Shown piece after piece: positions 1 to 64,000 of a stretch of 64,000 nt of DNA. The translations under genes were made by a program, and so were the position numbers. Position 1 is the stretch's first letter, and each line of letters starts with the position of its first letter. The stretch spans positions 1-64,000 of the forward strand of contig JACDAL010000148.1 in assembly GCA_013695465.1 (NCBI GenBank), in the 5' to 3' direction. Source of the stretch: Actinomycetota bacterium (GTDB lineage: Bacteria > Actinomycetota > CADDZG01 > WHSQ01). The notes under the pieces were generated by a model, which saw only the letters and a list, made by a program, of their open reading frames with translations, was not told where the DNA came from and did not search any database.

Positions 1-663
1 GTCGGACCGGTGGAATGGAGAGGGCCGGCCTCCATTGATGCCTGGTGTTACGCCGATTCGGTGGCGACCAAACCGGTCAAGGCGGTGATCCCCGGCCCCC
101 TGACCATCGCCCGGCTCTCACTCGACGATCACTATTCGTCTCACGAAAAGTTCGTCCTGGCTCTCGCCCGGGTGCTTGCGCAGGAAGCCTTTGAGCTCGA
201 GGCGGTGGGAGCGCGCATCATCCAGATCGACGAGCCCGCCCTGCTCGACGCCCCCGAGGACCTTCCCCTAGCCAAGAGGGCGCTCGAAGTCGTCGTCGCG
301 GAGCTGAAGCTGTCTGAGGTCGTCCTCGCGACATACTTCGCGGATGCGAAGCGACTCGGAGCAGAACTCTTCGACATGCCTGCCCACGTCTTCCATCTCG
401 ACTTTGTTTCTGGGCCGGAGAATGAGGAGCTCATCTCGCTGATGCCCCCGGAGTCAAAGCTGCAGGCGGGAGTGGTGGATGCTCGAAACACCCTTCTCGA
501 GTCCACATCCCATGTCGGAGCCCTCGTTCACGGGCTGCTAGAAGCGATGGGTCCTGAGCGGCTAAGCCTCTCGCCATCGGCCGGCCTCGAGTTCTTGCCG
601 CGCGACAAGGCGCGCCTCAAGCTCGAGCGCCTGATCCAGATAGCGGGAAAGGCGGGGGAGTGA
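1..663 (+). CDS. MetE-like (cobalamin-independent methionine synthase family) barrel protein, 5'-truncated by window
   Basis: The frame is open to base 1, so the gene begins upstream. The protein has the MetE/UROD-type barrel motifs GPLTIARLS and IQIDEPALL, and ends with AGVVDARN and LSLSPSAGLEFLP. These last motifs resemble the N-terminal, zinc-free half of full-length MetE. The zinc ligands expected in the catalytic half are absent: where HxC is expected there is ATYFAD, and where PxCGL is expected there is PSAGL. The next gene starts 1 nt after the stop and keeps the ligands, so the two may act together. Methyl transfer to homocysteine is the family role; activity of this protein alone is doubtful. 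Confidence 0.75.
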   Translation, partial: VGPVEWRGPASIDAWCYADSVATKPVKAVIPGPLTIARLSLDDHYSSHEKFVLALARVLAQEAFELEAVGARIIQIDEPALLDAPEDLPLAKRALEVVVAELKLSEVVLATYFADAKRLGAELFDMPAHVFHLDFVSGPENEELISLMPPESKLQAGVVDARNTLLESTSHVGALVHGLLEAMGPERLSLSPSAGLEFLPRDKARLKLERLIQIAGKAGE

Positions 664-664
664 C

Positions 665-1648
665 ATGTTCGGCATCGACCTTCCAGGAGCGGGCCTGTGG
701 ACGACATCGGTTGGCTCATTGCCTAAGCCTGAATATCTAACGCGCGCTCGCGCTCGATACTCGCGTCACGAGATCGGCAGAGCGGAGCTGAAGGAGCTCG
801 AGCTGCAGGCGACCAAGGAATGGATCGAGTTCCAGAACAGCATCGACACCGACCTCGTCGTGGACGGCGAACAGTATCGAGGCGACATGGTGGCGTTCTT
901 TGCAGAGGAGCTGCCCGGCCTCGAAATCGGGGGTCTCGTGCGCGCTTACGGCAATCGCTATTATCGCAAGCCCGTCGCCACAGGGCCTGTGGGAAGAGAT
1001 CATGCAGTCACTGTTAAGTGGTGGAAATTCGCGCAGTCGCTTACCGACAAGCCTGTCAAAGGCATGCTGACGGGCCCCTACACGATCTGTGATTGGTCCT
1101 TCGATGAGCATTACGGGAGTCGGAGGGCGTTCGTTCTGGATGTGGCCGCGGCGATACGGGACGAGGCCCTGGATCTGGAGGCCGCCGGTGCCCGCTTTAT
1201 CCAAATCGACGAGCCGGCTGCGTCAACTCGCATGGATGAGTTCAGCCTGGTAATCGAAGCGATGGAGATCATCACTGCGCCGCTGCGAGCTCATACCATC
1301 ACCCATATTTGCTATGGGGCCTTCCACGACGCCTATCCCAGAATGCTCGACATACCCGTGGATCAGATCGACCTGGAGCTGGCGAACTCCGATTATTCGC
1401 TCTTGCAGAGCTTCCAGGAGCACCCTTTCACGAAATATTTGGGCCTCGGTGTGGCGGACGTTCATTCGCACGTCCTGGAGCCGGTCGAAACCATGGTTGA
1501 GGGCATCCGCCGCGCCCTGAAGCTGTTGCCGGCAGACAGGCTCCTCATCGATCCGGATTGTGGGCTCAAGACCAGGACCGTCAAGGAGGCGCAGGCGAAA
1601 CTCACGAACATCAAGAAGGCTGTCGATATCGTGAGGGCAGAGCTCTAG
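665..1648 (+). CDS. MetE-like catalytic barrel (methionine synthase II family)
   Basis: This 327-residue protein corresponds to the C-terminal catalytic half of MetE. It has TGPYTICDWSF near residue 135 and IQIDEPAAS near residue 180. The likely zinc ligands are THICYG (His and Cys), the Glu of DLELANSD, and PDCGLKTR (Cys). It should bind zinc and transfer a methyl group to a thiol such as homocysteine. At this length it lacks the N-terminal half of canonical MetE, as do the short 'core' MetE proteins proposed to be folate-independent. The ATG lies 1 nt after the previous stop behind GGGGGAG. The methyl donor cannot be read from sequence. Confidence 0.82.
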   Translation: MFGIDLPGAGLWTTSVGSLPKPEYLTRARARYSRHEIGRAELKELELQATKEWIEFQNSIDTDLVVDGEQYRGDMVAFFAEELPGLEIGGLVRAYGNRYYRKPVATGPVGRDHAVTVKWWKFAQSLTDKPVKGMLTGPYTICDWSFDEHYGSRRAFVLDVAAAIRDEALDLEAAGARFIQIDEPAASTRMDEFSLVIEAMEIITAPLRAHTITHICYGAFHDAYPRMLDIPVDQIDLELANSDYSLLQSFQEHPFTKYLGLGVADVHSHVLEPVETMVEGIRRALKLLPADRLLIDPDCGLKTRTVKEAQAKLTNIKKAVDIVRAEL

Positions 1649-1745
1649 TGGTTCGTGGCGAATCTAGCGACCATATCGGGAGTTGGGACAGTCGTTGTGC
1701 CGATAATCTCCTCGACGGCACAAGCAGTGACTAGGAAGGTGAGCG

Positions 1746-2045
1746 ATGAAGATCGAGGCAATATGCGACACTTGCGGGAGAACCTTCCTGTTATCTCAGA
1801 TCGGCCCCGACTCAGATGCTCCCGGCCGATGTCCCTTCTGCGGAGCCCGATTCGCCCGCCACTACTCGCCGGTGCTGGTCGAGACCGTCAAGGAGGCTGA
1901 ACTGGCCGTGGCGCGGGCTGTGCTGGTGCTGGGACGACTCCAGTCGATGGAGACGGGGTTCGATATCGACATCGAAAAGCTCTTGAGCACGCTGGCCGAG
2001 CAGGTGCGAGCCCATGAGGTTCCCAGCAAGAGCCCTTCTCGATGA
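1746..2045 (+). CDS. Small zinc-ribbon protein
   Basis: A 99-residue protein opening with two CxxC pairs (CDTCGR and CPFCGA), which form a zinc ribbon over residues 7-40. An alpha-helical tail follows. AGGAAGGTG sits just before the ATG. It overlaps or abuts the receiver-domain gene downstream, so the two are probably cotranscribed. No specific function is recognised; zinc ribbons of this type mediate protein or nucleic-acid contacts. Confidence 0.6.
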   Translation: MKIEAICDTCGRTFLLSQIGPDSDAPGRCPFCGARFARHYSPVLVETVKEAELAVARAVLVLGRLQSMETGFDIDIEKLLSTLAEQVRAHEVPSKSPSR

Positions 2046-2049
2046 TCCG

Positions 2050-2442
2050 ATGACGGAGACGGACGACTCGGATATCGATTTACTGGTCGTAACCGACGAC
2101 CTCCGGGTTCAAGAAGGGTTTCAGTACTCATTGCCGGCGGGCGTCAGCGCAAGATTCGCTGCGGATGCGCGTTCCGCTTGGATGGAGTTGCAGACGGCGG
2201 TTCCCACAGTGGTGGTCGTGGATATCCAGACGGGCAGCGCGGGTGGATATGGGCTCACCAAGGACATGGGCGCACGTCCGGAATTAGCGCAGATTCCCGT
2301 CGTCATGCTCCTGGAGCGAGCGCATGACTCGTGGCTAGCTAGGCAAGCCGGAGCCGTTTCCTCTGTCTGCAAGCCCGTGGCGGCGACCTCGCTCGTGCGG
2401 CAGTGCATTGAGGCCGTAAACAGCTCTCGACCAGGGCGCTGA
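2050..2442 (+). CDS. Stand-alone response-regulator receiver domain
   Basis: A CheY-like domain of about 130 residues with no output domain. Visible landmarks are the acidic pair in VVTDDLRV, the phosphoacceptor Asp in VVVVDIQTG and the conserved Lys in VCKPV. The usual Thr/Ser after beta-4 is Leu. The tracked ORF starts at 2014 inside the upstream gene; the ATG at 2050 gives the usual domain start and almost no overlap, so it is preferred. A partner kinase is not visible nearby. Confidence 0.65.
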   Translation: MTETDDSDIDLLVVTDDLRVQEGFQYSLPAGVSARFAADARSAWMELQTAVPTVVVVDIQTGSAGGYGLTKDMGARPELAQIPVVMLLERAHDSWLARQAGAVSSVCKPVAATSLVRQCIEAVNSSRPGR

Positions 2443-2505
2443 CAGGCGGTATTCCACAAAGTTGCAGGTCAGGCCCCTTGCGCGCCTCCGAATTACATGG
2501 CTAGA

Positions 2506-2521
2506 ATTACAAGTCTGTAAT
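2506..2521. promoter_or_regulatory. Inverted repeat upstream of whiB-like gene
   Basis: ATTACA-AGTC-TGTAAT is a perfect 6-bp inverted repeat 60 nt upstream of the WhiB start. A similar TTACAA/TTGTAA palindrome lies in front of the moeB-like gene at 8560. It is a candidate operator; the cognate regulator is unknown. Confidence 0.4.
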
Positions 2522-2580
2522 CGCTGCCGGGTTCGTCCGGGGCCATCGGGCGAGCTCGAACAAAACTGGAAGGCCGGGGC

Positions 2581-2853
2581 ATGCAACGCATCACCACCAA
2601 GCTCCTGCAGCCTGTCGAATGGCAGAGCGGGGCTCGTTGTGTCGAAGTTGATCCAGAGATTTTCTTCCCCGAACGCGGGGGTTCGTCGAAGGCAGCGCGT
2701 GCAGTGTGCGAACTCTGTGACGTCCGCGCCGACTGTCTCGAGTACGCGCTGAACAACAAAGAACAGTTCGGTATCTGGGGCGGCACATCAGAAAGAGAGA
2801 GGCGCAGAATCAGAAAGGAAAGAGCTCGTCGAAAGCTTCGCGCAGCGTCCTAA
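2581..2853 (+). CDS. whiB: WhiB-family iron-sulfur transcriptional regulator
   Basis: A 90-residue WhiB protein. It has four cysteines in the family order (ARC, then CELC, then ADC), which ligate a [4Fe-4S] cluster. The signature VRADCLEYAL is followed by the GIWGG turn and a basic tail ERRRIRKERARR for DNA contact. WhiB proteins are essentially confined to actinobacteria and their phages, and act as redox/NO-sensitive partners of sigma factors. The exact paralogue (WhiB1 to WhiB7) cannot be fixed; the short N-terminus resembles WhiB1/2 types. Possibly regulated through the palindrome at 2506. Confidence 0.93.
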   Translation: MQRITTKLLQPVEWQSGARCVEVDPEIFFPERGGSSKAARAVCELCDVRADCLEYALNNKEQFGIWGGTSERERRRIRKERARRKLRAAS

Positions 2854-3006
2854 GACATAGGTTGTTTGGCGCTTGATTACGAAAGAATGCTTGCACCTTT
2901 GCTCATAACATGCTAACTAGACACTACATGCGTAATAGCGCGCGTGAGACGAAGAACGGGCTCGTGACTTAGAACTCGTTCGTGATGAGCGATCGGAGGT
3001 GCACAG

Positions 3007-3345
3007 TTGGCTGTCAAGAAAACCACGGGCCGAAGGTCAACCGCCGCCCGTAAGGCTGCGGGCAAGAAAGCGGCAGCGACACGAGCCCGGAAGACGGCAA
3101 CTCGCAAGTCGGCGGCGCGCAAAGGAGCGGCGACTCGAGCCCGTAAGAAGTCCACGGGTCGCAAGAAGTCGACCGGCCGTAAGAAGTCCACAGCCCGCAA
3201 GTCGACCGGCCGAAGGAAGTCCACAGGCCGAAAGAAGTCGACCGGCCGCAAGTCGACCGGCCGCAAGTCGACCGGCCGTAAGAAGTCCACAGGCCGCAAG
3301 CCGGCGAATGGCCGCAGGAAACGCACCACATCGGCTGCCTCCTAG
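3007..3345 (+). CDS. Lysine/arginine-rich histone-H1-tail-like protein
   Basis: 112 residues almost wholly of K, R, A, S, T and G. The N-terminal half is rich in AARKAAGKKAA-type segments and the C-terminal half has about eleven units of KSTGRK. Composition and repeats match histone-H1-like tails and the tails of mycobacterial HU, so DNA binding or compaction is likely. No folded HU domain is present. The TTG start is chosen because GGAGGT lies 6 nt upstream and an in-frame ATG is lacking. The repeats are near-identical at DNA level, so copy number may vary between strains. A terminator follows at 3359. Confidence 0.7.
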   Translation: MAVKKTTGRRSTAARKAAGKKAAATRARKTATRKSAARKGAATRARKKSTGRKKSTGRKKSTARKSTGRRKSTGRKKSTGRKSTGRKSTGRKKSTGRKPANGRRKRTTSAAS

Positions 3346-3358
3346 CCGAGTAACGAGG

Positions 3359-3388
3359 GGTCCGGCGGCTCCATCGCCGGGCCCTTTT
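3359..3388 (+). terminator. Rho-independent terminator
   Basis: GGTCCGGCG, a 7-nt loop, CGCCGGGCC, then CTTTT. The stem is 9 bp with one G-U pair. It lies 13 nt after the stop of the lysine-rich gene. Confidence 0.65.
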
Positions 3389-3445
3389 GTATTGCCGGCA
3401 CCAGGAGGTGTACGCCGCCGCAAGCCCAGTAAGGCCGGCATCTCC

Positions 3446-3856
3446 ATGCGGAGTACCGTTAGGGGCGTGAGCGACTACGGGTACGCAGTCGAGGTGGCCG
3501 AAGGTTACGACGAGGCCGTACTGAGAGCGCGCTTGGCTCTGAAAGGCGAGGGCTTCTCGATCATCACCGAGATGCACGTCGGCGGGCTCCTGGGGCCTGA
3601 TGTCGGCGAGGACCGCCAATACCTCTTCATGGGGGCCTGGGCTCAGGCCGCGCCCGACACCCTCTCAGACGGTCTCCAGGTGGCAGTCCACATTCCCTGC
3701 AACGTTGTCGTGCAGGAGGCTGGTGATGGTGCCGTCGTCGCTGCGCTCGATCCTGCCTCAGAGGGCGATGTCTCGGACGGCGGTTTCGTGCGAGCTTCTG
3801 CAGCCGCACGCGAAGCGTTGGAGAGAGCATTGAGTCGCCTGAGGGAGCAGCTTTGA
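3446..3856 (+). CDS. DUF302-family protein
   Basis: 136 residues with the DUF302 pattern: YGYAVEVAEGYDEAVLRARLALKGEG, then FSIITEMHV, then VAVHIPCNVVVQE and a closing helix REALERALSRL. The family is small, soluble and of unknown biochemical role. The tracked ORF runs back to 2999 through a shadow frame of the lysine-rich repeats, so the start is placed at ATG 3446; GTG 3467 is an alternative. Its stop overlaps the TTG of the next gene. Confidence 0.7.
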   Translation: MRSTVRGVSDYGYAVEVAEGYDEAVLRARLALKGEGFSIITEMHVGGLLGPDVGEDRQYLFMGAWAQAAPDTLSDGLQVAVHIPCNVVVQEAGDGAVVAALDPASEGDVSDGGFVRASAAAREALERALSRLREQL

Positions 3857-5094
3857 GGGACGGTGATGTCGGGCTCATCGTGAGTTCCTTCTTGGAGCGG
3901 CTCGACGAGGTGGTCGAGCGCAGCATGGAAGCAATCTCGCAAGCTGTGCCTTCCTATGCTCGTGCCGGTGACGCGTATATGGAGGACGTGAGAGAGGCGG
4001 TTCGAGAGACAGTTCTGAACCTGTCCACGAGCCTTGCTCAGCAGAGAGCCGTCACATCCGAAGAGCTCGCCTCGATTGAAAGAGTGGGCGCGCGCCGCGC
4101 TGAAGCGGGCATCCCTCTGCAGGATTTGTTGAGGGCCTATCGGACCGTTGTCAGGACATGTTGGGACGTGCTGTCCGAAGAGTGCCGCTCCTCGCAGGGA
4201 AGCGCGCTCGAAGCCAGCCTGATCCTCGCAGAAGCCATCCTGCGCTACACGGATCAGGTCTCCACTGCGGTGGCAGACGCCTATCTGAGCGCACAGAGAG
4301 CGATTGTGCGGGAACAGGAAGGGGCTCGCCGGGAGTTCCTGGCCGACGTCCTCTATGGGGTCGACGCGCAACCCGAGGACATCTTGAGGAGGGCTCACAC
4401 ATTCGGATACGACCTCTCGGAAGACTACATGGCCCTTGTCGGCCGAGGTCCCGAGCAGGATTCGCGCAAGGAGGCGATGGTGGCAGGTGCCGTTGCGCGG
4501 CTCTACGGCCCTTCGAGCGCCGACCCGATAGTGCTTCAAAAGGCAGAGCACACGATCGCCCTGGTGCCGGTGGCGGGCGAAAGCGATCCTGCTGCGATGC
4601 CCGAGAAGCTCGTTGCCGAACTGACAGGCGACTGGCGTTTCGGTGTTGGGGGGCCAGAGCCGGGACTCGAAGGAATCAGGCGTGCCTATCTAGAAGCGCG
4701 CGAGGCGCTCGAGATCGGAATGGGCCTCGAGCTCTCTGGTCTCGTGTACCGATTCGATGACCTGCTTCTCTATCACTTCCTACGAAGCGAGCCTGCACTG
4801 CTCGATCGTTTCGTTGAGACCACCTTGGGCCCACTGATCGAGTACGACGAGCGCCGCAAGGGGGAGTTGATCAAGACACTCGAGGCTTACTTCAACGCAG
4901 ATGGAAGCGTGAAGATGACGGGCAGTGCGCTGTTCGCTCATCCACACACGATCAGCTATCGGCTTAAGCAGGTCGAAAGGCTCACCGGGTGGTCACTGCA
5001 GAGCTCCGAGGACAAGCTGAGGCTCCAGCTCGCGTTGCGGGCCCACCGGCTTGCGTACAGCCGTCGCGAGGCAAGCGAGCCGCCCACAGGGTAG
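3853..5094 (+). CDS. PucR/CdaR-family transcriptional regulator
   Basis: 413 residues. The C-terminal ~60 residues carry the PucR helix-turn-helix: LIKTLEAYFNADGSVKMTGS, then HPHTISYRLKQVERLTG. The central part resembles the GGDEF-like CdaR sensor region, and the N-terminal ~150 residues are helical and likely sense a ligand. Members regulate purine, sugar-diacid or amino-acid use. The TTG start overlaps the previous TGA, suggesting coupling with the DUF302 gene. Target genes are unknown. Confidence 0.82.
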   Translation: MRDGDVGLIVSSFLERLDEVVERSMEAISQAVPSYARAGDAYMEDVREAVRETVLNLSTSLAQQRAVTSEELASIERVGARRAEAGIPLQDLLRAYRTVVRTCWDVLSEECRSSQGSALEASLILAEAILRYTDQVSTAVADAYLSAQRAIVREQEGARREFLADVLYGVDAQPEDILRRAHTFGYDLSEDYMALVGRGPEQDSRKEAMVAGAVARLYGPSSADPIVLQKAEHTIALVPVAGESDPAAMPEKLVAELTGDWRFGVGGPEPGLEGIRRAYLEAREALEIGMGLELSGLVYRFDDLLLYHFLRSEPALLDRFVETTLGPLIEYDERRKGELIKTLEAYFNADGSVKMTGSALFAHPHTISYRLKQVERLTGWSLQSSEDKLRLQLALRAHRLAYSRREASEPPTG

Positions 5095-5104
5095 CCTGCC
5101 GCCC

Positions 5105-6685
5105 ATGGCTCGTCGAGTTCTCATAGTCGGCTGGGACGGCGTGGACTGGAAGATACTTCGCCCCATGTTGGAGCGCGGCGAGCTCCCGGTCCTGAGTCGA
5201 CTCATGAGCAAAGGAGCTTACGGGGACTGTCTTTCGAGCGTTCCGTCACACTCTTGGTGTGCATGGCCTTCGTTCATGACGGGCTTGAATCCCGCCGGAC
5301 ACGGCGTCTTCGACATCCTCGAACACCGGCCCGGCGTTTCCAGGAGGCTGCCGATCACCTACAAGTCCATCAAGGCACGGACTATTTTCGACGACTTTTC
5401 CGCCGCCGATAAGACGTCTTTGGCTCTCAACATCCCCCTCACCTTTCCGGCCCCCGAGATCTCAGGCAAGGTCGTGGCCGGAGGCGTTCTGCCGGCCAGC
5501 CGTTCCTATACATGGCCGCCCGAGCTGCAGGTGGAACTTGATCGCAGGGCACCGTTTCCTGTGAACGGAATGAGCTGGACGACCTTCCGAAATCGACCAG
5601 AGCCCTTCCTGGACGAAACCGCGGCCATAACCGCCAAGCGACAGGCAGCCTTCGAGTATCTCTTGGACACAACGGAGTGGGACTTTGGGGTGCTCGTTTA
5701 CGTCTCTACCGATCGCATCCAGCATTGCCTGATGGAGTACATCCACCCTGAGCACCCTCGTTACGAGGGGCTGAGGAACTCCCCGATCGCCCGCAAGACC
5801 GAGGGCATCTATAAGCAGCTCGATGATGGCCTGGGTGAGTTGCTCAAACGAACCACCGACGACGATTTGGTCATGTTCATGTCCGACCACGGCCATCAGG
5901 CATGTACGCGCACGTGCACCATGGACAAAATTCTGCAGCATCTCGGCTACCTGAGCCTTTCTCGGGGATCCTTTGCTTTCAACCTCATCAGGTGGGGGCC
6001 CGGCCGGCGCATCGCCCGGCGCATCTACGATCTCTTGAAGCTGCACGGCAAGATCTCCATCCCAGCGTCACCTGTCGAGTGGTCCCAAACGAGGGCCTAT
6101 ACGAGCGTGGTTTCCACAGGAGAAGGCGTCTCGGTGAACCTCAAAGGTAGGGAGCCGAAGGGCATCGTCGAGCAGCGCGACTACGAGCGTGTGCGCAGCG
6201 ACGTGGCGCAGGCGTTGACTGAGTTCCGGGATCCCGAGACGGGGGCGGCCCCAATTCATAAGATTTACCGCAAGGAAGAGGTGCTGAGCGGAGAGTTCCT
6301 CGACGTGGCACCCGACCTGTTGCTGGTGCCCGCCCCGTTTTACTCGTTGACGCACGCCAGAGGAATGGTCGAGGAGGCGGACTGGTTGTCTGGTGACCAC
6401 CGTCTCGAGGGAGTCCTGGTCGCCACCGGCCCCGAGGTAACGCCCGGCCCCCTCACGGAGACCGCCCGGCTCATAGACCTCGGTCCTACCGCGTTGGCGA
6501 CCCTGGGCGTGCCCAGCGCGATTCCCCGCGACGGCAAGGTGCTGAGAGCGCTGGCGGGCTCGGCCACGCTCCAAATCGTGGAGGGCTCCGCCGAAGCACA
6601 GCGCACCGCAGGGGAGGCAGCACTAAGCTCCGATGAGGAGAAAGAGGTTGAGGAACACTTGCGGGGACTGGGTTACGTCGAGTAG
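5105..6685 (+). CDS. Alkaline-phosphatase-superfamily phosphodiesterase/phosphohydrolase
   Basis: 526 residues from ATG 5105; the tracked start at 5051 overlaps the previous gene and adds no domain residues. Metal-binding motifs of the superfamily are visible: GWDGVDW at the N-terminus, the nucleophile region WPSFMTGLNPAGHGVFD, FMSDHGHQ mid-protein and SGDHRLEGVLVATGP near the C-terminus. It belongs to the 'predicted AlkP superfamily' group. No signal peptide is seen, so it is probably cytoplasmic. The substrate cannot be inferred. Confidence 0.82.
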   Translation: MARRVLIVGWDGVDWKILRPMLERGELPVLSRLMSKGAYGDCLSSVPSHSWCAWPSFMTGLNPAGHGVFDILEHRPGVSRRLPITYKSIKARTIFDDFSAADKTSLALNIPLTFPAPEISGKVVAGGVLPASRSYTWPPELQVELDRRAPFPVNGMSWTTFRNRPEPFLDETAAITAKRQAAFEYLLDTTEWDFGVLVYVSTDRIQHCLMEYIHPEHPRYEGLRNSPIARKTEGIYKQLDDGLGELLKRTTDDDLVMFMSDHGHQACTRTCTMDKILQHLGYLSLSRGSFAFNLIRWGPGRRIARRIYDLLKLHGKISIPASPVEWSQTRAYTSVVSTGEGVSVNLKGREPKGIVEQRDYERVRSDVAQALTEFRDPETGAAPIHKIYRKEEVLSGEFLDVAPDLLLVPAPFYSLTHARGMVEEADWLSGDHRLEGVLVATGPEVTPGPLTETARLIDLGPTALATLGVPSAIPRDGKVLRALAGSATLQIVEGSAEAQRTAGEAALSSDEEKEVEEHLRGLGYVE

Positions 6686-6749
6686 GCGGGGGTGGGCGGT
6701 GGCTGAGGGTCGACCGCTTTACGCCGGCCGGGGCACCTAAACTGAGTCG

Positions 6750-7790
6750 ATGCGCATCGGCCTGGCACTTCCTCACTACGACTCGAGCTTCGAGGGCAAG
6801 CCTGCCTCGTGGGACGGGGTGCGTCGCTGTGCCGAGGTCGCCGAGCGCTCGGGCCTCGATTCCGTCTGGGTCTCAGACCATCTCTTCCTCGATTACTCGA
6901 AGTACGGGGGCTCCATCGAGGTCCGAGGAGCGTTGGAATGTTGGACCACGATGTCGGCGCTGGCGGCCTGCACTCAGAGGATCAGGATCGGCTCACTGAC
7001 GCTGTGCAACGACCTGCGCAACCCCGCCGTGGTGGCCAAGATGGCTGCCACGCTTCATCTGCTGTCGCAGGGGCGCTGTGAGCTCGGCCTCGGCGCGGGG
7101 TGGTACGAGCCCGACTACCGCGCAACCGGAATCGAGATGTCCCGCCCGGGTGTGCGCATCGACAGGTTGGCCGAGGCAGCAGAGATCATCAAACGGCTGC
7201 TGCACGGCGAAGAGCTGTTCTTCAAGGGAGACCACTACGTTGTGGAGGGCGCTTTATGCCGCCCCGCTCCGCGAGATGGGGGGCCGCGGCTGTGGATCGG
7301 GGGCAAGGGCGATCGGCTGCTCGACGCCGCAGCTCGAACCGCCGACGGCTGGAACTTCTCGTGGCTCGGCTCCCAGGAGACCTACGCGAAGCGCGCCGAG
7401 GTCGCCGATGAGGCGTGCCTGAGGCACGGGCGGGCCCCCGAGGACCTCGCCAGGTCGGTGGGCGCCTACGTTCTCGTGGGTCGTGACGAGAAGGACGCGC
7501 TCAAGCGCTTCGAGAGACTCGCCGAGAGAACCCCTGCAGGGATCCTTTCGGGAGATAGCTCCCGAGGGGCAGTATCCTGGGACGAGTTCCGGCGCACCCG
7601 TATCGCCGGCGGAGTTCCCGAGGTCACCGACCGCTTGGGAGCGCTCCGGGAGCTGGGCGTCCAGGAGGTGGTCGTCGGCCTCGGCGCCGTGCCATTTCAG
7701 GTGTCGGACGAGGAAGACATTGAGTTGATCGGGACGGAGATCATTCCGGCCCTGAGAACCAGCGATCCGCTGGAGGATCGCGCTAGATAG
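6750..7790 (+). CDS. LLM-class F420-dependent oxidoreductase
   Basis: 346 residues of the luciferase-like monooxygenase fold. The start MRIGLALPHYDSSFEG, VWVSDHLFL, IRIGSLTLCNDLRNPAVVAKMAATL and LGLGAGWYEPDY are typical of F420-dependent members. It should use reduced F420 on an unknown substrate. The last residues (SDPLEDRAR) are encoded by a dispersed palindromic repeat that recurs just downstream. Confidence 0.85.
   Translation: MRIGLALPHYDSSFEGKPASWDGVRRCAEVAERSGLDSVWVSDHLFLDYSKYGGSIEVRGALECWTTMSALAACTQRIRIGSLTLCNDLRNPAVVAKMAATLHLLSQGRCELGLGAGWYEPDYRATGIEMSRPGVRIDRLAEAAEIIKRLLHGEELFFKGDHYVVEGALCRPAPRDGGPRLWIGGKGDRLLDAAARTADGWNFSWLGSQETYAKRAEVADEACLRHGRAPEDLARSVGAYVLVGRDEKDALKRFERLAERTPAGILSGDSSRGAVSWDEFRRTRIAGGVPEVTDRLGALRELGVQEVVVGLGAVPFQVSDEEDIELIGTEIIPALRTSDPLEDRAR
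7762..7788. repeat. Dispersed palindromic repeat, copy 1
   Basis: GCGATCC-GCTGGA-GGATCGC followed by GCTAGAT. It can form a 7-bp hairpin and overlaps the 3' end of the F420 oxidoreductase gene. Related copies are at 7799 and 51132. Confidence 0.6.
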
Positions 7791-7798
7791 ACAGACGA

Positions 7799-7825
7799 GC
7801 GATCCACTGGAGGATCGCGTTAGAT
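7799..7825. repeat. Dispersed palindromic repeat, copy 2
   Basis: GCGATCC-ACTGGA-GGATCGC followed by GTTAGAT. It differs from copy 1 by two bases and lies between the F420 oxidoreductase and the tatA-like gene. Confidence 0.6.
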
Positions 7826-7850
7826 TAAACAGACTGGAGGTCGAAGGGAG

Positions 7851-8129
7851 ATGAGTTTGCCAGGCGGTCCCGAGCTTTTCATCATCTTGTTCGTGATTTT
7901 GCTGGTCTTCGGCGCCTCGCGCCTGCCCAAACTAGCCCGCTCCATGGGCCAGGCCGGCAAGGAGTTCAAGACGGGAATGCGCGAGGGTTTCAAGGATCAG
8001 CCGGTCGAAGGGCCGTGTCCTTTCTGTGGCATTGCGGTGGCCGAGGAGTCCAAATTCTGCCCCGGATGCGGCAAGAGCGCTGAGGACATCGTGGCGGAGA
8101 AGAACCGGAAAGAGGCCAGCTCCGCCTGA
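7851..8129 (+). CDS. tatA: TatA/E-like translocase subunit with C-terminal double zinc ribbon
   Basis: 92 residues. One N-terminal membrane helix (LFIILFVILLVFGASRLP) continues into the amphipathic helix KLARSMGQAGKEFKTGMREG, the TatA signature. Instead of the usual disordered acidic tail, residues 54-75 form CPFCG...CPGCG, a zinc ribbon. It would be inner-membrane and pore-forming with TatC, which is not in this window. GAAGGGAG precedes the ATG. The ribbon is unusual and may replace or regulate tail function. Confidence 0.8.
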   Translation: MSLPGGPELFIILFVILLVFGASRLPKLARSMGQAGKEFKTGMREGFKDQPVEGPCPFCGIAVAEESKFCPGCGKSAEDIVAEKNRKEASSA

Positions 8130-8173
8130 CCCCCCTGCTGAGTGGATAAGGGCTGCTGTGCAGCCACTCGGAT

Positions 8174-8500
8174 GTGATCTATGAGATAGGAGCTGAAATC
8201 GCTGCGCCCATCACCATTTACACGACTCGCTGGTGCGGGCACTGCCGCCGTCTCGCGCGTCGGCTCGCCGAGGCCGGCATCGAGGCTCCGATGATCGACA
8301 TCGATCGTGACGAGCATGCTCACCACGGACGGCGCATCGAGCAACAGACCGGCGGCTATAGGACGGTCCCTGCGGTCGAGATTGGCGACCGGCTGCTGGT
8401 CAACCCGACCGTCGCCGAAGTCACCGAGGCCCTGGCCGAGTCGGCCCCCCCGCCCCCTACACGGCTCCCGAGCTACTTCGGTACAAAACGCGGGCAGTAG
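8174..8500 (+). CDS. Glutaredoxin/mycoredoxin-like protein
   Basis: 108 residues with a thioredoxin fold. The redox motif CGHC sits in ITIYTTRWCGHCRRLARRL, followed by the cis-Pro strand GYRTVPAVEIGDRLLVNPT. Actinobacterial members reduce mycothiol mixed disulfides, but the glutathione/mycothiol preference cannot be read here. GTG is the only start close to the domain. The rhodanese-MoeB gene follows, suggesting sulfur or redox chemistry in common. Confidence 0.8.
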   Translation: MIYEIGAEIAAPITIYTTRWCGHCRRLARRLAEAGIEAPMIDIDRDEHAHHGRRIEQQTGGYRTVPAVEIGDRLLVNPTVAEVTEALAESAPPPPTRLPSYFGTKRGQ

Positions 8501-8559
8501 ACGCGTTTCGTACCAAACCGGGGGCCCCTGGGCGCAAGGCGGGCTGATTTGCGTTGAGA

Positions 8560-8574
8560 TTACAACACTTGTAA
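8560..8574. promoter_or_regulatory. Inverted repeat before rhodanese-moeB gene
   Basis: TTACAA-CAC-TTGTAA, a perfect 6-bp inverted repeat ending 9 nt before the ATG at 8584. It overlaps where the ribosome would bind, so it is a possible operator. It resembles the ATTACA/TGTAAT repeat before whiB. Confidence 0.4.
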
Positions 8575-8583
8575 GGTGCATAC

Positions 8584-9735
8584 ATGGCTAATTTCAGAGA
8601 CCTTCTCAAGCAGGTGAAATCCGAGGTTTCGGAAACGACGCCCGAAGAGGTCGCCGCCCGCCGAGAGCGGGGCGAGAAGATCAGTCTTCTGGATGTGCGC
8701 GAGCCCGATGAGGTCGAGCAGGGCATCGTGCCCGGCGCCCACCACCTTTCTCGCGCCCACTTCGAGAGCCGCGTCGAAGACGTGCTGCCGGACAAGTCCT
8801 CCGAAGTGGTCGTCTATTGCGCCAGCGGAGTGCGGAGTGCGTTCGCCGCCCGCACCCTCGAGGATCTTGGATACGAGAGCGTCGCCTCGATGTCCGGGGG
8901 GTTCATTCGCTGGCGTGAGCTGGGATACGACTTCGACATCCCGCGCGTCCTCGACGCAGCACAGCGCGACCGCTATTCCCGTCATTTGATTCTTCCTGAG
9001 GTCTCCGAACGAGGTCAAAGCAGATTGCTCGATGCCAAGGTGCTGTGCATCGGCGCCGGAGGCCTCGGCTCGCCATCTCTGCTCTATCTGGCGGCCGCCG
9101 GCGTCGGGACGATCGGCATCGTCGACTCCGACGAGGTAGAGACCTCGAACCTTCAGCGTCAGGTAATTCACGACACGCACAAGGTCGGCATGAACAAGGC
9201 GGAGTCCGCAAAGGAGTCGATCAATCGGCTGAACCCGGACGTGAACGTGGTTGTGCACGCATTCCGCATCGATGAATCGAATGCGAAGGATCTCATCTCC
9301 TCTTACGACATCGTGGTCGACGGCTGCGACAACTTCGACACTCGATACGCGGTCAACGACGCCGCGGTGGCCTTGAGAAAGCCGGTCATCCACGGGTCTA
9401 TCTTTCGCTTCGAGGGCATGGCCTCCACGTTCATCCCCTATGAGGGGCCCTGCTACAGGTGCCTTTATCCCGAGGCCCCTCCGGCCGAGCTTGCCCCCAC
9501 CTGAGGGGAAGCAGGCGTCCTGGGCGTGCTCCCGGGCATCATCGGAACCATTCAGGCAAACGAGGTCTTGAAGCTCATAGTTGGATACGGGGAGCCTCTG
9601 GTGGGGCGGCTGCTGACCTTCGACGCGCAGTCCACTCACTTTGGCGAGGTAAGAGTGCGTCGTGACCCACAGTGCCCCGCCTGCGGCGAGACTGCCTCGC
9701 AGCGGACCGTTCAACTGGAAGAGGCAAGCGCCTAG
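8584..9735 (+). CDS. Rhodanese-MoeB/ThiF E1-like adenylyltransferase with in-frame UGA (candidate selenoprotein)
   Basis: The ORF track splits this gene at TGA 9502-9504, but the same frame continues to 9735 with perfect family sequence. Together they give 383 residues. Residues 1-120 are a rhodanese domain with active-site Cys79 (YCASGVRS). Residues ~125-383 are a MoeB/ThiF adenylyltransferase with the nucleotide loop IGAGGLGSPSLLYL and two zinc CxxC pairs (290/293 and 364/367). The UGA is codon 307, in APT-U-GEAGVLGV, exactly where homologues have the catalytic E1-like cysteine. A hairpin begins right after it. Either Sec is inserted here or a Cys codon has mutated to stop; the first is favoured. 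The role would be activating a ThiS/MoaD-like protein for sulfur transfer. Confidence 0.75.
9505..9533 (+). other. Putative bacterial SECIS-like hairpin after UGA
   Basis: GGG (9505-9507) pairs with CCC (9531-9533), AGCA (9510-9513) pairs with TGCT (9527-9530), and GC pairs with GC inside. The apical loop is GTCCTGG. The loop starts 13 nt after the UGA, a little closer than the usual ~16 nt or more for bacterial SECIS elements. Pairing was done by eye. Confidence 0.45.
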
Positions 9736-9751
9736 CGGCCTGCTCCGTGTG

Positions 9752-10234
9752 ATGGTCGTGGTGCTGGCCGACACTCACACGCTGGGTTCCACGCGCCCAC
9801 TCCCCCCGGGGACGTGGCCCTACATCGAATCCGCCGATCACATCCTGCATGCTGGTGATGTTTGCGATCCGGTTCTGCTCGACGAGCTGGCGTCGTTTGC
9901 GCCCGTCACCGTGGTGCTCGGCAACTGCGACGGTTACGACGTGAAGCACTGGGGCGCGCAAACCGAGGCGCGGTTGCAGCTCGGGCGGGTTGGGATCGGC
10001 ATGGTGCACGATTCGGGGTCGGCGCGTGGCCGGCGCCGGCGGTTGCGGGCGCGCTTTCCCGAGGCGCGCGCAGTGGTTTACGGACATTCTCATCTCCCCT
10101 GCAACGAAGACGAGGACGGTCTGCTTCTGCTGAATCCGGGGAGCCCCACGTGGGTCCGCCGCGCGCCGTGGCCGTCAATGGCGCTTCTGTGGATCGACGC
10201 CGAACAGGTGGAGGCCGAGGTCATCCCGGTTTAG
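9752..10234 (+). CDS. YfcE/MJ0936-type metallophosphoesterase
   Basis: 160 residues with the calcineurin-like motifs VVLADTHTLG, HAGDVCD, VLGNCDGYD, VYGHSHLP and LLNPGSPTWVRR. They bind two metals, typically Mn/Ni, and hydrolyse phosphodiesters. The tracked ORF begins inside the moeB-like gene; ATG 9752 starts directly at the first metal-binding strand and is preferred. The substrate is unknown. Confidence 0.82.
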   Translation: MVVVLADTHTLGSTRPLPPGTWPYIESADHILHAGDVCDPVLLDELASFAPVTVVLGNCDGYDVKHWGAQTEARLQLGRVGIGMVHDSGSARGRRRRLRARFPEARAVVYGHSHLPCNEDEDGLLLLNPGSPTWVRRAPWPSMALLWIDAEQVEAEVIPV

Positions 10235-10240
10235 CTTGCT

Positions 10241-10972
10241 ATGCTCGGCAACGTGACTATTGGCGAGCCCGCCGTTCTGGGCACGATCTTGGGCGTATGG
10301 GCGCATCCAGACGACGAGACCTATCTATCCGGCGGCCTGATGGCCGCGGCAATCCGCGCGGGGAACAGGGTCGTCTGTGTCACCGCCACAAAAGGCGAAG
10401 GCGGGTCGATGGACGAGCAGAGATGGCCGTCCGAAACCCTGGCTGAGGTGAGAGAAGAGGAGCTCATCGATGCCCTTGGTGTGCTCGGCGTGAGCGAGCA
10501 TCGCTGGTTGGGATTCGCCGATGGTGGCTGTGATCAGGTGCCTCTCGAGGAGGGTGTCGCCGTGGTAGGTGCACTGTTGGAGGAGTTCCGGCCCGACTCG
10601 GTGCTCACGTTTGGACCGGAGGGGATGACCGGACATCCCGACCACAAGGTCGTGCACGCCTGGGCCAAGACGGCTCTCCAGCGCACCTCGCCGAAAGCAG
10701 ATCTGTATTGCGCCACGAACACTCCGGAATGGGCCGCAGAAGTGCTTCCGCTGTCCGTGGGGCTAGATATCTTCTTCGAGCCGGATACGCCTCCGGTCAC
10801 GCCTCGAAGTGAGCTCAGCTTCGAGTACGTCATCCCTTCAGACATCCTCGAGTTGAAGTGGCAGGCGCTCTTGGCGCAAAGGAGTCAGACCGAGCGATTG
10901 ATCGAAGCCCTGGGTGCAGATGTGCTCAAGAGCTTCAACGCGACGGAGCCATTCGTCCGTTTGGAGATCTGA
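10241..10972 (+). CDS. PIG-L/LmbE-family zinc deacetylase
   Basis: 243 residues with the zinc motif WAHPDDETYLSGG and the second His pair in GMTGHPDHKVVH. The family removes acetyl groups from GlcNAc-type substrates; in actinobacteria it includes MshB and Mca of mycothiol metabolism. The length and motifs do not decide between these and a generic PIG-L. It starts 6 nt after the phosphoesterase stop, so it is probably cotranscribed. Confidence 0.82.
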   Translation: MLGNVTIGEPAVLGTILGVWAHPDDETYLSGGLMAAAIRAGNRVVCVTATKGEGGSMDEQRWPSETLAEVREEELIDALGVLGVSEHRWLGFADGGCDQVPLEEGVAVVGALLEEFRPDSVLTFGPEGMTGHPDHKVVHAWAKTALQRTSPKADLYCATNTPEWAAEVLPLSVGLDIFFEPDTPPVTPRSELSFEYVIPSDILELKWQALLAQRSQTERLIEALGADVLKSFNATEPFVRLEI

Positions 10973-11035
10973 CCCGAGCAGTGCCGCGAGGCGTGATCGA
11001 GGGTGGAAAGTGGCACAAGTTTGCGCCATCCGACG

Positions 11036-12190
11036 CTACTGGGAGCCAAGCACCTTTTCCATCCACGCGAACGGATCCCGGATCTCCGCGCTGGTCGGGA
11101 GGTTGTCGGGAGCCTCCCACGCACGATTCAGCTCATTGATGCCGTGGAGATGGACGACCGCGGTGCAGAAAGTCGCGCCCGACTGTTCCAGATCTCGATC
11201 CACCGACAGCCCGAGGATGTTTTCCAACATCGTCTCGGCAACCGAGGGTGAGCGAGCATGGCGGGCCATGCCTTCTTCGATGCGTGAGGACTCGCTCACG
11301 ACTTCAGGCATGATCGCCGCGGCGACGTGCCCTGCGTAGCCTTCGAGCAATGCCTGGAAGGCATGCAGTCGCTCTAGTGCCCGCGTATGCCGCTCGGTTG
11401 AAACGATCGGCAGCTGTACGTTCGATTCGGCGACACCGGCCAGCGCTTCGGGGCCTCCGGTCTGTAGCTCCATCAGGGTCCTCTCGAAACCCGAGAGGTC
11501 TATCTCGAGGGCATCGATGACCTCGAGGAGCAGGCTGCGAAGGTAGCGGTCCGTCCACGGGTTGGAGGCGAAGATGAGATGGCGGGCCACGTCTCTGACG
11601 GCCAGCCAGATCTGGAAGAGCTCGGGCTTGAAGTCGTAGTCGGCCGCCACGGCTTCGACGTTCGGAACCACCAAGAACAGGCGACCATCATCCTGCCTCG
11701 GGATTGGCCAATCGTAGCGAGTAAGCACCTCGGAAGCGAGTTGTCCTACCAGCGTCCCGGTCTGCAGTCCCATCATGAGGGGCGCGATTTGATCCATAGC
11801 CGTACCCATTTGCTCGCCGGCGCCCATTCCCTCCGGCCCCATTCGTTTCATCTGGACGGTGAGACGCCGCCCAAGGTGCTCGAGCAGCCATTTCCAGGAG
11901 TCCAAGGTGCTTGTGACCCACGTCCCCCGTCCCATGATGGTGGTGCGGACGGGCTCATCGAAGGGCAAGCGGCAATAGCCCGACACGAGCGCCTCGACGG
12001 AATGAACGGCCGCGGCGAACGATCGCTCGATCTCCGTTTTCATGTTGGGATCGTTGGAGCCCAGCGTGGCCGCAGCCAGCGCCACCTGCCTGGCGATCTC
12101 GAAATTGACGGGACCCCCTCCCGCGGCCAAGAGCTTTTGGATCTCTCGGAACAGAGGGATGTCACCGAACGATTCGTGCGTCATCGCCAC
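11036..12190 (-). CDS. DUF2342 zincin-like protein with lost zinc motif
   Basis: 384 residues of the actinobacterial DUF2342 family, which is annotated as zinc-dependent metalloprotease or 'F420 biosynthesis-associated protein'. Recognisable parts are GRGTWVTSTLDSWKWLLEHL, LFLVVPNVEAVAADY and FASNPWTDRYL. Members normally have HEVTH before this FxxxPW element. Here the aligned stretch is WLAVRDVARHL, so the motif reads R199-D200-x-x-R203. A later ligand region reads LLEGYAGH. It is therefore probably not a peptidase. It is transcribed divergently from the MreB-like gene. Confidence 0.7.
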   Translation of the reverse strand: MAMTHESFGDIPLFREIQKLLAAGGGPVNFEIARQVALAAATLGSNDPNMKTEIERSFAAAVHSVEALVSGYCRLPFDEPVRTTIMGRGTWVTSTLDSWKWLLEHLGRRLTVQMKRMGPEGMGAGEQMGTAMDQIAPLMMGLQTGTLVGQLASEVLTRYDWPIPRQDDGRLFLVVPNVEAVAADYDFKPELFQIWLAVRDVARHLIFASNPWTDRYLRSLLLEVIDALEIDLSGFERTLMELQTGGPEALAGVAESNVQLPIVSTERHTRALERLHAFQALLEGYAGHVAAAIMPEVVSESSRIEEGMARHARSPSVAETMLENILGLSVDRDLEQSGATFCTAVVHLHGINELNRAWEAPDNLPTSAEIRDPFAWMEKVLGSQ

Positions 12191-12434
12191 ATGCTACGGG
12201 AGCCCTCGGTGTAGCGCTTTTTGCCCTCGCCGGTAAGACGTGGCGTCAGCACCGCCCGAGCGGCTCTCAGACCTCCGGCGCTTTGATAACGTGGCCTCCA
12301 GGCACGGCCCCCGGGCCGGGCGCTGTGCGAGCGAGGGGTATCGCCGTGAACCCACCCGACATGTGACTGATGGCCGCGGCCGTTGCCCCGAAGTCTCGCG
12401 GGGCCAATCCACTACGGAGGTTTCGGTTTAGCTG

Positions 12435-13445
12435 ATGGCACGCGACGTCGCAATTGATCTGGGCACCGCAAACACCCTCGTCTACCAGCGGGGGCGCGGG
12501 ATCCTGTTCGCCGAACCGACGGTTCTGGCGCTCAACAAGGAGACGGGGGCTGTGCTCGCCATGGGCGAGGAGGCGTGGCACATGATCGGCCGGACTCCCG
12601 GCTATATCGTGGCGGTGCGGCCGCTGCGCTCGGGAGCGATTTCCGACTTCGACGTCACCGAGAAGCTCATCCGGCTGATCCTTCAGCGCTCGGGCGTAAC
12701 CCGTCTGGCTCGTCCGAGAGTCCTTGTGTGCGTGCCGAGCGCTCTTACAGAGGTCGAGCGGCGCGCCGTAGAAGAGGCCACCCTGTCGGCCGGAGCTCGC
12801 TCGTGTTATCTCATCGAGGAGCCGATGGCCGCAGCTATTGGGGCCGGTCTGCCTGTTCACGAGCCGCTCGGTAACCTCGTCGTCGATGTGGGCGGAGGAA
12901 CGAGTGAGGTCGCCCTGATCTCGCTCGGAGGCATGGTCACGAACACCCCGGTCAGAGTGGGTGGGTTCGACCTCGACGCGGCCATCACCACCTACCTGCG
13001 GCGGGAATACGCAATAGCGGTGGGGGAGCGGACGGCCGAGCGAATCAAGATCGCAGTCGGCTCGGCGTGGCCGCTTCAGAACGAGGAGAAGGCCGAGCTG
13101 CGGGGGCGGGATCTCGCTTCCGGCCTCCCCAAGAACGTGGTGATTACCTCGGAGGAGATTCGCGAAGCGGTGGCCGAGCAGGTTCGGGCGGTGGTAACGG
13201 CCACTGTCGAGTGCCTCGGCGCGTCCCCTCCCGACTTGGTCCAGGACGTCTTACTAAACGGCATCACGCTCACCGGCGGGGGAGGGATGCTCTCTGGCCT
13301 CGACAAACTAATCTCCCAGGAGACCGAGGTGCCGGTCCACGTGACCGAGCAGCCCCTCGAATCGGTCGTTCTGGGGGCCGGCAAGTGCCTCGAGAGCTTC
13401 GACCAGGCGCGTTCGATCTTCTTGGACTCAAGCCGCCGGGGCTAG
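12435..13445 (+). CDS. mreB: MreB/Mbl-like actin-family cell-shape protein
   Basis: 336 residues with actin-fold nucleotide motifs: AIDLGTANTLVY (phosphate 1), VVDVGGGTSEVALISLGG (phosphate 2) and TGGGGMLSGLDKLI (adenosine region). The MreB landmarks LIEEPMAAAIGAGLPV and VGGFDLDAAITTYLRR are also present. It polymerises under the membrane and guides wall synthesis or division-linked roles. The usual mreC/mreD partners are not adjacent; a PDZ/Lon-like protease follows instead. It may be a solitary Mbl-type paralogue. ACGGAGG lies 14 nt before the ATG, and 244 nt upstream has no evident gene. Confidence 0.9.
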   Translation: MARDVAIDLGTANTLVYQRGRGILFAEPTVLALNKETGAVLAMGEEAWHMIGRTPGYIVAVRPLRSGAISDFDVTEKLIRLILQRSGVTRLARPRVLVCVPSALTEVERRAVEEATLSAGARSCYLIEEPMAAAIGAGLPVHEPLGNLVVDVGGGTSEVALISLGGMVTNTPVRVGGFDLDAAITTYLRREYAIAVGERTAERIKIAVGSAWPLQNEEKAELRGRDLASGLPKNVVITSEEIREAVAEQVRAVVTATVECLGASPPDLVQDVLLNGITLTGGGGMLSGLDKLISQETEVPVHVTEQPLESVVLGAGKCLESFDQARSIFLDSSRRG

Positions 13446-13471
13446 GCTTGCCCCCGCCGTAGGCTCTGCTG

Positions 13472-14509
13472 GTGACGACGAGCCCCGAGGTTGCTGCGCG
13501 CTCGCGCGTGAGCCTGCGCAAGCTGTGGCGTGCGGCGGTGGTGGGATTGGTTCTGGGTGGAGTTGGGTTCGGGAGCTTTCTCGTGCCGATTCCTTTCCTG
13601 TTCGAGTACCTCCCCGGGCCTGTAAGAGACGTATCCGAGCTGGTAAACGTAAGCAACGCCAGGACCTACCCCTCCAAGGGAAGCTTGTTCTTGACTACTG
13701 TTAGCGTCGACACGGACGTCACTTTGGTGGAAATGCTTCTCGCGGCCGTGGACAAGGACAAGGTCGTGGTGCTCGAGAGCCAGGTGACCGGAGGCTCCTC
13801 GCTGAACCAGCTCCAAGAGGCGCAGAAGCGCGAGATGGAGTTCTCCAAGGAATACGCGCGCACGGTTGCAATCGGGGCCGCAGGCTTGGGACGGCCTCAG
13901 GGCGATGGCGTCAGAGTGGTTTCGGTGCAAGAGGGAGCGCCCGCAGACGGGGTCATGGAGCAAGGAGACGTCATCATCGCCGTGGGGACGAGTCGCACGG
14001 CCACCACTTGTGACGTGGGGGCGGCCGTCGTAGCAAGTGATATCGGTGAGAATATAAACGTGACCGTAGAGCGCGCAGGGCGAAAAAGACGATTGATTCT
14101 TGAAACGGCCGCCGCCCCCGGCAACCCAGCTACGCCCTATCTTGGGATCATGATGGAGGACATCAACTATCGATTCGAGCCCGACGTCCGTGCCAACTTT
14201 GACACCGGCCGCATCGCCGGCCCCTCGGCCGGGCTGATGCTGTCGCTGGCGCTTTACGATCGCCTAACTCCACTGGACCTCAGCTCGGGCCGGGCAATAG
14301 CAGGGACCGGCACCATTTCGTGCGACGGAGAAGTCGGTCCCATAGGCGGCGTCGAACAAAAGGTTGCGGGGGCAGAGCGAAAGGGGGCCGAGGTCTTCTT
14401 GTCACCTGCGGCCAACGCAGGGGCCGCTCGCAGCTCTGCCGACAGAATCGAGGTGGTGGCCGTCTCGAGCTTCCAGGACGCCCTCGACTATCTCGAACCA
14501 TCCCAATGA
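13472..14509 (+). CDS. PDZ and Lon-like (S16) membrane protease, YlbL type
   Basis: 345 residues. An N-terminal membrane helix (VVGLVLGGVGFGSFLVPIPF) anchors the protein. A PDZ domain follows (residues ~125-215, with QEGAPADGVMEQGDVIIAVG), then a Lon-type proteolytic domain. The catalytic Ser lies in GPSAGLMLSLALYD and the Lys in GGVEQKVAGAERKGA. The active site should face the outside. The stop overlaps the ATG of the UPF0182 gene (ATGA), so the two are coupled. The GTG start is 26 nt after mreB. Confidence 0.85.
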   Translation: MTTSPEVAARSRVSLRKLWRAAVVGLVLGGVGFGSFLVPIPFLFEYLPGPVRDVSELVNVSNARTYPSKGSLFLTTVSVDTDVTLVEMLLAAVDKDKVVVLESQVTGGSSLNQLQEAQKREMEFSKEYARTVAIGAAGLGRPQGDGVRVVSVQEGAPADGVMEQGDVIIAVGTSRTATTCDVGAAVVASDIGENINVTVERAGRKRRLILETAAAPGNPATPYLGIMMEDINYRFEPDVRANFDTGRIAGPSAGLMLSLALYDRLTPLDLSSGRAIAGTGTISCDGEVGPIGGVEQKVAGAERKGAEVFLSPAANAGAARSSADRIEVVAVSSFQDALDYLEPSQ

Positions 14510-17325
14510 GGGCGAACATTCAGGCTGCACCGCAGCCTCGCCGCAGACGACGCCGGGTAATCGTAGTCGGCCTGATCATCGCCATTCTGGTGTTCGGAAC
14601 GGGATCTGCCCGCTTCTACACCGACGTCTTGTGGTTCAACGAAGTCGGGTTCGAGTCGGTCTTGTGGACGAGCCTCAGGGCTCAGTTTCTCTTGGGTCTC
14701 ATCGTGAGTGTGATCGTGGCGGGTTTGATCTACGGCAATCTCGTTCTGGCCCTCAAGTCGCGTCCTGCCTACGCGTTCGCCCGACTAGAGAACGTCACGC
14801 GCATTGATCCGATGGAGCGTTACAGGGACCAGCTCATGCCTTACGTCAAATGGATACGATTGCTGGTGGCCGTGGGCATAGGTTTCCTGGCCGGCCTCAG
14901 CGCCAGCGGTGGTTGGCGCACTTTCTTGCTGTGGATGAATCGCACGGAATTCGGCACAACCGACCCGCAGTTCCAGCTCGATGTGGGTTTCTACGTGTTC
15001 GAGCTGCCGTTTCTCAACTTTGCGCTGTCATGGCTGTGGTTCTCGCTGATGGTCACGCTGGTGGTGAGCATTGCCGCCTACTACCTGCTGGGTGCCATCC
15101 GGCCCGAAGGAGGACTTTCGGGGGTGGAGTCCGGCGCTCTGGCCCACATCTCGGTGCTTCTCGGGTTTCTGGCGCTGGTGAAGGCGGCCCAGTACTGGTT
15201 GGGACGCTACTCGCTGAACTTTTCCGAGCGAGGAGTAGTCACCGGTGCAAGCTACACCGACGTGCATGCGCACATGCCTGCGTTAAGCTTGCTGGCCATT
15301 ATCTCGGTTATCTCCGCCGGGCTCTTCCTGGTCAACATTCGCTTCCGCCGGCTATCGCTTCCCCTGGCCGCGGTGTCGATCTGGATCTTCTTCTCGATTG
15401 TCGCCGGTGGAGCGTGGCCGTTCGTGGTGCAGCGCTTCTCGGTCGAACCGCAAGAGCTTCAGCGAGAAGAGCCCTACATCGAGCGCAACATCCGAGCAAC
15501 CAGGCAAGCTTTCGGTCTGGCGGAAGTCGAAGTGGAGAGTTTCGAGGCGGCCGATAGCCTGCCGGCGGACTCCGTACAGAATAATCAGAGCCTTCTGCAG
15601 AACGTCCGGCTGTGGGACCCGCCCGTGCTTCAGCAGGTCTACTCTCAGTTGCAGGCCATTCGCACCTATTATCAGTTCCAGGACGTCGATATCGATCGCT
15701 ACGAAGTCGATGGCGAGATGCGCCAGGTGCTGCTCTCTGCGCGGGAGTTGGCCCTCGACAACCTGCAGGATTCGACGTGGTCCAACGAGCACCTCCAGTT
15801 CACTCACGGCTTTGGACTTGTTGCCAGTCTGGCCAATTCGGCCACCCCTTCGGGGCTGCCGAGCTTCTTGGTACGAGATGTTCCCGGCACGGTCGCGACG
15901 GAGGCTCAGGAGTCGTTCGATCTCGAGCAGCCGAGGATCTACTACGGCGAGGCTTTCGGCTCGAACGAATATTCGATCGTCAACACGCAGCAGGAGGAGA
16001 TCGACTTTCCGGTGGGTGACGGAGTCCAGCGTTCGCAGTACGACGGTCTCGGCGGCGTTCCGACCGGTAGCATGCTGACACGCGTCGCGTTCGCCCTACG
16101 CGAGAGCGACCCGAACTTCGTCTTGTCGAGCTTGATCACTCCCGACTCCCAAATCCTTCTGTATCGGAACGTACGGGATCGAGTCGAGCGCGCCGCTCCG
16201 TTTCTTTCTCTGGATAACGATCCATACCCGGCCGTGGCGGATGGGCGGCTGGTGTGGATCATCGATGCCTATACCTCCACACCGTTCTATCCGTACTCAC
16301 AACGTCAGCCCCTGAGCGACATTGTTCCCGCAGGAGCATCCGGCACTCTCAGCGGTGAGGCGAATTACATTCGCAACTCCGTGAAAGTGGTAATCGATGC
16401 CTATGACGGGACCATGGACTTCCATGTTGTGGACGAGGAAGATCCTCTCATTCGTGCGTGGCGCAACGTGTTTCCGGCGCTGTTCACCGACGAGACGCCT
16501 TCGGACGATCTCCGAGCTCACTTCCGCTTTCCAGAAGACATGTTCAACGTGCAGTCACAGGTTTATCGCAACTATCACGTAATCGAGCCGCAGAACTTCT
16601 ACGCCAAAGAGGATGCGTGGGAGGTGCCGGACCGGACCGAGATCTCAGACGAGGTCGTTGCGACCGGTGAATCCGGGCCGGTGCCACCGACCTATCTGCT
16701 GATCCAGCTACCGGGCGAGACCGAGCAGGAGTTCGTCCTCACACGTCCCTTCACGCCCCGCTCTAAGAAAAACATGATCGCTTTCATGGCGGCCCGCTCC
16801 GACCCCGAGCACTACGGCGAGTTGGTGACCTTGCGCTTCCCGAGCCAACGCTCGGTGGACGGGCCCGTGCTCGTCGATAACCGCATCAAGCAGGACGTGG
16901 AAATCTCCCAGGCGTTGACCCTGCTGGGGCAGCAGGGGTCGCGGGTCGGCTTCGGCTCGCTCGTCATCCTTCCGATCGAGAACTCGATCCTCTACGTCCA
17001 GCCGCTGTTCGTCACCGCCTCCAGCGGCGGCATACCGGAGCTCAAGAGGGTCATCCTGGTGTCCGGGGAGCAGGTCGTCATGGGAGAAAGCTTTTCGGAG
17101 GCCCTGACCGAGCTGTTTGGGGTGGGTCAGCCGTCGCTGGGGGACCCTCCCGATTCCGGCGGACAAGGCGGGCAGGGCTCGGCCGAGCTGAGGCAGATCG
17201 TGGCGGAGGCTGGGAGGGTGTACCAGGAGGCCCAGCAAGCCCTGGCGGCCGGCGACTTCGAGCGCTACGGCGCTCTTATCGAGGAGCTCGGGCAGCTGCT
17301 CGAGCGGGCCGAGGCCCTGTCTTGA
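14506..17325 (+). CDS. UPF0182-family large membrane protein
   Basis: 939 residues. About seven N-terminal membrane helices (residues ~15-330) precede a large extracytoplasmic domain with the family's conserved stretches NVRLWDPPVLQQVYSQLQ, YQFQDVDIDRY, FTHGFGL and EPQNFYAKEDAWEVP. The C-terminus has a QGGQG linker and a helix AGRVYQEAQQALAAGDFERY. UPF0182 is common in actinobacteria and some cyanobacteria and clostridia; its function is unknown. ATG 14506 overlaps the protease stop. The tracked upstream start 14320 lies inside the protease gene. Confidence 0.88.
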   Translation: MRANIQAAPQPRRRRRRVIVVGLIIAILVFGTGSARFYTDVLWFNEVGFESVLWTSLRAQFLLGLIVSVIVAGLIYGNLVLALKSRPAYAFARLENVTRIDPMERYRDQLMPYVKWIRLLVAVGIGFLAGLSASGGWRTFLLWMNRTEFGTTDPQFQLDVGFYVFELPFLNFALSWLWFSLMVTLVVSIAAYYLLGAIRPEGGLSGVESGALAHISVLLGFLALVKAAQYWLGRYSLNFSERGVVTGASYTDVHAHMPALSLLAIISVISAGLFLVNIRFRRLSLPLAAVSIWIFFSIVAGGAWPFVVQRFSVEPQELQREEPYIERNIRATRQAFGLAEVEVESFEAADSLPADSVQNNQSLLQNVRLWDPPVLQQVYSQLQAIRTYYQFQDVDIDRYEVDGEMRQVLLSARELALDNLQDSTWSNEHLQFTHGFGLVASLANSATPSGLPSFLVRDVPGTVATEAQESFDLEQPRIYYGEAFGSNEYSIVNTQQEEIDFPVGDGVQRSQYDGLGGVPTGSMLTRVAFALRESDPNFVLSSLITPDSQILLYRNVRDRVERAAPFLSLDNDPYPAVADGRLVWIIDAYTSTPFYPYSQRQPLSDIVPAGASGTLSGEANYIRNSVKVVIDAYDGTMDFHVVDEEDPLIRAWRNVFPALFTDETPSDDLRAHFRFPEDMFNVQSQVYRNYHVIEPQNFYAKEDAWEVPDRTEISDEVVATGESGPVPPTYLLIQLPGETEQEFVLTRPFTPRSKKNMIAFMAARSDPEHYGELVTLRFPSQRSVDGPVLVDNRIKQDVEISQALTLLGQQGSRVGFGSLVILPIENSILYVQPLFVTASSGGIPELKRVILVSGEQVVMGESFSEALTELFGVGQPSLGDPPDSGGQGGQGSAELRQIVAEAGRVYQEAQQALAAGDFERYGALIEELGQLLERAEALS

Positions 17326-17446
17326 TTCATTGTCCGCTCGTGGATTGGGATCTTTCCCTGATCTGACTCGCTCACCGAGCTCAAACGGGAAAAGATCTCT
17401 TGGAGGCCGGAGGCCCACCGGTGGCGCCGGGCTGGTAACATGAGGG

Positions 17447-17523
17447 GGCAGGGTGGAGCAGTCTGGAAGCTCGCCGGGCTCATAACCCGGAGGTCGTAGG
17501 TTCAAATCCTACCCCTGCAACCA
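17447..17523 (+). tRNA. tRNA-fMet (CAU), initiator
   Basis: Cloverleaf of 77 nt with encoded CCA. Acceptor GGCAGGG pairs with CCCTGCA, leaving a G1:A72 mismatch. The anticodon stem CCGGG/CCCGG has the three G:C pairs typical of initiators around the loop CTCATAA. The T arm is GTAGG-TTCAAAT-CCTAC. The 1:72 mismatch and GGG/CCC pairs identify an initiator, not an elongator. A TGGTAACAT extended -10-like element lies just upstream. The 3' part is the attachment site of an integrated element. Confidence 0.93.
17477..17521. repeat. attL: tRNA-fMet 3' segment
   Basis: The 45-nt direct repeat with 20921-20966 covers the anticodon stem-loop, T arm and acceptor 3' strand of the intact tRNA. Confidence 0.85.
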
Positions 17524-17534
17524 AAGAAGTGAAG

Positions 17535-17567
17535 AAAAGCCCCTGTGACCAGGGGCTTTTCTGTTTT
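17535..17567 (+). terminator. Terminator after tRNA-fMet
   Basis: AAAAGCCCCTG-TGAC-CAGGGGCTTTT, an 11-bp perfect stem followed by CTGTTTT. It lies inside the element, so after integration the element supplies the tRNA terminator. Confidence 0.85.
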
Positions 17568-17602
17568 CCGGGCCGATCAACCAACTGAACCACGAAGCCG
17601 AT

Positions 17603-17627
17603 TTGCTAACGATTTGCTAACGGCGGA
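17603..17627. repeat. Element-terminal repeat, left copy
   Basis: TTGCTAAC-GATTTGCTAAC-GGCGGA, identical over 25 bp to 20787-20811. The TTGCTAAC unit occurs twice in each copy. It is a candidate arm-type integrase or excisionase binding site. Confidence 0.7.
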
Positions 17628-17880
17628 GATCGGTGCCCAGGTCCGCGGGGTACATAAGCCTCTCTCGGTCCACCTCGTAGCGCTCGACCGCATGAACCCG
17701 GTCGGACAAGAGCAGATCAGGATGGTCGCCGTTCTCTAGGTAGAGCTGGACCGCCTCCTGGAGGGACTCGTAGAGCTCCTCGAGAGTCTTGCCGGCGGCG
17801 TGGCACCCCGACAGCTGAGGGCTCACCGCCCAGAAGCTATCGGTCTCCGAGTCCCGGTGGATGACGACGTCGATCTGCAT
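17617..17880 (-). CDS. HicB-family antitoxin-like protein (orphan)
   Basis: 87 residues with the HicB N-terminal fold: DVVIHRDSETDSFWAVSPQLSGCHAAGKTLEELYESLQEAV. Its ATG directly abuts the YgiT stop. No HicA partner is seen, so it may serve the upstream DUF4258/YgiT pair or be a remnant. It is the last gene of the element's minus-strand operon, and its stop lies within the terminal repeat. Confidence 0.75.
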   Translation of the reverse strand: MQIDVVIHRDSETDSFWAVSPQLSGCHAAGKTLEELYESLQEAVQLYLENGDHPDLLLSDRVHAVERYEVDRERLMYPADLGTDLRR

Positions 17881-18168
17881 CTACGCGGTCTCGGCGTACT
17901 CCCACACCGACACTGTCTCCTGCCTGGTGGGGGGCGCTGCTATCAGCCGCTCAACCTCGACGACCACCTCGTGCAGGAGGTATTTCTCGCCGCACTGGTC
18001 GCAGACCCCGGCAGGCACGCCGTCGATCACTCGGACCTGGGTGGGTGCCTCTTTGTTCGGATATGTGAGCGTGACTCGCTTGGGGGTCACGGAACCCCCG
18101 CAGACCGTGCAGTCTGGAGGATAGGTCTCTCGCTTCTCCGGCGGCGGGAATTCCATATCGCTCATCAT
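17881..18168 (-). CDS. YgiT-type zinc-finger protein (MqsA-like antitoxin N-domain)
   Basis: The protein has two CxxC pairs (CTVCGG and CDQCGE) flanking VRVIDGVPAGV, the YgiT/MqsA zinc domain. No C-terminal helix-turn-helix is present. Start ATG 18168 forms an ATGA overlap with the DUF4258 stop, favoured over the longer tracked start. DUF4258-YgiT neighbours are known from other genomes as a likely toxin-antitoxin pair, so this is the probable antitoxin. Confidence 0.75.
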   Translation of the reverse strand: MMSDMEFPPPEKRETYPPDCTVCGGSVTPKRVTLTYPNKEAPTQVRVIDGVPAGVCDQCGEKYLLHEVVVEVERLIAAPPTRQETVSVWEYAETA

Positions 18169-18503
18169 CGCATCCCTCTGGTGCGCTCGTCGGCCCACTT
18201 CGGAGTCCTCGGCCGGTACACGGTCACGACCTCCAACCTAGCCTCGAAGTTGCTCTCGAACCTCTGGACGTTGACCACGACGTGAAGGGGTTCGTCCCCC
18301 TCGAAGTATCCGAGGAGCAGCTTCGTCAGTCCTTCCCGACGGCGGGTGTATTCCTCGAGCACTTCGCAGGCGCACCCAGCCTCAACCACCAGTTCGGCCG
18401 TGACGTCGTCTTCAGCCATCTCCAGAAGGGCATGAAGTCGATAGAAGAGCCTCTTCTCACTGAATGCCCAACGAAGTGCCGCCTCCTGATCTGTCCTATC
18501 CAT
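18165..18503 (-). CDS. DUF4258-like putative toxin
   Basis: 112 residues. The C-terminal half, GDEPLHVVVNVQRFESNFEARLEVVTVYRP, fits the compact beta-rich DUF4258/RelE-like fold often paired with YgiT. The N-terminal half is helical (ALRWAFSEKRLFYRLHALLEMAEDDVTAELVVEAG). Its start overlaps the integrase 3' end and its stop overlaps the YgiT start, so expression is coupled. An RNase or translation-targeting role is inferred from context only. Confidence 0.65.
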   Translation of the reverse strand: MDRTDQEAALRWAFSEKRLFYRLHALLEMAEDDVTAELVVEAGCACEVLEEYTRRREGLTKLLLGYFEGDEPLHVVVNVQRFESNFEARLEVVTVYRPRTPKWADERTRGMR

Positions 18504-19660
18504 CGATGGCCCTCGTGCCCCTTACGAGATTCGCGATCGTCTCGGCGGCTTCGGCTTCCATCGAGGGGATCGCGTGGCTGTAGACGTCCATCGTGAACGC
18601 GACCGTGGAATGGCCGAGGCGTTCGCTCACGACCTTCGGATGGATATCGGCAGCAAGCGCCAGCGTTGCGTGCGTGTGGAGGAGATCGTGGAGCCGGATG
18701 CGGGGCAGGCCGCCTTCCCGAACACGCTTGTCGAACATCTGCGTGAAGCGGTCCGGATGGACGCGCGTGCCGTCGTCTCGGCAGAAGACGAGCTCGTGGT
18801 CCTGCCACGCTTCACCGAGCTTCAGCTTCAGCTGGTTCTGCGCCGCCCGGTGGGCTCGAAGGGCGGTGACTGTCCCGGTGTCCAGCGCGACCGACCTCCG
18901 TCCGCGAGCCGTTTTGGGTTCGGATATCTCAACCCGGTAGTCGATCGAGATGATCGTCTGGCGGATCGACAGGCGCCGGCGGTCGAAGTCGATGTCCTGC
19001 CATCGAAGCCCGAGGACTTCGCCGCGTCGCATCCCCGTGCTCGACGACAGGACCCACGCGGCATAGAAGGGATCGCTCTCCACGAACTGCAGGAAGCTCC
19101 GCAATTCTTCGGGCGTCCAGGTGCGCATCGCTTTTCCCGATGAGGTCTGTCTCGGCGGGTCGGAGAACTCGGCGACGTTGCGAGGGAGGTAGCTCCACCG
19201 AACGGCGTCATGGAGCGCCTTGTGCAGCATCACGTGGACGTTGTGGACCGTCTTGGGGCTGAGCCCGCCCTTTCCTCCGCTCCTGCCATTTACCAGCAAC
19301 TCGCCGTAGAACGCGTTGAGCTGGTCGGGCGTGAGCGCTTGGAGCCGGGTCTCGCCAAGGCGAAGCAGCACGTACCTGCGGATCGCCGACCGGTAGCCCT
19401 GGAAGGTGCTCTCACGCAAACCGGCCTTGGTCGCGGGGAGCCAGTGGTCCAGCAGGAACGTCTTCACGGAGAGCTTCGAAGGTTCCACATAGAGCCCGCT
19501 CTGGAGGGCTCCCTGAGCTTCGTTGAGGGCGGCGAGAGCATCGCGCTTCGTCCGGTAGCCACCCTTGGACGTCTGGCGTCGTTCGCTGCCCTGGGAGAGA
19601 GATATCGAGGACGTATGTCCAGGAATCCCCACGCTTGTGGACGTGGCCTCGCCGGCTCAC
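18496..19660 (-). pseudogene. int: Tyrosine integrase, frameshifted and missing a catalytic Arg
   Basis: GTG 19660 overlaps the excisionase stop (GTGA) and encodes RRGHVHKRGDSWTYVLDISLPGQR, the expected N-terminus. The rest of the protein (GSERRQTSKGGYRTKRDA onward) is in another frame, with the shift near 19580-19600. The tracked 378-aa ORF is therefore not the natural product. It has the SAM-like core domain, Arg I (GMRRGEVLGLRW) and Tyr (FTMDVYSHA), but the HxxR box reads HDLLHTHATL: Leu (codon 18679-18681) replaces Arg II. An assembly error could explain the shift but hardly both defects. Confidence 0.8.
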
Positions 19661-19899
19661 GAAGGCTCCCCGTGGACCTTCTCGGCTTCCGCCTGGAGGT
19701 GGGCGATGAGACTCGCCCGGGGGATCCTGATGTGCCGACCGAGCCGGATGTTGGGGATCTTCCCTTCGGCCACGAGGGCATAAGCCATGTCTTTCCCGAT
19801 GCGCATGAGCTTCGCCGCCTCCTTGACCGTGAGCAGTAGGGCCTGACTCGATTCCTCACCGTAGCCAGGGGTTGTGACGGAAAAGTGAAGCCTGATCAC
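19657..19899 (-). CDS. Excisionase-type helix-turn-helix protein
   Basis: 80 residues with the MerR-like excisionase fold: LLTVKEAAKLMRIGKDMAYALVAEGKIPNIRLGRHIRIPRASL. It acts as DNA-bending directionality factor or small regulator beside integrases. It is the first gene of the element's operon and its stop overlaps the integrase GTG. Confidence 0.85.
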   Translation of the reverse strand: MIRLHFSVTTPGYGEESSQALLLTVKEAAKLMRIGKDMAYALVAEGKIPNIRLGRHIRIPRASLIAHLQAEAEKVHGEPS

Positions 19900-19987
19900 T
19901 GGATACCTGAGGTTGCCGGCGATGTGCCATGCCCAAGCAGTGCCAGGAAAAACCTCCGGGTTCCATTTGAGAAAACTTTAAGAAAAA

Positions 19988-20710
19988 TTGGGACCGCCAC
20001 ATCGGCCTCCAAGTTTTCTTGCGAGCCCCTCAATTCTTGTTCCCCCTGCGCGGGGCGCTGGAGTGAGCACACAGTTGCACCCTCGTGCTGAGAAGCGGGT
20101 TTACTTGCTTGGCTTACTAGCCCGGCTGGAGGAGGCGTTGGCAAACGCGCGGGCTTGGAGGCGGCTTCCAACAAGGGAGGCAAAGGCTTTGGCTGGGGCC
20201 GCGATGGATATTCAGCCTCCTGGTTATCGCGATTGGGCTGCCTATCGCTCGCCACGTGCATTCATCGAGGGCAAGAGGAAGCTAGGCATCGAGATCGACG
20301 CTTCAGTGGGAGCAAGGCCACCATTATCCGGCTCTCCCCACGAATGGTTCTTTGATGAACGTCGGCCGGGGGCCAGTGCGCGACTGGTCCCCCTACACCT
20401 CATTCGCCCGAGGAGAGCGAGAGGCCGCCCCTACTACCAGGCCCATCAGCGAGCGATCGAGATACACGAGAGCGACCGATTCCTTCGCTCGTTGAAGAAG
20501 GTTCCTTTGGGCGTGCAGGATGCCTGGCGCGACGCCAAGAGAAACCTGGAGAGAGGCGTTTGGGGAGGTTCTAAGTTTGGTCCGCTTGCAGGTCGTAGCG
20601 GTGTATTCCGAGCGAAAGTAGGCCGCAGCTATCGCGTGTTGTTCGAGCATCGAGGCGGGGACAGCTTCGATGCGGTCGATATCACTACTAGACAGGGCGC
20701 CTACCGTTGA
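19988..20710 (+). CDS. RelE/ParE-like C-terminal domain protein with unknown N-terminus
   Basis: 240 residues in the tracked frame. The last ~85 residues look like a RelE-superfamily fold: IEIHESDRFLRSLKKVPLGVQDAW, then GVFRAKVGRSYRVLFEH and FDAVDITTRQGAYR. The first ~150 residues are not recognised. The start is uncertain: GTG 20063 or ATG 20204 are alternatives. It is the only element gene on the plus strand and no antitoxin is adjacent. Confidence 0.5.
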   Translation: MGPPHRPPSFLASPSILVPPARGAGVSTQLHPRAEKRVYLLGLLARLEEALANARAWRRLPTREAKALAGAAMDIQPPGYRDWAAYRSPRAFIEGKRKLGIEIDASVGARPPLSGSPHEWFFDERRPGASARLVPLHLIRPRRARGRPYYQAHQRAIEIHESDRFLRSLKKVPLGVQDAWRDAKRNLERGVWGGSKFGPLAGRSGVFRAKVGRSYRVLFEHRGGDSFDAVDITTRQGAYR

Positions 20711-20758
20711 AGACGCGGACGCCGCGTCGCGGCCGACCTCCGGGCTTTTCTTGGGTTC

Positions 20759-20811
20759 GTTAGCAAGACCGGTCACTCGGGGCCAGTTGCTAACGATTTG
20801 CTAACGGCGGA
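20759..20811. repeat. Element-terminal repeats, right side
   Basis: The 25-bp sequence at 20787-20811 is identical to 17603-17627. An additional inverted half-unit GTTAGCAA is at 20759-20766. The 404-nt stretch between the RelE-like gene and the GYD gene holds only these sites, attR and a hairpin. Confidence 0.65.
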
Positions 20812-20920
20812 CTCGGATCGACCCGGACGAAGCAGGATTGGCAATCGAGTTGCGACGCTCTGACCTGCGGAAAACGCACAAGCCAGGAACAGCTCGGAGC
20901 ACTCAGAACCGGCTGACGGC

Positions 20921-20966
20921 GGCTCATAACCCGGAGGTCGTTAGGTTCAAATCCTACCCCTGCAAC
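20921..20966. repeat. attR: duplicated tRNA-fMet 3' segment
   Basis: Copy of 17477-17521 with one extra T in the T-arm stem (GTCGTTAGG). It has no 5' half and is not a tRNA gene. Confidence 0.85.
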
Positions 20967-20980
20967 TACAAGAGGGAGCT

Positions 20981-21008
20981 CAGAGGGGTGAACGTGCGTT
21001 CGCCCCTC
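20981..21008 (+). terminator. Hairpin, probably the original tRNA-fMet terminator
   Basis: AGAGGGG(T)GAACG-TG-CGTTC(G)CCCCTCT, a 12-bp stem with one central mismatch. It lies 15 nt after attR, where the tRNA terminator would have been before integration. The T-tract is short. Confidence 0.5.
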
Positions 21009-21114
21009 TTGCGCGCCCGCGCTGGTCGGGTGGCAAACGCCGGCTCGGGCCGGGGTCGGGTCATACTCAACGCCAAGGACGACCACGCGGGTCGGCGAAC
21101 GACAGGGAGGGACG

Positions 21115-21522
21115 ATGCCGCAATATCTAACTAGATTCAGCTACACGCCTGAGACGTGGGCCAGGCTGAGCGGCAACCCAGAGGATCGCCGAAAGGCAGC
21201 TCAGTCGTACATCGAGTCGGTCGGTGGGAAGCTCCACGGGTTCTGGTACGCCTTCGGCACGCATGACGGCTACACCCTATGGGAGGCGCCCGACAACGTA
21301 TCCATGGCCGCGGTTGCGCTGGCGATTGGTGGCGGTGGCGCGCTTAGCTCGCTCGAGACGACAGTCCTCTTGACCGTCGACGAAACGATCGATGCCCTGC
21401 GCAAGGCCCAGCAAGTCCAGTACCAAGCGCCCTGGCGCATAACAGCTGCGCCCTGTCGGCTCGACGCAAAGCCGCGTGGCCGGATCCTCAGAAACGGGAT
21501 CGGCACAGCCGTCCGCGTCTGA
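21115..21522 (+). CDS. GYD-domain protein
   Basis: 135 residues. Residues 1-97 match the GYD family: YLTRFSYTPETWARL, the name-giving GTHDGYTLWEAPDNVSMAAVALAI and TTVLLTVDETIDALRKA. It is a ferredoxin-like dimeric fold of unknown function. The C-terminal ~35 residues are unlike the family and run into decayed sequence, so the natural stop may have been lost. Confidence 0.75.
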   Translation: MPQYLTRFSYTPETWARLSGNPEDRRKAAQSYIESVGGKLHGFWYAFGTHDGYTLWEAPDNVSMAAVALAIGGGGALSSLETTVLLTVDETIDALRKAQQVQYQAPWRITAAPCRLDAKPRGRILRNGIGTAVRV

Positions 21523-21567
21523 CGCCGTACCCCGACCGGCAACCCCCCCACGACGCCCCGGGGCAGG

Positions 21568-21930
21568 TCAGGGCGTCGTCGTGGCGCGTAGCGGAAGGCG
21601 GACGCGGAGCACCGTCTCGTCCGGCCGCGACTCGATCGTGATCTCGCCGCCATGCCGCTCGACGATGATCCGCCGTGAGATATCGAGGCCTAAGCCCGTG
21701 CCTTTTCCTACATCCTTGGTGGTGTAGAAGGGTTCGAAAGCGCGAGCTTGCACTTCCTTGGGCATCCCCGGTCCGGTGTCGCCGATCTCCACGATTACGC
21801 CGTTCTCGTCGACGCGCGTTGACACCCGAGCGTGCCCGTCCCCCTCATCGCATCGATGGCGTTGATCAGGTTGTGCTCAAGACCTGCTTGGCGGTGGTCG
21901 AGAGTTCGCCGCGCTGTTCTCGACCTGCTT
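21568..21930 (-). pseudogene. Sensor histidine kinase C-terminal remnant
   Basis: Only the ATP-binding half survives: GVIVEIGDTGPGMPKEVQARAFEPFYTTKDVGKGTGLGLDISRRIIVERHGG. Upstream, in a shifted frame, reads LEHNLINAIDAMRG (the N box) and, in a further frame, GELSTTAKQV. At least two frame changes separate them and no dimerisation/His domain is found. It is a decayed gene next to the element's right end. Confidence 0.7.
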
Positions 21931-21936
21931 TCTCTG

Positions 21937-22227
21937 TCAGTTGAAGGCGAAGAGCGGGGGGAGAACGGCGACGACGGTCGTTGCCCAGAGGGCGAAGATG
22001 GGGAGGTAGGAGGTCTGCCATCGCTCGAGGCGGTGGAAGGCGATCCTTCCCGTGAGAAACCGCATCGAAAGCCAGGCGGTCCCGGCCAGGTTCACGAGCA
22101 GGACGAGGTTGAGGCCGAGCGCTGCAACGCGGTTCGGGGTGAGCCCGAGATCGCCAGTTCTTCCGGCTAAAGCGAGATCCGGCGCACGTGAGGCCGCCAC
22201 CAGAGGGCGGCGATCCAGCGCCTCCAC
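21937..22227 (-). CDS. Possible small membrane protein or C-terminal fragment
   Basis: 96 residues with two hydrophobic segments, VAALGLNLVLLVNLAGTAWLSM and YLPIFALWATTVVAVLPPLFAF. No family is recognised. It could be the end of a larger lost membrane protein, since the surrounding 21.5-22.3 kb looks degenerate. Nothing else is seen in 22228-22313. Confidence 0.3.
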   Translation of the reverse strand: MEALDRRPLVAASRAPDLALAGRTGDLGLTPNRVAALGLNLVLLVNLAGTAWLSMRFLTGRIAFHRLERWQTSYLPIFALWATTVVAVLPPLFAFN

Positions 22228-22313
22228 TCCTGGGGATCAGAGTGGAGGAACCAGCCGACGAGCGATGAAGTGATCTTGGGTTCGGCAGGAGCGTGGGGGA
22301 GAACTGCACAGGC

Positions 22314-23642
22314 TCAGGCACATCTGGCGGGAATGGCCCCCTGTACCTCGGGCCGCGGCTCGAGAAGCAGCGGCGGGCGCCGGCCTCCGGAGAAGTCAAA
22401 GACGTCGAAGAGGTCGTTGGCTGAAGCATCGCGCTTACCGATAGGCGGCAGAGAGTGCAGCCGCTCGATGAACGCCAACAACGAGGCGAACTCGTAGTTG
22501 GTGTGGCTCACGTAACCGGGCTTGGCCCACGGCGACACAACCAGCAGAGGGACACGCGGCCCCCAGCCCAAGTCGTCGACGCGTGGGGGGGCAACATGGT
22601 CGTAGAGGCCCCCGAAGTCGTCCCAGGTGATGAACACCGCGCTGCGGTCCCAGTCCTCCGAACGCATCAAGGCATTCAGCTGCCTGATGGTCCAGTTTTC
22701 GCCGGCGCACATGCTCGTTCGGTCCCGAGTCGGGTGCTCGTTGAGCTCCTCCGGAGCGATTACGAAGCTGACCTGGGGAAGTTTCCCGGCCCGAGCATCG
22801 GCTTGGAATTGCGATGCCGGGACAACCTTTCGCCAGCGAGAGGTGTAACGCATTTCCTTGATCGCCCGTGGGATGTTGTGGAATTGATGTGGCTCGACGT
22901 AGTAGCGCCACGAAATCGCCTTGGAGTCGAGCTCCTCGAAGATGGTCTTGATGCTGAAGCATGCTCTCATGCGGCTCATCAGGGCCTCGATCCTCTGGAG
23001 CCGCACGTCGTCCTCCCACTCGACGAGGTTCCGATGGCGTCCCAGCCTGGAGACGTAGTCGCCCGGGTCATCGCAGTACTTGCCGGGACGGTCGTTCGAG
23101 CTGATGTTGGAAACCACCCTCTTGGCATGCGCTGCGATGAGGTACATGTGCTCGGGAAAGGTCGAACCGAACGTTGATGAGAACATTCTGTCGGCGAGTA
23201 CGAAGTTGTCGGCGTAGGCCCAGTAAGCGGGCAGGTCCTTTCTGCGGAACTGAGTAAAGGCGAGATCTTTGCCGCCCGGAATCAGATCGAATCCATTCAT
23301 GGCTCCGCCGTTAACGGCGACGAGCCCTCGCAGAAAGCTATGCGCGATGTCGTGCGGATAGCGATCGGGGGCTCGTTTCAGCGGAACCTCGGAGCCGTTC
23401 GATGTGGTGCCCGTTGTGACGCCGTCGGCCCCCGGATAGCGCCCGAACATGTTGTCGAATGTGCGGTTCTCCTTGACGATGACGACGACCTTCTCGATAG
23501 GAACGCGAGCCTGTGGGAGGGAGGTCTTCCCGGCGCCCCCGAAGGGCAGATGCGCCGCCAGCACCACGAGGGCAGCCGCCAAGAGCAGCTCGGCGCCGAG
23601 CAGCGCGCCAAACCGTTGGCTGTTCACATCGCTCTCGGTCAC
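22314..23642 (-). CDS. Phospholipase C/acid phosphatase (AcpA-like phosphoesterase) family protein
   Basis: 442 residues. An N-terminal hydrophobic segment ([21 protein letters not shown]) suggests export or anchoring. The family metal/nucleophile motif [18 protein letters not shown] follows. Further motifs are [57 protein letters not shown] and [13 protein letters not shown]. It should hydrolyse phosphomonoesters or phospholipid head groups outside the cell. The GTG start precedes a short charged N-region. Confidence 0.85.
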
Positions 23643-23732
23643 GATCCCCTCGACATTCGAGAACCGTGCGCTTGATTGTGGCCGGGGACAGTCGGCACCA
23701 AGACAGGAAAGCTGTCGGCTGGATAACAGCGC

Positions 23733-24425
23733 TCAGAGCTCGGCTCGGCGCCGCAACCTCTCGATATCGCGAATCAAAATCTCTCTACCCCTGAGCTCGA
23801 GAAGACCCCTCTCCTGAAATGCGCGCAGGGCCTGATTGACGCTCGGGCGGGAGCCGCCCACCATGCCCGCGAGCGTTGTTTGCGTGACGTCGAGGTCCAG
23901 CCGGACGCCTCCCTCTATTTCTTTGCCCTCCTCCTGAGCCAGCGCCAGCAGGAGCTTGGCGAGGCGGCCCGGCAAATCGAGGAACACCAGGTCCGAAGCC
24001 TGTTGCAGCGTCCGGCGAATAATCGTGCCGAGGGAGCGATGGAGGGCGTCGGCCAGCCGGGGATTGTCGAGGAGTAGACGCATGAACGAGGGACGCGTAA
24101 GGGCCAAGAGCGTGGTTGCCTGGAGTGCCCTCGCCGAGGCCGTGCGCGCCCCCCCATCCAACAACGCCAGCTCGCCGAAGACACTGGGGGGCCGAAGCGT
24201 CGCCAGCACCATCTCGGCCCCCTCCACAGAGGTCAGCGAAAGCTTCACGAGTCCTTCGGCGACGATGAAGAGGGATTCGCCCCGATCGCCCTGGGAAAAG
24301 ATGAGGTCGCCTTTCCAATAGGAGCGAGGCACGATCTCCGGAGCCAGCGTCCGGCGAGCACCGTCGTCGAGGTCGCTGAAAAGCGAGGTCTCGGCCAGCA
24401 CCGCCGCGATCCGATCGCTTCTCAT
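23733..24425 (-). CDS. Crp/Fnr-family transcriptional regulator
   Basis: 230 residues. The cyclic-nucleotide-binding beta-barrel has GDLIFSQGDRGESLFIVAEGLVKL and PPSVFGELALLDGGARTASARA. A winged helix follows with recognition helix VTQTTLAGMVGGSRPSVNQALRAFQERGLLEL. FGELALL-R-T-A resembles cAMP-binding members. No Fnr cysteines are present. A class III cyclase is encoded at 40.3 kb, a possible but unproven source of ligand. Confidence 0.88.
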   Translation of the reverse strand: MRSDRIAAVLAETSLFSDLDDGARRTLAPEIVPRSYWKGDLIFSQGDRGESLFIVAEGLVKLSLTSVEGAEMVLATLRPPSVFGELALLDGGARTASARALQATTLLALTRPSFMRLLLDNPRLADALHRSLGTIIRRTLQQASDLVFLDLPGRLAKLLLALAQEEGKEIEGGVRLDLDVTQTTLAGMVGGSRPSVNQALRAFQERGLLELRGREILIRDIERLRRRAEL

Positions 24426-24547
24426 CGCAGGCCACCGTACCGCGGGTCCTTTGTTGGGCGGCGAAGAGGCACCAGGAGCGCCGAGTGGTCGTTAAATGCT
24501 GCTATACGTCATCTGACGACTACTCGGCATCGAATCGGGTCGTGCCG

Positions 24548-25033
24548 TCAGTCGGAGCCGTTGGTCAGAACTCCCCAGTCCTTGAGCTTGCGGGTCAGCT
24601 CCGGCTCGTTCGTCTCACACAGCAGGGAGAGTGACATCAGGTCGTCCTCCCGAATGGTCAGGACGCGCCCGTTGAAGTCCCCTCGCTGGACCTGGATGGC
24701 GGCCGAAAAGCGAACCAGTGGCTCGCGCCGCTCAGAGGAGAGCGAATCGAACCTGTCCAGGTGCAGAATCAGCCGGCGACGGGGGGCGGGAGCGGCCGCG
24801 GTCCCCTCGGGACTCGGCGGCAGGATCTCGGACATCGGCACCCCGTAGAACCGGGCCAGCTCGGACAGCTTGGCCACGGTAACCATGCGGTCCCCACGCT
24901 CGTAGGCTCCGATCACCGCAGCCTTCCAGACCCCCTCGGAGCTCTCTTGGACGTCGTGCAGGGACATTCCCTTCTGCAAACGAATCGCCCGCAGACGATC
25001 CCCAAGCGCCTGCGCATAGTCTCTTCCGGTCAC
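24548..25033 (-). CDS. bldD: BldD-like c-di-GMP-binding regulator
   Basis: 161 residues that follow Streptomyces BldD along their length. The XRE helix-turn-helix has LGDRLRAIRLQKGMSLHDVQ and YERGDRMVTVAKLSELARFYGVP. The C-terminal domain has the c-di-GMP signature RxD-X8-RxxD, here RGD-8-REDD. In Streptomyces, tetrameric c-di-GMP holds BldD on developmental promoters. It is transcribed divergently from the Ku gene. GTG start as in the track. Confidence 0.9.
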   Translation of the reverse strand: MTGRDYAQALGDRLRAIRLQKGMSLHDVQESSEGVWKAAVIGAYERGDRMVTVAKLSELARFYGVPMSEILPPSPEGTAAAPAPRRRLILHLDRFDSLSSERREPLVRFSAAIQVQRGDFNGRVLTIREDDLMSLSLLCETNEPELTRKLKDWGVLTNGSD

Positions 25034-25155
25034 TCCTAGCCCCCTTGCTTACTCAAAAGACATCTAACCCATACGCTTCTGATCAACTATCTGTCACGAA
25101 CTGTAAAGAGATTACCAATCTTTGGCAACCCACCTTGAGGATTACACTAGTGACG

Positions 25156-25989
25156 ATGAGACCGTTGTGGAGGGGCGCCATAACATTCGGGCTGATCAGT
25201 ATCCCCGTGCGTCTTTATTCGGCCGTGGAGAACAAAAGCCTTAAATTTCACCTTCTTCACGAAAAGGACGGGGGGAGGATCAAGTACCAGCGCACCTGCG
25301 GCAAATGTGGTGAGGAAGTGACCTGGGACGACATCATCAAAGGCTACGAGTATTCCAAGGACCACTACGTGACCTTCACACAGGAAGAGATGGCGGCGCT
25401 CGACGTGGACTCGATCAAGGCCGTGGACGTCGTCTCCTTCGTCCCGCTGGAAAGGGTCGATCCCATCTACTTCGACAAGTCGTACTACGTCGCGCCGGAG
25501 AGCTCAGGGCTGAAGGCCTACAGGCTGCTGGCGGATGCCCTCCAGGCCGAGGGCCAGGTCGGGGTCGCCAAGGTCACCCTGCGGGAACGAGAGCATCTGG
25601 CCACCATCCGGCTCAAGGACGGGGTCTTCGTTCTCGAGACCATGCACTGGCCCGACGAGATTCGCACCCCCTCCTTCGAGGAGCTGGACAAGCGCGTGGA
25701 CGTCAGAGACAACGAGGTCAAGATGGCGAGACAGCTGATCCAACAGCTGTCCGATGATTTCCGGCCCGAGCAGTTCGAGGACGAGTACCGCACCCGCCTG
25801 CAGGAGTTGGCCGAGAAGAAAGTCGACGGCCAGGAGATCACGGTTTCGGCCGAAACCGAAGAGGAGGGACCCGCCGAGGTCGTGGACCTGATGGAGGCCC
25901 TCAAGGCTTCCGTCGCCCAGGCGAAGGAGCGGCGCGGGGCCAACAGCAAGGGCGGCGACTCCAATCGCCAGGCAGTCTCCGCATCCTGA
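25156..25989 (+). CDS. ku: Ku protein (non-homologous end joining)
   Basis: 277 residues from ATG 25156: MRPLWRGAITFGLISIPVRLYSA, FHLLHEKDGGRIKYQRTC, YVTFTQEEMAAL and FDKSYYVAPE are hallmark bacterial Ku stretches. It forms a ring on DNA ends and recruits LigD, which is not in this window. The C-terminal tail is Glu/Ala/Lys-mixed with AKERRGANSKGG. The tracked start at 25045 adds 37 unrelated residues; GTG 25150 is the alternative. Confidence 0.93.
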   Translation: MRPLWRGAITFGLISIPVRLYSAVENKSLKFHLLHEKDGGRIKYQRTCGKCGEEVTWDDIIKGYEYSKDHYVTFTQEEMAALDVDSIKAVDVVSFVPLERVDPIYFDKSYYVAPESSGLKAYRLLADALQAEGQVGVAKVTLREREHLATIRLKDGVFVLETMHWPDEIRTPSFEELDKRVDVRDNEVKMARQLIQQLSDDFRPEQFEDEYRTRLQELAEKKVDGQEITVSAETEEEGPAEVVDLMEALKASVAQAKERRGANSKGGDSNRQAVSAS

Positions 25990-26020
25990 TCCCGAGGCCT
26001 CTGCCCCCAGGAGCCTGACC

Positions 26021-26389
26021 GTGGACGCAGTTTCGATAACCATCCCCGCATCTCCTCAATACGTCGGGGTTATCCGGTTGGTCGCCGCAGGGCTGGCGGC
26101 TCGCCAGGGGTTCTCGCTCGATGATATCGAGGACCTCAAGATTGCCGTCGACGAGCTCGCTGCCTATGTGACCGGCTCACAGGGGCGCCTGGGCTTTCTG
26201 GAGGTGGTCTTCTCCCTGGACGCCGAGTGCATCTCGTTCAAGGGGTACGGCCGCCTGGAGGAGCCGGAGGAAGTCAGAACCAGCCTCACCGAGCTGTCTC
26301 GCATGATTCTGGAAACCGTGACCGAGTCCGCTTCTCTGGAGCGCGTCGGCGCCACGCCTACCTTTCATGCAAGCAAGACCCGCGCCTGA
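26021..26389 (+). CDS. rsbW: RsbW-like anti-sigma factor / serine kinase
   Basis: 122 residues of the HATPase_c_2 type: ITIPASPQYVGVIRLVAAGLAARQGFSLDDIEDLKIAVDELAAYV, the N box being DELAAYV. The G boxes are reduced, so kinase activity is less clear than sigma binding. Its 3' end overlaps the sigma gene by 23 nt, the classic anti-sigma/sigma order. No RsbV is seen nearby. Confidence 0.8.
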   Translation: MDAVSITIPASPQYVGVIRLVAAGLAARQGFSLDDIEDLKIAVDELAAYVTGSQGRLGFLEVVFSLDAECISFKGYGRLEEPEEVRTSLTELSRMILETVTESASLERVGATPTFHASKTRA

Positions 26390-27167
26390 TCGCCGTCTCG
26401 CAGACGACGGGACTGAGCTTTCCAGAGAGCAGATTCGTGCCGTCTTCCAGGCTTACCAGGACGCTCCCAACGAGGAGGAGAGGGCTGACCATCGCAAGAC
26501 CCTCGTATCGCAATATCTGGGTTTAGTCGAGTTCCTGGCGCGCCGATTCCGTAATAGAGGAGAGCCGACAGAGGATTTGGTGCAGGTGGGATCAATCGGA
26601 CTATTAAAAGCCATCGATCGCTTCGATCTCGAGCGCGAGGTCGAATTCTCGACCTATGCCACTCCAACGGTGGTTGGGGAGCTCAAACGCCACTTCAGGG
26701 ACAAGGGGTGGGCGGTCAGGGTGCCCCGCCGCCTGCAGGAGCTTCATCTCGAGCTGAGTAAGACGGTCTCGGAGCTCTCCCAAGAGCTCGGTCGCTCCCC
26801 CACGGTTCCCGAGCTCGCCGAACACACCCGGCACTCGGAAGAAAACGTGCTCGAAGGGCTTGAGATCGCCCAAGCCTACAATTTCACCTCCCTCGATGTC
26901 CCCGTGGATCAGGACGACGCCGGCTCGGTTTCGTTCGCCGACCAGTTCGGGGCCGAGGACGACCAGTTGCGAGTCCTCGAGTACCGCACCGCGCTGGCTC
27001 CCGAGATGGCCAAGTTGCCGCACCGGGAGCGCACGATCCTTTACCTGCGTTTTTTTCGCGGGCTCACTCAGTCGGAGATCGCACAGCACCTGGGAATCTC
27101 CCAGATGCATGTGTCCCGGCTGCTCAATCGGACGTTGGGGCAGCTCAGAGAAGCTCTAGAGGAGTGA
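26367..27167 (+). CDS. sigB: SigB/SigF-type alternative sigma factor
   Basis: 266 residues. Region 2 has LVSQYLGLVEFLARRFRNRGEPTEDLVQVGSIGLLKAIDRFD, then FSTYATPTVVGELKRHFRDKGWAVRVPRR, typical of the SigB/F/G group. Region 3 (LSQELGRSPTVPELAEH) and region 4 (RTILYLRFFRGLTQSEIAQHLGISQMHVSRLL) are complete. It is a general-stress or developmental sigma, controlled by the overlapping RsbW-like protein. Its stop overlaps the GTG of the PBP gene. Confidence 0.93.
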   Translation: MQARPAPDRRLADDGTELSREQIRAVFQAYQDAPNEEERADHRKTLVSQYLGLVEFLARRFRNRGEPTEDLVQVGSIGLLKAIDRFDLEREVEFSTYATPTVVGELKRHFRDKGWAVRVPRRLQELHLELSKTVSELSQELGRSPTVPELAEHTRHSEENVLEGLEIAQAYNFTSLDVPVDQDDAGSVSFADQFGAEDDQLRVLEYRTALAPEMAKLPHRERTILYLRFFRGLTQSEIAQHLGISQMHVSRLLNRTLGQLREALEE

Positions 27168-29308
27168 CCGGACGCCGCCTTGGCGCGGTGTCGCTCGCCC
27201 TTATTCTCGGCGCCGGCGCCTGCTCTCTTCCTCCCGTGGACCTCGATCGGGAGCGGCCGCTTGCCCAGCGCACGACGATCTCGGCGGCGGATGGCACCAA
27301 GCTCGCCAGGCTGTTCAAGCAGAACCGGGCCCTCGTACCGCTGGAGAGGGTCCCCCGCAGCCTGGTCGTTGCCGTGTTGGCCGCCGAGGATCGCCGTTTC
27401 TTCGATCATCCGGGCTATGACCTGGGCTCCATCGCGAGAGCGGCGGTGGCCAACTTCGCCGCCGGGGAGGTGGTCCAAGGGGCGAGCACGATCACCCAGC
27501 AGTACGTCAAAAACGCCTTTTTCAGGCGTGCCCCGCGCACACTCGAGCGAAAAGCGCGCGAACTGAGGATCGCTCTCGAAGTCGAACACACGCTAAGCAA
27601 GCGACAGATCCTCGAGCGCTACCTCAACACCGTCTACTTCGGCGACGGGGCTTACGGCGTCAGGGCGGCGGCGGAGACGTTTTTCGATCACGGCGTTGGC
27701 CGGCTGACACCGGCCAAATCTGCGCTCCTCGCCGCCGTCATCAAATCCCCCGCGCACTACAACCCCCGCAACCATCCAGGCACGGCGCTAGCGCGACGCA
27801 ACTACATCCTGCGCCGGCTGGCCGAGCTCGACTTGATCGGTTCTCGTCGAGTGCGGCGGGCACGGCACTCCCGTCTCCACGTGGTTGAACGGCTGCTGCG
27901 AGTGCCGACCAAGCAGCCCTATTTCGTCGAGGCAGTGAAGCGGGAGCTGATGGCCGACCGTCGCCTCGGCACGACGGAACGGGAGCGGGCGGCCGCGCTG
28001 TGGACCGGGGGTCTCGAGGTCGAGACCACCTTGGATCTGGAGCTCCAACGGGCGGCCGAGAAGGCGGTGGCCGGGGTCCTGAACCAACCGGGGGACCCAG
28101 AAGCCGCCCTGGTTGCGATTCGGCCCTCGAGCGGGGAGATCGTCGCGATGGTCGGGGGCCGGGACTGGAGCACCTCGCAGGTGAATCTTGCGCTTGGCAT
28201 CAGCGGCGGAGGCTCTGGCCGGCAGCCGGGATCGTCGTTCAAGCCTCTGGTGGCGGCAACCGCTCTCGAGAGCGGAATCACGTTCGACGAGCTTTACGAG
28301 TCCTCGGGAGGGACATTCACCCTGCCCTCGGGAGAGGCGTGGCCGGTGCACAACGCCGAGGGCGGAGCCGGCGGCCTGATCAGGCTGGATGAGGCCCTGG
28401 TGCACTCCGTCAACGGCGTCTACGCCCGCCTGATTCTCCAGCTCGGAGCAGACCAGGTAGCAACCCAGGCGCGCCTGATGGGGGTCAAGGCGAAGCTTCC
28501 GCCCTACCCCTCCATAGCCCTGGGCGGGGCTGAGGTTTCCGTGCTGGACATGGCGGCCTCCTACGCCACAATCGCCAACGGCGGCACCATGATCGAGCCC
28601 ACCACGATCCGTTCGGTCGAGCTCACCGGCGGGGACGTCCTGCGCCCGGACCGGCGGGTGGTCCAGGGCGTGATCTCCCCCGGAAACGCCTATCTCCTGA
28701 CTCAGGTGATGCAGGAGGTGATCCGGCGCGGGACGGGGGTGGCGGCCAACTTCGGTCGCCCCGCCGCAGGTAAGACGGGAACTACGAACGATTACGCAGA
28801 CGCGTGGTTCGTCGGCTATACGCCCGACTTGGTCGCGGCTGTGTGGGTGGGCCATCCTGAGGGGGCCATCCCGATGACCTCCGTGCACGGCATCCGTGTG
28901 TCGGGCGGCACCTTCCCAGCTCTCATCTGGCGCAGTTTCATGGCGAGCGCGCTTGCGGATGAGCCGGTGCGAGATTTCGTGCTCCCGGAAGGGGAGCTCG
29001 TGACGGTCTTGATCGACCCCGCGACCGGCCTGCTGGCGGCTCCTTGGTGCGAAGGGGAGCCGCGCCAGATGCTCCGCCAGCTGGTCCCGACCGCGTATTG
29101 CCCCCAGCCTGTGCCCGAGCCGACTCCGACACCGACCCCCGAGCCGCAACAGGAGGTAAAGAACCGCAAGGACGTCGACGGCCAGGCGGGTAAGCGCAAC
29201 GATCACGGGGGTGTCGGCAACGACGGGGGCGGCGGCGACCAAGGCTCGCCGACCCCGGAGGAATCGCCCACACCCAAGCCGTCGCCTTCGCAGGGGGCAG
29301 GGCCCTAG
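27164..29308 (+). CDS. Class A penicillin-binding protein (bifunctional PBP1)
   Basis: 714 residues. A short N-terminal hydrophobic segment ends in LGAGACSLP, so it is either an anchor or a weak lipobox. The GT51 transglycosylase domain (EDRRFFDHPGYD, QGASTITQQYVKN) is followed by a transpeptidase with SSFK (active Ser), SVN and KTGTTNDYADAWFVGYTPD. The C-terminal ~75 residues are Pro/Thr- and Gly-rich and disordered. The first codon overlaps the sigma stop, linking wall synthesis with the stress sigma operon. Confidence 0.92.
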   Translation: MTGRRLGAVSLALILGAGACSLPPVDLDRERPLAQRTTISAADGTKLARLFKQNRALVPLERVPRSLVVAVLAAEDRRFFDHPGYDLGSIARAAVANFAAGEVVQGASTITQQYVKNAFFRRAPRTLERKARELRIALEVEHTLSKRQILERYLNTVYFGDGAYGVRAAAETFFDHGVGRLTPAKSALLAAVIKSPAHYNPRNHPGTALARRNYILRRLAELDLIGSRRVRRARHSRLHVVERLLRVPTKQPYFVEAVKRELMADRRLGTTERERAAALWTGGLEVETTLDLELQRAAEKAVAGVLNQPGDPEAALVAIRPSSGEIVAMVGGRDWSTSQVNLALGISGGGSGRQPGSSFKPLVAATALESGITFDELYESSGGTFTLPSGEAWPVHNAEGGAGGLIRLDEALVHSVNGVYARLILQLGADQVATQARLMGVKAKLPPYPSIALGGAEVSVLDMAASYATIANGGTMIEPTTIRSVELTGGDVLRPDRRVVQGVISPGNAYLLTQVMQEVIRRGTGVAANFGRPAAGKTGTTNDYADAWFVGYTPDLVAAVWVGHPEGAIPMTSVHGIRVSGGTFPALIWRSFMASALADEPVRDFVLPEGELVTVLIDPATGLLAAPWCEGEPRQMLRQLVPTAYCPQPVPEPTPTPTPEPQQEVKNRKDVDGQAGKRNDHGGVGNDGGGGDQGSPTPEESPTPKPSPSQGAGP

Positions 29309-29425
29309 AGGCCGCTTCGCCCGCGCCCGCTTACCGCCCCCAATCTGGTTTTGTGCCAGGATAAGGTGCGGAATCCGCCCCCAATCTGGCAAAGAACCGG
29401 CTGAGGGGCGGCCGACAGGGCCGCC

Positions 29426-29468
29426 CGCGCCGACCGGCAGCCGTTCCCGCGCCGACCGGCAGCCGTTC
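29426..29468. repeat. Two tandem 22-nt units
   Basis: CGCGCCGACCGGCAGCCGTT occurs at 29426 and again at 29448, just upstream of the phosphoesterase gene. CCGCCCCCAATCTGG also occurs twice in the 29330-29395 gap. No function is apparent. Confidence 0.5.
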
Positions 29469-29501
29469 TGCGGCGGCGAGCTCACCTGGTTCAATTGCCT
29501 C

Positions 29502-30188
29502 ATGCGCATCGCCGTGATCTCGGACATCCACGGGAACCTGCCTGCGCTGGAGGCCGTCGAGGCCGACCTACAGCGCCACTCTCCCGACGAGATCTGGTGC
29601 GCCGGCGATCTCGGTTGGGTGGGCCCCTGGGCCGCCGAGTGCATCGCCAAAGTGCGGGACGAGGGGTGGACGACGGTCAAGGGCAACGCCGATGTGTGGA
29701 TCACCGGCGACCCGCAGACCGTATCGGACGACGCCGAGCGCGCTCAGCTCAAGGCAGTGGCCGCGGCTCACGCTCTTTCCTCCGAGGATGCCCGCTGGCT
29801 GCTCGACCTTCCCCACTCGCATTCGGGGACGGGCTCGATTCTGATGGTGCACGGAACCCCCGATAGTGCCTTCGATGCCCCCCTGCCCGATGCTCCGGCG
29901 CTCGATTTCGTCCCCTACGAAGGCCGGGCATCGCTGGTGCTCTACGGCCACGTCCATCGCGCCTTCGTCCGCCGTCTCAAGGAGGGCACGATCGTCTGCA
30001 ACCCGGGCTCGGTAGGGCTCCCTATGGACGGGAAAACGTCCTCTTACCTGCTGGTGGATCTCGAAGGGCCTGAGGTACTGCTGCGGCACCAAAGAGTGGC
30101 CTTTGACCGGCAAACCTGCGTCGATAAGGCTCGCTCGGCCGGCGGCGTCTTGGAGGAGCGCTTCCTGGGCTTGCTGGGCGAAGGCTGA
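29502..30188 (+). CDS. Calcineurin-like metallophosphoesterase
   Basis: 228 residues beginning MRIAVISDIHGNLPALEAVEADL, with CAGDLGWVGP, VKGNADVW, MVHGTPD, LYGHVHRAFVR and CNPGSVGLPMDG. All metal ligands of the YfcE-like group are present. The tracked start at 29211 lies in the PBP 3' end; ATG 29502 starts at the first strand. The substrate is unknown. Upp follows after 52 nt. Confidence 0.87.
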   Translation: MRIAVISDIHGNLPALEAVEADLQRHSPDEIWCAGDLGWVGPWAAECIAKVRDEGWTTVKGNADVWITGDPQTVSDDAERAQLKAVAAAHALSSEDARWLLDLPHSHSGTGSILMVHGTPDSAFDAPLPDAPALDFVPYEGRASLVLYGHVHRAFVRRLKEGTIVCNPGSVGLPMDGKTSSYLLVDLEGPEVLLRHQRVAFDRQTCVDKARSAGGVLEERFLGLLGEG

Positions 30189-30240
30189 TCGCCATCTGCT
30201 CCACCCGGCGCGGCTTCGGGGCCGCCGCTATGCTCGGCCG

Positions 30241-30870
30241 ATGAGCATCACGGTCGTCGACCATCCCCTCGCCGCCCATCTGCTGGTTTCACTTCGGGAT
30301 CGCAGTACGCCGCCGACGTGGTTTCGCTCCCTCACCAAGAGGCTCACGACCGTGCTCATCCTGGAGGCGACCCGGGACCTTCCGTCGCGACCCCGGAGTG
30401 TGGCCACGCCGCTCGAGGTCACCGAGGGCCGCACGCTGGTTCAGCCTCTGGTGGCGGTTCCGATTCTGCGGGCCGGGCTGGGAATGCTCGATGCGGTGGT
30501 TGAGCTCTTTCCCGAGGTGCGTGTCGGATACCTCGGGCTCGAGCGCGACGAGGCTACGTTTCAACCCTCCGAGTACTACGCCAAGCTGCCGGAGATGACG
30601 GACGCCCATGCCTTCGTGCTCGACCCGATGTTGGCAACAGGGGGCTCGGCCGTCGCGGCTCTCGACTCGGTCAAGAAGGCGGGGGCCGAGTGGATCCGGA
30701 TGGTATCGGTCGTATCCGCGCCGGAGGGGATCAAAGCGTTGGAGCAGGCGCATCCGGACGTGCCAGTGGTGACCGCCGCAATCGATCGAGAGCTAAGCGA
30801 TCAGGCCTACATCCTCCCAGGCCTCGGGGACTTCGGCGACCGTCTGTTCGGTACCGAGCCGAAGGACTAG
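30241..30870 (+). CDS. upp: Uracil phosphoribosyltransferase
   Basis: 209 residues. It has RDRSTPPTWFRSLTKRLTTVLILEATRDLP, PILRAGLGMLDAVVELFP, the PRPP loop LDPMLATGGSAVAALDSVKKAG and the uracil region AYILPGLGDFGDRLFGT. It makes UMP from uracil and PRPP in pyrimidine salvage. ATG 30241 gives the normal family length; the tracked start at 30103 lies in the upstream gene. Confidence 0.95.
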   Translation: MSITVVDHPLAAHLLVSLRDRSTPPTWFRSLTKRLTTVLILEATRDLPSRPRSVATPLEVTEGRTLVQPLVAVPILRAGLGMLDAVVELFPEVRVGYLGLERDEATFQPSEYYAKLPEMTDAHAFVLDPMLATGGSAVAALDSVKKAGAEWIRMVSVVSAPEGIKALEQAHPDVPVVTAAIDRELSDQAYILPGLGDFGDRLFGTEPKD

Positions 30871-30919
30871 TGCTCCTGCGCGGAAGCAGCGTCGGACTTA
30901 CGCGCAGGTGCACCTAGGC

Positions 30920-31909
30920 TCATGGGCCCTCTAGGGGGCGCAGTGCTTCCTCGTCACCCAACAGCATCAGGAGATCTCCGTCCTCGAGAAGCAGGTCGCC
31001 CTGGGGGTTTGCGACTATCTCCCCTTCGAATCTCAACACCGCGAGCGGGACCGTCGTGCCACATACGTCCGATACCGAGCGTCCGCATAGCTCCGAGCCA
31101 GGATCGACCTGCAGCTCTTCGATCCTCAGCGGCGCGCCCCCGCGCCGGGTCAGCTCGAGGTAGTCGACGACGCGGGGTCTCAGCGCCATAGCCGCCATGT
31201 GTTGGCCGGTCGATGCGTAAGGGGAGATGACCCGGTCGGCGCCGGCCTTGTGCAGCCGCGCCGCAGCGGTCGGATCCGAGGCCCGTCCCACGATGAAGAT
31301 GTCGGGATTGAGTGAGCGAGCAGCAAGCGCGATGTAGACGTTGTCGGCGTCCGAGTCGACCGCGCACAAGAGTGCGCGTGCCCTCTCGATGCCGGCCGTC
31401 CGAAGGGATTCGTCGGACGTTGAATCACCGATGATGAAGAGAATTTCGTCATCCTCCATCAGCTCGATGAGCTCGTCCTTTGGTTCGACCACGACGAAGG
31501 GAACAGCTTCTTCCGCGAGTTCGCGCGCCGCCGTGCGGCCGACTCGTCCGTAGGCACAAACTATGTAGTGATCGCTGAGCGTCCCAATGCGACTCTTCAT
31601 CCGTCTCCTAACCGTTCGCCGACCGAACGCCCCTTCGGAGATCGCCACCCCCATTAGTGACAGCGTAACGACGAAGATGCCCACGCCCAGCCCCAGCAGG
31701 CTGATCGTGAACCATTCCCCGGCGAGGCTCAGAGGCCGTGCCTCCTCGAAGCCCACAGAGGTGAGCGCCAGGAGTGTCATGTAGAGCGCGTCCACGAACG
31801 ACCAGCGTTCGATCAGCATGTAGCCGGCCACTCCGTAGGCGCCGGTTAACACGAGAGCCAGCCCCGGCCATGTCAGGCGGCCGAAGGGCTTGTCCGAGCG
31901 AGCCGCCAT
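30920..31909 (-). CDS. Two-helix potassium channel with RCK domains
   Basis: 329 residues from ATG 31909. Two membrane helices (LALVLTGAYGVAGYMLI and WFTISLLGLGVGIFVVTLSLMGVAI) flank a pore loop ending TSVGFEEARPLS, a variant of TVGYGD. A TrkA-N domain (YIVCAYGRVGRTAARELAEE, IIGDSTSDESLRTAGIERA) and a TrkA-C domain (LRIEELQVDPGSELCGRSV) follow. It should be a ligand-gated K+ channel. The altered filter may change selectivity. It is divergent from the DUF4349 gene. Confidence 0.87.
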   Translation of the reverse strand: MAARSDKPFGRLTWPGLALVLTGAYGVAGYMLIERWSFVDALYMTLLALTSVGFEEARPLSLAGEWFTISLLGLGVGIFVVTLSLMGVAISEGAFGRRTVRRRMKSRIGTLSDHYIVCAYGRVGRTAARELAEEAVPFVVVEPKDELIELMEDDEILFIIGDSTSDESLRTAGIERARALLCAVDSDADNVYIALAARSLNPDIFIVGRASDPTAAARLHKAGADRVISPYASTGQHMAAMALRPRVVDYLELTRRGGAPLRIEELQVDPGSELCGRSVSDVCGTTVPLAVLRFEGEIVANPQGDLLLEDGDLLMLLGDEEALRPLEGP

Positions 31910-32006
31910 GGCCCCGAGGCTACTCCGCGTGGAACTTATCAGGCGAGCGCCTCCGTCCAAGCCCCAACAAAGCTTGAGGCGAGTAGCAACCGAGAGGGGA
32001 ATGACG

Positions 32007-32888
32007 ATGAGATCGTGGAGAATCATGGCGGCGGCCGCAACTCTTACTGTGGTGGCGACCGCCTGCAGCGGCAGCGATCTGAGCGCCGGCGGGGCCGACG
32101 CCGGCGGTGGCGGTAGTAGCAGCGGCGTAGGCAGCGCCACCCACGGCGACGCCGAACTCCGGGTCGAGGAAGCGCAGTTGGGAGCGGGAGCCTCCACCAA
32201 TGGCGGTCAGACGGCGGCAAGGCTGCCGACCGTCGGACCATCCGTCATCAAGACCGGTTATCTCAAGCTCACGGTGTCGGAGGACGGCTTCTCGGAGGCG
32301 ACTCAGGACGCGGTCGCCCTGGCGGGCCGTTTCTCGGGGTTCGTCCTGTCGACCTCGATCGAAGGAAAGGACTCTCGCTCGGGCACCCTGGTCATCAGGG
32401 TTCCCTCCGACAGGTTCGAGGAGCTTGTCAACGAGGTCAAAAACCTCGGCGATGTTCGCTCCGAGAGCATCTCGGGGCAAGACGTGACTCAGGAGTTCGT
32501 CGATCTCGAGTCGCGCCTGAGAAACCTGCGTGCTCAGGAAGCGGTTCTGCTGCGGCTCTTCGACAAGGCCACCACGGTCGCCGCCACAATTCGAGTGCAG
32601 TCCGAGCTCGGCCGAGTCCAGCTAGAGAGCGAGCAGCTACGGGGACGCCTTCGCTACCTCGAGGACCAGACGTCGCTCGCCACGCTGAGCATCACTGTTG
32701 CCGAAAAAGGCGTCCCCGCCCCCGCCACTCGCGGGACTCTGGCCAAGGCATGGGACAGGGCCCTCGAAGGCGCCCTGGGAGTCGTTGCAGCCGTGATCGT
32801 GGGGGCCGGGACGCTGCTCCCGGTCTTCCTCCTCATTCTGGTCGGCGTGGCGATCTTCCGCCAAGTTCGGCCGCGGTTTACGTCGTGA
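32007..32888 (+). CDS. DUF4349 lipoprotein
   Basis: 293 residues. Signal peptide MAAAATLTVVATAC ends in a lipoprotein-type Cys, followed by a Gly/Ser linker. DUF4349 covers VIKTGYLKLTVSEDGFSEATQDAV through FVLSTSIEGKDSRSGTLVIRVPSDRFEELVNEV. A coiled coil (EFVDLESRLRNLRAQEAVLLRLF) and a C-terminal membrane helix (LGVVAAVIVGAGTLLPVFLLILVGVAIF) complete it. ATG 32007 is preferred over 32001 because GAGGGGA is better spaced. Function unknown, envelope location. Confidence 0.8.
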   Translation: MRSWRIMAAAATLTVVATACSGSDLSAGGADAGGGGSSSGVGSATHGDAELRVEEAQLGAGASTNGGQTAARLPTVGPSVIKTGYLKLTVSEDGFSEATQDAVALAGRFSGFVLSTSIEGKDSRSGTLVIRVPSDRFEELVNEVKNLGDVRSESISGQDVTQEFVDLESRLRNLRAQEAVLLRLFDKATTVAATIRVQSELGRVQLESEQLRGRLRYLEDQTSLATLSITVAEKGVPAPATRGTLAKAWDRALEGALGVVAAVIVGAGTLLPVFLLILVGVAIFRQVRPRFTS

Positions 32889-33519
32889 GGTCCACCGAGC
32901 GGCCCGACTTGAGGATCTCGAGCACCGCCTGAGCGTCGTCGTCTTCGACCTTGACGGGCTCACCGGCCTTGCGATCGAAGCCGAAGGCGCGGCTCAAGTT
33001 CTCCTCGGCTCGAGCGAGCGCCTTCTCGGCGGCGCTCAGCTTGATCCGGAGATCCGTCTCCCGGAGACGTGCCTCCTCGATCTCGACCTCCAGCTTCTCG
33101 AGGCGAAGGCTCTGCTGCTCGCCCAGAGTCGCGAAGGCGTCGACCTGGGCGGCGCGCAGGGAGTCGTCGCGGGCGAGCTGGATAAGCCGATCGACCACGG
33201 CACGTCCCACGTCGTTGTAGTCGATGCGAACGTTCTTGCGTCCGCCTTTCGCCTGAGCAGAGGACTGAGCATCCTCGAGCGTCACCTCTTCGGTCGATTG
33301 CATGGCAATTATGGTGTCCCGCCCCCGCCGGCCCCGCTGAATCACCTCAATGCGGCCGAGGCCCTCCAACAGCTTCACCGCTTCGGCGGAGCGAACGGAG
33401 TTGAGGCCGGCCTCGGTAGCGACCTGACGCAGCTTGCCTTCGAACTGACCATCGACCGCGGCCTGGTCGAGAGCGTTGAGTAACCGTGTTGCTAATAGGT
33501 GAAGGTTCGTACGAGCCAT
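32878..33519 (-). CDS. Unrecognised protein: putative winged helix plus coiled coil
   Basis: 213 residues. The N-terminal ~75 look like a winged helix (LLNALDQAAVDGQFEGKLRQVATEAGLNSVRSAEAVKLLEGLGRIEVIQRG). Residues ~95-180 form a long helix or coiled coil with heptads (LRLEKLEVEIEEARLRETDLRIKLSAAEKALARAEENL). The tail is acidic. No family is recognised. It could be a DNA-binding protein that oligomerises through the coil. It is convergent with the DUF4349 gene, overlapping by 11 nt. Confidence 0.6.
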   Translation of the reverse strand: MARTNLHLLATRLLNALDQAAVDGQFEGKLRQVATEAGLNSVRSAEAVKLLEGLGRIEVIQRGRRGRDTIIAMQSTEEVTLEDAQSSAQAKGGRKNVRIDYNDVGRAVVDRLIQLARDDSLRAAQVDAFATLGEQQSLRLEKLEVEIEEARLRETDLRIKLSAAEKALARAEENLSRAFGFDRKAGEPVKVEDDDAQAVLEILKSGRSVDLTT

Positions 33520-33612
33520 GTGACTGCTTTCTGTCGGAAGGTTTCGCAGACTACATCAAGTAATCTAGTACGGGAAACCCACTCTGGAAAGTAACGTGGG
33601 AGCAATCTCAGA

Positions 33613-33618
33613 ATTATA
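33613..33618 (-). promoter_or_regulatory. Candidate -10 box for the 32878-33519 gene
   Basis: TATAAT read on the minus strand, about 95 nt upstream of the start. No good -35 hexamer is seen at the usual spacing. Confidence 0.3.
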
Positions 33619-33700
33619 CGCAGGCCGGGACGGGCACGGCTTTGGTTTGAAAGATCGGTAGCGCACACGGTGCGGCCACCTGATAACTTGGGAAGTATTG

Positions 33701-33934
33701 TCAGCCCTCTAAGAGGATCTGGCTGATGCGGGCCCGCAGCTCCTGCGGGCACGAGCTGTGCCGCCGTTGCCGAGAAACGATCACGGTGACCCGCCTCTGC
33801 AGGCCGAACCGCTCGTAGCAGGGGCCGCACTCTTCGAGATGGACGCGGATCTCTTGACGCTGTAACTCGCTGAGGATCTCCCCATCGAGATACAGGTGGA
33901 TCAGCTCCAGCGTGGTCCGGCAGTACTCCTTCAT
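33701..33934 (-). CDS. rsrA: RsrA-type zinc anti-sigma factor
   Basis: 77 residues from ATG 33934, which has GCAGGGG just upstream; the tracked start at 33997 would overlap the sigma gene. The ZAS motif Hx3CxxC is HLEECGPC, preceded by YCRTTLELIHLYLDGEI. C-terminal QELRARISQI matches RsrA-like proteins. In Streptomyces RsrA binds SigR and releases it on disulfide stress. It lies directly downstream of the sigma gene. Confidence 0.87.
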   Translation of the reverse strand: MKEYCRTTLELIHLYLDGEILSELQRQEIRVHLEECGPCYERFGLQRRVTVIVSRQRRHSSCPQELRARISQILLEG

Positions 33935-33950
33935 TTTCCCCTGCTCGCTG

Positions 33951-34574
33951 TCATCCTCGTGGGCCCTGTCCGTCTCCGGCCGGGCCACCCTTGACAATCC
34001 CTCGATCTCTGGCTATGTCCCACAACCGTTTCTGCAGTGCCTTTCTTCCCCGATGTAGGCGCGACATGACGGTCCCCATGGGGACGTCCATGATCTCGGC
34101 CATCTCCGCGTAGGAAAAGCCTTCTATGTCGGATAGCACCACGGCCAGCCGGAACTGGTCGGGCAGATCCTCGATGGCCTGGAGGATGTCCGTGTCCACC
34201 AGTGCGTCGAGAACCAGGGACTCGGGGGTTTCGGTGAACTGTGTATCGTGGTTCTTGAGCTCCTGGTAGAGGTCGAAGTCCTGGACCTCATCAGTGGATA
34301 GCTTTTGGGGCTCCCTCTGCTTCTTACGGTATGTGTTGATGTAGGCGTTGGTCATGATGCGGAAGAGCCACGCTTTCAGGTTGGTGCCCGACTCGAAACG
34401 ATCGAAGGAGCGGTATGCCCGCAGCATCGTCTCCTGCACTAGGTCCTCGGCGTCGGCGGGGTTGCGGGTCATCCGCAGGGCACCTCCGTAGAGAGAGTCG
34501 AGCAGGGGAGGAACCTCGTCCTGAAATCGCTGCCGGTCCTCTTCGGCGAGGCCTGTGGCCTTCGAGTCAGGCAC
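33951..34574 (-). CDS. sigR: SigR/SigH-type ECF sigma factor
   Basis: 207 residues from GTG 34574, which follows AGGAGGGG by 9 nt and overlaps the ddl stop. Region 2 reads [58 protein letters not shown]. Region 4 reads [37 protein letters not shown]. These match SigR/SigH of actinobacteria, which respond to thiol oxidation. The tracked longer ORF is a shadow of ddl. Operon order is ddl-sigR-rsrA. Confidence 0.92.
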
Positions 34575-35790
34575 CCGCTTTTGCCCCTCCTGACGCCTCG
34601 AGCATGCCCGACTCGAAGCTGAACAGGAGCCCCTCTCGCCGTCGGTGGGTCTCGAGGGCGATGTCGACGAGGGTGCCGACGAGCTCCTCGAAAGAGACTC
34701 CTGCAGGCTCCCACAGATAGAAGGCGAAGGATCCGGGAACTGTGTTGATCTCCATGACCCAGCTCTGTTCTGCTTCCTCGTCCACGAAGGCGTCGATGCG
34801 GGCGACTCCGGATGCGTCCACCGCCCTGAAGGCGGCCATTGCATTGTCCTGCACCGTTTTGGTGAGACGGTCCGAGATGGGGGCCGGCAAGCGGCGCTCC
34901 TGGCTCGCCATGCCTGAGGACTTGGACGCCTGTATGCTCCCCCTCTCGCTCGCCATGCCCGAGGACTTGGACGCCTGTTGCTTGCCCCCCCTCAGGTACT
35001 TGTCCGAGAAGGTCAGGAACTGCTCCCAAGGAACGGGCTGCTCGCAAAGTGAAGGCCGGGGCTCGACCCCCGCGCCGCCTAGGACCGCGCAGTTGACCTC
35101 GATGCAGCCCTCCATCGACCGCTCGACCAGGATCCTGCGGTCGTACCGACAGGCCACGTCGAGAGCCCGCGCCAAGCCGGTTCGGTCCTCGGCCCTTCCG
35201 ATTCCTACGCTGGAGCCGAGCCGCGCCGGCTTGACGAACACGGGGTAGGCCAGGGAGCTCTCGACCTCGTCGAGGGTGCGCCCGGCATCGGCCTCGAGTC
35301 GCTCGGCCTCCACCATCACGTGGGGAACCACCGGTAGCCCCGCGGCCTGAAAGGCGGCCTTCATGATCACCTTGTCCATGCCTGCGGCGGAGCCCGGCAC
35401 TCCCGAGCCGACGTAGGGGATCCCGGCCAGCTCCAGCAGGCCTTGCAGGGTGCCGTCCTCGCCAAAGGTCCCGTGGATGGCGGGGAACACGACATCGAGT
35501 GGAACTGAGCGGGCCCGCTTGAGCCGCCCGCCGGGCAGATAGAGCCCACCGCGGCCCGTGCTCGGGGGAATGAAGGCCTCGCCGGCGACCTCGTCCCAGG
35601 TTCGGCGCCGGTAGACGCCCAGATCGTTGAGTGCCTCCGAGTGCAGCCAGCGACCCTCCCTCGTGACGTAGATCGGGACCACGTGATGGAGGGCAGCGAG
35701 GACGGCCATGACCTGGTGGGCGGTCACGATCGATACATCGTGCTCGACCGAGCGCCCGCCGAAGATCACGCCTACTGCCAACCTGTCCAT
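34567..35790 (-). CDS. ddl: D-alanine--D-alanine ligase with internal repeat insertion
   Basis: 407 residues from ATG 35790. The ATP-grasp motifs are clear: [61 protein letters not shown] and [10 protein letters not shown]. It joins two D-Ala for peptidoglycan precursors; the next enzyme MurF is encoded at 37.6 kb. Residues ~265-300, between SDKYLRGGK and LPAPISDRL, hold two copies of [10 protein letters not shown]. This lengthens the omega-loop region, which normally has Y or F near this point. The insertion is in frame and probably tolerated. Confidence 0.9.
34904..34978. repeat. 30-bp direct repeats inside ddl
   Basis: CTCGCCATGCCTGAGGACTT... at 34904-34933 and again at 34949-34978 with one mismatch, 45 nt apart (15 codons). 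A related weaker copy, CTCGAGCATGCCCGACTCGAAG, lies near the ddl 3' end around 34598. Confidence 0.75.
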
Positions 35791-35929
35791 GACGGGCAGT
35801 CTAGAGGTTGACCCGTTTTCGGCGAGGTCTATACTCGTTTCGTCATGACCTAACGGCCCAACAGTCGACCACGAGGCCCACCGCATCTCCTCACGATCAT
35901 GCACATCGGCGCTAGTGAGGAGGAAATAC

Positions 35930-36880
35930 TTGTTGCATCTCGAGCCGTTTCGTGAGTCTCACCTGGCCCAACTCCAGTCGTTGATCAACTGCCATTTGGG
36001 CTCGGTCGTCCCCGGTTGGGCGCTCTCTTCACACTTCATTTCCAGCCATCTAGGGCGCAATCCCGGTCAGTACGTCACCGACCCGTGGGTAATCGAGCGC
36101 AGGACCCTGTGTGCACTCGAGCGAGGCCGGTTGCTCGGAGCCGTTCATCTGGTGCGTTACGGATCAGGCCCCGAGGTCGGCGGGGACTTCCAGAGGGCCG
36201 GGGAGATAGCCTGGTTCTTGGCCTGGCCACCGAGCCCGCCCGGCCGCTACCTGTTTCCGTACTCGTTCGCCGAGTCGGCTGAGGCGCTGCTCCGGGCCGC
36301 GCTGGCGCAGCTAGACGAGTGGAGTGTGACCAAGCAGTACGCGTCAGAAGATCTTTGGTTGCCCGCGCTGGACGGCGTGCCGGATCAATGGCCCCATGTC
36401 GCAGAGGCCATTGCGGCGGTCGGCTTTCAGCCGAGCCCCGAGGCCGAAGAGATAGTCCGCTTCGGGCTGCTCGCATCGGTGCCCGAGCCATCGAGGCCCC
36501 CGGTCTCCGGTGTGGACCTCAGACGGAGGACCGCAGAGACGTTCGTGCGCTTTTCGGCGATGCTCGGACAAGATGAAATCGCATTCTGCGAATGGAGCCT
36601 TGACCTCGGCAGTGGAGGCGATGTGCAGGCGTTGGCCGCCTGGGCGGAAGTGGCCGATCTGTGGGTAAAGGACGATTGGCGAAACCGGGGCCTCGGCTCA
36701 TGGCTGGTGCAGAGCGCAAGCGCATTGCTGCGGCGCGGCGGGTACGAGCGTGTGATTCTCGCAGTTTCTCCCGAGCGGGAACGTTCAGGAGCCGCTCGCT
36801 TCTACGACCGTCTCGGCTGGAGCGTGCTCACGCGGTTACAGCGAGGACACGCACGCCCTGCCGTCCCTGCTGAGGGTTGA
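35930..36880 (+). CDS. GNAT-family acetyltransferase
   Basis: About 316 residues. The C-terminal domain has the acetyl-CoA loop in LWVKDDWRNRGLGSWLVQSASALLRRGGYERVILAVS and ARFYDRLGWSVLTRL. The N-terminal ~180 residues resemble a second, degenerate GNAT domain (VIERRTLCALERGRLLGAVHLVRY). The TTG at 35930 is preferred because AGGAGGA lies 6 nt before it; the tracked GTG 35915 overlaps that site. The substrate is unknown. The AAC(2')-like gene starts 3 nt downstream. Confidence 0.75.
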   Translation: MLHLEPFRESHLAQLQSLINCHLGSVVPGWALSSHFISSHLGRNPGQYVTDPWVIERRTLCALERGRLLGAVHLVRYGSGPEVGGDFQRAGEIAWFLAWPPSPPGRYLFPYSFAESAEALLRAALAQLDEWSVTKQYASEDLWLPALDGVPDQWPHVAEAIAAVGFQPSPEAEEIVRFGLLASVPEPSRPPVSGVDLRRRTAETFVRFSAMLGQDEIAFCEWSLDLGSGGDVQALAAWAEVADLWVKDDWRNRGLGSWLVQSASALLRRGGYERVILAVSPERERSGAARFYDRLGWSVLTRLQRGHARPAVPAEG

Positions 36881-36883
36881 GCT

Positions 36884-37414
36884 GTGGTCGATGTCCGGAT
36901 CCTCGCAACGGACCAGCTTTCCGAGCCCGAGTGGCATGCGCTCCGTGAACTGCTGGATGAGGCCTTCGAGGGCGGCTTCAGCGATGACGACTGGGACCAC
37001 ACGGTGGGCGGGCTTCATGTGCTCGCCGTGGGCGGCGGCATCGTCTCTCATGCCGCAGTCGTTGAACGGCTCCTGATGGCGGGAGACCGGCCCCTTCGAA
37101 CCGGCTATGTCGAGGGCGTCGCGACTGCACTCGAGCATCAGAGAACGGGTCACGCCTCCACGGTCATGCGAGAGATCGGCAGGCTCATTCGAGCCCACTT
37201 CGAGCTTGGAAGCCTCTCCACGTGCCTCCCGGATTTCTATGCCCGGCTCGGATGGGAGCTGTGGCCGGGGCCGACCTACACGAGCTCGCCGAGAGGGCCG
37301 CTGCGGACGGAAGAGGAAGACGGCGGTGTCATGGTGCTACGCACCAGGTACACCCAGCAACTTGAAACGACGCTTCCCCTGATGTGCGACTGGCGCTCCG
37401 GCGACGTTTGGTGA
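36884..37414 (+). CDS. AAC(2')-like aminoglycoside/peptidoglycan acetyltransferase
   Basis: 176 residues that follow mycobacterial AAC(2')-Ic by eye. Matches include LDEAFEGGFSDDDWDHTVGGLHVL, HAAVVERLL, RTGYVEGVATALEHQRTGHASTVM and the C-terminal LMCDWRSGDVW. The family acetylates the 2'-amino group of some aminoglycosides; in mycobacteria it is chromosomal and has also been tied to wall metabolism. Actual resistance is not shown. It follows another GNAT and the ddl region, so a wall role is possible. Confidence 0.8.
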   Translation: MVDVRILATDQLSEPEWHALRELLDEAFEGGFSDDDWDHTVGGLHVLAVGGGIVSHAAVVERLLMAGDRPLRTGYVEGVATALEHQRTGHASTVMREIGRLIRAHFELGSLSTCLPDFYARLGWELWPGPTYTSSPRGPLRTEEEDGGVMVLRTRYTQQLETTLPLMCDWRSGDVW

Positions 37415-37430
37415 CGGCCGAAAAGCTTTC

Positions 37431-37462
37431 GCCCGGCCCCGCCCGGCCCCTCCCGGCCCCTC
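37431..37462. repeat. Three tandem 10-bp GC-rich units
   Basis: GCCCGGCCCC, GCCCGGCCCC, TCCCGGCCCC, then TCC, in the gap between the AAC(2')-like and murF genes. No function is apparent. Confidence 0.5.
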
Positions 37463-37571
37463 CTGAACGAGGTAATGGTCCACCCATGTTGGGCTTGCAG
37501 GTTCCGTTTCCGTACTCAGGGGCCAACCTTGGGGGAAATCTACCTAGGAGAACGCCCACCGGTTCCGGAAT

Positions 37572-39101
37572 TCAACCCTCGTAGTGGTCCGGCAGGTCGT
37601 TCTCGAACAGGACCGCATCTCCCGGCCCGAGGAGCGACGAAAGCTTTACCCGGGCCTGGGCGAGGGAGTCGACCACCACGACCCGAGCGGAAGCTCCGTT
37701 CGCCCCTCGCACGAGCGCCGCCCGATTTGTAGGGGCGACAAAGACGACGGTGTCGGCGACGGTGCCGGCCCGGCGGCCGAGCTCCTCGTTGGCCTGCTCC
37801 TGCAGAGCGCCGAGCTCGATGATCCCGGGTGTTACCACCACACGCCGGCGAGCGGGCAGCGCCTGTAGCACCTCGAGCGCGGCGGCGGCCCCGTCGGAGT
37901 TGGAGTTGTAGGCGTCGTCGATAACAGTGACGCCCCCGGTGCCCTCGATTAGTTGCAGCCGGTGCTCGACCGGGGCGAGGGCTGCAATGGATTCGACCAG
38001 GTCGAGGGACCGGCGACCGGCGGCCACGGCCACCGCAACCCCCGCCAGTACGTGTCCGATCGAGTGTCGGCCAAGCAGCCGAGTCGAGGCCTCGCAGCTT
38101 TCACCAGAGCGAGTATCCACAAGCTTGAAGTGGGTGCCCGTGCGGGTGATGGTGAGGTCCGAGGCGGTGACATGGGGACCAGCCTGTGACAGCAGCCCGT
38201 AGCGCACGACTTCCACACGTTCGGTCGCATTTGCGAGGGCCCGCACGGTGGGATCGTCGACGTTCATCACCGCGACGCCGTCCTCAGGAAGCGCCTCGAT
38301 GAGCTCGTATTTGGAAGTGGCGATCCTCTCGAGGGAACCAAAGGTTTCGAGATGGGCGGAGCCGATGGCGGTGAGCACGCCGATCTGGGGGCTCACCAAG
38401 CGGCACAACTCCGCGATGTCGCCGGGATGCCGAGCCCCCATCTCCACGACGAAGAAACGGTGGTGCTCGTCGAGGCGCTCGTTGATGGTCCGCACGACGC
38501 CCAGCGGCGTGTTGAAGGAACCTGGCGTGGCGATGACTTTCTTGGTCGGCGCAATCAGCCCCTCTACCGCGGCCCGAGTGGAGGTCTTGCCGAACGACCC
38601 GGTGATCCCCACGACTACGGGGTCGACCTGCATAAGCCGCGCCTGGGCCCGATTCGTAAAACGCCGGTTGATGGCACTTTGCGCCGGAGTAAGCAGGACG
38701 TCGGCCGCCGACAGCAACAGCGGCGAGCCCACGACCAATAGCGCGGTCACCACTGCCCAGGTTCCAACGTCTGCGGGCCAACCACCCAAGAAGAGATGGG
38801 CGAGCCCCGGCAGGACCAGAGAGGCGGCGACGAAGAACGCAAGGGAGGCGACGAGGGTGCGCCGGGCGCGTCCCGTCATCACCAACGGCTTTTTTTGCGG
38901 AGTGGAGGCCAGCCAGAGCGCTCGCCGGGGATGCCGTTTGCACCACTCCAAGAAGGAAGCCCGCTTGTAACCCTCGAGTTGGAAGACGTGCAGCCCTCGC
39001 CTGAGCCTGAAGTACTGGACGATGGTCAGCGCAGGGATGAACCCGAAGATGATCGTTCGCAGCAACAGCGAGTACGCGATGAACGGATCGGCCCGTCCCA
39101 T
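37572..39101 (-). CDS. murF: MurF-type Mur ligase with N-terminal membrane region
   Basis: 509 residues. The first ~130 residues hold about three membrane helices (IIFGFIPALTIVQYF, LVASLAFFVAASLVLPGLAHLFL, WAVVTALLVVGSPLLLSAADVLL). A complete Mur ligase follows: P-loop GITGSFGKTSTRAAVEGL, substrate region FFVVEMGARHPGDIAELC, central SAHLETFGS and C-terminal VIDDAYNSNSDGAAAALEVLQAL. It adds D-Ala-D-Ala to the UDP-MurNAc peptide, here at the membrane. It abuts the hydrolase gene with a 1-nt overlap. Confidence 0.88.
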   Translation of the reverse strand: MGRADPFIAYSLLLRTIIFGFIPALTIVQYFRLRRGLHVFQLEGYKRASFLEWCKRHPRRALWLASTPQKKPLVMTGRARRTLVASLAFFVAASLVLPGLAHLFLGGWPADVGTWAVVTALLVVGSPLLLSAADVLLTPAQSAINRRFTNRAQARLMQVDPVVVGITGSFGKTSTRAAVEGLIAPTKKVIATPGSFNTPLGVVRTINERLDEHHRFFVVEMGARHPGDIAELCRLVSPQIGVLTAIGSAHLETFGSLERIATSKYELIEALPEDGVAVMNVDDPTVRALANATERVEVVRYGLLSQAGPHVTASDLTITRTGTHFKLVDTRSGESCEASTRLLGRHSIGHVLAGVAVAVAAGRRSLDLVESIAALAPVEHRLQLIEGTGGVTVIDDAYNSNSDGAAAALEVLQALPARRRVVVTPGIIELGALQEQANEELGRRAGTVADTVVFVAPTNRAALVRGANGASARVVVVDSLAQARVKLSSLLGPGDAVLFENDLPDHYEG

Positions 39102-39862
39102 CAGTCCAGGAAGTGGCGGGTAATCCGGCAGAAGCGATCGGGCTCCTCCAGGTATGCGAAGTGGCCCGCTCCCTCGAAGATGATGAGTCCCGCATCCGGG
39201 ATCAGGTCCTCCATCCGGCGACCATGTGCCACCGGAACGGCGTCGTCTTCGCTGCCCCAGATGAGAAGGGTTGAGGATTCGACTGCGGGGAGCGACCTGG
39301 ACAAATCCTCATTGACGACCCTCACTAGAACCGGCCGCAGCGCCCCTGCTTCTTGGTAGTCCTGCGACGCTACGCGCTCATAGATGCTCTGCTTGAAGCG
39401 CCGCCCTGCGGGTCCCAGGCGACCGGCCAGCCTGCCCCCTTTGGAGGCCGCCTTCTTGAGCCGCCCCTTCATGGTGGGTGGGCTTCGGAGCCCGGAGGGC
39501 GCCTGGAGGATGAGGCGGTTGACGTAAGAGGGTTCGGTGGCGGCGATGTACATCGAGGTGCGCGCCCCGAAAGAGTGCCCCACGAAATGGGCTCGTTCGA
39601 CTTCCAGCTCGTCCAGGATCTCGCACACGTGGACCGCGTATTCCGACGTGCCCCACTCCGGAGGTGGAGCTGCCGATTCGCCGAACCCCGGAAGATCGAT
39701 CGCCACGATCCGGAAGGCGGGAGCCAGGCAGGTCAGCACCGGGGTCATCGACTCGATGCGGCCGCCCCATCCGTGCAGGACAACAACGGGGTGACCAACC
39801 CCTGAGTCGAGCACGCGGGTGCGGTGCCCCTCTGGCGCCAGGAAAAAGGACGACGAGGTCAT
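39101..39862 (-). CDS. Alpha/beta-hydrolase
   Basis: 253 residues with VVVLHGWGG (oxyanion), the nucleophile elbow VGHSFGARTS, acid Asp in LIWGSEDDAVP and His in FEGAGHFAYLEEPDRF. The substrate cannot be named; it resembles the MhpC/epoxide-hydrolase-like group. It shares one base with murF and is likely cotranscribed. Confidence 0.83.
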   Translation of the reverse strand: MTSSSFFLAPEGHRTRVLDSGVGHPVVVLHGWGGRIESMTPVLTCLAPAFRIVAIDLPGFGESAAPPPEWGTSEYAVHVCEILDELEVERAHFVGHSFGARTSMYIAATEPSYVNRLILQAPSGLRSPPTMKGRLKKAASKGGRLAGRLGPAGRRFKQSIYERVASQDYQEAGALRPVLVRVVNEDLSRSLPAVESSTLLIWGSEDDAVPVAHGRRMEDLIPDAGLIIFEGAGHFAYLEEPDRFCRITRHFLD

Positions 39863-39886
39863 CGTCAGTCGAATTCGATGGCTGCT

Positions 39887-40228
39887 CTAGCGGCGGCGGG
39901 GAGGCCTGCGGGAGCGGCGGTGCTGGCGCTGCTTGGGGTTCTTGCGTCGCCGCTCCGGCTGCACCGCGGTGGGGCGGGGGCGCTCGGCCTGCGCCTCGGT
40001 GATGGCTCGAGTGATCTCCTCGGTAGTAGAGACATCGGTCTCGCCGCCGCTCAATAGGAGTTGGAGGAGCACAGAGCGCTCGAACTCCTCAGTCGAGCCG
40101 GTGATCTTCTGGCGTGAACCCTGGGGCGTGTCCCACTCGGCGATAATCCGCCCGGCATGGGCGACGCCGACCCGAAGCGGGATCGTCCCTACCCTTCCTT
40201 GCCACACCAGCTCGTTGGTTTCCATCAT
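39887..40228 (-). CDS. Unrecognised small protein with basic tail
   Basis: About 113 residues. The first ~80 look globular (ETNELVWQGRVGTIPLRVGVAHAGRIIAEWDTPQGSRQKITGSTEEFERSVLLQLLL); the last 30 are Arg/Lys/Pro-rich (ERRRKNPKQRQHRRSRRPPRRR). The tail could bind nucleic acid. No family is recognised. The start is one of two adjacent ATGs after GTGGGA. Confidence 0.5.
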   Translation of the reverse strand: MMETNELVWQGRVGTIPLRVGVAHAGRIIAEWDTPQGSRQKITGSTEEFERSVLLQLLLSGGETDVSTTEEITRAITEAQAERPRPTAVQPERRRKNPKQRQHRRSRRPPRRR

Positions 40229-40338
40229 TCCCACTTTCTCATTCTTCTGCTCCTAGCCAATCTCTGCTCCCACTCGTTGGGAATTGCCCTGCTTCGCCCC
40301 GTTTCCCCTGTTTACTTCTTCTCGCTTTTCGCGAGACA

Positions 40339-42186
40339 ATGCCTTGTGAACGCGTGACCATGCGAACAGGAACAGTCACCCTCTTGTTCACCGACCTGGT
40401 CGGTTCCTCGGAACTGATCCAGCGGCTCGGAGACGACGCCGCGGACCGTGTCCGACGACGCTATTTCCGTCTGCTCAGGGGCTCGGTGCAGCGCTGTGGC
40501 GGCGACGAGATCAAGAGCCTCGGGGACGGGCTCATGGTGGTCTTTCCCAGTGCAGTCGATGCCGTCTCGTGCGCAGTCGCCATGCAGCAGTCCCTTCACA
40601 ATCATAACTCCGAGCACGAGGACGAGGGGTTGCACCTTCGGGTCGGGCTTCATGCAGGCGAGCCCGTACAGGAGGGAGGCGACTTCTTCGGACAGTCTGT
40701 GGTGATCGCCAAAAGGATCTGCGACGGGGCGGAGGGTGGGCAGATCGTGGCCTCCGAGCTGGTGCACGACATCGTTGGGAGCCGCGGCGACTTCGAATGG
40801 AAGGAGCTGGGTTGGATTGCCCTGAAGGGAGTGGCGACCCCGGTCTCCTGCTGCGAGCTGGCCTGGTCCCCGGGCCCCGCTGGTTTTTCCCCTGTGCCGC
40901 TGCGAGGCCCACGCCGCAGCCCGTCACCGGTGCGCCGGGGTCAGGGCCCTGAACGCTCGGCGCGGATCTGGTCCCCCGCTTCTCCTCGTCTTCAGGCAGC
41001 AGTGGCGGCAGCAGTGACGCTCGCCCTGGTAGTGGCGGGCATCATTGCCGTCGACTCGAAACTGACCACGCAAAGTCTCCCCGAGGAGCTGACCTGGGTG
41101 GAGGTGAACCCCTCGACCGCCAGCCTCGGTGGCCCCGGGAATCAGAGGATCAACCGGCTGCTGTCTTCCAATGAGGGGTTCATTGCGGTCGGCGAGGATG
41201 ATTCCTCCGGCCGGCCCGACGCCGCGGTGTGGACTTCCGAGGACGGGGAAGCCTGGACCCGGAGAGCCCCCGATACTCTGGCCGAGCCCGGCGGGCAGGG
41301 GATGCTGGGAGTCGCCTCGGGTGACCCCGGCCTCGTCGCGGTGGGCTACCGAGGCCATGGGGGAACCCTCGATGCCGCGGTGTGGACCTCCGAGGATGGA
41401 CGGGAATGGACGCCCGTCGAGGGCGACCACGACCTGGAGGGTGCCCGAAACGAGGTCATGAATCGCGTCGCTCGGACCAAGTTCGGTCTGGTCGCAGTGG
41501 GCTATCAGGGTCTTGGAGGAGATCGCGATGCTGCTGCGTGGGTGTCGGACGACGGTTTCGACTGGTACCGGGCGAAGGTTCCGGAGGAACCAGGCGACCA
41601 CGAGACGCAGGAGATGCGCGGTATTGCGGCATCGGGGGAGAACCTCGTAGCGGTGGGAGAGGTCGGCCTTGCGGGCAACTATGACGCCGCTGCGTGGTTC
41701 TCGAAGGACGGCACCAGATGGCAACGCCGGGCACAATTACCCGGCGTCTTCGGGGGGCCGGGGGAGCAGATCATGACCTCATTGGTGGCCTCGGAGGCAG
41801 GCTTCGTTGCTGTTGGCTGGGACGAAGTCAGGTCCGACCTCGACGCGCAGGTGTGGACCTCAGAGGACGGGATGGACTGGAGCCGCCTGAGCTACAACGA
41901 AGCCGTCTTCGGCGGCGATGGGGATCAGCTCCTGTGGGGAGTCGAGCTCTCCGCGGGCACCTTCATCGCAGTGGGCCGTGACGATTCCGGAGGCGGATCG
42001 GATGCTGCGGTGTGGACTTCCGAGGATGGCCTCGAATGGGTACGCACACCCAGTGAGGAGGGCGTTTTTGGAGGGGATCGCGCCCAGGAGATGAAGTTCG
42101 TGGCGGCGGTGGGCCGTCGGCTGGTGGGCGCGGGTTGGGACCAGGAGGATGCTGCGATCTGGTGGGCCGACCTTCCCAGGCGCTGA
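40339..42186 (+). CDS. Class III nucleotide cyclase with external six-repeat propeller domain
   Basis: 615 residues. Residues ~8-180 are a class III cyclase: GTVTLLFTDLVGSSELIQRLG (metal Asp), CGGDEIKSLGDGLMVVFPSA and LRVGLHAGEPVQEGGDFFGQSV. One membrane helix (AAVAAAVTLALVVAGIIAVDS) follows. The C-terminal ~370 residues carry six WTSEDG-type repeats about 55 residues apart plus a partial seventh, probably a beta-propeller outside the cell. Signals read outside may act on cAMP synthesis. ATG 40360 is an alternative start. Confidence 0.82.
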   Translation: MPCERVTMRTGTVTLLFTDLVGSSELIQRLGDDAADRVRRRYFRLLRGSVQRCGGDEIKSLGDGLMVVFPSAVDAVSCAVAMQQSLHNHNSEHEDEGLHLRVGLHAGEPVQEGGDFFGQSVVIAKRICDGAEGGQIVASELVHDIVGSRGDFEWKELGWIALKGVATPVSCCELAWSPGPAGFSPVPLRGPRRSPSPVRRGQGPERSARIWSPASPRLQAAVAAAVTLALVVAGIIAVDSKLTTQSLPEELTWVEVNPSTASLGGPGNQRINRLLSSNEGFIAVGEDDSSGRPDAAVWTSEDGEAWTRRAPDTLAEPGGQGMLGVASGDPGLVAVGYRGHGGTLDAAVWTSEDGREWTPVEGDHDLEGARNEVMNRVARTKFGLVAVGYQGLGGDRDAAAWVSDDGFDWYRAKVPEEPGDHETQEMRGIAASGENLVAVGEVGLAGNYDAAAWFSKDGTRWQRRAQLPGVFGGPGEQIMTSLVASEAGFVAVGWDEVRSDLDAQVWTSEDGMDWSRLSYNEAVFGGDGDQLLWGVELSAGTFIAVGRDDSGGGSDAAVWTSEDGLEWVRTPSEEGVFGGDRAQEMKFVAAVGRRLVGAGWDQEDAAIWWADLPRR

Positions 42187-42192
42187 ACAACC

Positions 42193-42876
42193 TCACTCGG
42201 CTCGCGGCGGATTTGACGAGTAGCCTAGAGAAAGCTTGAGCTCGTCCACGACCCGGGCGGGGTCCCCTTGCTTGTAGAGGGCCGACCCCACCACGAAGCG
42301 ATCTGCGCCGGCCGCGGCGGGCTGCGAGATCGTTGCAGGCGATACACCTCCGTCGACCTCGAGCGACACCTCGCGGCCGGACCCTTCGATCAGATTGCGC
42401 GCCGCGGCGATCTTTGACTCCATGGTCTCGATGTAGCTCTGCCCACCGAAACCCGGGTTCACGGTCATGACCAGGAGGAGATCGAGGAGATCCATCACGT
42501 GGACGCATGCATCGAGCGGCGTCGATGGGTTCAGGGCCAACCCCGCCTTCGCTCCGAGGTCGTGGATCAAGTCGAGCGTCCGGTGCAGGTGCGTGCACGT
42601 CTCCGCGTGGACGATGATTGTCTCGCAGCCTGCTTCCACGTACTCAGCGAGGTAAGGCTCGGGGGCATCGATCATCAGGTGGGCCTCGAAAGGAAGCCCG
42701 GTTGCCGGACGGCAGGCAGCGATGACTCCGGCCCCGACCGTCAGGTTGGGTACGAAGTGGCCGTCCATGACATCCCACTGGATCGCATTCAGCCCGGCCC
42801 CCTCGAGAATGGTACAGACCTCGCCCAAGCGACCGAGGTCGGCGTTCAACACCGAGGCGACCAACTGGTTTTTCAC
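42193..42876 (-). CDS. rpe: Ribulose-phosphate 3-epimerase
   Basis: 227 residues from GTG 42876. It has VASVLNADLGRLG, WDVMDGHFVPNLTVGAGVI (metal His/Asp), FEAHLMIDAPEPYL, MTVNPGFGGQSYIETMESKI and SLEVDGGVSPATI. It interconverts Ru5P and Xu5P in the pentose-phosphate and Calvin cycles. Its position next to the cbb genes supports the latter use. The tracked start at 42939 adds residues absent from the family. Confidence 0.93.
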   Translation of the reverse strand: MKNQLVASVLNADLGRLGEVCTILEGAGLNAIQWDVMDGHFVPNLTVGAGVIAACRPATGLPFEAHLMIDAPEPYLAEYVEAGCETIIVHAETCTHLHRTLDLIHDLGAKAGLALNPSTPLDACVHVMDLLDLLLVMTVNPGFGGQSYIETMESKIAAARNLIEGSGREVSLEVDGGVSPATISQPAAAGADRFVVGSALYKQGDPARVVDELKLSLGYSSNPPRAE

Positions 42877-43050
42877 AATCCCTACGCTAACCGGGTGATG
42901 CGACGAACCTGGCCCAGCCCACACTCCCTTGCCCCGCAAACCGAAGCTCGAACACGCACAGAGCGTGCCTGGTAGGCATTCGGTACCCGAGGGGCGCGCT
43001 ATTCGCGCTATTGCCCACTTGGCTAGAAAGGGACCCAGATGCGCGCTTGA

Positions 43051-43950
43051 CTACCCGGCGTCAGCTCGAGGCCGACCCTGCGAACGCAGAAGAGCCAGGA
43101 ACAGCATCGCAGAACGGGGAAGCTCAGACCCGTCGACATAGAGCACGTGCCACGGCCGTTGCAAAGGTGTTCCTTGCACCCGGAGACGCACCACCACTCC
43201 CGACTGAAGCTCGACCTCCACCGCATCGAGGGAGATCAAGGTGATCCCTAGACCCGCCGTAGCGGCGTGCTTGATTGCCCCGTTGCTCCCCACCGTCATT
43301 ACCGATTGCGGAGTGATCCCCGAGGCAGCCCAGAACTCCTCGGTCGCTTCGCGGGTCCCGGAACCCGGCTCGCGCAGGAGCCATGTCTCCTCCGACAGCT
43401 CGACCGGTTGGATCGCACGACGTTGGCGCAACGGGTGGACCGGATGGGCGACGACGGAAAGCTCGTTGTCAAGGAAAGCTTCTCCCGCAATCCCAGATGA
43501 GGACGGCGGCCGGCCTCCGACCGCCAGATCCGCCTCGCGGTCGAGCAGGCGGCTGATGGCGGTGGCTCGGTTCCCGACTTCGAGCGAGATCTGGACCTCC
43601 GGGTGGCGTTCTCGGTACTTCGCCAGCAGGAGGGGCAATACGTATTCCCCTGCCGTAGTCACTCCGGCGATCCGCAGGTGGCCGGGGGCGCCCGCCGCTT
43701 CCCGTGCCGCCTGGACGGCGCGCTCGGATAGACCCAGAATCTGCGCTGCGTAGCGTGCGAGCTCATGGCCGGCTGCGGTCAGCCGGATCCCTCGGCCTGC
43801 CGGCTCGATAAGCAAGACTTCGAGCTCGCGCGCCAGAGAGCTGACGGCCGACGATACCGAGGGCTCGGTAACGACGAGTGCCGCAGCCGCTCCACGTATG
43901 GAGCCTGCTCGAGCTACCTCGACGAAGGTCCGCAGTTGTCCAAAGGTCAT
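43051..43950 (-). CDS. cbbR: LysR-type regulator, probable CbbR
   Basis: 299 residues. The winged helix is FGQLRTFVEVARAGSIRGAAAALVVTEPSVSSAVSSLARELE, followed by a periplasmic-binding-like effector domain (LRIAGVTTAGEYVLPLLLAKYRERHPEVQISLEVGN). It is transcribed divergently from the RuBisCO large-subunit gene across 106 nt, the standard cbbR arrangement. CbbR senses metabolites such as RuBP or NADPH. The name rests mainly on position. Confidence 0.85.
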   Translation of the reverse strand: MTFGQLRTFVEVARAGSIRGAAAALVVTEPSVSSAVSSLARELEVLLIEPAGRGIRLTAAGHELARYAAQILGLSERAVQAAREAAGAPGHLRIAGVTTAGEYVLPLLLAKYRERHPEVQISLEVGNRATAISRLLDREADLAVGGRPPSSSGIAGEAFLDNELSVVAHPVHPLRQRRAIQPVELSEETWLLREPGSGTREATEEFWAASGITPQSVMTVGSNGAIKHAATAGLGITLISLDAVEVELQSGVVVRLRVQGTPLQRPWHVLYVDGSELPRSAMLFLALLRSQGRPRADAG

Positions 43951-43952
43951 CG

Positions 43953-43968
43953 TTTACTTAAGCATAAA
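43953..43968. promoter_or_regulatory. Candidate CbbR operator
   Basis: TTTA-CTTAAGCA-TAAA in the cbbR-cbbL gap. The TTA/TAA arms fit the T-N11-A rule for LysR sites. It lies within a few bases of the cbbR start, suggesting autorepression as well as cbbL control. Confidence 0.5.
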
Positions 43969-44050
43969 CCTAATAGTCAGATGGAACATTTAAATTGTGA
44001 TCTTGCCTACGTGGGCGTATTCTGCGGGCGGCGGACAGCCAAAGGAGTGA

Positions 44051-45520
<1,470 letters not shown>

Positions 45521-45546
45521 CGAGTAGACACTAAGGAGACAACAGC

Positions 45547-46002
45547 ATGACGACAGGAGTGCACATTACCCAGGGCACGTTTTCTTACCTGCCCGAGCTC
45601 GACGATGACGAGATCAGGGCACAGATTCAGTACGGCATCGACAACGGATGGGCGGTGGCCATCGAGTACACCGACGATCCGCATCCCCGCAATATCTATT
45701 GGGACATGTGGGGTATGCCGATGTTCGATATCGAGGACGCGGCTGCCGGTCTGCACGAGGTCAACCGCTGCCGGGAGGCGTTCTCAAATCATTACATTAA
45801 GGTGAGCCTCTATAACCGCAAGCTCACCAAGCAGAGCATCGCGCTTCAGTTCCTCGTCAACCGTCCGCAGCACGAGCCTGGGTTCCGCCTAGAACGCCAG
45901 GAGGGGTCGAACCGAGCGGTGCAGTACACCCTGACGTCCTACGCGGCAGACCGGCCCCACGGCGAGCGTTATTCGAGCGATGGCCCGGACGCAAGCAGGT
46001 AG
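45547..46002 (+). CDS. cbbS: RuBisCO small subunit
   Basis: 151 residues: [54 protein letters not shown], with a C-terminal beta-hairpin extension ([18 protein letters not shown]...) typical of red-type small subunits. It forms the L8S8 enzyme with CbbL. AAGGAGAC precedes the ATG. Its 3' end overlaps cbbX by 23 nt. Confidence 0.96.
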
Positions 46003-47038
46003 CGGCCCCTCGCTTGGTCCGGGAGTTCCCCCTCGAGACACCCAGGAGCCTTACGGGCGCGGGAAAGTGGATGAACGCTTCGCCGAGCTCGAAGATCCCT
46101 TGCACGAGATTCCGGACGATGCAATCGTAGATGCTGCAGCCATCTTTAGGGAGTCCCGCGTCGACGAGGTCCTCGATGAGATGGATCGCGATTTGATCGC
46201 GCTTCAGCACGTAAAGGGACGTATCAGAGAGATCGCCGCGTTGCTCCTGGTCGACCGGCTGCGCCGCAGCATCGGACTCGAGGCCTCGGCCCCGACACTG
46301 CACATGAGCTTCACGGGCAATCCCGGAACCGGCAAGACAACCGTCGCGGCGAAGATGGGAAAGATCCTCTACAAGCTGGGTTACGTACGGAAGGGCCACG
46401 TCGTAAGCGTGACGCGCGACGACCTGGTCGGCCAGTACGTCGGCCACACCGCTCCGAAGACCAGGGAAGTCTTGAAGAAGGCGATGGGCGGGGTGCTGTT
46501 CATCGACGAGGCCTACCACATCTATCGGGTGGACAATGAGCGGGACTATGGGCAGGAGACCGTGGAGTTGCTGCTGCAGGTGATGGAGAACGAGCGGGAG
46601 AACATCGTCGTCATCATGGCCGGGTACAAGGAACAGATGGGTCGCTTCTTCGCCGACGTACCCGGCCTCAGTTCGCGCATCGCGCACCACATCGACTTTC
46701 CCGACTATTCCCCCGATGAGCTGATGGAGATTGCACGGCTCATGGCGGAGCAGCAACGCTACCGCCTCTCCGACGAAGCCGAAAGAACGTTCACCGACTA
46801 TCTGAAGCTGCGAGTTGGGCAACCCCAGTTTGCCAATGGCCGCAGCATCCGAAACGCGCTTGATCGGGCGCGCATGCGTCAAGCGATCCGTCTCTATGCC
46901 GGTGGACGGGACGGAAGCAGGCTGACCAAGAAGGATCTGGTGACAATCGAAGCCGAAGATGTGCTGAAGAGCCGCGTGTTCGAGGGCGGCTTCTATCAGG
47001 AGCAGGAGCCCACCGACGACGAAGCTCGCACCGATTGA
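45980..47038 (+). CDS. cbbX: CbbX, red-type RuBisCO activase (AAA+)
   Basis: 352 residues. Walker [12 protein letters not shown], Walker [14 protein letters not shown], the pore-loop region [20 protein letters not shown] and sensor/arginine-finger region [17 protein letters not shown] are all present. It remodels inhibited RuBisCO by threading the CbbL C-terminus. The N-terminal ~60 residues are longer than in proteobacterial CbbX. The start overlaps cbbS; a later start near [10 protein letters not shown] cannot be excluded. Confidence 0.95.
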
Positions 47039-47078
47039 ATCCCAATTCCGACCTCGGCGGAGCCGTGCAGGGCCGCAC

Positions 47079-47306
47079 ATGAGTGATTCGGTACCGTCTG
47101 AAAGAGTCGTTCTCGGGCGGCGTGATGACACGACGATGGTGGGCTTCCAGTGGACGGGAACCGAACCCGAGGGTCTCAACGAGCCCTATGAAGCAGAAAG
47201 CCTGGGGGCGGTGTGGGAGAGCGATGAGCTGGTCACCTACAACCTCGGCCAACTCGCCCATCGCTTTGGGCACGACACCGACGGCTACATGGAGGATGTG
47301 GACTAG
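47079..47306 (+). CDS. Unrecognised 75-aa protein downstream of cbbX
   Basis: Acidic, Trp-containing small protein (MVGFQWTGTEPEGLNEPYEAESLGAVWESDELVTYNLGQLAHRFGHD). It starts 40 nt after cbbX on the same strand. No CP12 cysteines or known fold are seen. Position suggests a Calvin-cycle accessory role, but this is inference. Confidence 0.5.
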   Translation: MSDSVPSERVVLGRRDDTTMVGFQWTGTEPEGLNEPYEAESLGAVWESDELVTYNLGQLAHRFGHDTDGYMEDVD

Positions 47307-47470
47307 CGCCCTCGTCGGTCACTCTTGTCGCTGATCATTTATTGAGGCGGCGAGTGAGGTCAACCGGGGTTAGCGGACGCTCGATGTCGGGCGAAACTGT
47401 TCGAGCAGTGCCACCGCTGAGGTGGGTGGATCTACTAAGGTGGATCTACAAAGAAGGATTCGCCCGGTTC

Positions 47471-47821
47471 CTAGAGCGCCAGCGCCGCCACTCCGATCCC
47501 GATCAGCGCGAGCCAGTAGACGGCGGTGAAGACTAGATCGACCCGATGCGGTCGCAGGGGGATCAGCACCGCAACCACCCACAGGGGCATGACCACCACA
47601 CCGAACGCAGTCGCGTACAGTAGGCTCGCCCAGGCGGCGAACGAGGCCCCTGTGGCCGCCGCAACAGCGAGTGCCAGGAGCATGACCCCGAGCACCGCCT
47701 GCCCCAGTACGTCGCCCAGCGGGCCTCCCTTGGAGAGTCGGAAGAGGCGATAGGCGAATCCTGCTACCGCATTGAGGCAGAGGCCCCCACTGAGCACTAT
47801 CCGCCACATGTCCTCGCCCAT
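47471..47821 (-). CDS. Small integral membrane protein
   Basis: About 116 residues with four hydrophobic segments (IVLSGGLCLNAVAGFAY, VLGQAVLGVMLLALAVAAA, LLYATAFGVVVMPLWVVAVLI, VFTAVYWLALIGIGVAAL). ATG 47821 is preferred to the tracked start, which overlaps the divergent DUF3105 gene. Family not recognised. Confidence 0.65.
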   Translation of the reverse strand: MGEDMWRIVLSGGLCLNAVAGFAYRLFRLSKGGPLGDVLGQAVLGVMLLALAVAAATGASFAAWASLLYATAFGVVVMPLWVVAVLIPLRPHRVDLVFTAVYWLALIGIGVAALAL

Positions 47822-47847
47822 ATCGAGGCCCAAGATAGCCTTCTGCG

Positions 47848-48513
47848 GTGGCCAAGAAGAAGAGCTCACGCACACGGGGCAAGGCCGAGTCGGCTCAGCA
47901 CGAGCGGCGCCAACAACGTCTCGAAGAGCGGCGGCTGGCGAAGGAGCAAGAGGTTGCCCGTGAGGCCAGGGCGAAGCGCCGGCGCGACTTCCTGCGTCGC
48001 ACGATCCTTGTCCTTGTCCTGGGCGTCTCGACTTGGTTTTTTTTCTTTCGCAACCAGCCGCTCACGGAGATCGCCGGGACCAGGATCATGAATTTCTCGA
48101 CCAGCGGGGTCAATGTGCATCGCACGGGTTCCCTCGAATACGAAACGACCCCTCCCGTGGCCGGCCCCCATGCTCCCCAGCCGGCGGCCTGCGGCACGTA
48201 CGCCGAGCCGATCTCCGACGAGGAGCAGGTCCACACCCTCGAGCACGGCGCGGTCGGCATCCAGTACCGTCCCGATCTCGACCCGGAGCAGATCGTGGTT
48301 ATCGAGGACTTCGTGGCCGGCTACGAGACCCACGTCTTCTCGGCCCCCTATCCCGGTATGGGGCCCAATGTCGTGGTGTCCTCGTGGGGAGAGAAGATCG
48401 AGCTCGACTCCGCACGCCCGCAGGCGATACGCGCCTACATCGAGGCTTTTCGGCTGAAGGGTCCCGAGAAGCAGGACTGCCCGAACTCCTCGGATGAGTC
48501 TTTCTCGCCTTAG
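47848..48513 (+). CDS. DUF3105-family membrane-anchored protein
   Basis: 221 residues. A highly charged N-terminus (RRQQRLEERRLAKEQ) precedes one membrane helix (TILVLVLGVSTWFFFF). The DUF3105 domain follows with TTPPVAGPHAPQPAACGTYAEPISDEEQVHTLEHGAVGIQYRPDL. The conserved His/Glu in HTLEHG suggest metal binding, but no activity is known. The C-terminus ends in a Cys-containing tail (KQDCPN). Confidence 0.82.
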   Translation: MAKKKSSRTRGKAESAQHERRQQRLEERRLAKEQEVAREARAKRRRDFLRRTILVLVLGVSTWFFFFRNQPLTEIAGTRIMNFSTSGVNVHRTGSLEYETTPPVAGPHAPQPAACGTYAEPISDEEQVHTLEHGAVGIQYRPDLDPEQIVVIEDFVAGYETHVFSAPYPGMGPNVVVSSWGEKIELDSARPQAIRAYIEAFRLKGPEKQDCPNSSDESFSP

Positions 48514-48558
48514 CGCACCTCCCTGGGTCCGGTGCGGAGCACTTAAGATGCCCAGCTC

Positions 48559-49851
48559 ATGCAACCGACTCTTGTTACGAGGTTCGCCACCTGTCTGATA
48601 TTCGCCCTTGTGGGTTCGGTCGCGCTCGCGGCCGGAGCGGCGGCAGCCCCGGCGAGGCCTCCCAGCGAGTGGGTGGTGGGGCCGCACAAGAAGGCAGTGC
48701 TGCTGACCTTCAACGGAGAGGCGGGGAAAAAGGGGCTCCATCATGTCAAGAAAGTGCTCCGGCGCCGCCACGTCAAGGCCTCCTTCTTCCTTTCCGGCCG
48801 TTGGGTCGCCCACCACAAGAAGCGTGCTCGCGGGGTGGTGCGACGGGGACACATCCTCGGCAACCACGGTTACGGGAGGGCCTCCTTGGTTTCGCTCGAC
48901 GACATCGCGTTGAGGCGTTCGATCAGACGATCTCAACGAGCCCTGCGACGCGTAGGTGCCTATCCGCGGCCCTTCCTGCGAGCGCCCAAGGGCGCGCTCG
49001 ATCTCCGGGTGATGAGCGTGGCCGGCTCAATGGGATACGGAATGGTGTCTTCCACTCATCACCCGGGCGGGGCTTCCTCGAGGAAGGTGAGACGCCGGGT
49101 CCTCGAGCGTGCGCGCCCGGGTTCGATCATCGCTCTTGACCTGTGGCGCAAGAGCCATCGCCGCGCCCTGCCCCGAATGATCAAAGGGCTCAAGCACAAG
49201 GGCTTTTCATTTAGGACGATCAATGCTCTGGAAGACGTGAGACCCGTGCGTTGGGACGTAACGCTGAGCGCGGGAGCAACCGGGCCCACCGTGGGTCTTC
49301 TTGACAGGCGACTGCGTTCGCAGTCCTATCCGGCGGGAGGCTCCAATAAAGTCTTCGACTACGCGCTCCTGCAGTCGGTCTTTGCCTTCGAGAAGACTCA
49401 CGGCATGCCGCGGGACGGCGTGGTTCCTCCGGCCGAGCTACGCAGGATCCTGTTAACGAAGAGGCCCCGAGCACCGAAGCGAGGGCCGCGGCGCTTCGTT
49501 GAAATCGACATCTCGCGCCAGGTGTTGTTCGAGGTGAAGGGACGCAAGGTAATCAAGACTCTGCCACTCTCCAGTGGCAACAACGAGCCCTATGTCTCTG
49601 AGGGAGTGGAATACGTTGCCCGCACCCCGCGAGGGGCCTTCCGCATCGAGCGCAAGATCGCCGGCTGGAGGGTCAGCCACCTCGGGCGCCTCTACTACCC
49701 CTCTTACTTCATCGGTGGCTTCGCCATTCACGGCAGTCCGTCGGTGCCCGTGTACCCGGCGTCACACGGTTGCGTCCGGCTGCCGATGTATGTGGCCAAG
49801 GGCTTCTTTTATCGCAACCCAGTGGGACGGGCGGTCTTCGTCCACGACTGA
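48559..49851 (+). CDS. Degenerate NodB deacetylase fused to peptidoglycan-binding and L,D-transpeptidase domains
   Basis: 430 residues. A signal peptide (LIFALVGSVALAAGAAAAPA) leads to a NodB-like domain (~45-230). Its TFDDG motif reads TFNGE and the HxxxH motif reads HGYGR, so catalytic and metal residues are lost. A short peptidoglycan-binding-like region (~235-300, LDRRLRSQSYPAGG...FEKTHGMPRDGVV) follows. The C-terminal YkuD domain is intact, with HGSPSVPVYPASHGCVRLP. The likely activity is 3-3 cross-linking of peptidoglycan, with the NodB fold as a binding module. Confidence 0.8.
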   Translation: MQPTLVTRFATCLIFALVGSVALAAGAAAAPARPPSEWVVGPHKKAVLLTFNGEAGKKGLHHVKKVLRRRHVKASFFLSGRWVAHHKKRARGVVRRGHILGNHGYGRASLVSLDDIALRRSIRRSQRALRRVGAYPRPFLRAPKGALDLRVMSVAGSMGYGMVSSTHHPGGASSRKVRRRVLERARPGSIIALDLWRKSHRRALPRMIKGLKHKGFSFRTINALEDVRPVRWDVTLSAGATGPTVGLLDRRLRSQSYPAGGSNKVFDYALLQSVFAFEKTHGMPRDGVVPPAELRRILLTKRPRAPKRGPRRFVEIDISRQVLFEVKGRKVIKTLPLSSGNNEPYVSEGVEYVARTPRGAFRIERKIAGWRVSHLGRLYYPSYFIGGFAIHGSPSVPVYPASHGCVRLPMYVAKGFFYRNPVGRAVFVHD

Positions 49852-50142
49852 GGGCCCCGGCACCAATCCGGTCCGCCCCGCGTGGCGGACGACCCATGGT
49901 GGCGAGCCCGTAGGTTCTGGTTTTGCTCGGCGTAACCCTCCGTTCCCTCGTCTAGATACTCGAAGACCTTTCCGCGGCGCCTTCTCCTGAAGCCCGGCCC
50001 GGAGCACTTGACCTGTCTGAGACGGGGCATTGCGCCTGATCGACCCTCCTGCTGGGCGGACCCAGGCTTCATGTTAGGCGTGCAGGTTGGAATGCCGCAT
50101 AACCTGTGGTGAGGTCGAACCAACGAAGAGGAGACTTCTGAT

Positions 50143-51120
50143 ATGGCCCAAGGCATGTCTGCCCCCGATCGAAACCTGGCTCTCGAGATCTGCCGAGTCA
50201 CCGAGGCCGCCGCCCTCGCCGGTGCCCGCTGGCTGGGGCGAGGGGACAAAGAGGCGGCCGATCAAGCTGCCGTCGACGCGATGCGGCTGATGATGGGAAC
50301 GGTCGCCATGGACGGCATCGTGGTGATCGGAGAAGGCGAGAAGGATGAGGCGCCGATGCTTTATCGGGGTGAGCGCATCGGCACAGGTGAACCTCCCGAG
50401 GTCGATGTCGCAGTCGACCCGATCGACGGCACGACGCTGACCGCCAAGGGGCAACCGGGGGCCTTGGCTGTGGTCGCGGTCGCCGAGCGCGGCACGATGT
50501 TCGACCCCGGCCCCTGCTTCTACATGGAGAAGCTGGCGGTCGGCGAGGAGGCGGCTGATGTAGTCGATCTGGATGCCCCGGTCAAAGAGAACCTCAAACG
50601 TATCGCCAAGGCCAAGAATTCATCCATCGAGGGACTAACAGTCGTGATCCTGGACCGGCCCCGTCACGAGGAGATCGCCAAGGAAGTGCGCGATGCCGGC
50701 GCCCGCATCAAGTTCATCCCCGACGGCGATGTTGCAAGCGCGATAGCAGCTGCTCGGGAAGGCACCGGCGACGACCTCTACATCGGCATCGGGGGGACTC
50801 CCGAGGGTGTGATCGCTGCGTGCGCGCTCAAGTGCCTGGGTGGTGTGCTATTGGGCCGGTTGTGGCCGCGCAACGAGGAGGAACGAGACCAAGCGGTGCA
50901 GCAGGGCTACGACCTCGACAAGATCCTCACGATCGACGACCTGGTCTCGTCCGACAACGTCTTCTTCGCCGCCACCGGCGTCACCGATGGGGATCTCGTC
51001 AAAGGGGTGCATTTTCGCCGCGGCAAGGCAAATACGCAGTCGATCGTCATGAGGTCGCTCTCGGGCACCGTGCGCTACATCGACGCCCTCCATCTGGGAG
51101 CCAAGGTCCGCCACTACTAA
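50143..51120 (+). CDS. glpX: Class II fructose-1,6-bisphosphatase
   Basis: 325 residues: MMGTVAMDGIVVIGEGEKDEAPMLYRGE, VDVAVDPIDGTTLTAKGQPGA (metal site), IKFIPDGDVASAIAAA and IGIGGTPEGVIAACALKCLGG are GlpX hallmarks. It removes the C1 phosphate of FBP for gluconeogenesis and the Calvin cycle; some members also act on SBP. GAGGAGA lies 8 nt upstream. It is close to the cbb genes but in a separate unit. The 290-nt gap before it shows nothing clear. Confidence 0.95.
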   Translation: MAQGMSAPDRNLALEICRVTEAAALAGARWLGRGDKEAADQAAVDAMRLMMGTVAMDGIVVIGEGEKDEAPMLYRGERIGTGEPPEVDVAVDPIDGTTLTAKGQPGALAVVAVAERGTMFDPGPCFYMEKLAVGEEAADVVDLDAPVKENLKRIAKAKNSSIEGLTVVILDRPRHEEIAKEVRDAGARIKFIPDGDVASAIAAAREGTGDDLYIGIGGTPEGVIAACALKCLGGVLLGRLWPRNEEERDQAVQQGYDLDKILTIDDLVSSDNVFFAATGVTDGDLVKGVHFRRGKANTQSIVMRSLSGTVRYIDALHLGAKVRHY

Positions 51121-51131
51121 CATCGGGTCGA

Positions 51132-51160
51132 GCGATCCGCTGGAGGATTCGCGGGTAGAT
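51132..51160. repeat. Dispersed palindromic repeat, copy 3
   Basis: GCGATCC-GCTGGA-GGATTCGC followed by GGGTAGAT, 11 nt after the glpX stop. It matches copies at 7762 and 7799 but has a one-base insertion in the right arm. Confidence 0.55.
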
Positions 51161-51213
51161 GTGTCGTCAGATGTCGTAGCGACAATTTGTGGACCACTCG
51201 GCACGAAGGGCTC

Positions 51214-51990
51214 CTAGAGGCGCGGCTCCCACGAGAAGAAACGGGCTGCTATCACTGCGCCGGCCACGCCCCACAGGGCGATAAAAGCAAGGTCCCCCAG
51301 GCGGAGTCCCGATCCTGAGGTGAGAGGGCTAAAGGCGGCCTCGACGGCTCGAACCGTGTGGATGATCGGAAAGAGCTCTCGAATGAAGTCGAGCCACGCG
51401 GGCGGATCTTCGATGCGGATGAAGACATTGGAGAGGAAGTACAGGGGCAGGATCGAAAAGTTGACGATAGCGGGGGCCGCGTCGGCGTTGGGGATCACAG
51501 TCGTGATGGCCAGCCCCAGCGCGCTGTAGCCGGCCGCCGCCACGATCAGCGTCACGACCAAGGCCGGAAGTGTGGTTGTGGGAACATCTACGCCGTAGAA
51601 GAGCGCGCCGGCCGCGATGGTGATCACCACCAGAAGCAGCCCCAAGAGGGTTGCATGGGCGATCGTTCCGAGGACGAAGGACCAGGCCGGAAGTGGGGTC
51701 CCTCGTACTCGCTTCAGCAAGCCGCCGTCGCGCCCGAAGACGATCCGCATGGCGATGTTGGTGTACTGGGTGTTTACGATCGATAGAGTGATGATGGCAG
51801 GGATGATGAACGTACTGAAGCGAACCGTGCGACCGCCTTCGATCCTGATCAGCTCGTTGCCGAAGGCGAGGTTGAAGATCACCAGGAACATCAGTGGGAA
51901 CGCGAACGTGAAGAACGCCGCCGCCGGGTTGCGCCAGAAGGCAAGGTTCTCGTATCGGACCTGCCTCAGGGCGAGAGCGAGCCCACTCAC
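51214..51990 (-). CDS. ABC-2 type exporter permease
   Basis: 258 residues with about six membrane helices (FFTFAFPLMFLVIFNLAFG, FIIPAIITLSIVNTQYTNI, LLGLLLVVITIAAGALFY and others) and the ABC-2 signature region FLSNVFIRIEDPPAWLDFIRELFP. It pairs with the ATPase gene upstream; their ends overlap by 4 nt. Drug or lipid export is typical, but the substrate is unknown. Confidence 0.87.
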   Translation of the reverse strand: MSGLALALRQVRYENLAFWRNPAAAFFTFAFPLMFLVIFNLAFGNELIRIEGGRTVRFSTFIIPAIITLSIVNTQYTNIAMRIVFGRDGGLLKRVRGTPLPAWSFVLGTIAHATLLGLLLVVITIAAGALFYGVDVPTTTLPALVVTLIVAAAGYSALGLAITTVIPNADAAPAIVNFSILPLYFLSNVFIRIEDPPAWLDFIRELFPIIHTVRAVEAAFSPLTSGSGLRLGDLAFIALWGVAGAVIAARFFSWEPRL

Positions 51991-52883
51991 CGGCCTCCGC
52001 CGTTCTCCGGTTGGGTGAGCTCCAGGTAGACGTCTTCGAGCGAGGCGTGTGACACTGTTAGTTGGTCGAGTTCAACCCCCCGTTCCACCGCCCACGAGGT
52101 CAGCTCATGCAGCTCCCTGGTGGGCTCGTCGGCGTGGATCTCGAAAGCATCGCCCGCGACCGTGCTGCCGCCAGGCGGGGGAGTCCCTTCCGGCAACCTG
52201 AAGCGGATACGCGTCTGTTTTCCTGAAGTGAGGATCGCGGGAGGACCCTGTGCCGCAATGCGCCCGTCGACCAGGATCGCGACCTCATCCGCAAGGCTTT
52301 GGGCCTCGTCCATGTAGTGGGTGGTCAGGAACACGGTGACGCCCAGCTCTCTGAGGTTTCGGATCATCTGCCACGCGTCCCGGCGAGCGCCCGGGTCGAA
52401 CCCGGTCGTGGGCTCGTCGAGGAACAGAAGGTCGGGGTTGCCGGCGAGCCCCAGGGCGACGTCGAGCCGGCGCTGTTGGCCCCCCGAAAGCCGCTTGACC
52501 CGGTCGTTCCTCTTTGCAGTGAGCCCCACCAACTCGATTGTTTCGTCCAGTGGCCGGGGATCGGGGTAGTAGCCGCGGAACTGCTCGATCAGCTCGGAGA
52601 CAGTCAGGTAGGGCTCCACCCCCGTCGACTGCAGAACGATTCCCACCCTCCTGCGGAACGATGCCTCGGCATCTCGAGGGTCACTCCCCAGCACCGAGAC
52701 CTCGCCCGCAGAGCGGTTGCGGTAGCCCTCGAGGATCTCGACGATCGTGGTTTTGCCCGCTCCGTTAGGTCCCAGCAGAGCAAAGACTCTCCCCTCCGCC
52801 ACATCTAGGTCAATGCCTTTGACGGCCTCGAGCTCGCCATACGACTTGCGGAGCCCGCGCACTCGGATCGCGGTAGGGGTCAT
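51987..52883 (-). CDS. ABC transporter ATP-binding protein
   Basis: 298 residues. Walker A is LLGPNGAGKTTIVE, the signature is RLSGGQQRRLDVALGLAG, Walker B is LLFLDEPTTGFDP and the switch His is in TTHYMDEAQ. It is of the DrrA/CcmA-like ABC-2 class with a ~80-residue C-terminal extension. It powers the permease encoded next. Confidence 0.93.
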   Translation of the reverse strand: MTPTAIRVRGLRKSYGELEAVKGIDLDVAEGRVFALLGPNGAGKTTIVEILEGYRNRSAGEVSVLGSDPRDAEASFRRRVGIVLQSTGVEPYLTVSELIEQFRGYYPDPRPLDETIELVGLTAKRNDRVKRLSGGQQRRLDVALGLAGNPDLLFLDEPTTGFDPGARRDAWQMIRNLRELGVTVFLTTHYMDEAQSLADEVAILVDGRIAAQGPPAILTSGKQTRIRFRLPEGTPPPGGSTVAGDAFEIHADEPTRELHELTSWAVERGVELDQLTVSHASLEDVYLELTQPENGGGR

Positions 52884-52986
52884 AATGCCCAGCCTAGCCG
52901 GAACCCTCCATGATTACGCAGAGCGCGATTCCGCTCGCATGCCGATGTTATATCGTGGATGCCGTGTCGAACGATTCGAGTGGTCG

Positions 52987-53285
52987 ATGACTCCTGCGAA
53001 GCCCCTGGAGCAAGGCACACACATCTTGATCGTCGACGACGAGAGCGCCATCGTTGGTCTGTTGGTCCGCATACTCGCCCGATCGAAGGACGGATCGCCG
53101 CCATCGCCGATGTCTTCGACGCTTTGACTAGCGTGCGCGTGTACAAGAAGGCCGTGCCCATGAATGAAGCCATCGAGATCATGAAGGCAGAGCGCGGCAG
53201 CCACTTCGATCTGGACCTGCTCGATTACTTCTTTTCGTCGAGGGACTCGATCGTTGCCATTGAAAGCGAGCTGGCCCTCGTCTGA
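52987..53285 (+). pseudogene. Response regulator (REC)/HD-GYP remnant with internal deletion
   Basis: ATG 52987 opens a receiver domain (HILIVDDESAIVGLLVRILAR), then the frame is lost near 53080. A second frame immediately continues with the end of an HD-GYP domain: RIAAIADVFDALTSVRVYKKAVPMNEAIEIMKAERGSHFDLDLLDYFF. The receiver phosphosite and the HD and GYP motifs are missing. A deletion of ~1 kb or more has fused the two ends. If intact, it would have degraded c-di-GMP. Confidence 0.75.
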
Positions 53286-53363
53286 TCCCATTCGCATGGG
53301 CCGAGAGGCTGTGCACCAGGTTTGCCGAGTGGGATGCAAGATCGACCCCACCTCAGGCCGCTG

Positions 53364-54713
53364 ATGGTCTGGGTCGACGACTCCAACGCATCCCTGCTCA
53401 CCGACCTCTACGAGCTAACCATGGCTGCCAGCTACCACGGCCACCACATGAACTACCAAGCCACCTTCGACCTCTTTATCCGCCAACTTCCAGATCGTCG
53501 CAACTTCCTCGTCGCATGTGGAGTCTCCGACGCTCTTCACTACCTTCACACAGTCCGCTTCGAGGACAGCGCCCTCGAGTACCTGAGGTCCCTTCGGATG
53601 TTCTCGGACGACTTTCTGTCCCATCTCGCGAGCTTTCGCTTTCATGGAGAGGTGTGGGCGGCGCCTGAGGGCGAGATCGTCTTCGAGAACGAGCCCTTGA
53701 TGAGAGTCACGGCCCCCCTGATCGAGGCTCAGATCGTGGAGACGTTTCTGCTTAATTGCGTCGCCTTTCAAACCATGGTTGCCTCCAAAGCAGCTCGCGT
53801 CGCGATTGCCTGCGGCGACAGGCGTTTCCTCGATATGTCGCCGCGTCGCGATCACGCCGCCGATGCCGCTCTCAAGGCGGCCCGGGCCGCCTATGTTGGC
53901 GGCGCCTCCGGAACTTCCAATGTGCTGGCGGGCCATTTCTACGGAATCCCGGTGAGCGGCACCATGGCTCACTCGTATGTGATGGCCTTCGAGGACGAGG
54001 AGCGGGCCTTCAGAGCCTTCGTGCACGACTTCCCCAACAACGCTGTGCTTCTGATCGATACCTTCGACGTCTTGGAGGGAGCCAGGCGAGCGGCCGGTGT
54101 GGCCGCCGACGTGGCCTCCGAAGGGGTGATCGTCAAGGGCGTCAGGATCGACTCCGGGGACCTGGCCCCGCTGAGCCGATCGGTGCGCGCAATCCTCGAC
54201 TCCGCAGGGCTCGAGGAAGTCGAGATCATCCTCTCCGGCGATCTCGATGAGTACCGAATCAAGGCATTGCTGGACGACGGTGTGCCTGTGAGCTCGTTCG
54301 GCGTGGGTACTCAGCTCGGCACCAGCGCAGACGCCCCCACGCTGGGAGCCGTTTACAAGCTGGTGGCGGACGAGCGGGGGCCCAAGATCAAACTGTCTAC
54401 CGGCAAGGCCACTCTGCCCGGGCGCAAACAGGTGCTTCGGTTCGAGCGCGACGGGATCTTCGAACGAGACGAGATCGTCCTCGAGGGCGAGGAGTCTAGG
54501 GGGGGCAGGCCCCTGCTCGTCAAGGTAATGGAGCGGGGCGAACGCACGGATGCAGACAATGGCCTGGAGGCTGCAAGGGAGCGCTGCCGCACAGGGCTCC
54601 AGCAGCTCCCTCCCACCCTGCGCCGGTTGGGGGCGCCGGCTCAGCGTTACAGGGTGGAGCCCTCTTCCCGGTTGTCGGGGCTGGTGGAGCAAATGAGCGC
54701 GAAAACGCACTGA
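53364..54713 (+). CDS. pncB: Nicotinate phosphoribosyltransferase
   Basis: 449 residues from ATG 53364. Motifs include LLTDLYELTMAASY, TFDLFIRQLPDRRNFLVACG, LDMSPRRDHAADAALKAARAAYVGGASGTSNVLAG, GTMAHSYVMAF, VRIDSGDLAPLSRSVRAILD and SFGVGTQLGTSADAPTLGAVYKL. It makes nicotinate mononucleotide in NAD salvage. The tracked start at 53322 is possible but adds non-conserved residues. Confidence 0.93.
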   Translation: MVWVDDSNASLLTDLYELTMAASYHGHHMNYQATFDLFIRQLPDRRNFLVACGVSDALHYLHTVRFEDSALEYLRSLRMFSDDFLSHLASFRFHGEVWAAPEGEIVFENEPLMRVTAPLIEAQIVETFLLNCVAFQTMVASKAARVAIACGDRRFLDMSPRRDHAADAALKAARAAYVGGASGTSNVLAGHFYGIPVSGTMAHSYVMAFEDEERAFRAFVHDFPNNAVLLIDTFDVLEGARRAAGVAADVASEGVIVKGVRIDSGDLAPLSRSVRAILDSAGLEEVEIILSGDLDEYRIKALLDDGVPVSSFGVGTQLGTSADAPTLGAVYKLVADERGPKIKLSTGKATLPGRKQVLRFERDGIFERDEIVLEGEESRGGRPLLVKVMERGERTDADNGLEAARERCRTGLQQLPPTLRRLGAPAQRYRVEPSSRLSGLVEQMSAKTH

Positions 54714-54770
54714 GCGAGCCGGCCGTACGCAACTTTGTGCCCAACTGGCAAGTCCGCAATCGGAGCCTCT

Positions 54771-55934
54771 TCAGGCCGCAGACAGCGCTCGCAGGCGAGT
54801 CATGGCGGCGATTCCCAGCAGGGGGCCGGGCGCCAAGAAAGCGAAGGCCCAGCGCCAGCCGAACGCCCCCTCGAGGATGGGGATCAGCCAGATAGTGGCG
54901 ACGGTCAAGGTGAAGCCGAGGGCGAGCTGCAGCGTCAGGGCTGTTCCTACGTAGGCCTGATCGGCCACCTCCGTGACGATGGTCGAGAACTGGGCCGAGT
55001 CAGCCACGACTGTGAACCCCCATACCAATCCCACGATCAGAACGATCCACGCCGGGGCTCCTGCGAACAAGCCGATGACCAGCGCGCACAGACCCGAGGC
55101 CGCCATCATCAGCGATGTGGTCTGAGTCCGGCCCCAGCGGTCGCCCAGCACCCCACCCGCCCAGCAACCCAGCCCCCCGATTCCGATGACCATGAAAGTG
55201 GCGAATGCCGCGGCCCCGCCCCGCCCGCCCAGCACGGCTTCGGAGAAGAACAAGAAGAACCACGCCCACATCGCATAAAGCTCCCACATGTGGCCGAAAT
55301 AGCCCAGGCTGGCCAGACGGACGGCGCGGTTGGAGAACACCTGGCCCGCCTGGGTGGGGTCGAAGCGTGCCTGCGGGAAGGGATGGGGCCCTTCGGGAAC
55401 CAGGAAGCCGGCGACGAGCCCGCCGATGACGGTCAGGGCGGAGGTAGCCCAGATCACCGTCCGCCACTCGAGACCGCCGAGCCCGTTGACGAGATGCGGT
55501 GCCGCCGACCCGATCGTGAGAGCGCCCACCAAGATGCCCAGCGCCACTCCCCTTCCCTTCTGGAACCAGGTGGAGGACAGCTTGAGCGAGGGTGGGTAGA
55601 CCCCAGCCAGGAACATCCCCGTGAGAAACCGCAGGGGGAGGGCGAGGGCTACCCCGGAAGCGACCAGCAGGAGGAGGTTGGCAGCCGCGGCCCCTAGCGA
55701 GCCCCACAGGATGACCTTTGCTGGGGGGATTAAGTCCGCCAGGTTCGTGAGGCTCGAGAGCAGGGCTCCGGCGACGAAGCCGAGCTGAACCGCGATCGTG
55801 AGCCACGACGAGGTCGAGGCCGAGATGCCCCATTCTTCCCGGAGCTGCGGAATCACCGCGCTGGCAGAGAGCCAAGTGGTCATGGACAGCAGCAGCGATG
55901 CGGATTGAAGCGTCAGCGCCCTTGCGGGTGTCAC
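54771..55934 (-). CDS. MFS transporter
   Basis: 387 residues with about 12 hydrophobic segments. The motif after helix 2, GAALLSSLTNLADLIPPAKVILWG, is a loose form of motif A, and the second half has GGVLGDRWGRTQTTSLMMAAS. The substrate is unknown. Its start overlaps the MaoC-like gene stop by 4 nt, so the two form an operon. Confidence 0.87.
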   Translation of the reverse strand: MTPARALTLQSASLLLSMTTWLSASAVIPQLREEWGISASTSSWLTIAVQLGFVAGALLSSLTNLADLIPPAKVILWGSLGAAAANLLLLVASGVALALPLRFLTGMFLAGVYPPSLKLSSTWFQKGRGVALGILVGALTIGSAAPHLVNGLGGLEWRTVIWATSALTVIGGLVAGFLVPEGPHPFPQARFDPTQAGQVFSNRAVRLASLGYFGHMWELYAMWAWFFLFFSEAVLGGRGGAAAFATFMVIGIGGLGCWAGGVLGDRWGRTQTTSLMMAASGLCALVIGLFAGAPAWIVLIVGLVWGFTVVADSAQFSTIVTEVADQAYVGTALTLQLALGFTLTVATIWLIPILEGAFGWRWAFAFLAPGPLLGIAAMTRLRALSAA

Positions 55935-56329
55935 AGTGGCTCGGTGTAGACGAGCGCGGTTCCCTCCAGCACGACGGTCTTGTCCTGGTTGACGATCGTC
56001 GTCTTCAACTTCGTGATCGGCTTGTCGCTGCGCGTCTCGAGCACCTCGACCTCAGCGGTGATCTCGTCGCCGGGGCTTACCGGTGCCTTGAAGCTCCAGT
56101 CGATGTGCAAGAAGACGCTGCCCGGTCCCGGCAGGTCCTGTGCAACCACGGCGTTTAGCAGCCCGCTCGTCACCCCTCCCTGGACGATCAGGCCGCCGAA
56201 GCGGGACCGGGTGGCGAGTTCCTCGTCGTAGTGCAGGGGATTACGGTCCCCGGTCATCTCGGTGAACAGGGTGATGTCCTCGGCTCGAACCCTCCTCGAG
56301 CGTCTGGCCTTGTCCCCCACGCTCGCCAT
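55931..56329 (-). CDS. MaoC-like (R)-specific enoyl-CoA hydratase
   Basis: About 132 residues with the hydratase-2 site FTEMTGDRNPLHYDEELATRSRFGGLIVQGG (catalytic Asp and His) and VFLHIDWSFKAPVSPGDEITAEVEV. PhaJ-type members make (R)-3-hydroxyacyl-CoA for PHA synthesis, consistent with phaC 3 kb away, though it is cotranscribed with a transporter. Start ATG 56329 or the tracked 56341. Confidence 0.85.
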   Translation of the reverse strand: MASVGDKARRSRRVRAEDITLFTEMTGDRNPLHYDEELATRSRFGGLIVQGGVTSGLLNAVVAQDLPGPGSVFLHIDWSFKAPVSPGDEITAEVEVLETRSDKPITKLKTTIVNQDKTVVLEGTALVYTEPL

Positions 56330-56434
56330 GCCGGCAAGCATCGCGCCCTTCGGCTATTCAGCGAGGAAGGGCTAGTTGTTGGAGAGCGCTGAACCGGGTA
56401 GGAAGACTGAAACCCTCTCGAAAAGGAGAACTCT

Positions 56435-57427
56435 TTGGAGTATCGCAATCTCGGCCGCCTCGGCGTAAAGGTCAGCCCCCTGTGTCTCGGAACCATGAAC
56501 TTTGGATGGGAAGGCCTGGGCACGCCCGAGGAGGACGCGTTCCGCATCATGGACCGGGCCTTGGACCACGGCCTCAACTTCTTCGACACCGCCAACGTCT
56601 ACGGATGGCGAAAGAACCCCAAGCCCGGCGAGGGCGTGACCGAGCAGATCATCGGCCGCTGGTTCGCGCAGGGCGGCGACCGGCGCGAGAAGGTCTTTCT
56701 CGCTACCAAGCTCTACGGGAGCATGGGCGAATGGCCGAACCAGGACGGCCTCAGTGCCCTTAACATCCGCCGGGCCTGCGACGCGAGCCTCAGACGCATG
56801 CAGACCGACCACATCGATCTCTACCAGATGCATCACATCAAACGGGATACCCCGTGGGAGGAGATCTGGCAGGCGATGGAGCAGCTGATGGCCGCCGGCA
56901 AGATTCTCTATGTGGGCAGCAGCAACTTCGCGGGTTGGCACATCGCCCAGGCCAACGAGATCGCCTCCCGGCGCAACTTCCTGGGGTTGGTCTCGGAGCA
57001 GAGCCTCTACAACCTCGACGCCCGTACGGTCGAGCTCGAGGTGCTTCCCGCGTGCGAGCGCTACGGGTTGGGCGTCATTCCGTGGAGCCCTCTGGCCGGC
57101 GGGTTGCTGGCCGGGGCCCTCGAGAAGGCGTCCGAGGGCCGCCGCAGCGACGAGAACTTCCGCCGGAGGGTCGAGCGCAACCGAGACAAGCTCGAGGCGT
57201 GGGAGAAGCTGTGCGCCGACATCGGTGAGCGCCCCGCAGATGTCGCCTTGGCATGGTTGCTGAAGAATCCGGTAGTGACCGCCCCCATCATCGGCCCGCG
57301 CAACCCGGACCAGCTCGAGGGGTCCCTGAAAGCTCTGGAGATCGAGTTGTCGGACGAGATCATGGGCCTCATCGACCAGATCTTCCCCGGCCCCGGAGGT
57401 GCCGCGCCGGAAGCCTACGCGTGGTAG
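56435..57427 (+). CDS. Aldo/keto reductase
   Basis: 330 residues. EYRNLGRLGVKVSPLCLGTMNFGW is the family start. Catalytic Asp/Tyr are in FFDTANVYGW, Lys in FLATKLYG and His in YQMHHIKRDTPWEE. The NADPH region near the end is APIIGPRNPDQLEGSLKAL. The TTG start is supported by AAAGGAG 8 nt upstream. It is of the YajO/perakine-reductase-like group; substrate unknown. Confidence 0.9.
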   Translation: MEYRNLGRLGVKVSPLCLGTMNFGWEGLGTPEEDAFRIMDRALDHGLNFFDTANVYGWRKNPKPGEGVTEQIIGRWFAQGGDRREKVFLATKLYGSMGEWPNQDGLSALNIRRACDASLRRMQTDHIDLYQMHHIKRDTPWEEIWQAMEQLMAAGKILYVGSSNFAGWHIAQANEIASRRNFLGLVSEQSLYNLDARTVELEVLPACERYGLGVIPWSPLAGGLLAGALEKASEGRRSDENFRRRVERNRDKLEAWEKLCADIGERPADVALAWLLKNPVVTAPIIGPRNPDQLEGSLKALEIELSDEIMGLIDQIFPGPGGAAPEAYAW

Positions 57428-57503
57428 GAGAGGCCCCACGTGGGCCGGCCCCGAGGTTGCCAATGAGTACGCGGTCCTGGGCTTTCCGGACCACATCCGG
57501 CGG

Positions 57504-57532
57504 TTGACAAACTGTGCGCTGCGTACTATAGT
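57504..57532 (+). promoter_or_regulatory. Consensus sigma-70-type promoter for phasin gene
   Basis: TTGACA at 57504-57509, a 17-nt spacer and TATAGT at 57527-57532. The phasin ATG is 49 nt further on, with AAGGAGG upstream. It is the best promoter match in the window, fitting an abundant granule protein. Confidence 0.8.
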
Positions 57533-57580
57533 TAACCGCGTGCACGAAGAAGATAGACGAACAATCAAGGAGGTCGCACA

Positions 57581-57937
57581 ATGTCAGTTACCACCGACGT
57601 CACCCGAGGCGCCCAGGAGCAGATGCTCGAGAGCATCGAGCTCACTCAGAAGGCTGCGCTCGAAGGTTTCAAGGTATGGGCCGATGCGGTCGAGAAAATG
57701 ATCCCCGAGACGCCCAATGCCCCCAATTTCCTGAACGAGTGGCCGTCCGCCGAGGAGAGCATCGACAACGCTTTCGACTTCGCCGGCAAGCTTCTCGCCA
57801 ATCAGCGGGCGTTCACGAAGAGCGTCATTCAGACCACCCGCCCCGTAGCCAAGCGGGCCGCGGAAGAGGCTTCCGGGGCTCCCAACCGCACCACCGCTGC
57901 CAAGTCCAACCGCACCACCGCTGCCAAGTCCAAGTAA
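57581..57937 (+). CDS. Phasin-like PHA granule protein
   Basis: 118 residues, mostly amphipathic helix (AQEQMLESIELTQKAALEGFKVWADAVEKM, then NAFDFAGKLLANQRAFTKSVIQTTRP). The C-terminus has a basic repeat NRTTAAKS twice, encoded by a perfect 24-bp duplication. Size, helix content, a strong promoter and a nearby phaC support a phasin coating PHA granules. The basic tail could tether DNA, as in PhaF/PhaM-type phasins. Confidence 0.75.
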   Translation: MSVTTDVTRGAQEQMLESIELTQKAALEGFKVWADAVEKMIPETPNAPNFLNEWPSAEESIDNAFDFAGKLLANQRAFTKSVIQTTRPVAKRAAEEASGAPNRTTAAKSNRTTAAKSK

Positions 57938-58015
57938 GGCACCTTCGAAGTAAAACCGCGCCCCGGCGGATACCCGGGGCGCTGTCGCGTCCGGCGGCGC
58001 GTTTAGGGTTGTGGG

Positions 58016-58384
58016 ATGGTCGACCAGGACCCCTGGCGGTCGCAACTGACGCTTCTGGGGGAGTTCATCCGGACTCAAAGGAAGCTGGCCCGACTCTCTC
58101 TGAGAGAGCTCGCCGACATGACCAAGGTGTCAAACGCCTATCTCAGCCAGATCGAGCGTGGACTGCACCAGCCTTCGGTAAGAGTCCTGCAATCGGTGGC
58201 CCAGGCGCTCAATGTCTCGGCCGAGACGCTGCTGGCGCAGGCGGGGTTAATAGTGCAGGCGGGCGAGGTGGCGGCGGCAGGGGTCAACGCTACGGAGCTC
58301 ACGATCCGCTCCGATCCCTCGCTAACAACGGCCCAGAAGGAGGCTCTTATCGGCGTCTATCGCAGCTTTCTGACCGAGGACTGA
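58016..58384 (+). CDS. XRE-family helix-turn-helix regulator
   Basis: 122 residues. The HTH is LGEFIRTQRKLARLSLRELADMTKVSNAYLSQIERGLHQPSVRVLQSVAQALNVS. A short helical C-terminus ends in LTTAQKEALIGVYRSFL. It lies between phasin and PHA synthase genes, where similar XRE regulators occur in other actinobacteria, so it may control PHA genes. Confidence 0.83.
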   Translation: MVDQDPWRSQLTLLGEFIRTQRKLARLSLRELADMTKVSNAYLSQIERGLHQPSVRVLQSVAQALNVSAETLLAQAGLIVQAGEVAAAGVNATELTIRSDPSLTTAQKEALIGVYRSFLTED

Positions 58385-58504
58385 CCGCCGCCCGAAATAC
58401 GCCGGGCCCGCCCAATTGTCGCTCTGAGCTGAAGGATGCGGAATCCGCCCTCTAGGCTAGGAGCTACCTGAGTGCCGCCTCTGTAGCGGCGCGCGAGGCA
58501 CGCG

Positions 58505-58993
58505 CTAGTGGTAGTAGCGAAACAGGATCTCCGCCACACAGCAGGGCTTGACCTGGCCTTTCGCCTCGAATGTGCACTTGAATGTGGTCTGCACTCCCCC
58601 GAAGACGTCCTTGAGGGCAGTCAGCTCGACCCCCATCCGAAGCGTCGAGCCCACCGGCAGGGGGGCCGGGTAGCGGAGATGGTCGAGCCCGTAGTTGATC
58701 GTTCGAGAGCAGCCCTCGACGATCAGGGTCTCATCGAGGAGAACGGGGAGCAGTGACAGAGTGAGATAGCCGTGGACGATGGTCGTCTTGAACGGCCCGG
58801 AGGCGGCTCTCTCCCGGTCCACATGGATCCACTGGTCGTCGCCTGTGACCTGCGCAAAGGCGTTGACCCGAGCCTGATCGATGCGGTGCCAGTCGCTGTA
58901 GCCGAGGTGCTGCCCCACCTTCGTGTGGAGGTCGTGGAGCTGGAGCCTGAGGGGCGCCGGCACCAGCGGGGCTGCCTGCTCTGCTGCGGTCAT
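58505..58993 (-). CDS. MaoC-like dehydratase
   Basis: 162 residues from ATG 58993, preceded by GGAAGGTGGG. The site FAQVTGDDQWIHVDRERAASGPFKTTIVHGYLTLSLLPVLL has the Asp/His pair of hydratase-2 enzymes. It could supply (R)-3-hydroxyacyl-CoA to the divergent PHA synthase. The tracked longer start has no family match. Confidence 0.85.
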   Translation of the reverse strand: MTAAEQAAPLVPAPLRLQLHDLHTKVGQHLGYSDWHRIDQARVNAFAQVTGDDQWIHVDRERAASGPFKTTIVHGYLTLSLLPVLLDETLIVEGCSRTINYGLDHLRYPAPLPVGSTLRMGVELTALKDVFGGVQTTFKCTFEAKGQVKPCCVAEILFRYYH

Positions 58994-59157
58994 CCCACCT
59001 TCCTTCCTTCTGCTAAACAAAATGGGCCCTCGCTTACTGTAGTAAGCGCGAAAATACAGGCCACGAAGGGTCAGCTGGTTCATCTACTGTTCGTTCACGG
59101 AGAGGTGCTTGACTCAGGCTGTGCCCGGGTAGCCCGGAAGCGTCGTTGGGAGGCGAA

Positions 59158-60870
59158 ATGGAGAACACTGAAGCTCAACACAGCGCGGCTCAGGCCGCCG
59201 AGGCGCTCGCGCCGGAGGCAGGTCTCATTGCCGCTCTCGACCCGGTGTCGTTCTTGGAGGCTCTTTTCCAGGTGGGCGCAGGCGTCTCCCGCAACCCGGT
59301 GAACTCGCTCACGGCCTTTTTGCGATACTCGGCCGCAACCATGGCGGCGGGCTATACCAGCGCCGCCCGCTGGTGGGGGGCCACCCTTCCCAATGTGATT
59401 GAGCCCGCGCCATCCGACAAGCGTTTCAGGGACTGCGCGTGGCAGGAAAATCCCTGGTACTCCTATCTTCACCAGAACTACCTACTGCGTTCGCGGCTGC
59501 TTCAGGATTTGATAGATGCTTCGGACATCGACGAGGCCACTGCCGCCAAGGCTCGGATGATGGCGGGCATGGTGACCGATGCCGTCAGCCCCGCCAATTT
59601 TCTCTTCTCCAACCCGGTCGCCTTGAAGAAGGCTTTCGATACCGGAGGGGCGAGTGTTGCGCGCGGGCTCAGGAACTTCCTCGACGATGTAGCCCATAAC
59701 GGGGGCCTCCCGCGAAAGGTCGACCCCTCTGCGTTCAAAGTGGGAGAGAACCTTGCCACCACGCCGGGCAAGGTGGTGTTTCGGAACGAACTCATGGAGC
59801 TCATCCAGTACGAAGCACAGACCAAGAAGACTTTTGAGATTCCGCTGTTGTGCAGCCCACCCTGGATCAACAAGTACTACATCATGGATCTGGCGCCGGG
59901 CCGCAGCTACATCGAGTGGGCAGTCCAGCACGGTCACACTGTGTTCTCCATCAGTTACCGCAATCCCGACGAGACAATGCGGGCGATGACGCTTGACGAC
60001 TATCTGTTGAACGGTCCCATCCGTGCCATCGAAGTAATGCAGAGCATAACCGGAGCCGATCAAGTCAACGTAGTCGGGCTCTGTCTTGGAGGCAGCTTAA
60101 CCGCCATGATGCTCGCCTATCTCGCCACTTCCGGGGATGACCGGGTGCGTTCGATGTCCCTGCTAAATACCCTGCTTGATTTCTCCGAGCCGGGCATGTT
60201 GGGCAGCTTCACCGATCCTAGGACGGTCGCCCGGCTCGAGAGCAAGATGCAGTCGAAGGGCTTTCTCGACTCGCGCGACATGGCGCTCACCTTCGATCTG
60301 CTGCGCGCCAACGACCTCATCTACAACTACGTGGCATCCAACTGGCTCATGGGACAGGATCCCCCTGCCTTTGACATCCTGGCGTGGAACTCAGACAGCA
60401 CTCGTATGCCGGCTGCAATGCATTCCTTCTATCTCCGTTCCTGTTACCTGAAAAACGAGCTGGCGAACGGCGAGATGGAGCTGGCGGGCACCAGGCTGCG
60501 TTTGGACGAGCTAACACAGGATGCGTACATAGTTGCCGCGGTCAACGATCACATCACCCCGTGGAAAGGCTCCTATAAGACAACTCACTTGCTCAAGAGT
60601 GATATCAGGTTCGTGCTCAGCTCCTCAGGCCACATCGCCGGGATCGTCAACCCTCCCAGCCCCAAGGCCAAGCACTGGACCAACGAGCAGCTTCCGCCGG
60701 ATCCGGAAACGTGGCTGCAGACTGCGACCGAACAGCAAGGCTCTTGGTGGGAGGACTGGACCACGTGGATAGCAGAGCGCGCCGGCAGCAAGGGCAAGCC
60801 ACCGCCCGTGGGCGGAAAGGCTTTCCCGGTCCTGGGCAACTCGCCGGGCCGCTACGTGCTCGAGCACTGA
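59158..60870 (+). CDS. phaC: Poly(3-hydroxyalkanoate) synthase
   Basis: 570 residues from ATG 59158 (GGGAGG 4-5 nt before); the tracked TTG overlaps that site. The lipase-like box is VVGLCLGGS with catalytic Cys. The Asp is in VAAVNDHITPW and the His in LSSSGHIAGIVNPP. DKRFRDCAWQENPWYSYLHQNYLL marks class I/II synthases. No phaE/phaR subunit is present, so class I or II is likely. It polymerises (R)-3-hydroxyacyl-CoA on granules. Confidence 0.95.
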   Translation: MENTEAQHSAAQAAEALAPEAGLIAALDPVSFLEALFQVGAGVSRNPVNSLTAFLRYSAATMAAGYTSAARWWGATLPNVIEPAPSDKRFRDCAWQENPWYSYLHQNYLLRSRLLQDLIDASDIDEATAAKARMMAGMVTDAVSPANFLFSNPVALKKAFDTGGASVARGLRNFLDDVAHNGGLPRKVDPSAFKVGENLATTPGKVVFRNELMELIQYEAQTKKTFEIPLLCSPPWINKYYIMDLAPGRSYIEWAVQHGHTVFSISYRNPDETMRAMTLDDYLLNGPIRAIEVMQSITGADQVNVVGLCLGGSLTAMMLAYLATSGDDRVRSMSLLNTLLDFSEPGMLGSFTDPRTVARLESKMQSKGFLDSRDMALTFDLLRANDLIYNYVASNWLMGQDPPAFDILAWNSDSTRMPAAMHSFYLRSCYLKNELANGEMELAGTRLRLDELTQDAYIVAAVNDHITPWKGSYKTTHLLKSDIRFVLSSSGHIAGIVNPPSPKAKHWTNEQLPPDPETWLQTATEQQGSWWEDWTTWIAERAGSKGKPPPVGGKAFPVLGNSPGRYVLEH

Positions 60871-60871
60871 T

Positions 60872-61852
60872 TCAGCCGCTCGGCGGACCGGCCAGGTGAT
60901 GCATCTCGTGGTGCTGCTTCAGAGGATCGGCGCCGAAGTCGCCTGACACATCGCGCCATACCGAGTGGATGTGGTTGGCGCCGTTCTGAACATTGTCGTA
61001 CTCGATCAGGATTGACTCTCCCTGAATGCGGTAATAGTGAGGTTCTCCTTTGACGGAGCCTCCGGCCCACGCAAAGTGAACTGGGCCGACTGCGTCTTGT
61101 GTTTCCGCCCGCCACGGTTCTGCCAGGCGTTGGGCGTAGGCGTCGATTAGAGCTTCGAGCAGAGCGCGTTGCTCGTTCGACATCGCCGAGGAGGGCAGGC
61201 CCTCGGCTCTTCCCAGGCTGATGCGGCGCTGCGTCGAGGTGATGATGTCGCGCGGCGCGGTGTCGGCCACCAGCGCGCGCCGTCCCTGTCCCTCACTGAA
61301 GCTCGACATCAACGCACACGCGAGGTCTTCGAGGGGAGCCAGGATCCGCAGTCCTTCGTGTGTCCCGTAAGGAACGCGAGCGGGGTTGGCACCGACGAAG
61401 GAGGGCGTACTGGCCATCAGCGTGTCCCCCAGCAACGTGTAGTTCAAGGAGAGATGGTGGCCCTCGAATCTCCACGCCCACTCAGTGGCCCCTTGGGGCT
61501 CGCCGAACACGCTCAAGAAATATAGGGCAGGATCGCGCCCGCTCGCGTCTAGCCCTTGCTTGGATTCGAGCGCGCCGAGAATTAGTTCATGTTCGATGAT
61601 CGCAGTGGCGGTCGTTTCTCCGTGCTCCGAGAGCCCCGAACGAAGCAGCTGTTGCAGCCGGCCTCGGTCTTCGGAGGTGAGGCTTCCCAGTGGGAGGCCC
61701 CGGCGGGGGCCGGGCAGATAGGTCCAGTTCAGGCGCTCAGCGTCATCAAACGCGAACAACGCTGCATCTCTGCTCGGGCCGCCGAGGTGGTCGAGGAAAG
61801 CCGCGCATGTCTCGACCATGTTCGACCCGGCGAGCTCACGGCTGCGCCTCAC
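60872..61852 (-). CDS. DUF3500-family protein
   Basis: 326 residues with the DUF3500 hallmark WRFEGHHLSLNYTLLGDTLMASTPSFVGANPARV and C-terminal HFAWAGGSVKGEPHYYRIQGESILIEYDNVQNGANHIHSVWRD. The family is widespread, often with a signal peptide, and of unknown function; none is seen here. The GTG start overlaps the stop of a short hydrophobic frame. It converges on phaC with a 1-nt gap. Confidence 0.82.
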   Translation of the reverse strand: MRRSRELAGSNMVETCAAFLDHLGGPSRDAALFAFDDAERLNWTYLPGPRRGLPLGSLTSEDRGRLQQLLRSGLSEHGETTATAIIEHELILGALESKQGLDASGRDPALYFLSVFGEPQGATEWAWRFEGHHLSLNYTLLGDTLMASTPSFVGANPARVPYGTHEGLRILAPLEDLACALMSSFSEGQGRRALVADTAPRDIITSTQRRISLGRAEGLPSSAMSNEQRALLEALIDAYAQRLAEPWRAETQDAVGPVHFAWAGGSVKGEPHYYRIQGESILIEYDNVQNGANHIHSVWRDVSGDFGADPLKQHHEMHHLAGPPSG

Positions 61853-62038
61853 GCTGTTCCTTGCGCCGCCCGTTGGGTTTGGAGGATCTCTGGAACAATC
61901 ATCAGGGATCCAAACAGCACGCCGAGGGCGACCGAGTTCCTAACACCCTGCCGCAAGCCCGCCACCAGGCCGAACCCGATCGCGAGCCCAGCCGCTTGCG
62001 CTTCCCGCGTGCAGTCGGTTTCTGCTCTCGCCGGCGTC
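61849..62038 (-). other. Short hydrophobic reading frame, possible small membrane protein
   Basis: The frame is open from just after the 62041 stop to TGA 61849-61851, which overlaps the DUF3500 GTG. It reads AGLAIGFGLVAGLRQGVRNSVALGVLFGSLMIVPEIL, likely a membrane hairpin. The only near start is GTG 61965 (38 aa). An ATG in another frame (MIERRRREQ..., at the 62041 stop) suggests a frameshifted gene. Weakly supported. Confidence 0.3.
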
Positions 62039-62040
62039 GC

Positions 62041-63045
62041 TCAATCATCCCCTTCGATCGAGCGCAGGCGGTCGGCCAGGCGAACGAGGTGCTCGGCTCT
62101 TCCGATCCGTCGAAGCCAGCGGGGGGGCAATGCCTGAGCGCCGGCGCGTGCCCCCAGAGCGGCCCCTGAGACCGCGCCGTTCGTGTCGGCGTCTCCTCCT
62201 GAGCTGACCACTCCAATCAAGGACGGTTCGAGCTCGCCGGGCTGCATCAAGCACCACAGCCCCACCTGCATGGCCTTGAGCGTGTATCCCATGTCCATGG
62301 GATCGTCGAGCCTCAGCTCCTGCAGGTCGCGCTGGGGTACCTGGCGGATGGCTTCGACCACGTGCCCTACTCCCGCCGCGGCCCAGTCCGTGCCGGCTGC
62401 TTCCTCGAGGGCAGAAGCGAGCTCGTCCACGGGCACCGTGGGCCCGGACAAAGTGGTCGCAAGTGCGGCTGAGAAGGCGACCGTGCTCCACTCACATCTG
62501 GCGTCGTAGTGGGTGGCCAGCGCGCTGGCGCGTGCGTTTCGCACCAACGCTGCTCCGGAACGTCGCCACCGCAGCGCTACGGGCGCACAACGCATCACTG
62601 CGCCGTTGCCGGCCGTGGACCATCCACTTTGCTCCCATACCTCCAGCGAGGCTTCAGCTGCGGATTTCCCGGCCGCGATCTCGTCGAGCACCTGGCGGGT
62701 GAGCACTCCGATGCCACGCCCGTTGTCGCGGCTCCAGCGCAAGAACCTGGCGGCCAAGCGGTCGGGGTCGAGCTCTGAGTCCTCGAGCAGCGTCTCCGCC
62801 ACCATCACGGTCTGGGCGAGGTCGTCGTCCCACGGCCGGTCGTGCTCGGCGGGGTCGATGTCCCGGACGCCGTCTGGGTGATGGCGCCTGATGGCGGAGG
62901 CCGACTGGCCCTCGACCGGGATGCCGAGGCAGTTTCCTGCGGCCACTCCCAGCATCACCCCCCGGTAGCGGTCCTCGAGTCGATCATGATCGACCGGTAG
63001 GCGGCCGGCATCGTCGATGATTTGCTCAAGCGTCTGGGTGCCCAT
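62041..63045 (-). CDS. ADP-ribosylglycohydrolase-family protein
   Basis: 334 residues from ATG 63045. It has DRYRGVMLGVAAGNCLGIPVEG, WDDDLAQTVMVAETLL (metal acidic cluster), STAGNGAVMRCAPVAL and SSGGDADTNGAVSGAALGARAGAQALPPRWL. These Asp sites bind two Mg2+ in DraG/ARH-like hydrolases that remove ADP-ribose. GDADTNGA in place of the usual GDTDTIGA is a mild variant. The tracked longer start is a low-complexity extension. Confidence 0.87.
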   Translation of the reverse strand: MGTQTLEQIIDDAGRLPVDHDRLEDRYRGVMLGVAAGNCLGIPVEGQSASAIRRHHPDGVRDIDPAEHDRPWDDDLAQTVMVAETLLEDSELDPDRLAARFLRWSRDNGRGIGVLTRQVLDEIAAGKSAAEASLEVWEQSGWSTAGNGAVMRCAPVALRWRRSGAALVRNARASALATHYDARCEWSTVAFSAALATTLSGPTVPVDELASALEEAAGTDWAAAGVGHVVEAIRQVPQRDLQELRLDDPMDMGYTLKAMQVGLWCLMQPGELEPSLIGVVSSGGDADTNGAVSGAALGARAGAQALPPRWLRRIGRAEHLVRLADRLRSIEGDD

Positions 63046-63098
63046 AAGGCAATACTGACGCATCGGGGAGAGCATGACTCGGAGCGTCCGGTACCCCT

Positions 63099-63146
63099 GG
63101 CCCCTCGGCCCCCACGCTCCCCGGCCCCTCGACCCCCACGCTCCCC
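63099..63146. repeat. Two tandem 24-bp units
   Basis: GGCCCCTCGGCCCCCACGCT+CCCC at 63099-63122 and again at 63123-63146 with one mismatch, then a partial third unit. They lie between the ADP-ribosylglycohydrolase and GntR genes. Confidence 0.6.
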
Positions 63147-63221
63147 GGCCTTCCGGGTTCCCGCGGCTTTCCATGAACGGAGCGGCAGGTGCTGCTGACG
63201 CTGAAAAGATCATCGCGGATG

Positions 63222-63244
63222 CTGATATATTAGTGATATGTCAG
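63222..63244. promoter_or_regulatory. Inverted repeat over the GntR start, candidate operator
   Basis: CTGATATAT-TAGTG-ATATGTCAG, arms matching at 8 of 9 positions. The ATG at 63238 lies inside the right arm, so binding would block its own expression. Confidence 0.5.
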
Positions 63245-63924
63245 TGCTCCGGCAGCTCCACGGGCCCTCCACCGTGGACCCAGATCTGCCTGCCCCGGCC
63301 TCGCTCTCAGAGAAGGCCTACTTCCTCATTCGTGACCGGATCGTGACGCTGGCGCTCGAGCCCGGTTCGACGCTCAACGAGAAAGAGCTGACCCAAGAGC
63401 TTGGCCTCGGGCGGACTCCCGTGCGAGAGGCGCTCAAGCGGCTGGCGCTCGAGAATCTCGTCGAGGTCTATCCGCGACGGGGCATCTTCGTCTCGAGCGT
63501 CGATATTCGTGACCTCGGGAGCATCTCCGAGCTGAGGGCCGAGCTCGAGGGCTGCGCGGCCCGCCTCGCCGCCGAGCGGGCGACATCCCGCGAACGGGCC
63601 ATGTGCGAGGAGCTCATCGCAGAGCTCGACTACCTCTCGGATAGGGCGGGGACCTACGAGCTCATCGATCTCGATCAAAGGATCCACCGCCACGTTTACC
63701 GTTGCGCCCACAATCCCTTCTTGCGCGCAGCTCTCGAGGAGCACTTCTTGCTCACTCTGAGGCTGTGGTTCTTGGTGCTCGAGCGCGTTGAGCGGCTCGA
63801 CGCAGCAGTCCAGGAGCACCGGCAGCTGCTGCAAGCGATCTTGCAGCAGGATTCCGACCGGGCCGAGGAGATCATCCGGGCTCACATAACCGGTTTCGAA
63901 GAAGCGATCCGCACAGTCCTATGA
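63238..63924 (+). CDS. GntR-family regulator (FadR/FCD type)
   Basis: 228 residues. The winged helix reads SEKAYFLIRDRIVTLALEPGSTLNEKELTQELGLGRTPVREALKRLALENLVEVYPRRGIFV. The all-helical FCD effector domain has SELRAELEGCAARLAAE, LDQRIHRHVYRCAHNPFL and EHRQLLQAILQQDSDRAEEIIRAHI, whose Asp/His residues bind metal. Its stop overlaps a possible ATG of the GcvT-like gene, a likely target. Confidence 0.9.
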   Translation: MSVLRQLHGPSTVDPDLPAPASLSEKAYFLIRDRIVTLALEPGSTLNEKELTQELGLGRTPVREALKRLALENLVEVYPRRGIFVSSVDIRDLGSISELRAELEGCAARLAAERATSRERAMCEELIAELDYLSDRAGTYELIDLDQRIHRHVYRCAHNPFLRAALEEHFLLTLRLWFLVLERVERLDAAVQEHRQLLQAILQQDSDRAEEIIRAHITGFEEAIRTVL

Positions 63925-64000
63925 GCCAAAGCCCAGGAGCGAACATGCAGGAAAGAAGAACTCCCCTATACGACGTGCACAAGCGTATGAGCGCGGACAT
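63921..64000 (+). CDS. GcvT/aminomethyltransferase-like protein, 3'-truncated by window
   Basis: The frame is open from ATG 63921, which overlaps the GntR stop; ATG 63945 in the same frame has CAGGAGC before it. MQERRTPLYDVHKRMSAD resembles the N-terminus of glycine-cleavage T proteins and related folate-dependent demethylases. Only ~26 residues are visible, so the call is tentative. Confidence 0.5.
   Translation, partial: MSQSPGANMQERRTPLYDVHKRMSAD

Follow-up and report, generated by a model that had tools for sequence, protein, structure and literature searches.

A rhodanese-MoeB/ThiF gene with an in-frame TGA codon

Is the TGA codon inside an otherwise continuous gene of this Actinomycetota contig a stop, or is it read as selenocysteine (Sec)? 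The window (the whole stretch of DNA that was analysed, 64,000 nucleotides) contains at 8584-9735 a frame whose single internal stop is the TGA at 9502-9504 (residue 307), followed by 76 sense codons and a terminal TAG; ORF callers using translation table 11 end the gene at 9504. Its features are:

8584..9735, + strand: predicted rhodanese-MoeB/ThiF selenoprotein coding sequence, 383 residues with Sec307
8638..8919, + strand: N-terminal rhodanese domain, residues 19-112 (Pfam PF00581, 67.6 bits)
8818..8820, + strand: rhodanese active-site Cys79 (VVYCASGVRS), assigned from sequence; at least 90% of the rows of a 41-sequence alignment have C79
8974..9681, + strand: ThiF/MoeB adenylation domain, residues 131-366 (Pfam PF00899, 283.4 bits, match crosses the TGA)
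9451..9462, + strand: first zinc CxxC (C290, C293), assigned from sequence; near-invariant in the 41-sequence alignment
9502..9504, + strand: TGA, putative Sec307, at the E1-like (crossover-loop) cysteine, from the frame, homologue codons and structure-based alignments
9673..9684, + strand: second zinc CxxC (C364, C367), 3′ of the TGA, assigned from sequence; near-invariant in the 41-sequence alignment

The original prediction held that the frame passes through the TGA into 76 codons of family sequence, and that the UGA falls at the catalytic cysteine of E1-like MoeB/ThiF enzymes. Both points are borne out, the first by the PF00899 match spanning the codon, and the second by alignments to solved structures, in which residue 307 aligns with the E1-like cysteine of E. 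coli ThiF (ERN-C-RTAGV) and MoeB (ALT-C-VEAGV); every row of the 41-sequence alignment has either Cys or TGA at this position. The zinc cysteines that it named are likewise present, as both CxxC pairs, and residues 157-162 of the adenylation domain form the nucleotide-binding GAGGLG motif. Against NCBIfam NF006444 (PRK08762, rhodanese-first MoeB) the protein scores 526 bits, where the cut-off is 449. The readthrough protein as modelled by AlphaFold2 is a confident prediction (mean pLDDT 89.8), with a dip in the block 301-310 around Sec307 that agrees with the flexible crossover loop of Uba4 (PMC7527816). Comparison of the window with eight relatives that carry the TGA gives identities of 0.72-0.82 after this codon and 0.74-0.77 before it, and the changes fall mostly on third positions.

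Just upstream of the gene lies a glutaredoxin-like ORF (8174-8500, TRWCGHC), and further upstream a TatA-like protein with a zinc ribbon (7851-8129). A GC-periodicity screen of the window for further TGA readthrough frames returned one weak case, at 55123.

Alternation of TGA and cysteine codons among homologues

The original prediction proposed that close relatives be aligned to see whether UGA alternates with UGC/UGU, and such alternation is seen: codon 307 is TGA in 28 genomes from two phyla, and TGC or TGT in the other homologues. Within the window's class, 22 genomes have a homologue, 17 of them with TGA and five with TGC. Of 397 genomes of the window's phylum, 17 matched a search pattern that allowed synonymous codons after the TGA, every one of them a member of the window's class. 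In Planctomycetota, the phylum of the metagenome-assembled genome (MAG) that carries L073, 11 of 392 genomes matched; the reversed control pattern gave zero matches. Cys forms make up most of 80 named loci drawn from many phyla, and L073 is the only one with TGA. On a tree of 90 rows there are approximately nine changes between the Sec and Cys labels, at least five of which are forced by well-supported branches; the idea that the Sec form arose once was therefore rejected, and gains or losses of Sec are repeated.

We note that in the window's class (L024-L045) the residue preceding Sec is always a threonine (APTU), and in Cys forms a serine or an asparagine (APSC or APNC). Two of the records (L068 and L075) are titled as a Bifidobacterium breve MAG; their homologues group with Gaiellales and Acidimicrobiales, and the bins are probably misnamed.

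A conserved hairpin downstream of the TGA

A bacterial SECIS element was predicted close to the UGA, and a conserved hairpin does exist there, but it is not the one initially proposed, which began at the base immediately following the codon:

9519..9536, + strand: putative SECIS; 5′ arm CCUGGG (9519-9524), loop CGUGCU (9525-9530), 3′ arm CCCGGG (9531-9536), from conserved pairing and third-base freeze

This hairpin has a predicted energy of -9.0 kcal/mol, and 14 nt separate the UGA from the 5′ arm. Counted sequence by sequence, all six pairs are kept in 28 of 28 TGA genes, and two-sided (compensatory) changes are found in two of the pairs (GCUGGG/CCCGGC in L155 and GCUCGG/CCGGGC in L164). The loop is CGUGCU (6 nt) in some TGA genes and 7 nt long in others, so that an ungapped pair count over all of them is uninformative, and the per-sequence count and the subset with 7-nt loops were used. 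In that subset (n=6) pairing is 100%, and sliding the helix drops it to 25-67%, with the qualification that choosing six sequences by loop length is a selection favouring this hairpin. Third-base identity over codons 312-316 is 0.88 in the TGA genes, compared with 0.445 gene-wide, and the corresponding values for the Cys genes are 0.43 and 0.38; the freeze is thus confined to the TGA carriers.

A published bacterial SECIS model sets limits of 3-9 nt for the loop, 4-16 bp for the upper stem, 16-37 nt for the distance from the UGA and ≤ -7.5 for the minimum free energy (MFE), and also asks for a G within the first two loop positions (PMC13188914). The hairpin at 9519-9536 falls within these limits, with a 6-nt loop, a 6-bp stem, 20 nt between the UGA and the loop, and a G in the second loop position with a U after it. 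Its loop begins 21 nt after the UGA, inside the 16-37 nt range, and the weak point conceded in the original prediction, an apical loop starting slightly close, at 13 nt from the UGA, therefore falls away.

The next-base hairpin was rejected. It is a local optimum of RNAfold, which on the window alone favours a hairpin other than that at 9519-9536, yet its energy is ordinary for its composition (z = +0.85; 154 of 200 shuffles are at least as stable); no pair in it has a two-sided change, and among the 28 TGA homologues only that of the window can form all of its pairs. Nor does the GGG codon after the UGA hold up as a special stem base, since other TGA carriers have AAC, AGC, GGN, GCG or GAG at this position.

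Selenocysteine machinery in the assembly

The assembly from which the window derives is a draft (2.55 Mb in 186 contigs, 89.5% complete), and all of the Sec genes that the original prediction suggested searching for (selA, selB, selD and a tRNA-Sec) are found in it. selB (354 bits) and selA (525 bits) are adjacent on contig 16, which also carries the tRNA-Sec (78.6 bits, gathering score 47) with a TCA anticodon in the DNA (UCA); selD (369 bits), on contig 47, itself contains an in-frame TGA, which lies at the usual Sec site (GUACKL). Sec insertion is thus supported by all of the in silico tests originally proposed.

Across the window's class, 19 of 24 genomes have selB above a cut-off of E ≤ 1e-80. 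At this cut-off selB was not found in G012 (98% complete) or G013 (83% complete), both of which have TGA in the gene and in selD, possibly because these assemblies are fragmented, with missing or broken contigs; four Cys-form genomes of the class also have selB. A strict dependence of the TGA form on selB therefore mostly holds, but the correlation is imperfect.

How the UGA is decoded

Standard ORF calling terminates at 9504, as expected if the UGA were a genuine stop or a truncation were programmed there, with the downstream region untranslated or reached by a low level of near-cognate readthrough. We consider this very improbable. The downstream codons evolve as coding sequence at the same rate as those upstream; the truncated form would lack the E1 cysteine and one pair of zinc ligands, yet this is the only ThiF-type gene found in the assembly; and neither the conserved SECIS nor the complete Sec machinery would otherwise have a reason to be present. 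That the window comes from a draft of many contigs could favour a pseudogene, or an error in sequencing or assembly that turned TGC or TGT into TGA, but the same TGA recurs in 28 genomes, which were assembled separately and belong to two phyla, and the SECIS is absent from Cys homologues; its recurrence, together with the coding constraint downstream, refutes this reading, to which we attach almost no probability. A genome-wide reassignment of UGA to sense, which the second in-frame TGA in selD might suggest, is just as remote, as there are ordinary TGA stops in the window (for example that of the TatA-like ORF ending at 8129), the selD codon is at a known Sec site, and the tRNA-Sec has a UCA anticodon.

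Taken at the level of sequence, the UGA at 9502-9504 is very probably decoded as selenocysteine. SelB and tRNA-Sec would carry out this decoding, directed by the hairpin at 9519-9536, and the product would be an E1-like enzyme of the MoeB type that carries its rhodanese domain at the N-terminus.

Planctomycetota variants

Three of the Planctomycetota homologues have a second TGA in the same polypeptide, at the rhodanese active-site cysteine (YU-GGGSRS or TU-GGGSRS), in addition to Sec at the E1 site:

L155, 218-1360: TGA at the rhodanese and E1 cysteines
L156, 1350-2444, - strand: TGA at the rhodanese and E1 cysteines
L157, 1347-2444, - strand: TGA at the rhodanese and E1 cysteines

The codons following the first TGA in these genes (TCG CTG CTT GCG GCG CA) are likewise frozen, and a hairpin (GCUUGC-GGC-GCARGC) can form after it. 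Five further homologues (L073 and L158-L161) have an Asp in place of the rhodanese Cys (YDAGGNRS), with Sec retained at the E1 site, so that a rhodanese-persulfide step cannot be general. As far as we could find, neither the double-Sec (rhodanese plus E1) homologues nor the Asp clade has been reported earlier in the literature; where a 2026 review deals with MoeB, it gives it with one Sec only (PMC13188914).

Genomic setting and predicted function

Apart from the rhodanese-MoeB/ThiF protein, no full-length ThiF-type match was found in the assembly, which has four carriers of the ThiS/MoaD type. One of these is in an operon with selD:

L169 (G000 contig 47), about 4449-7500: selD-mec-cysO-cysM operon, in which the stop codon of selD and the start of mec overlap (GTGA)

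The genes following selD are mec (Prok-JAB), cysO (ThiS family, ending in GG) and a cysM-like gene. In the window's class mec adjoins selD in 21 of 24 selD loci, and in most of these 21 the stop codon of selD either overlaps the start of mec or lies directly next to it. In mycobacteria, CysO and MoaD are activated by MoeZR (PMC3227635). As the sole ThiF-type activator found in the assembly, the enzyme probably loads carriers of the CysO/MoaD type, and from sequence and analogy we think it fairly probable that its clients are the CysO of this operon and MoaD/ThiS proteins. Standard gene callers truncate the gene at residue 306, so annotation of the assembly would list the one sulfur-carrier activator found there as a broken gene.

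By homology with Uba4 and MoeZ, the enzyme would adenylate a ubiquitin-like sulfur carrier at its C-terminal GG. The acyl group would then pass to Sec307 in the crossover loop, forming a selenoester, or Sec307 would instead resolve an acyl-disulfide; the persulfide sulfur of the rhodanese Cys79 would pass to a carrier thiocarboxylate and on to the synthesis of cysteine, molybdopterin or thiamine. The acyl-selenoester step is possible but somewhat short of an even chance, and the data do not separate it from acyl-disulfide resolution. It is equally possible that the inserted Sec has a redox role, resolving an acyl-disulfide or shielding the active site from oxidation, and forms no selenoester with the acyl group. 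The equivalent Cys of Uba4 guards the enzyme against self-conjugation under oxidation (PMC7527816), and most predicted selenoproteins are thought to be redox-active (PMC9312934); however, this same Cys is a thioester site, carrying Urm1 before attack by the rhodanese persulfide (PMC7527816), and the clade with Asp at position 79 retains Sec without a rhodanese cysteine to form the acyl-disulfide. A broader proposal, which we make more tentatively still, is that this is an E1 acting via an acyl-selenide, with both relay nucleophiles Sec in some Planctomycetota, and that the conserved selD-mec-cysO operon ties the pathway to selenium supply.

Comparison with known systems

A MoeB selenoprotein family has been predicted since 2005 from the Sargasso Sea and GOS metagenomes (PMC1088965, PMC2398784), and an example with one Sec has been given (MBT7809913.1; PMC13188914). 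In what these sources say of MoeB, they agree with the original prediction, which mentioned such metagenomic selenoproteins, and the gene described here is very likely a further member of the family. We did not find a publication that gives a clear SECIS and genome context for a MoeB selenoprotein. A metagenomic prediction of 20 years' standing thus becomes a testable case with a genome, SECIS, machinery and Cys-form relatives, and the presence of Sec where an E1-like enzyme has its acyl-accepting Cys poses a concrete chemical question, that of a selenoester or a redox role.

The likeness to the metagenomic proteins, as far as these are described, lies in Sec within a MoeB/ThiF protein (COG0476/PF00899), widespread Cys homologues and a bacterial SECIS downstream; those descriptions come without genome context, and the match to them is by family and Pfam domain. 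The window's protein differs from them in its complete Sec machinery, N-terminal rhodanese fusion, covarying SECIS, and alternation of TGA and TGC within one class. It has the same domain order and length as NF006444/PRK08762, whose name and description do not mention Sec. Among rhodanese selenoproteins (the UxxG and CxU forms and TsoB; PMC13188914) Sec is at the rhodanese site, as in L155-L157, and none of those in that source is described as a MoeB/ThiF fusion that has another Sec at its E1 site. The combination of adenylation and rhodanese domains, the E1 Cys site in the crossover loop and the activation of a ubiquitin-like carrier are shared with Uba4/MOCS3 and MoeZR/MoeBR (PMC7527816, PMC3227635), but in those enzymes the rhodanese domain is C-terminal rather than N-terminal, and the residue is Cys rather than Sec. 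A pair of CxxC motifs within the MoeB domain marks the MoeB/MoeBR type and is mostly absent in MoeZ (PMC3227635); the window's protein has both, like MoeB and MoeBR and unlike most MoeZ proteins.
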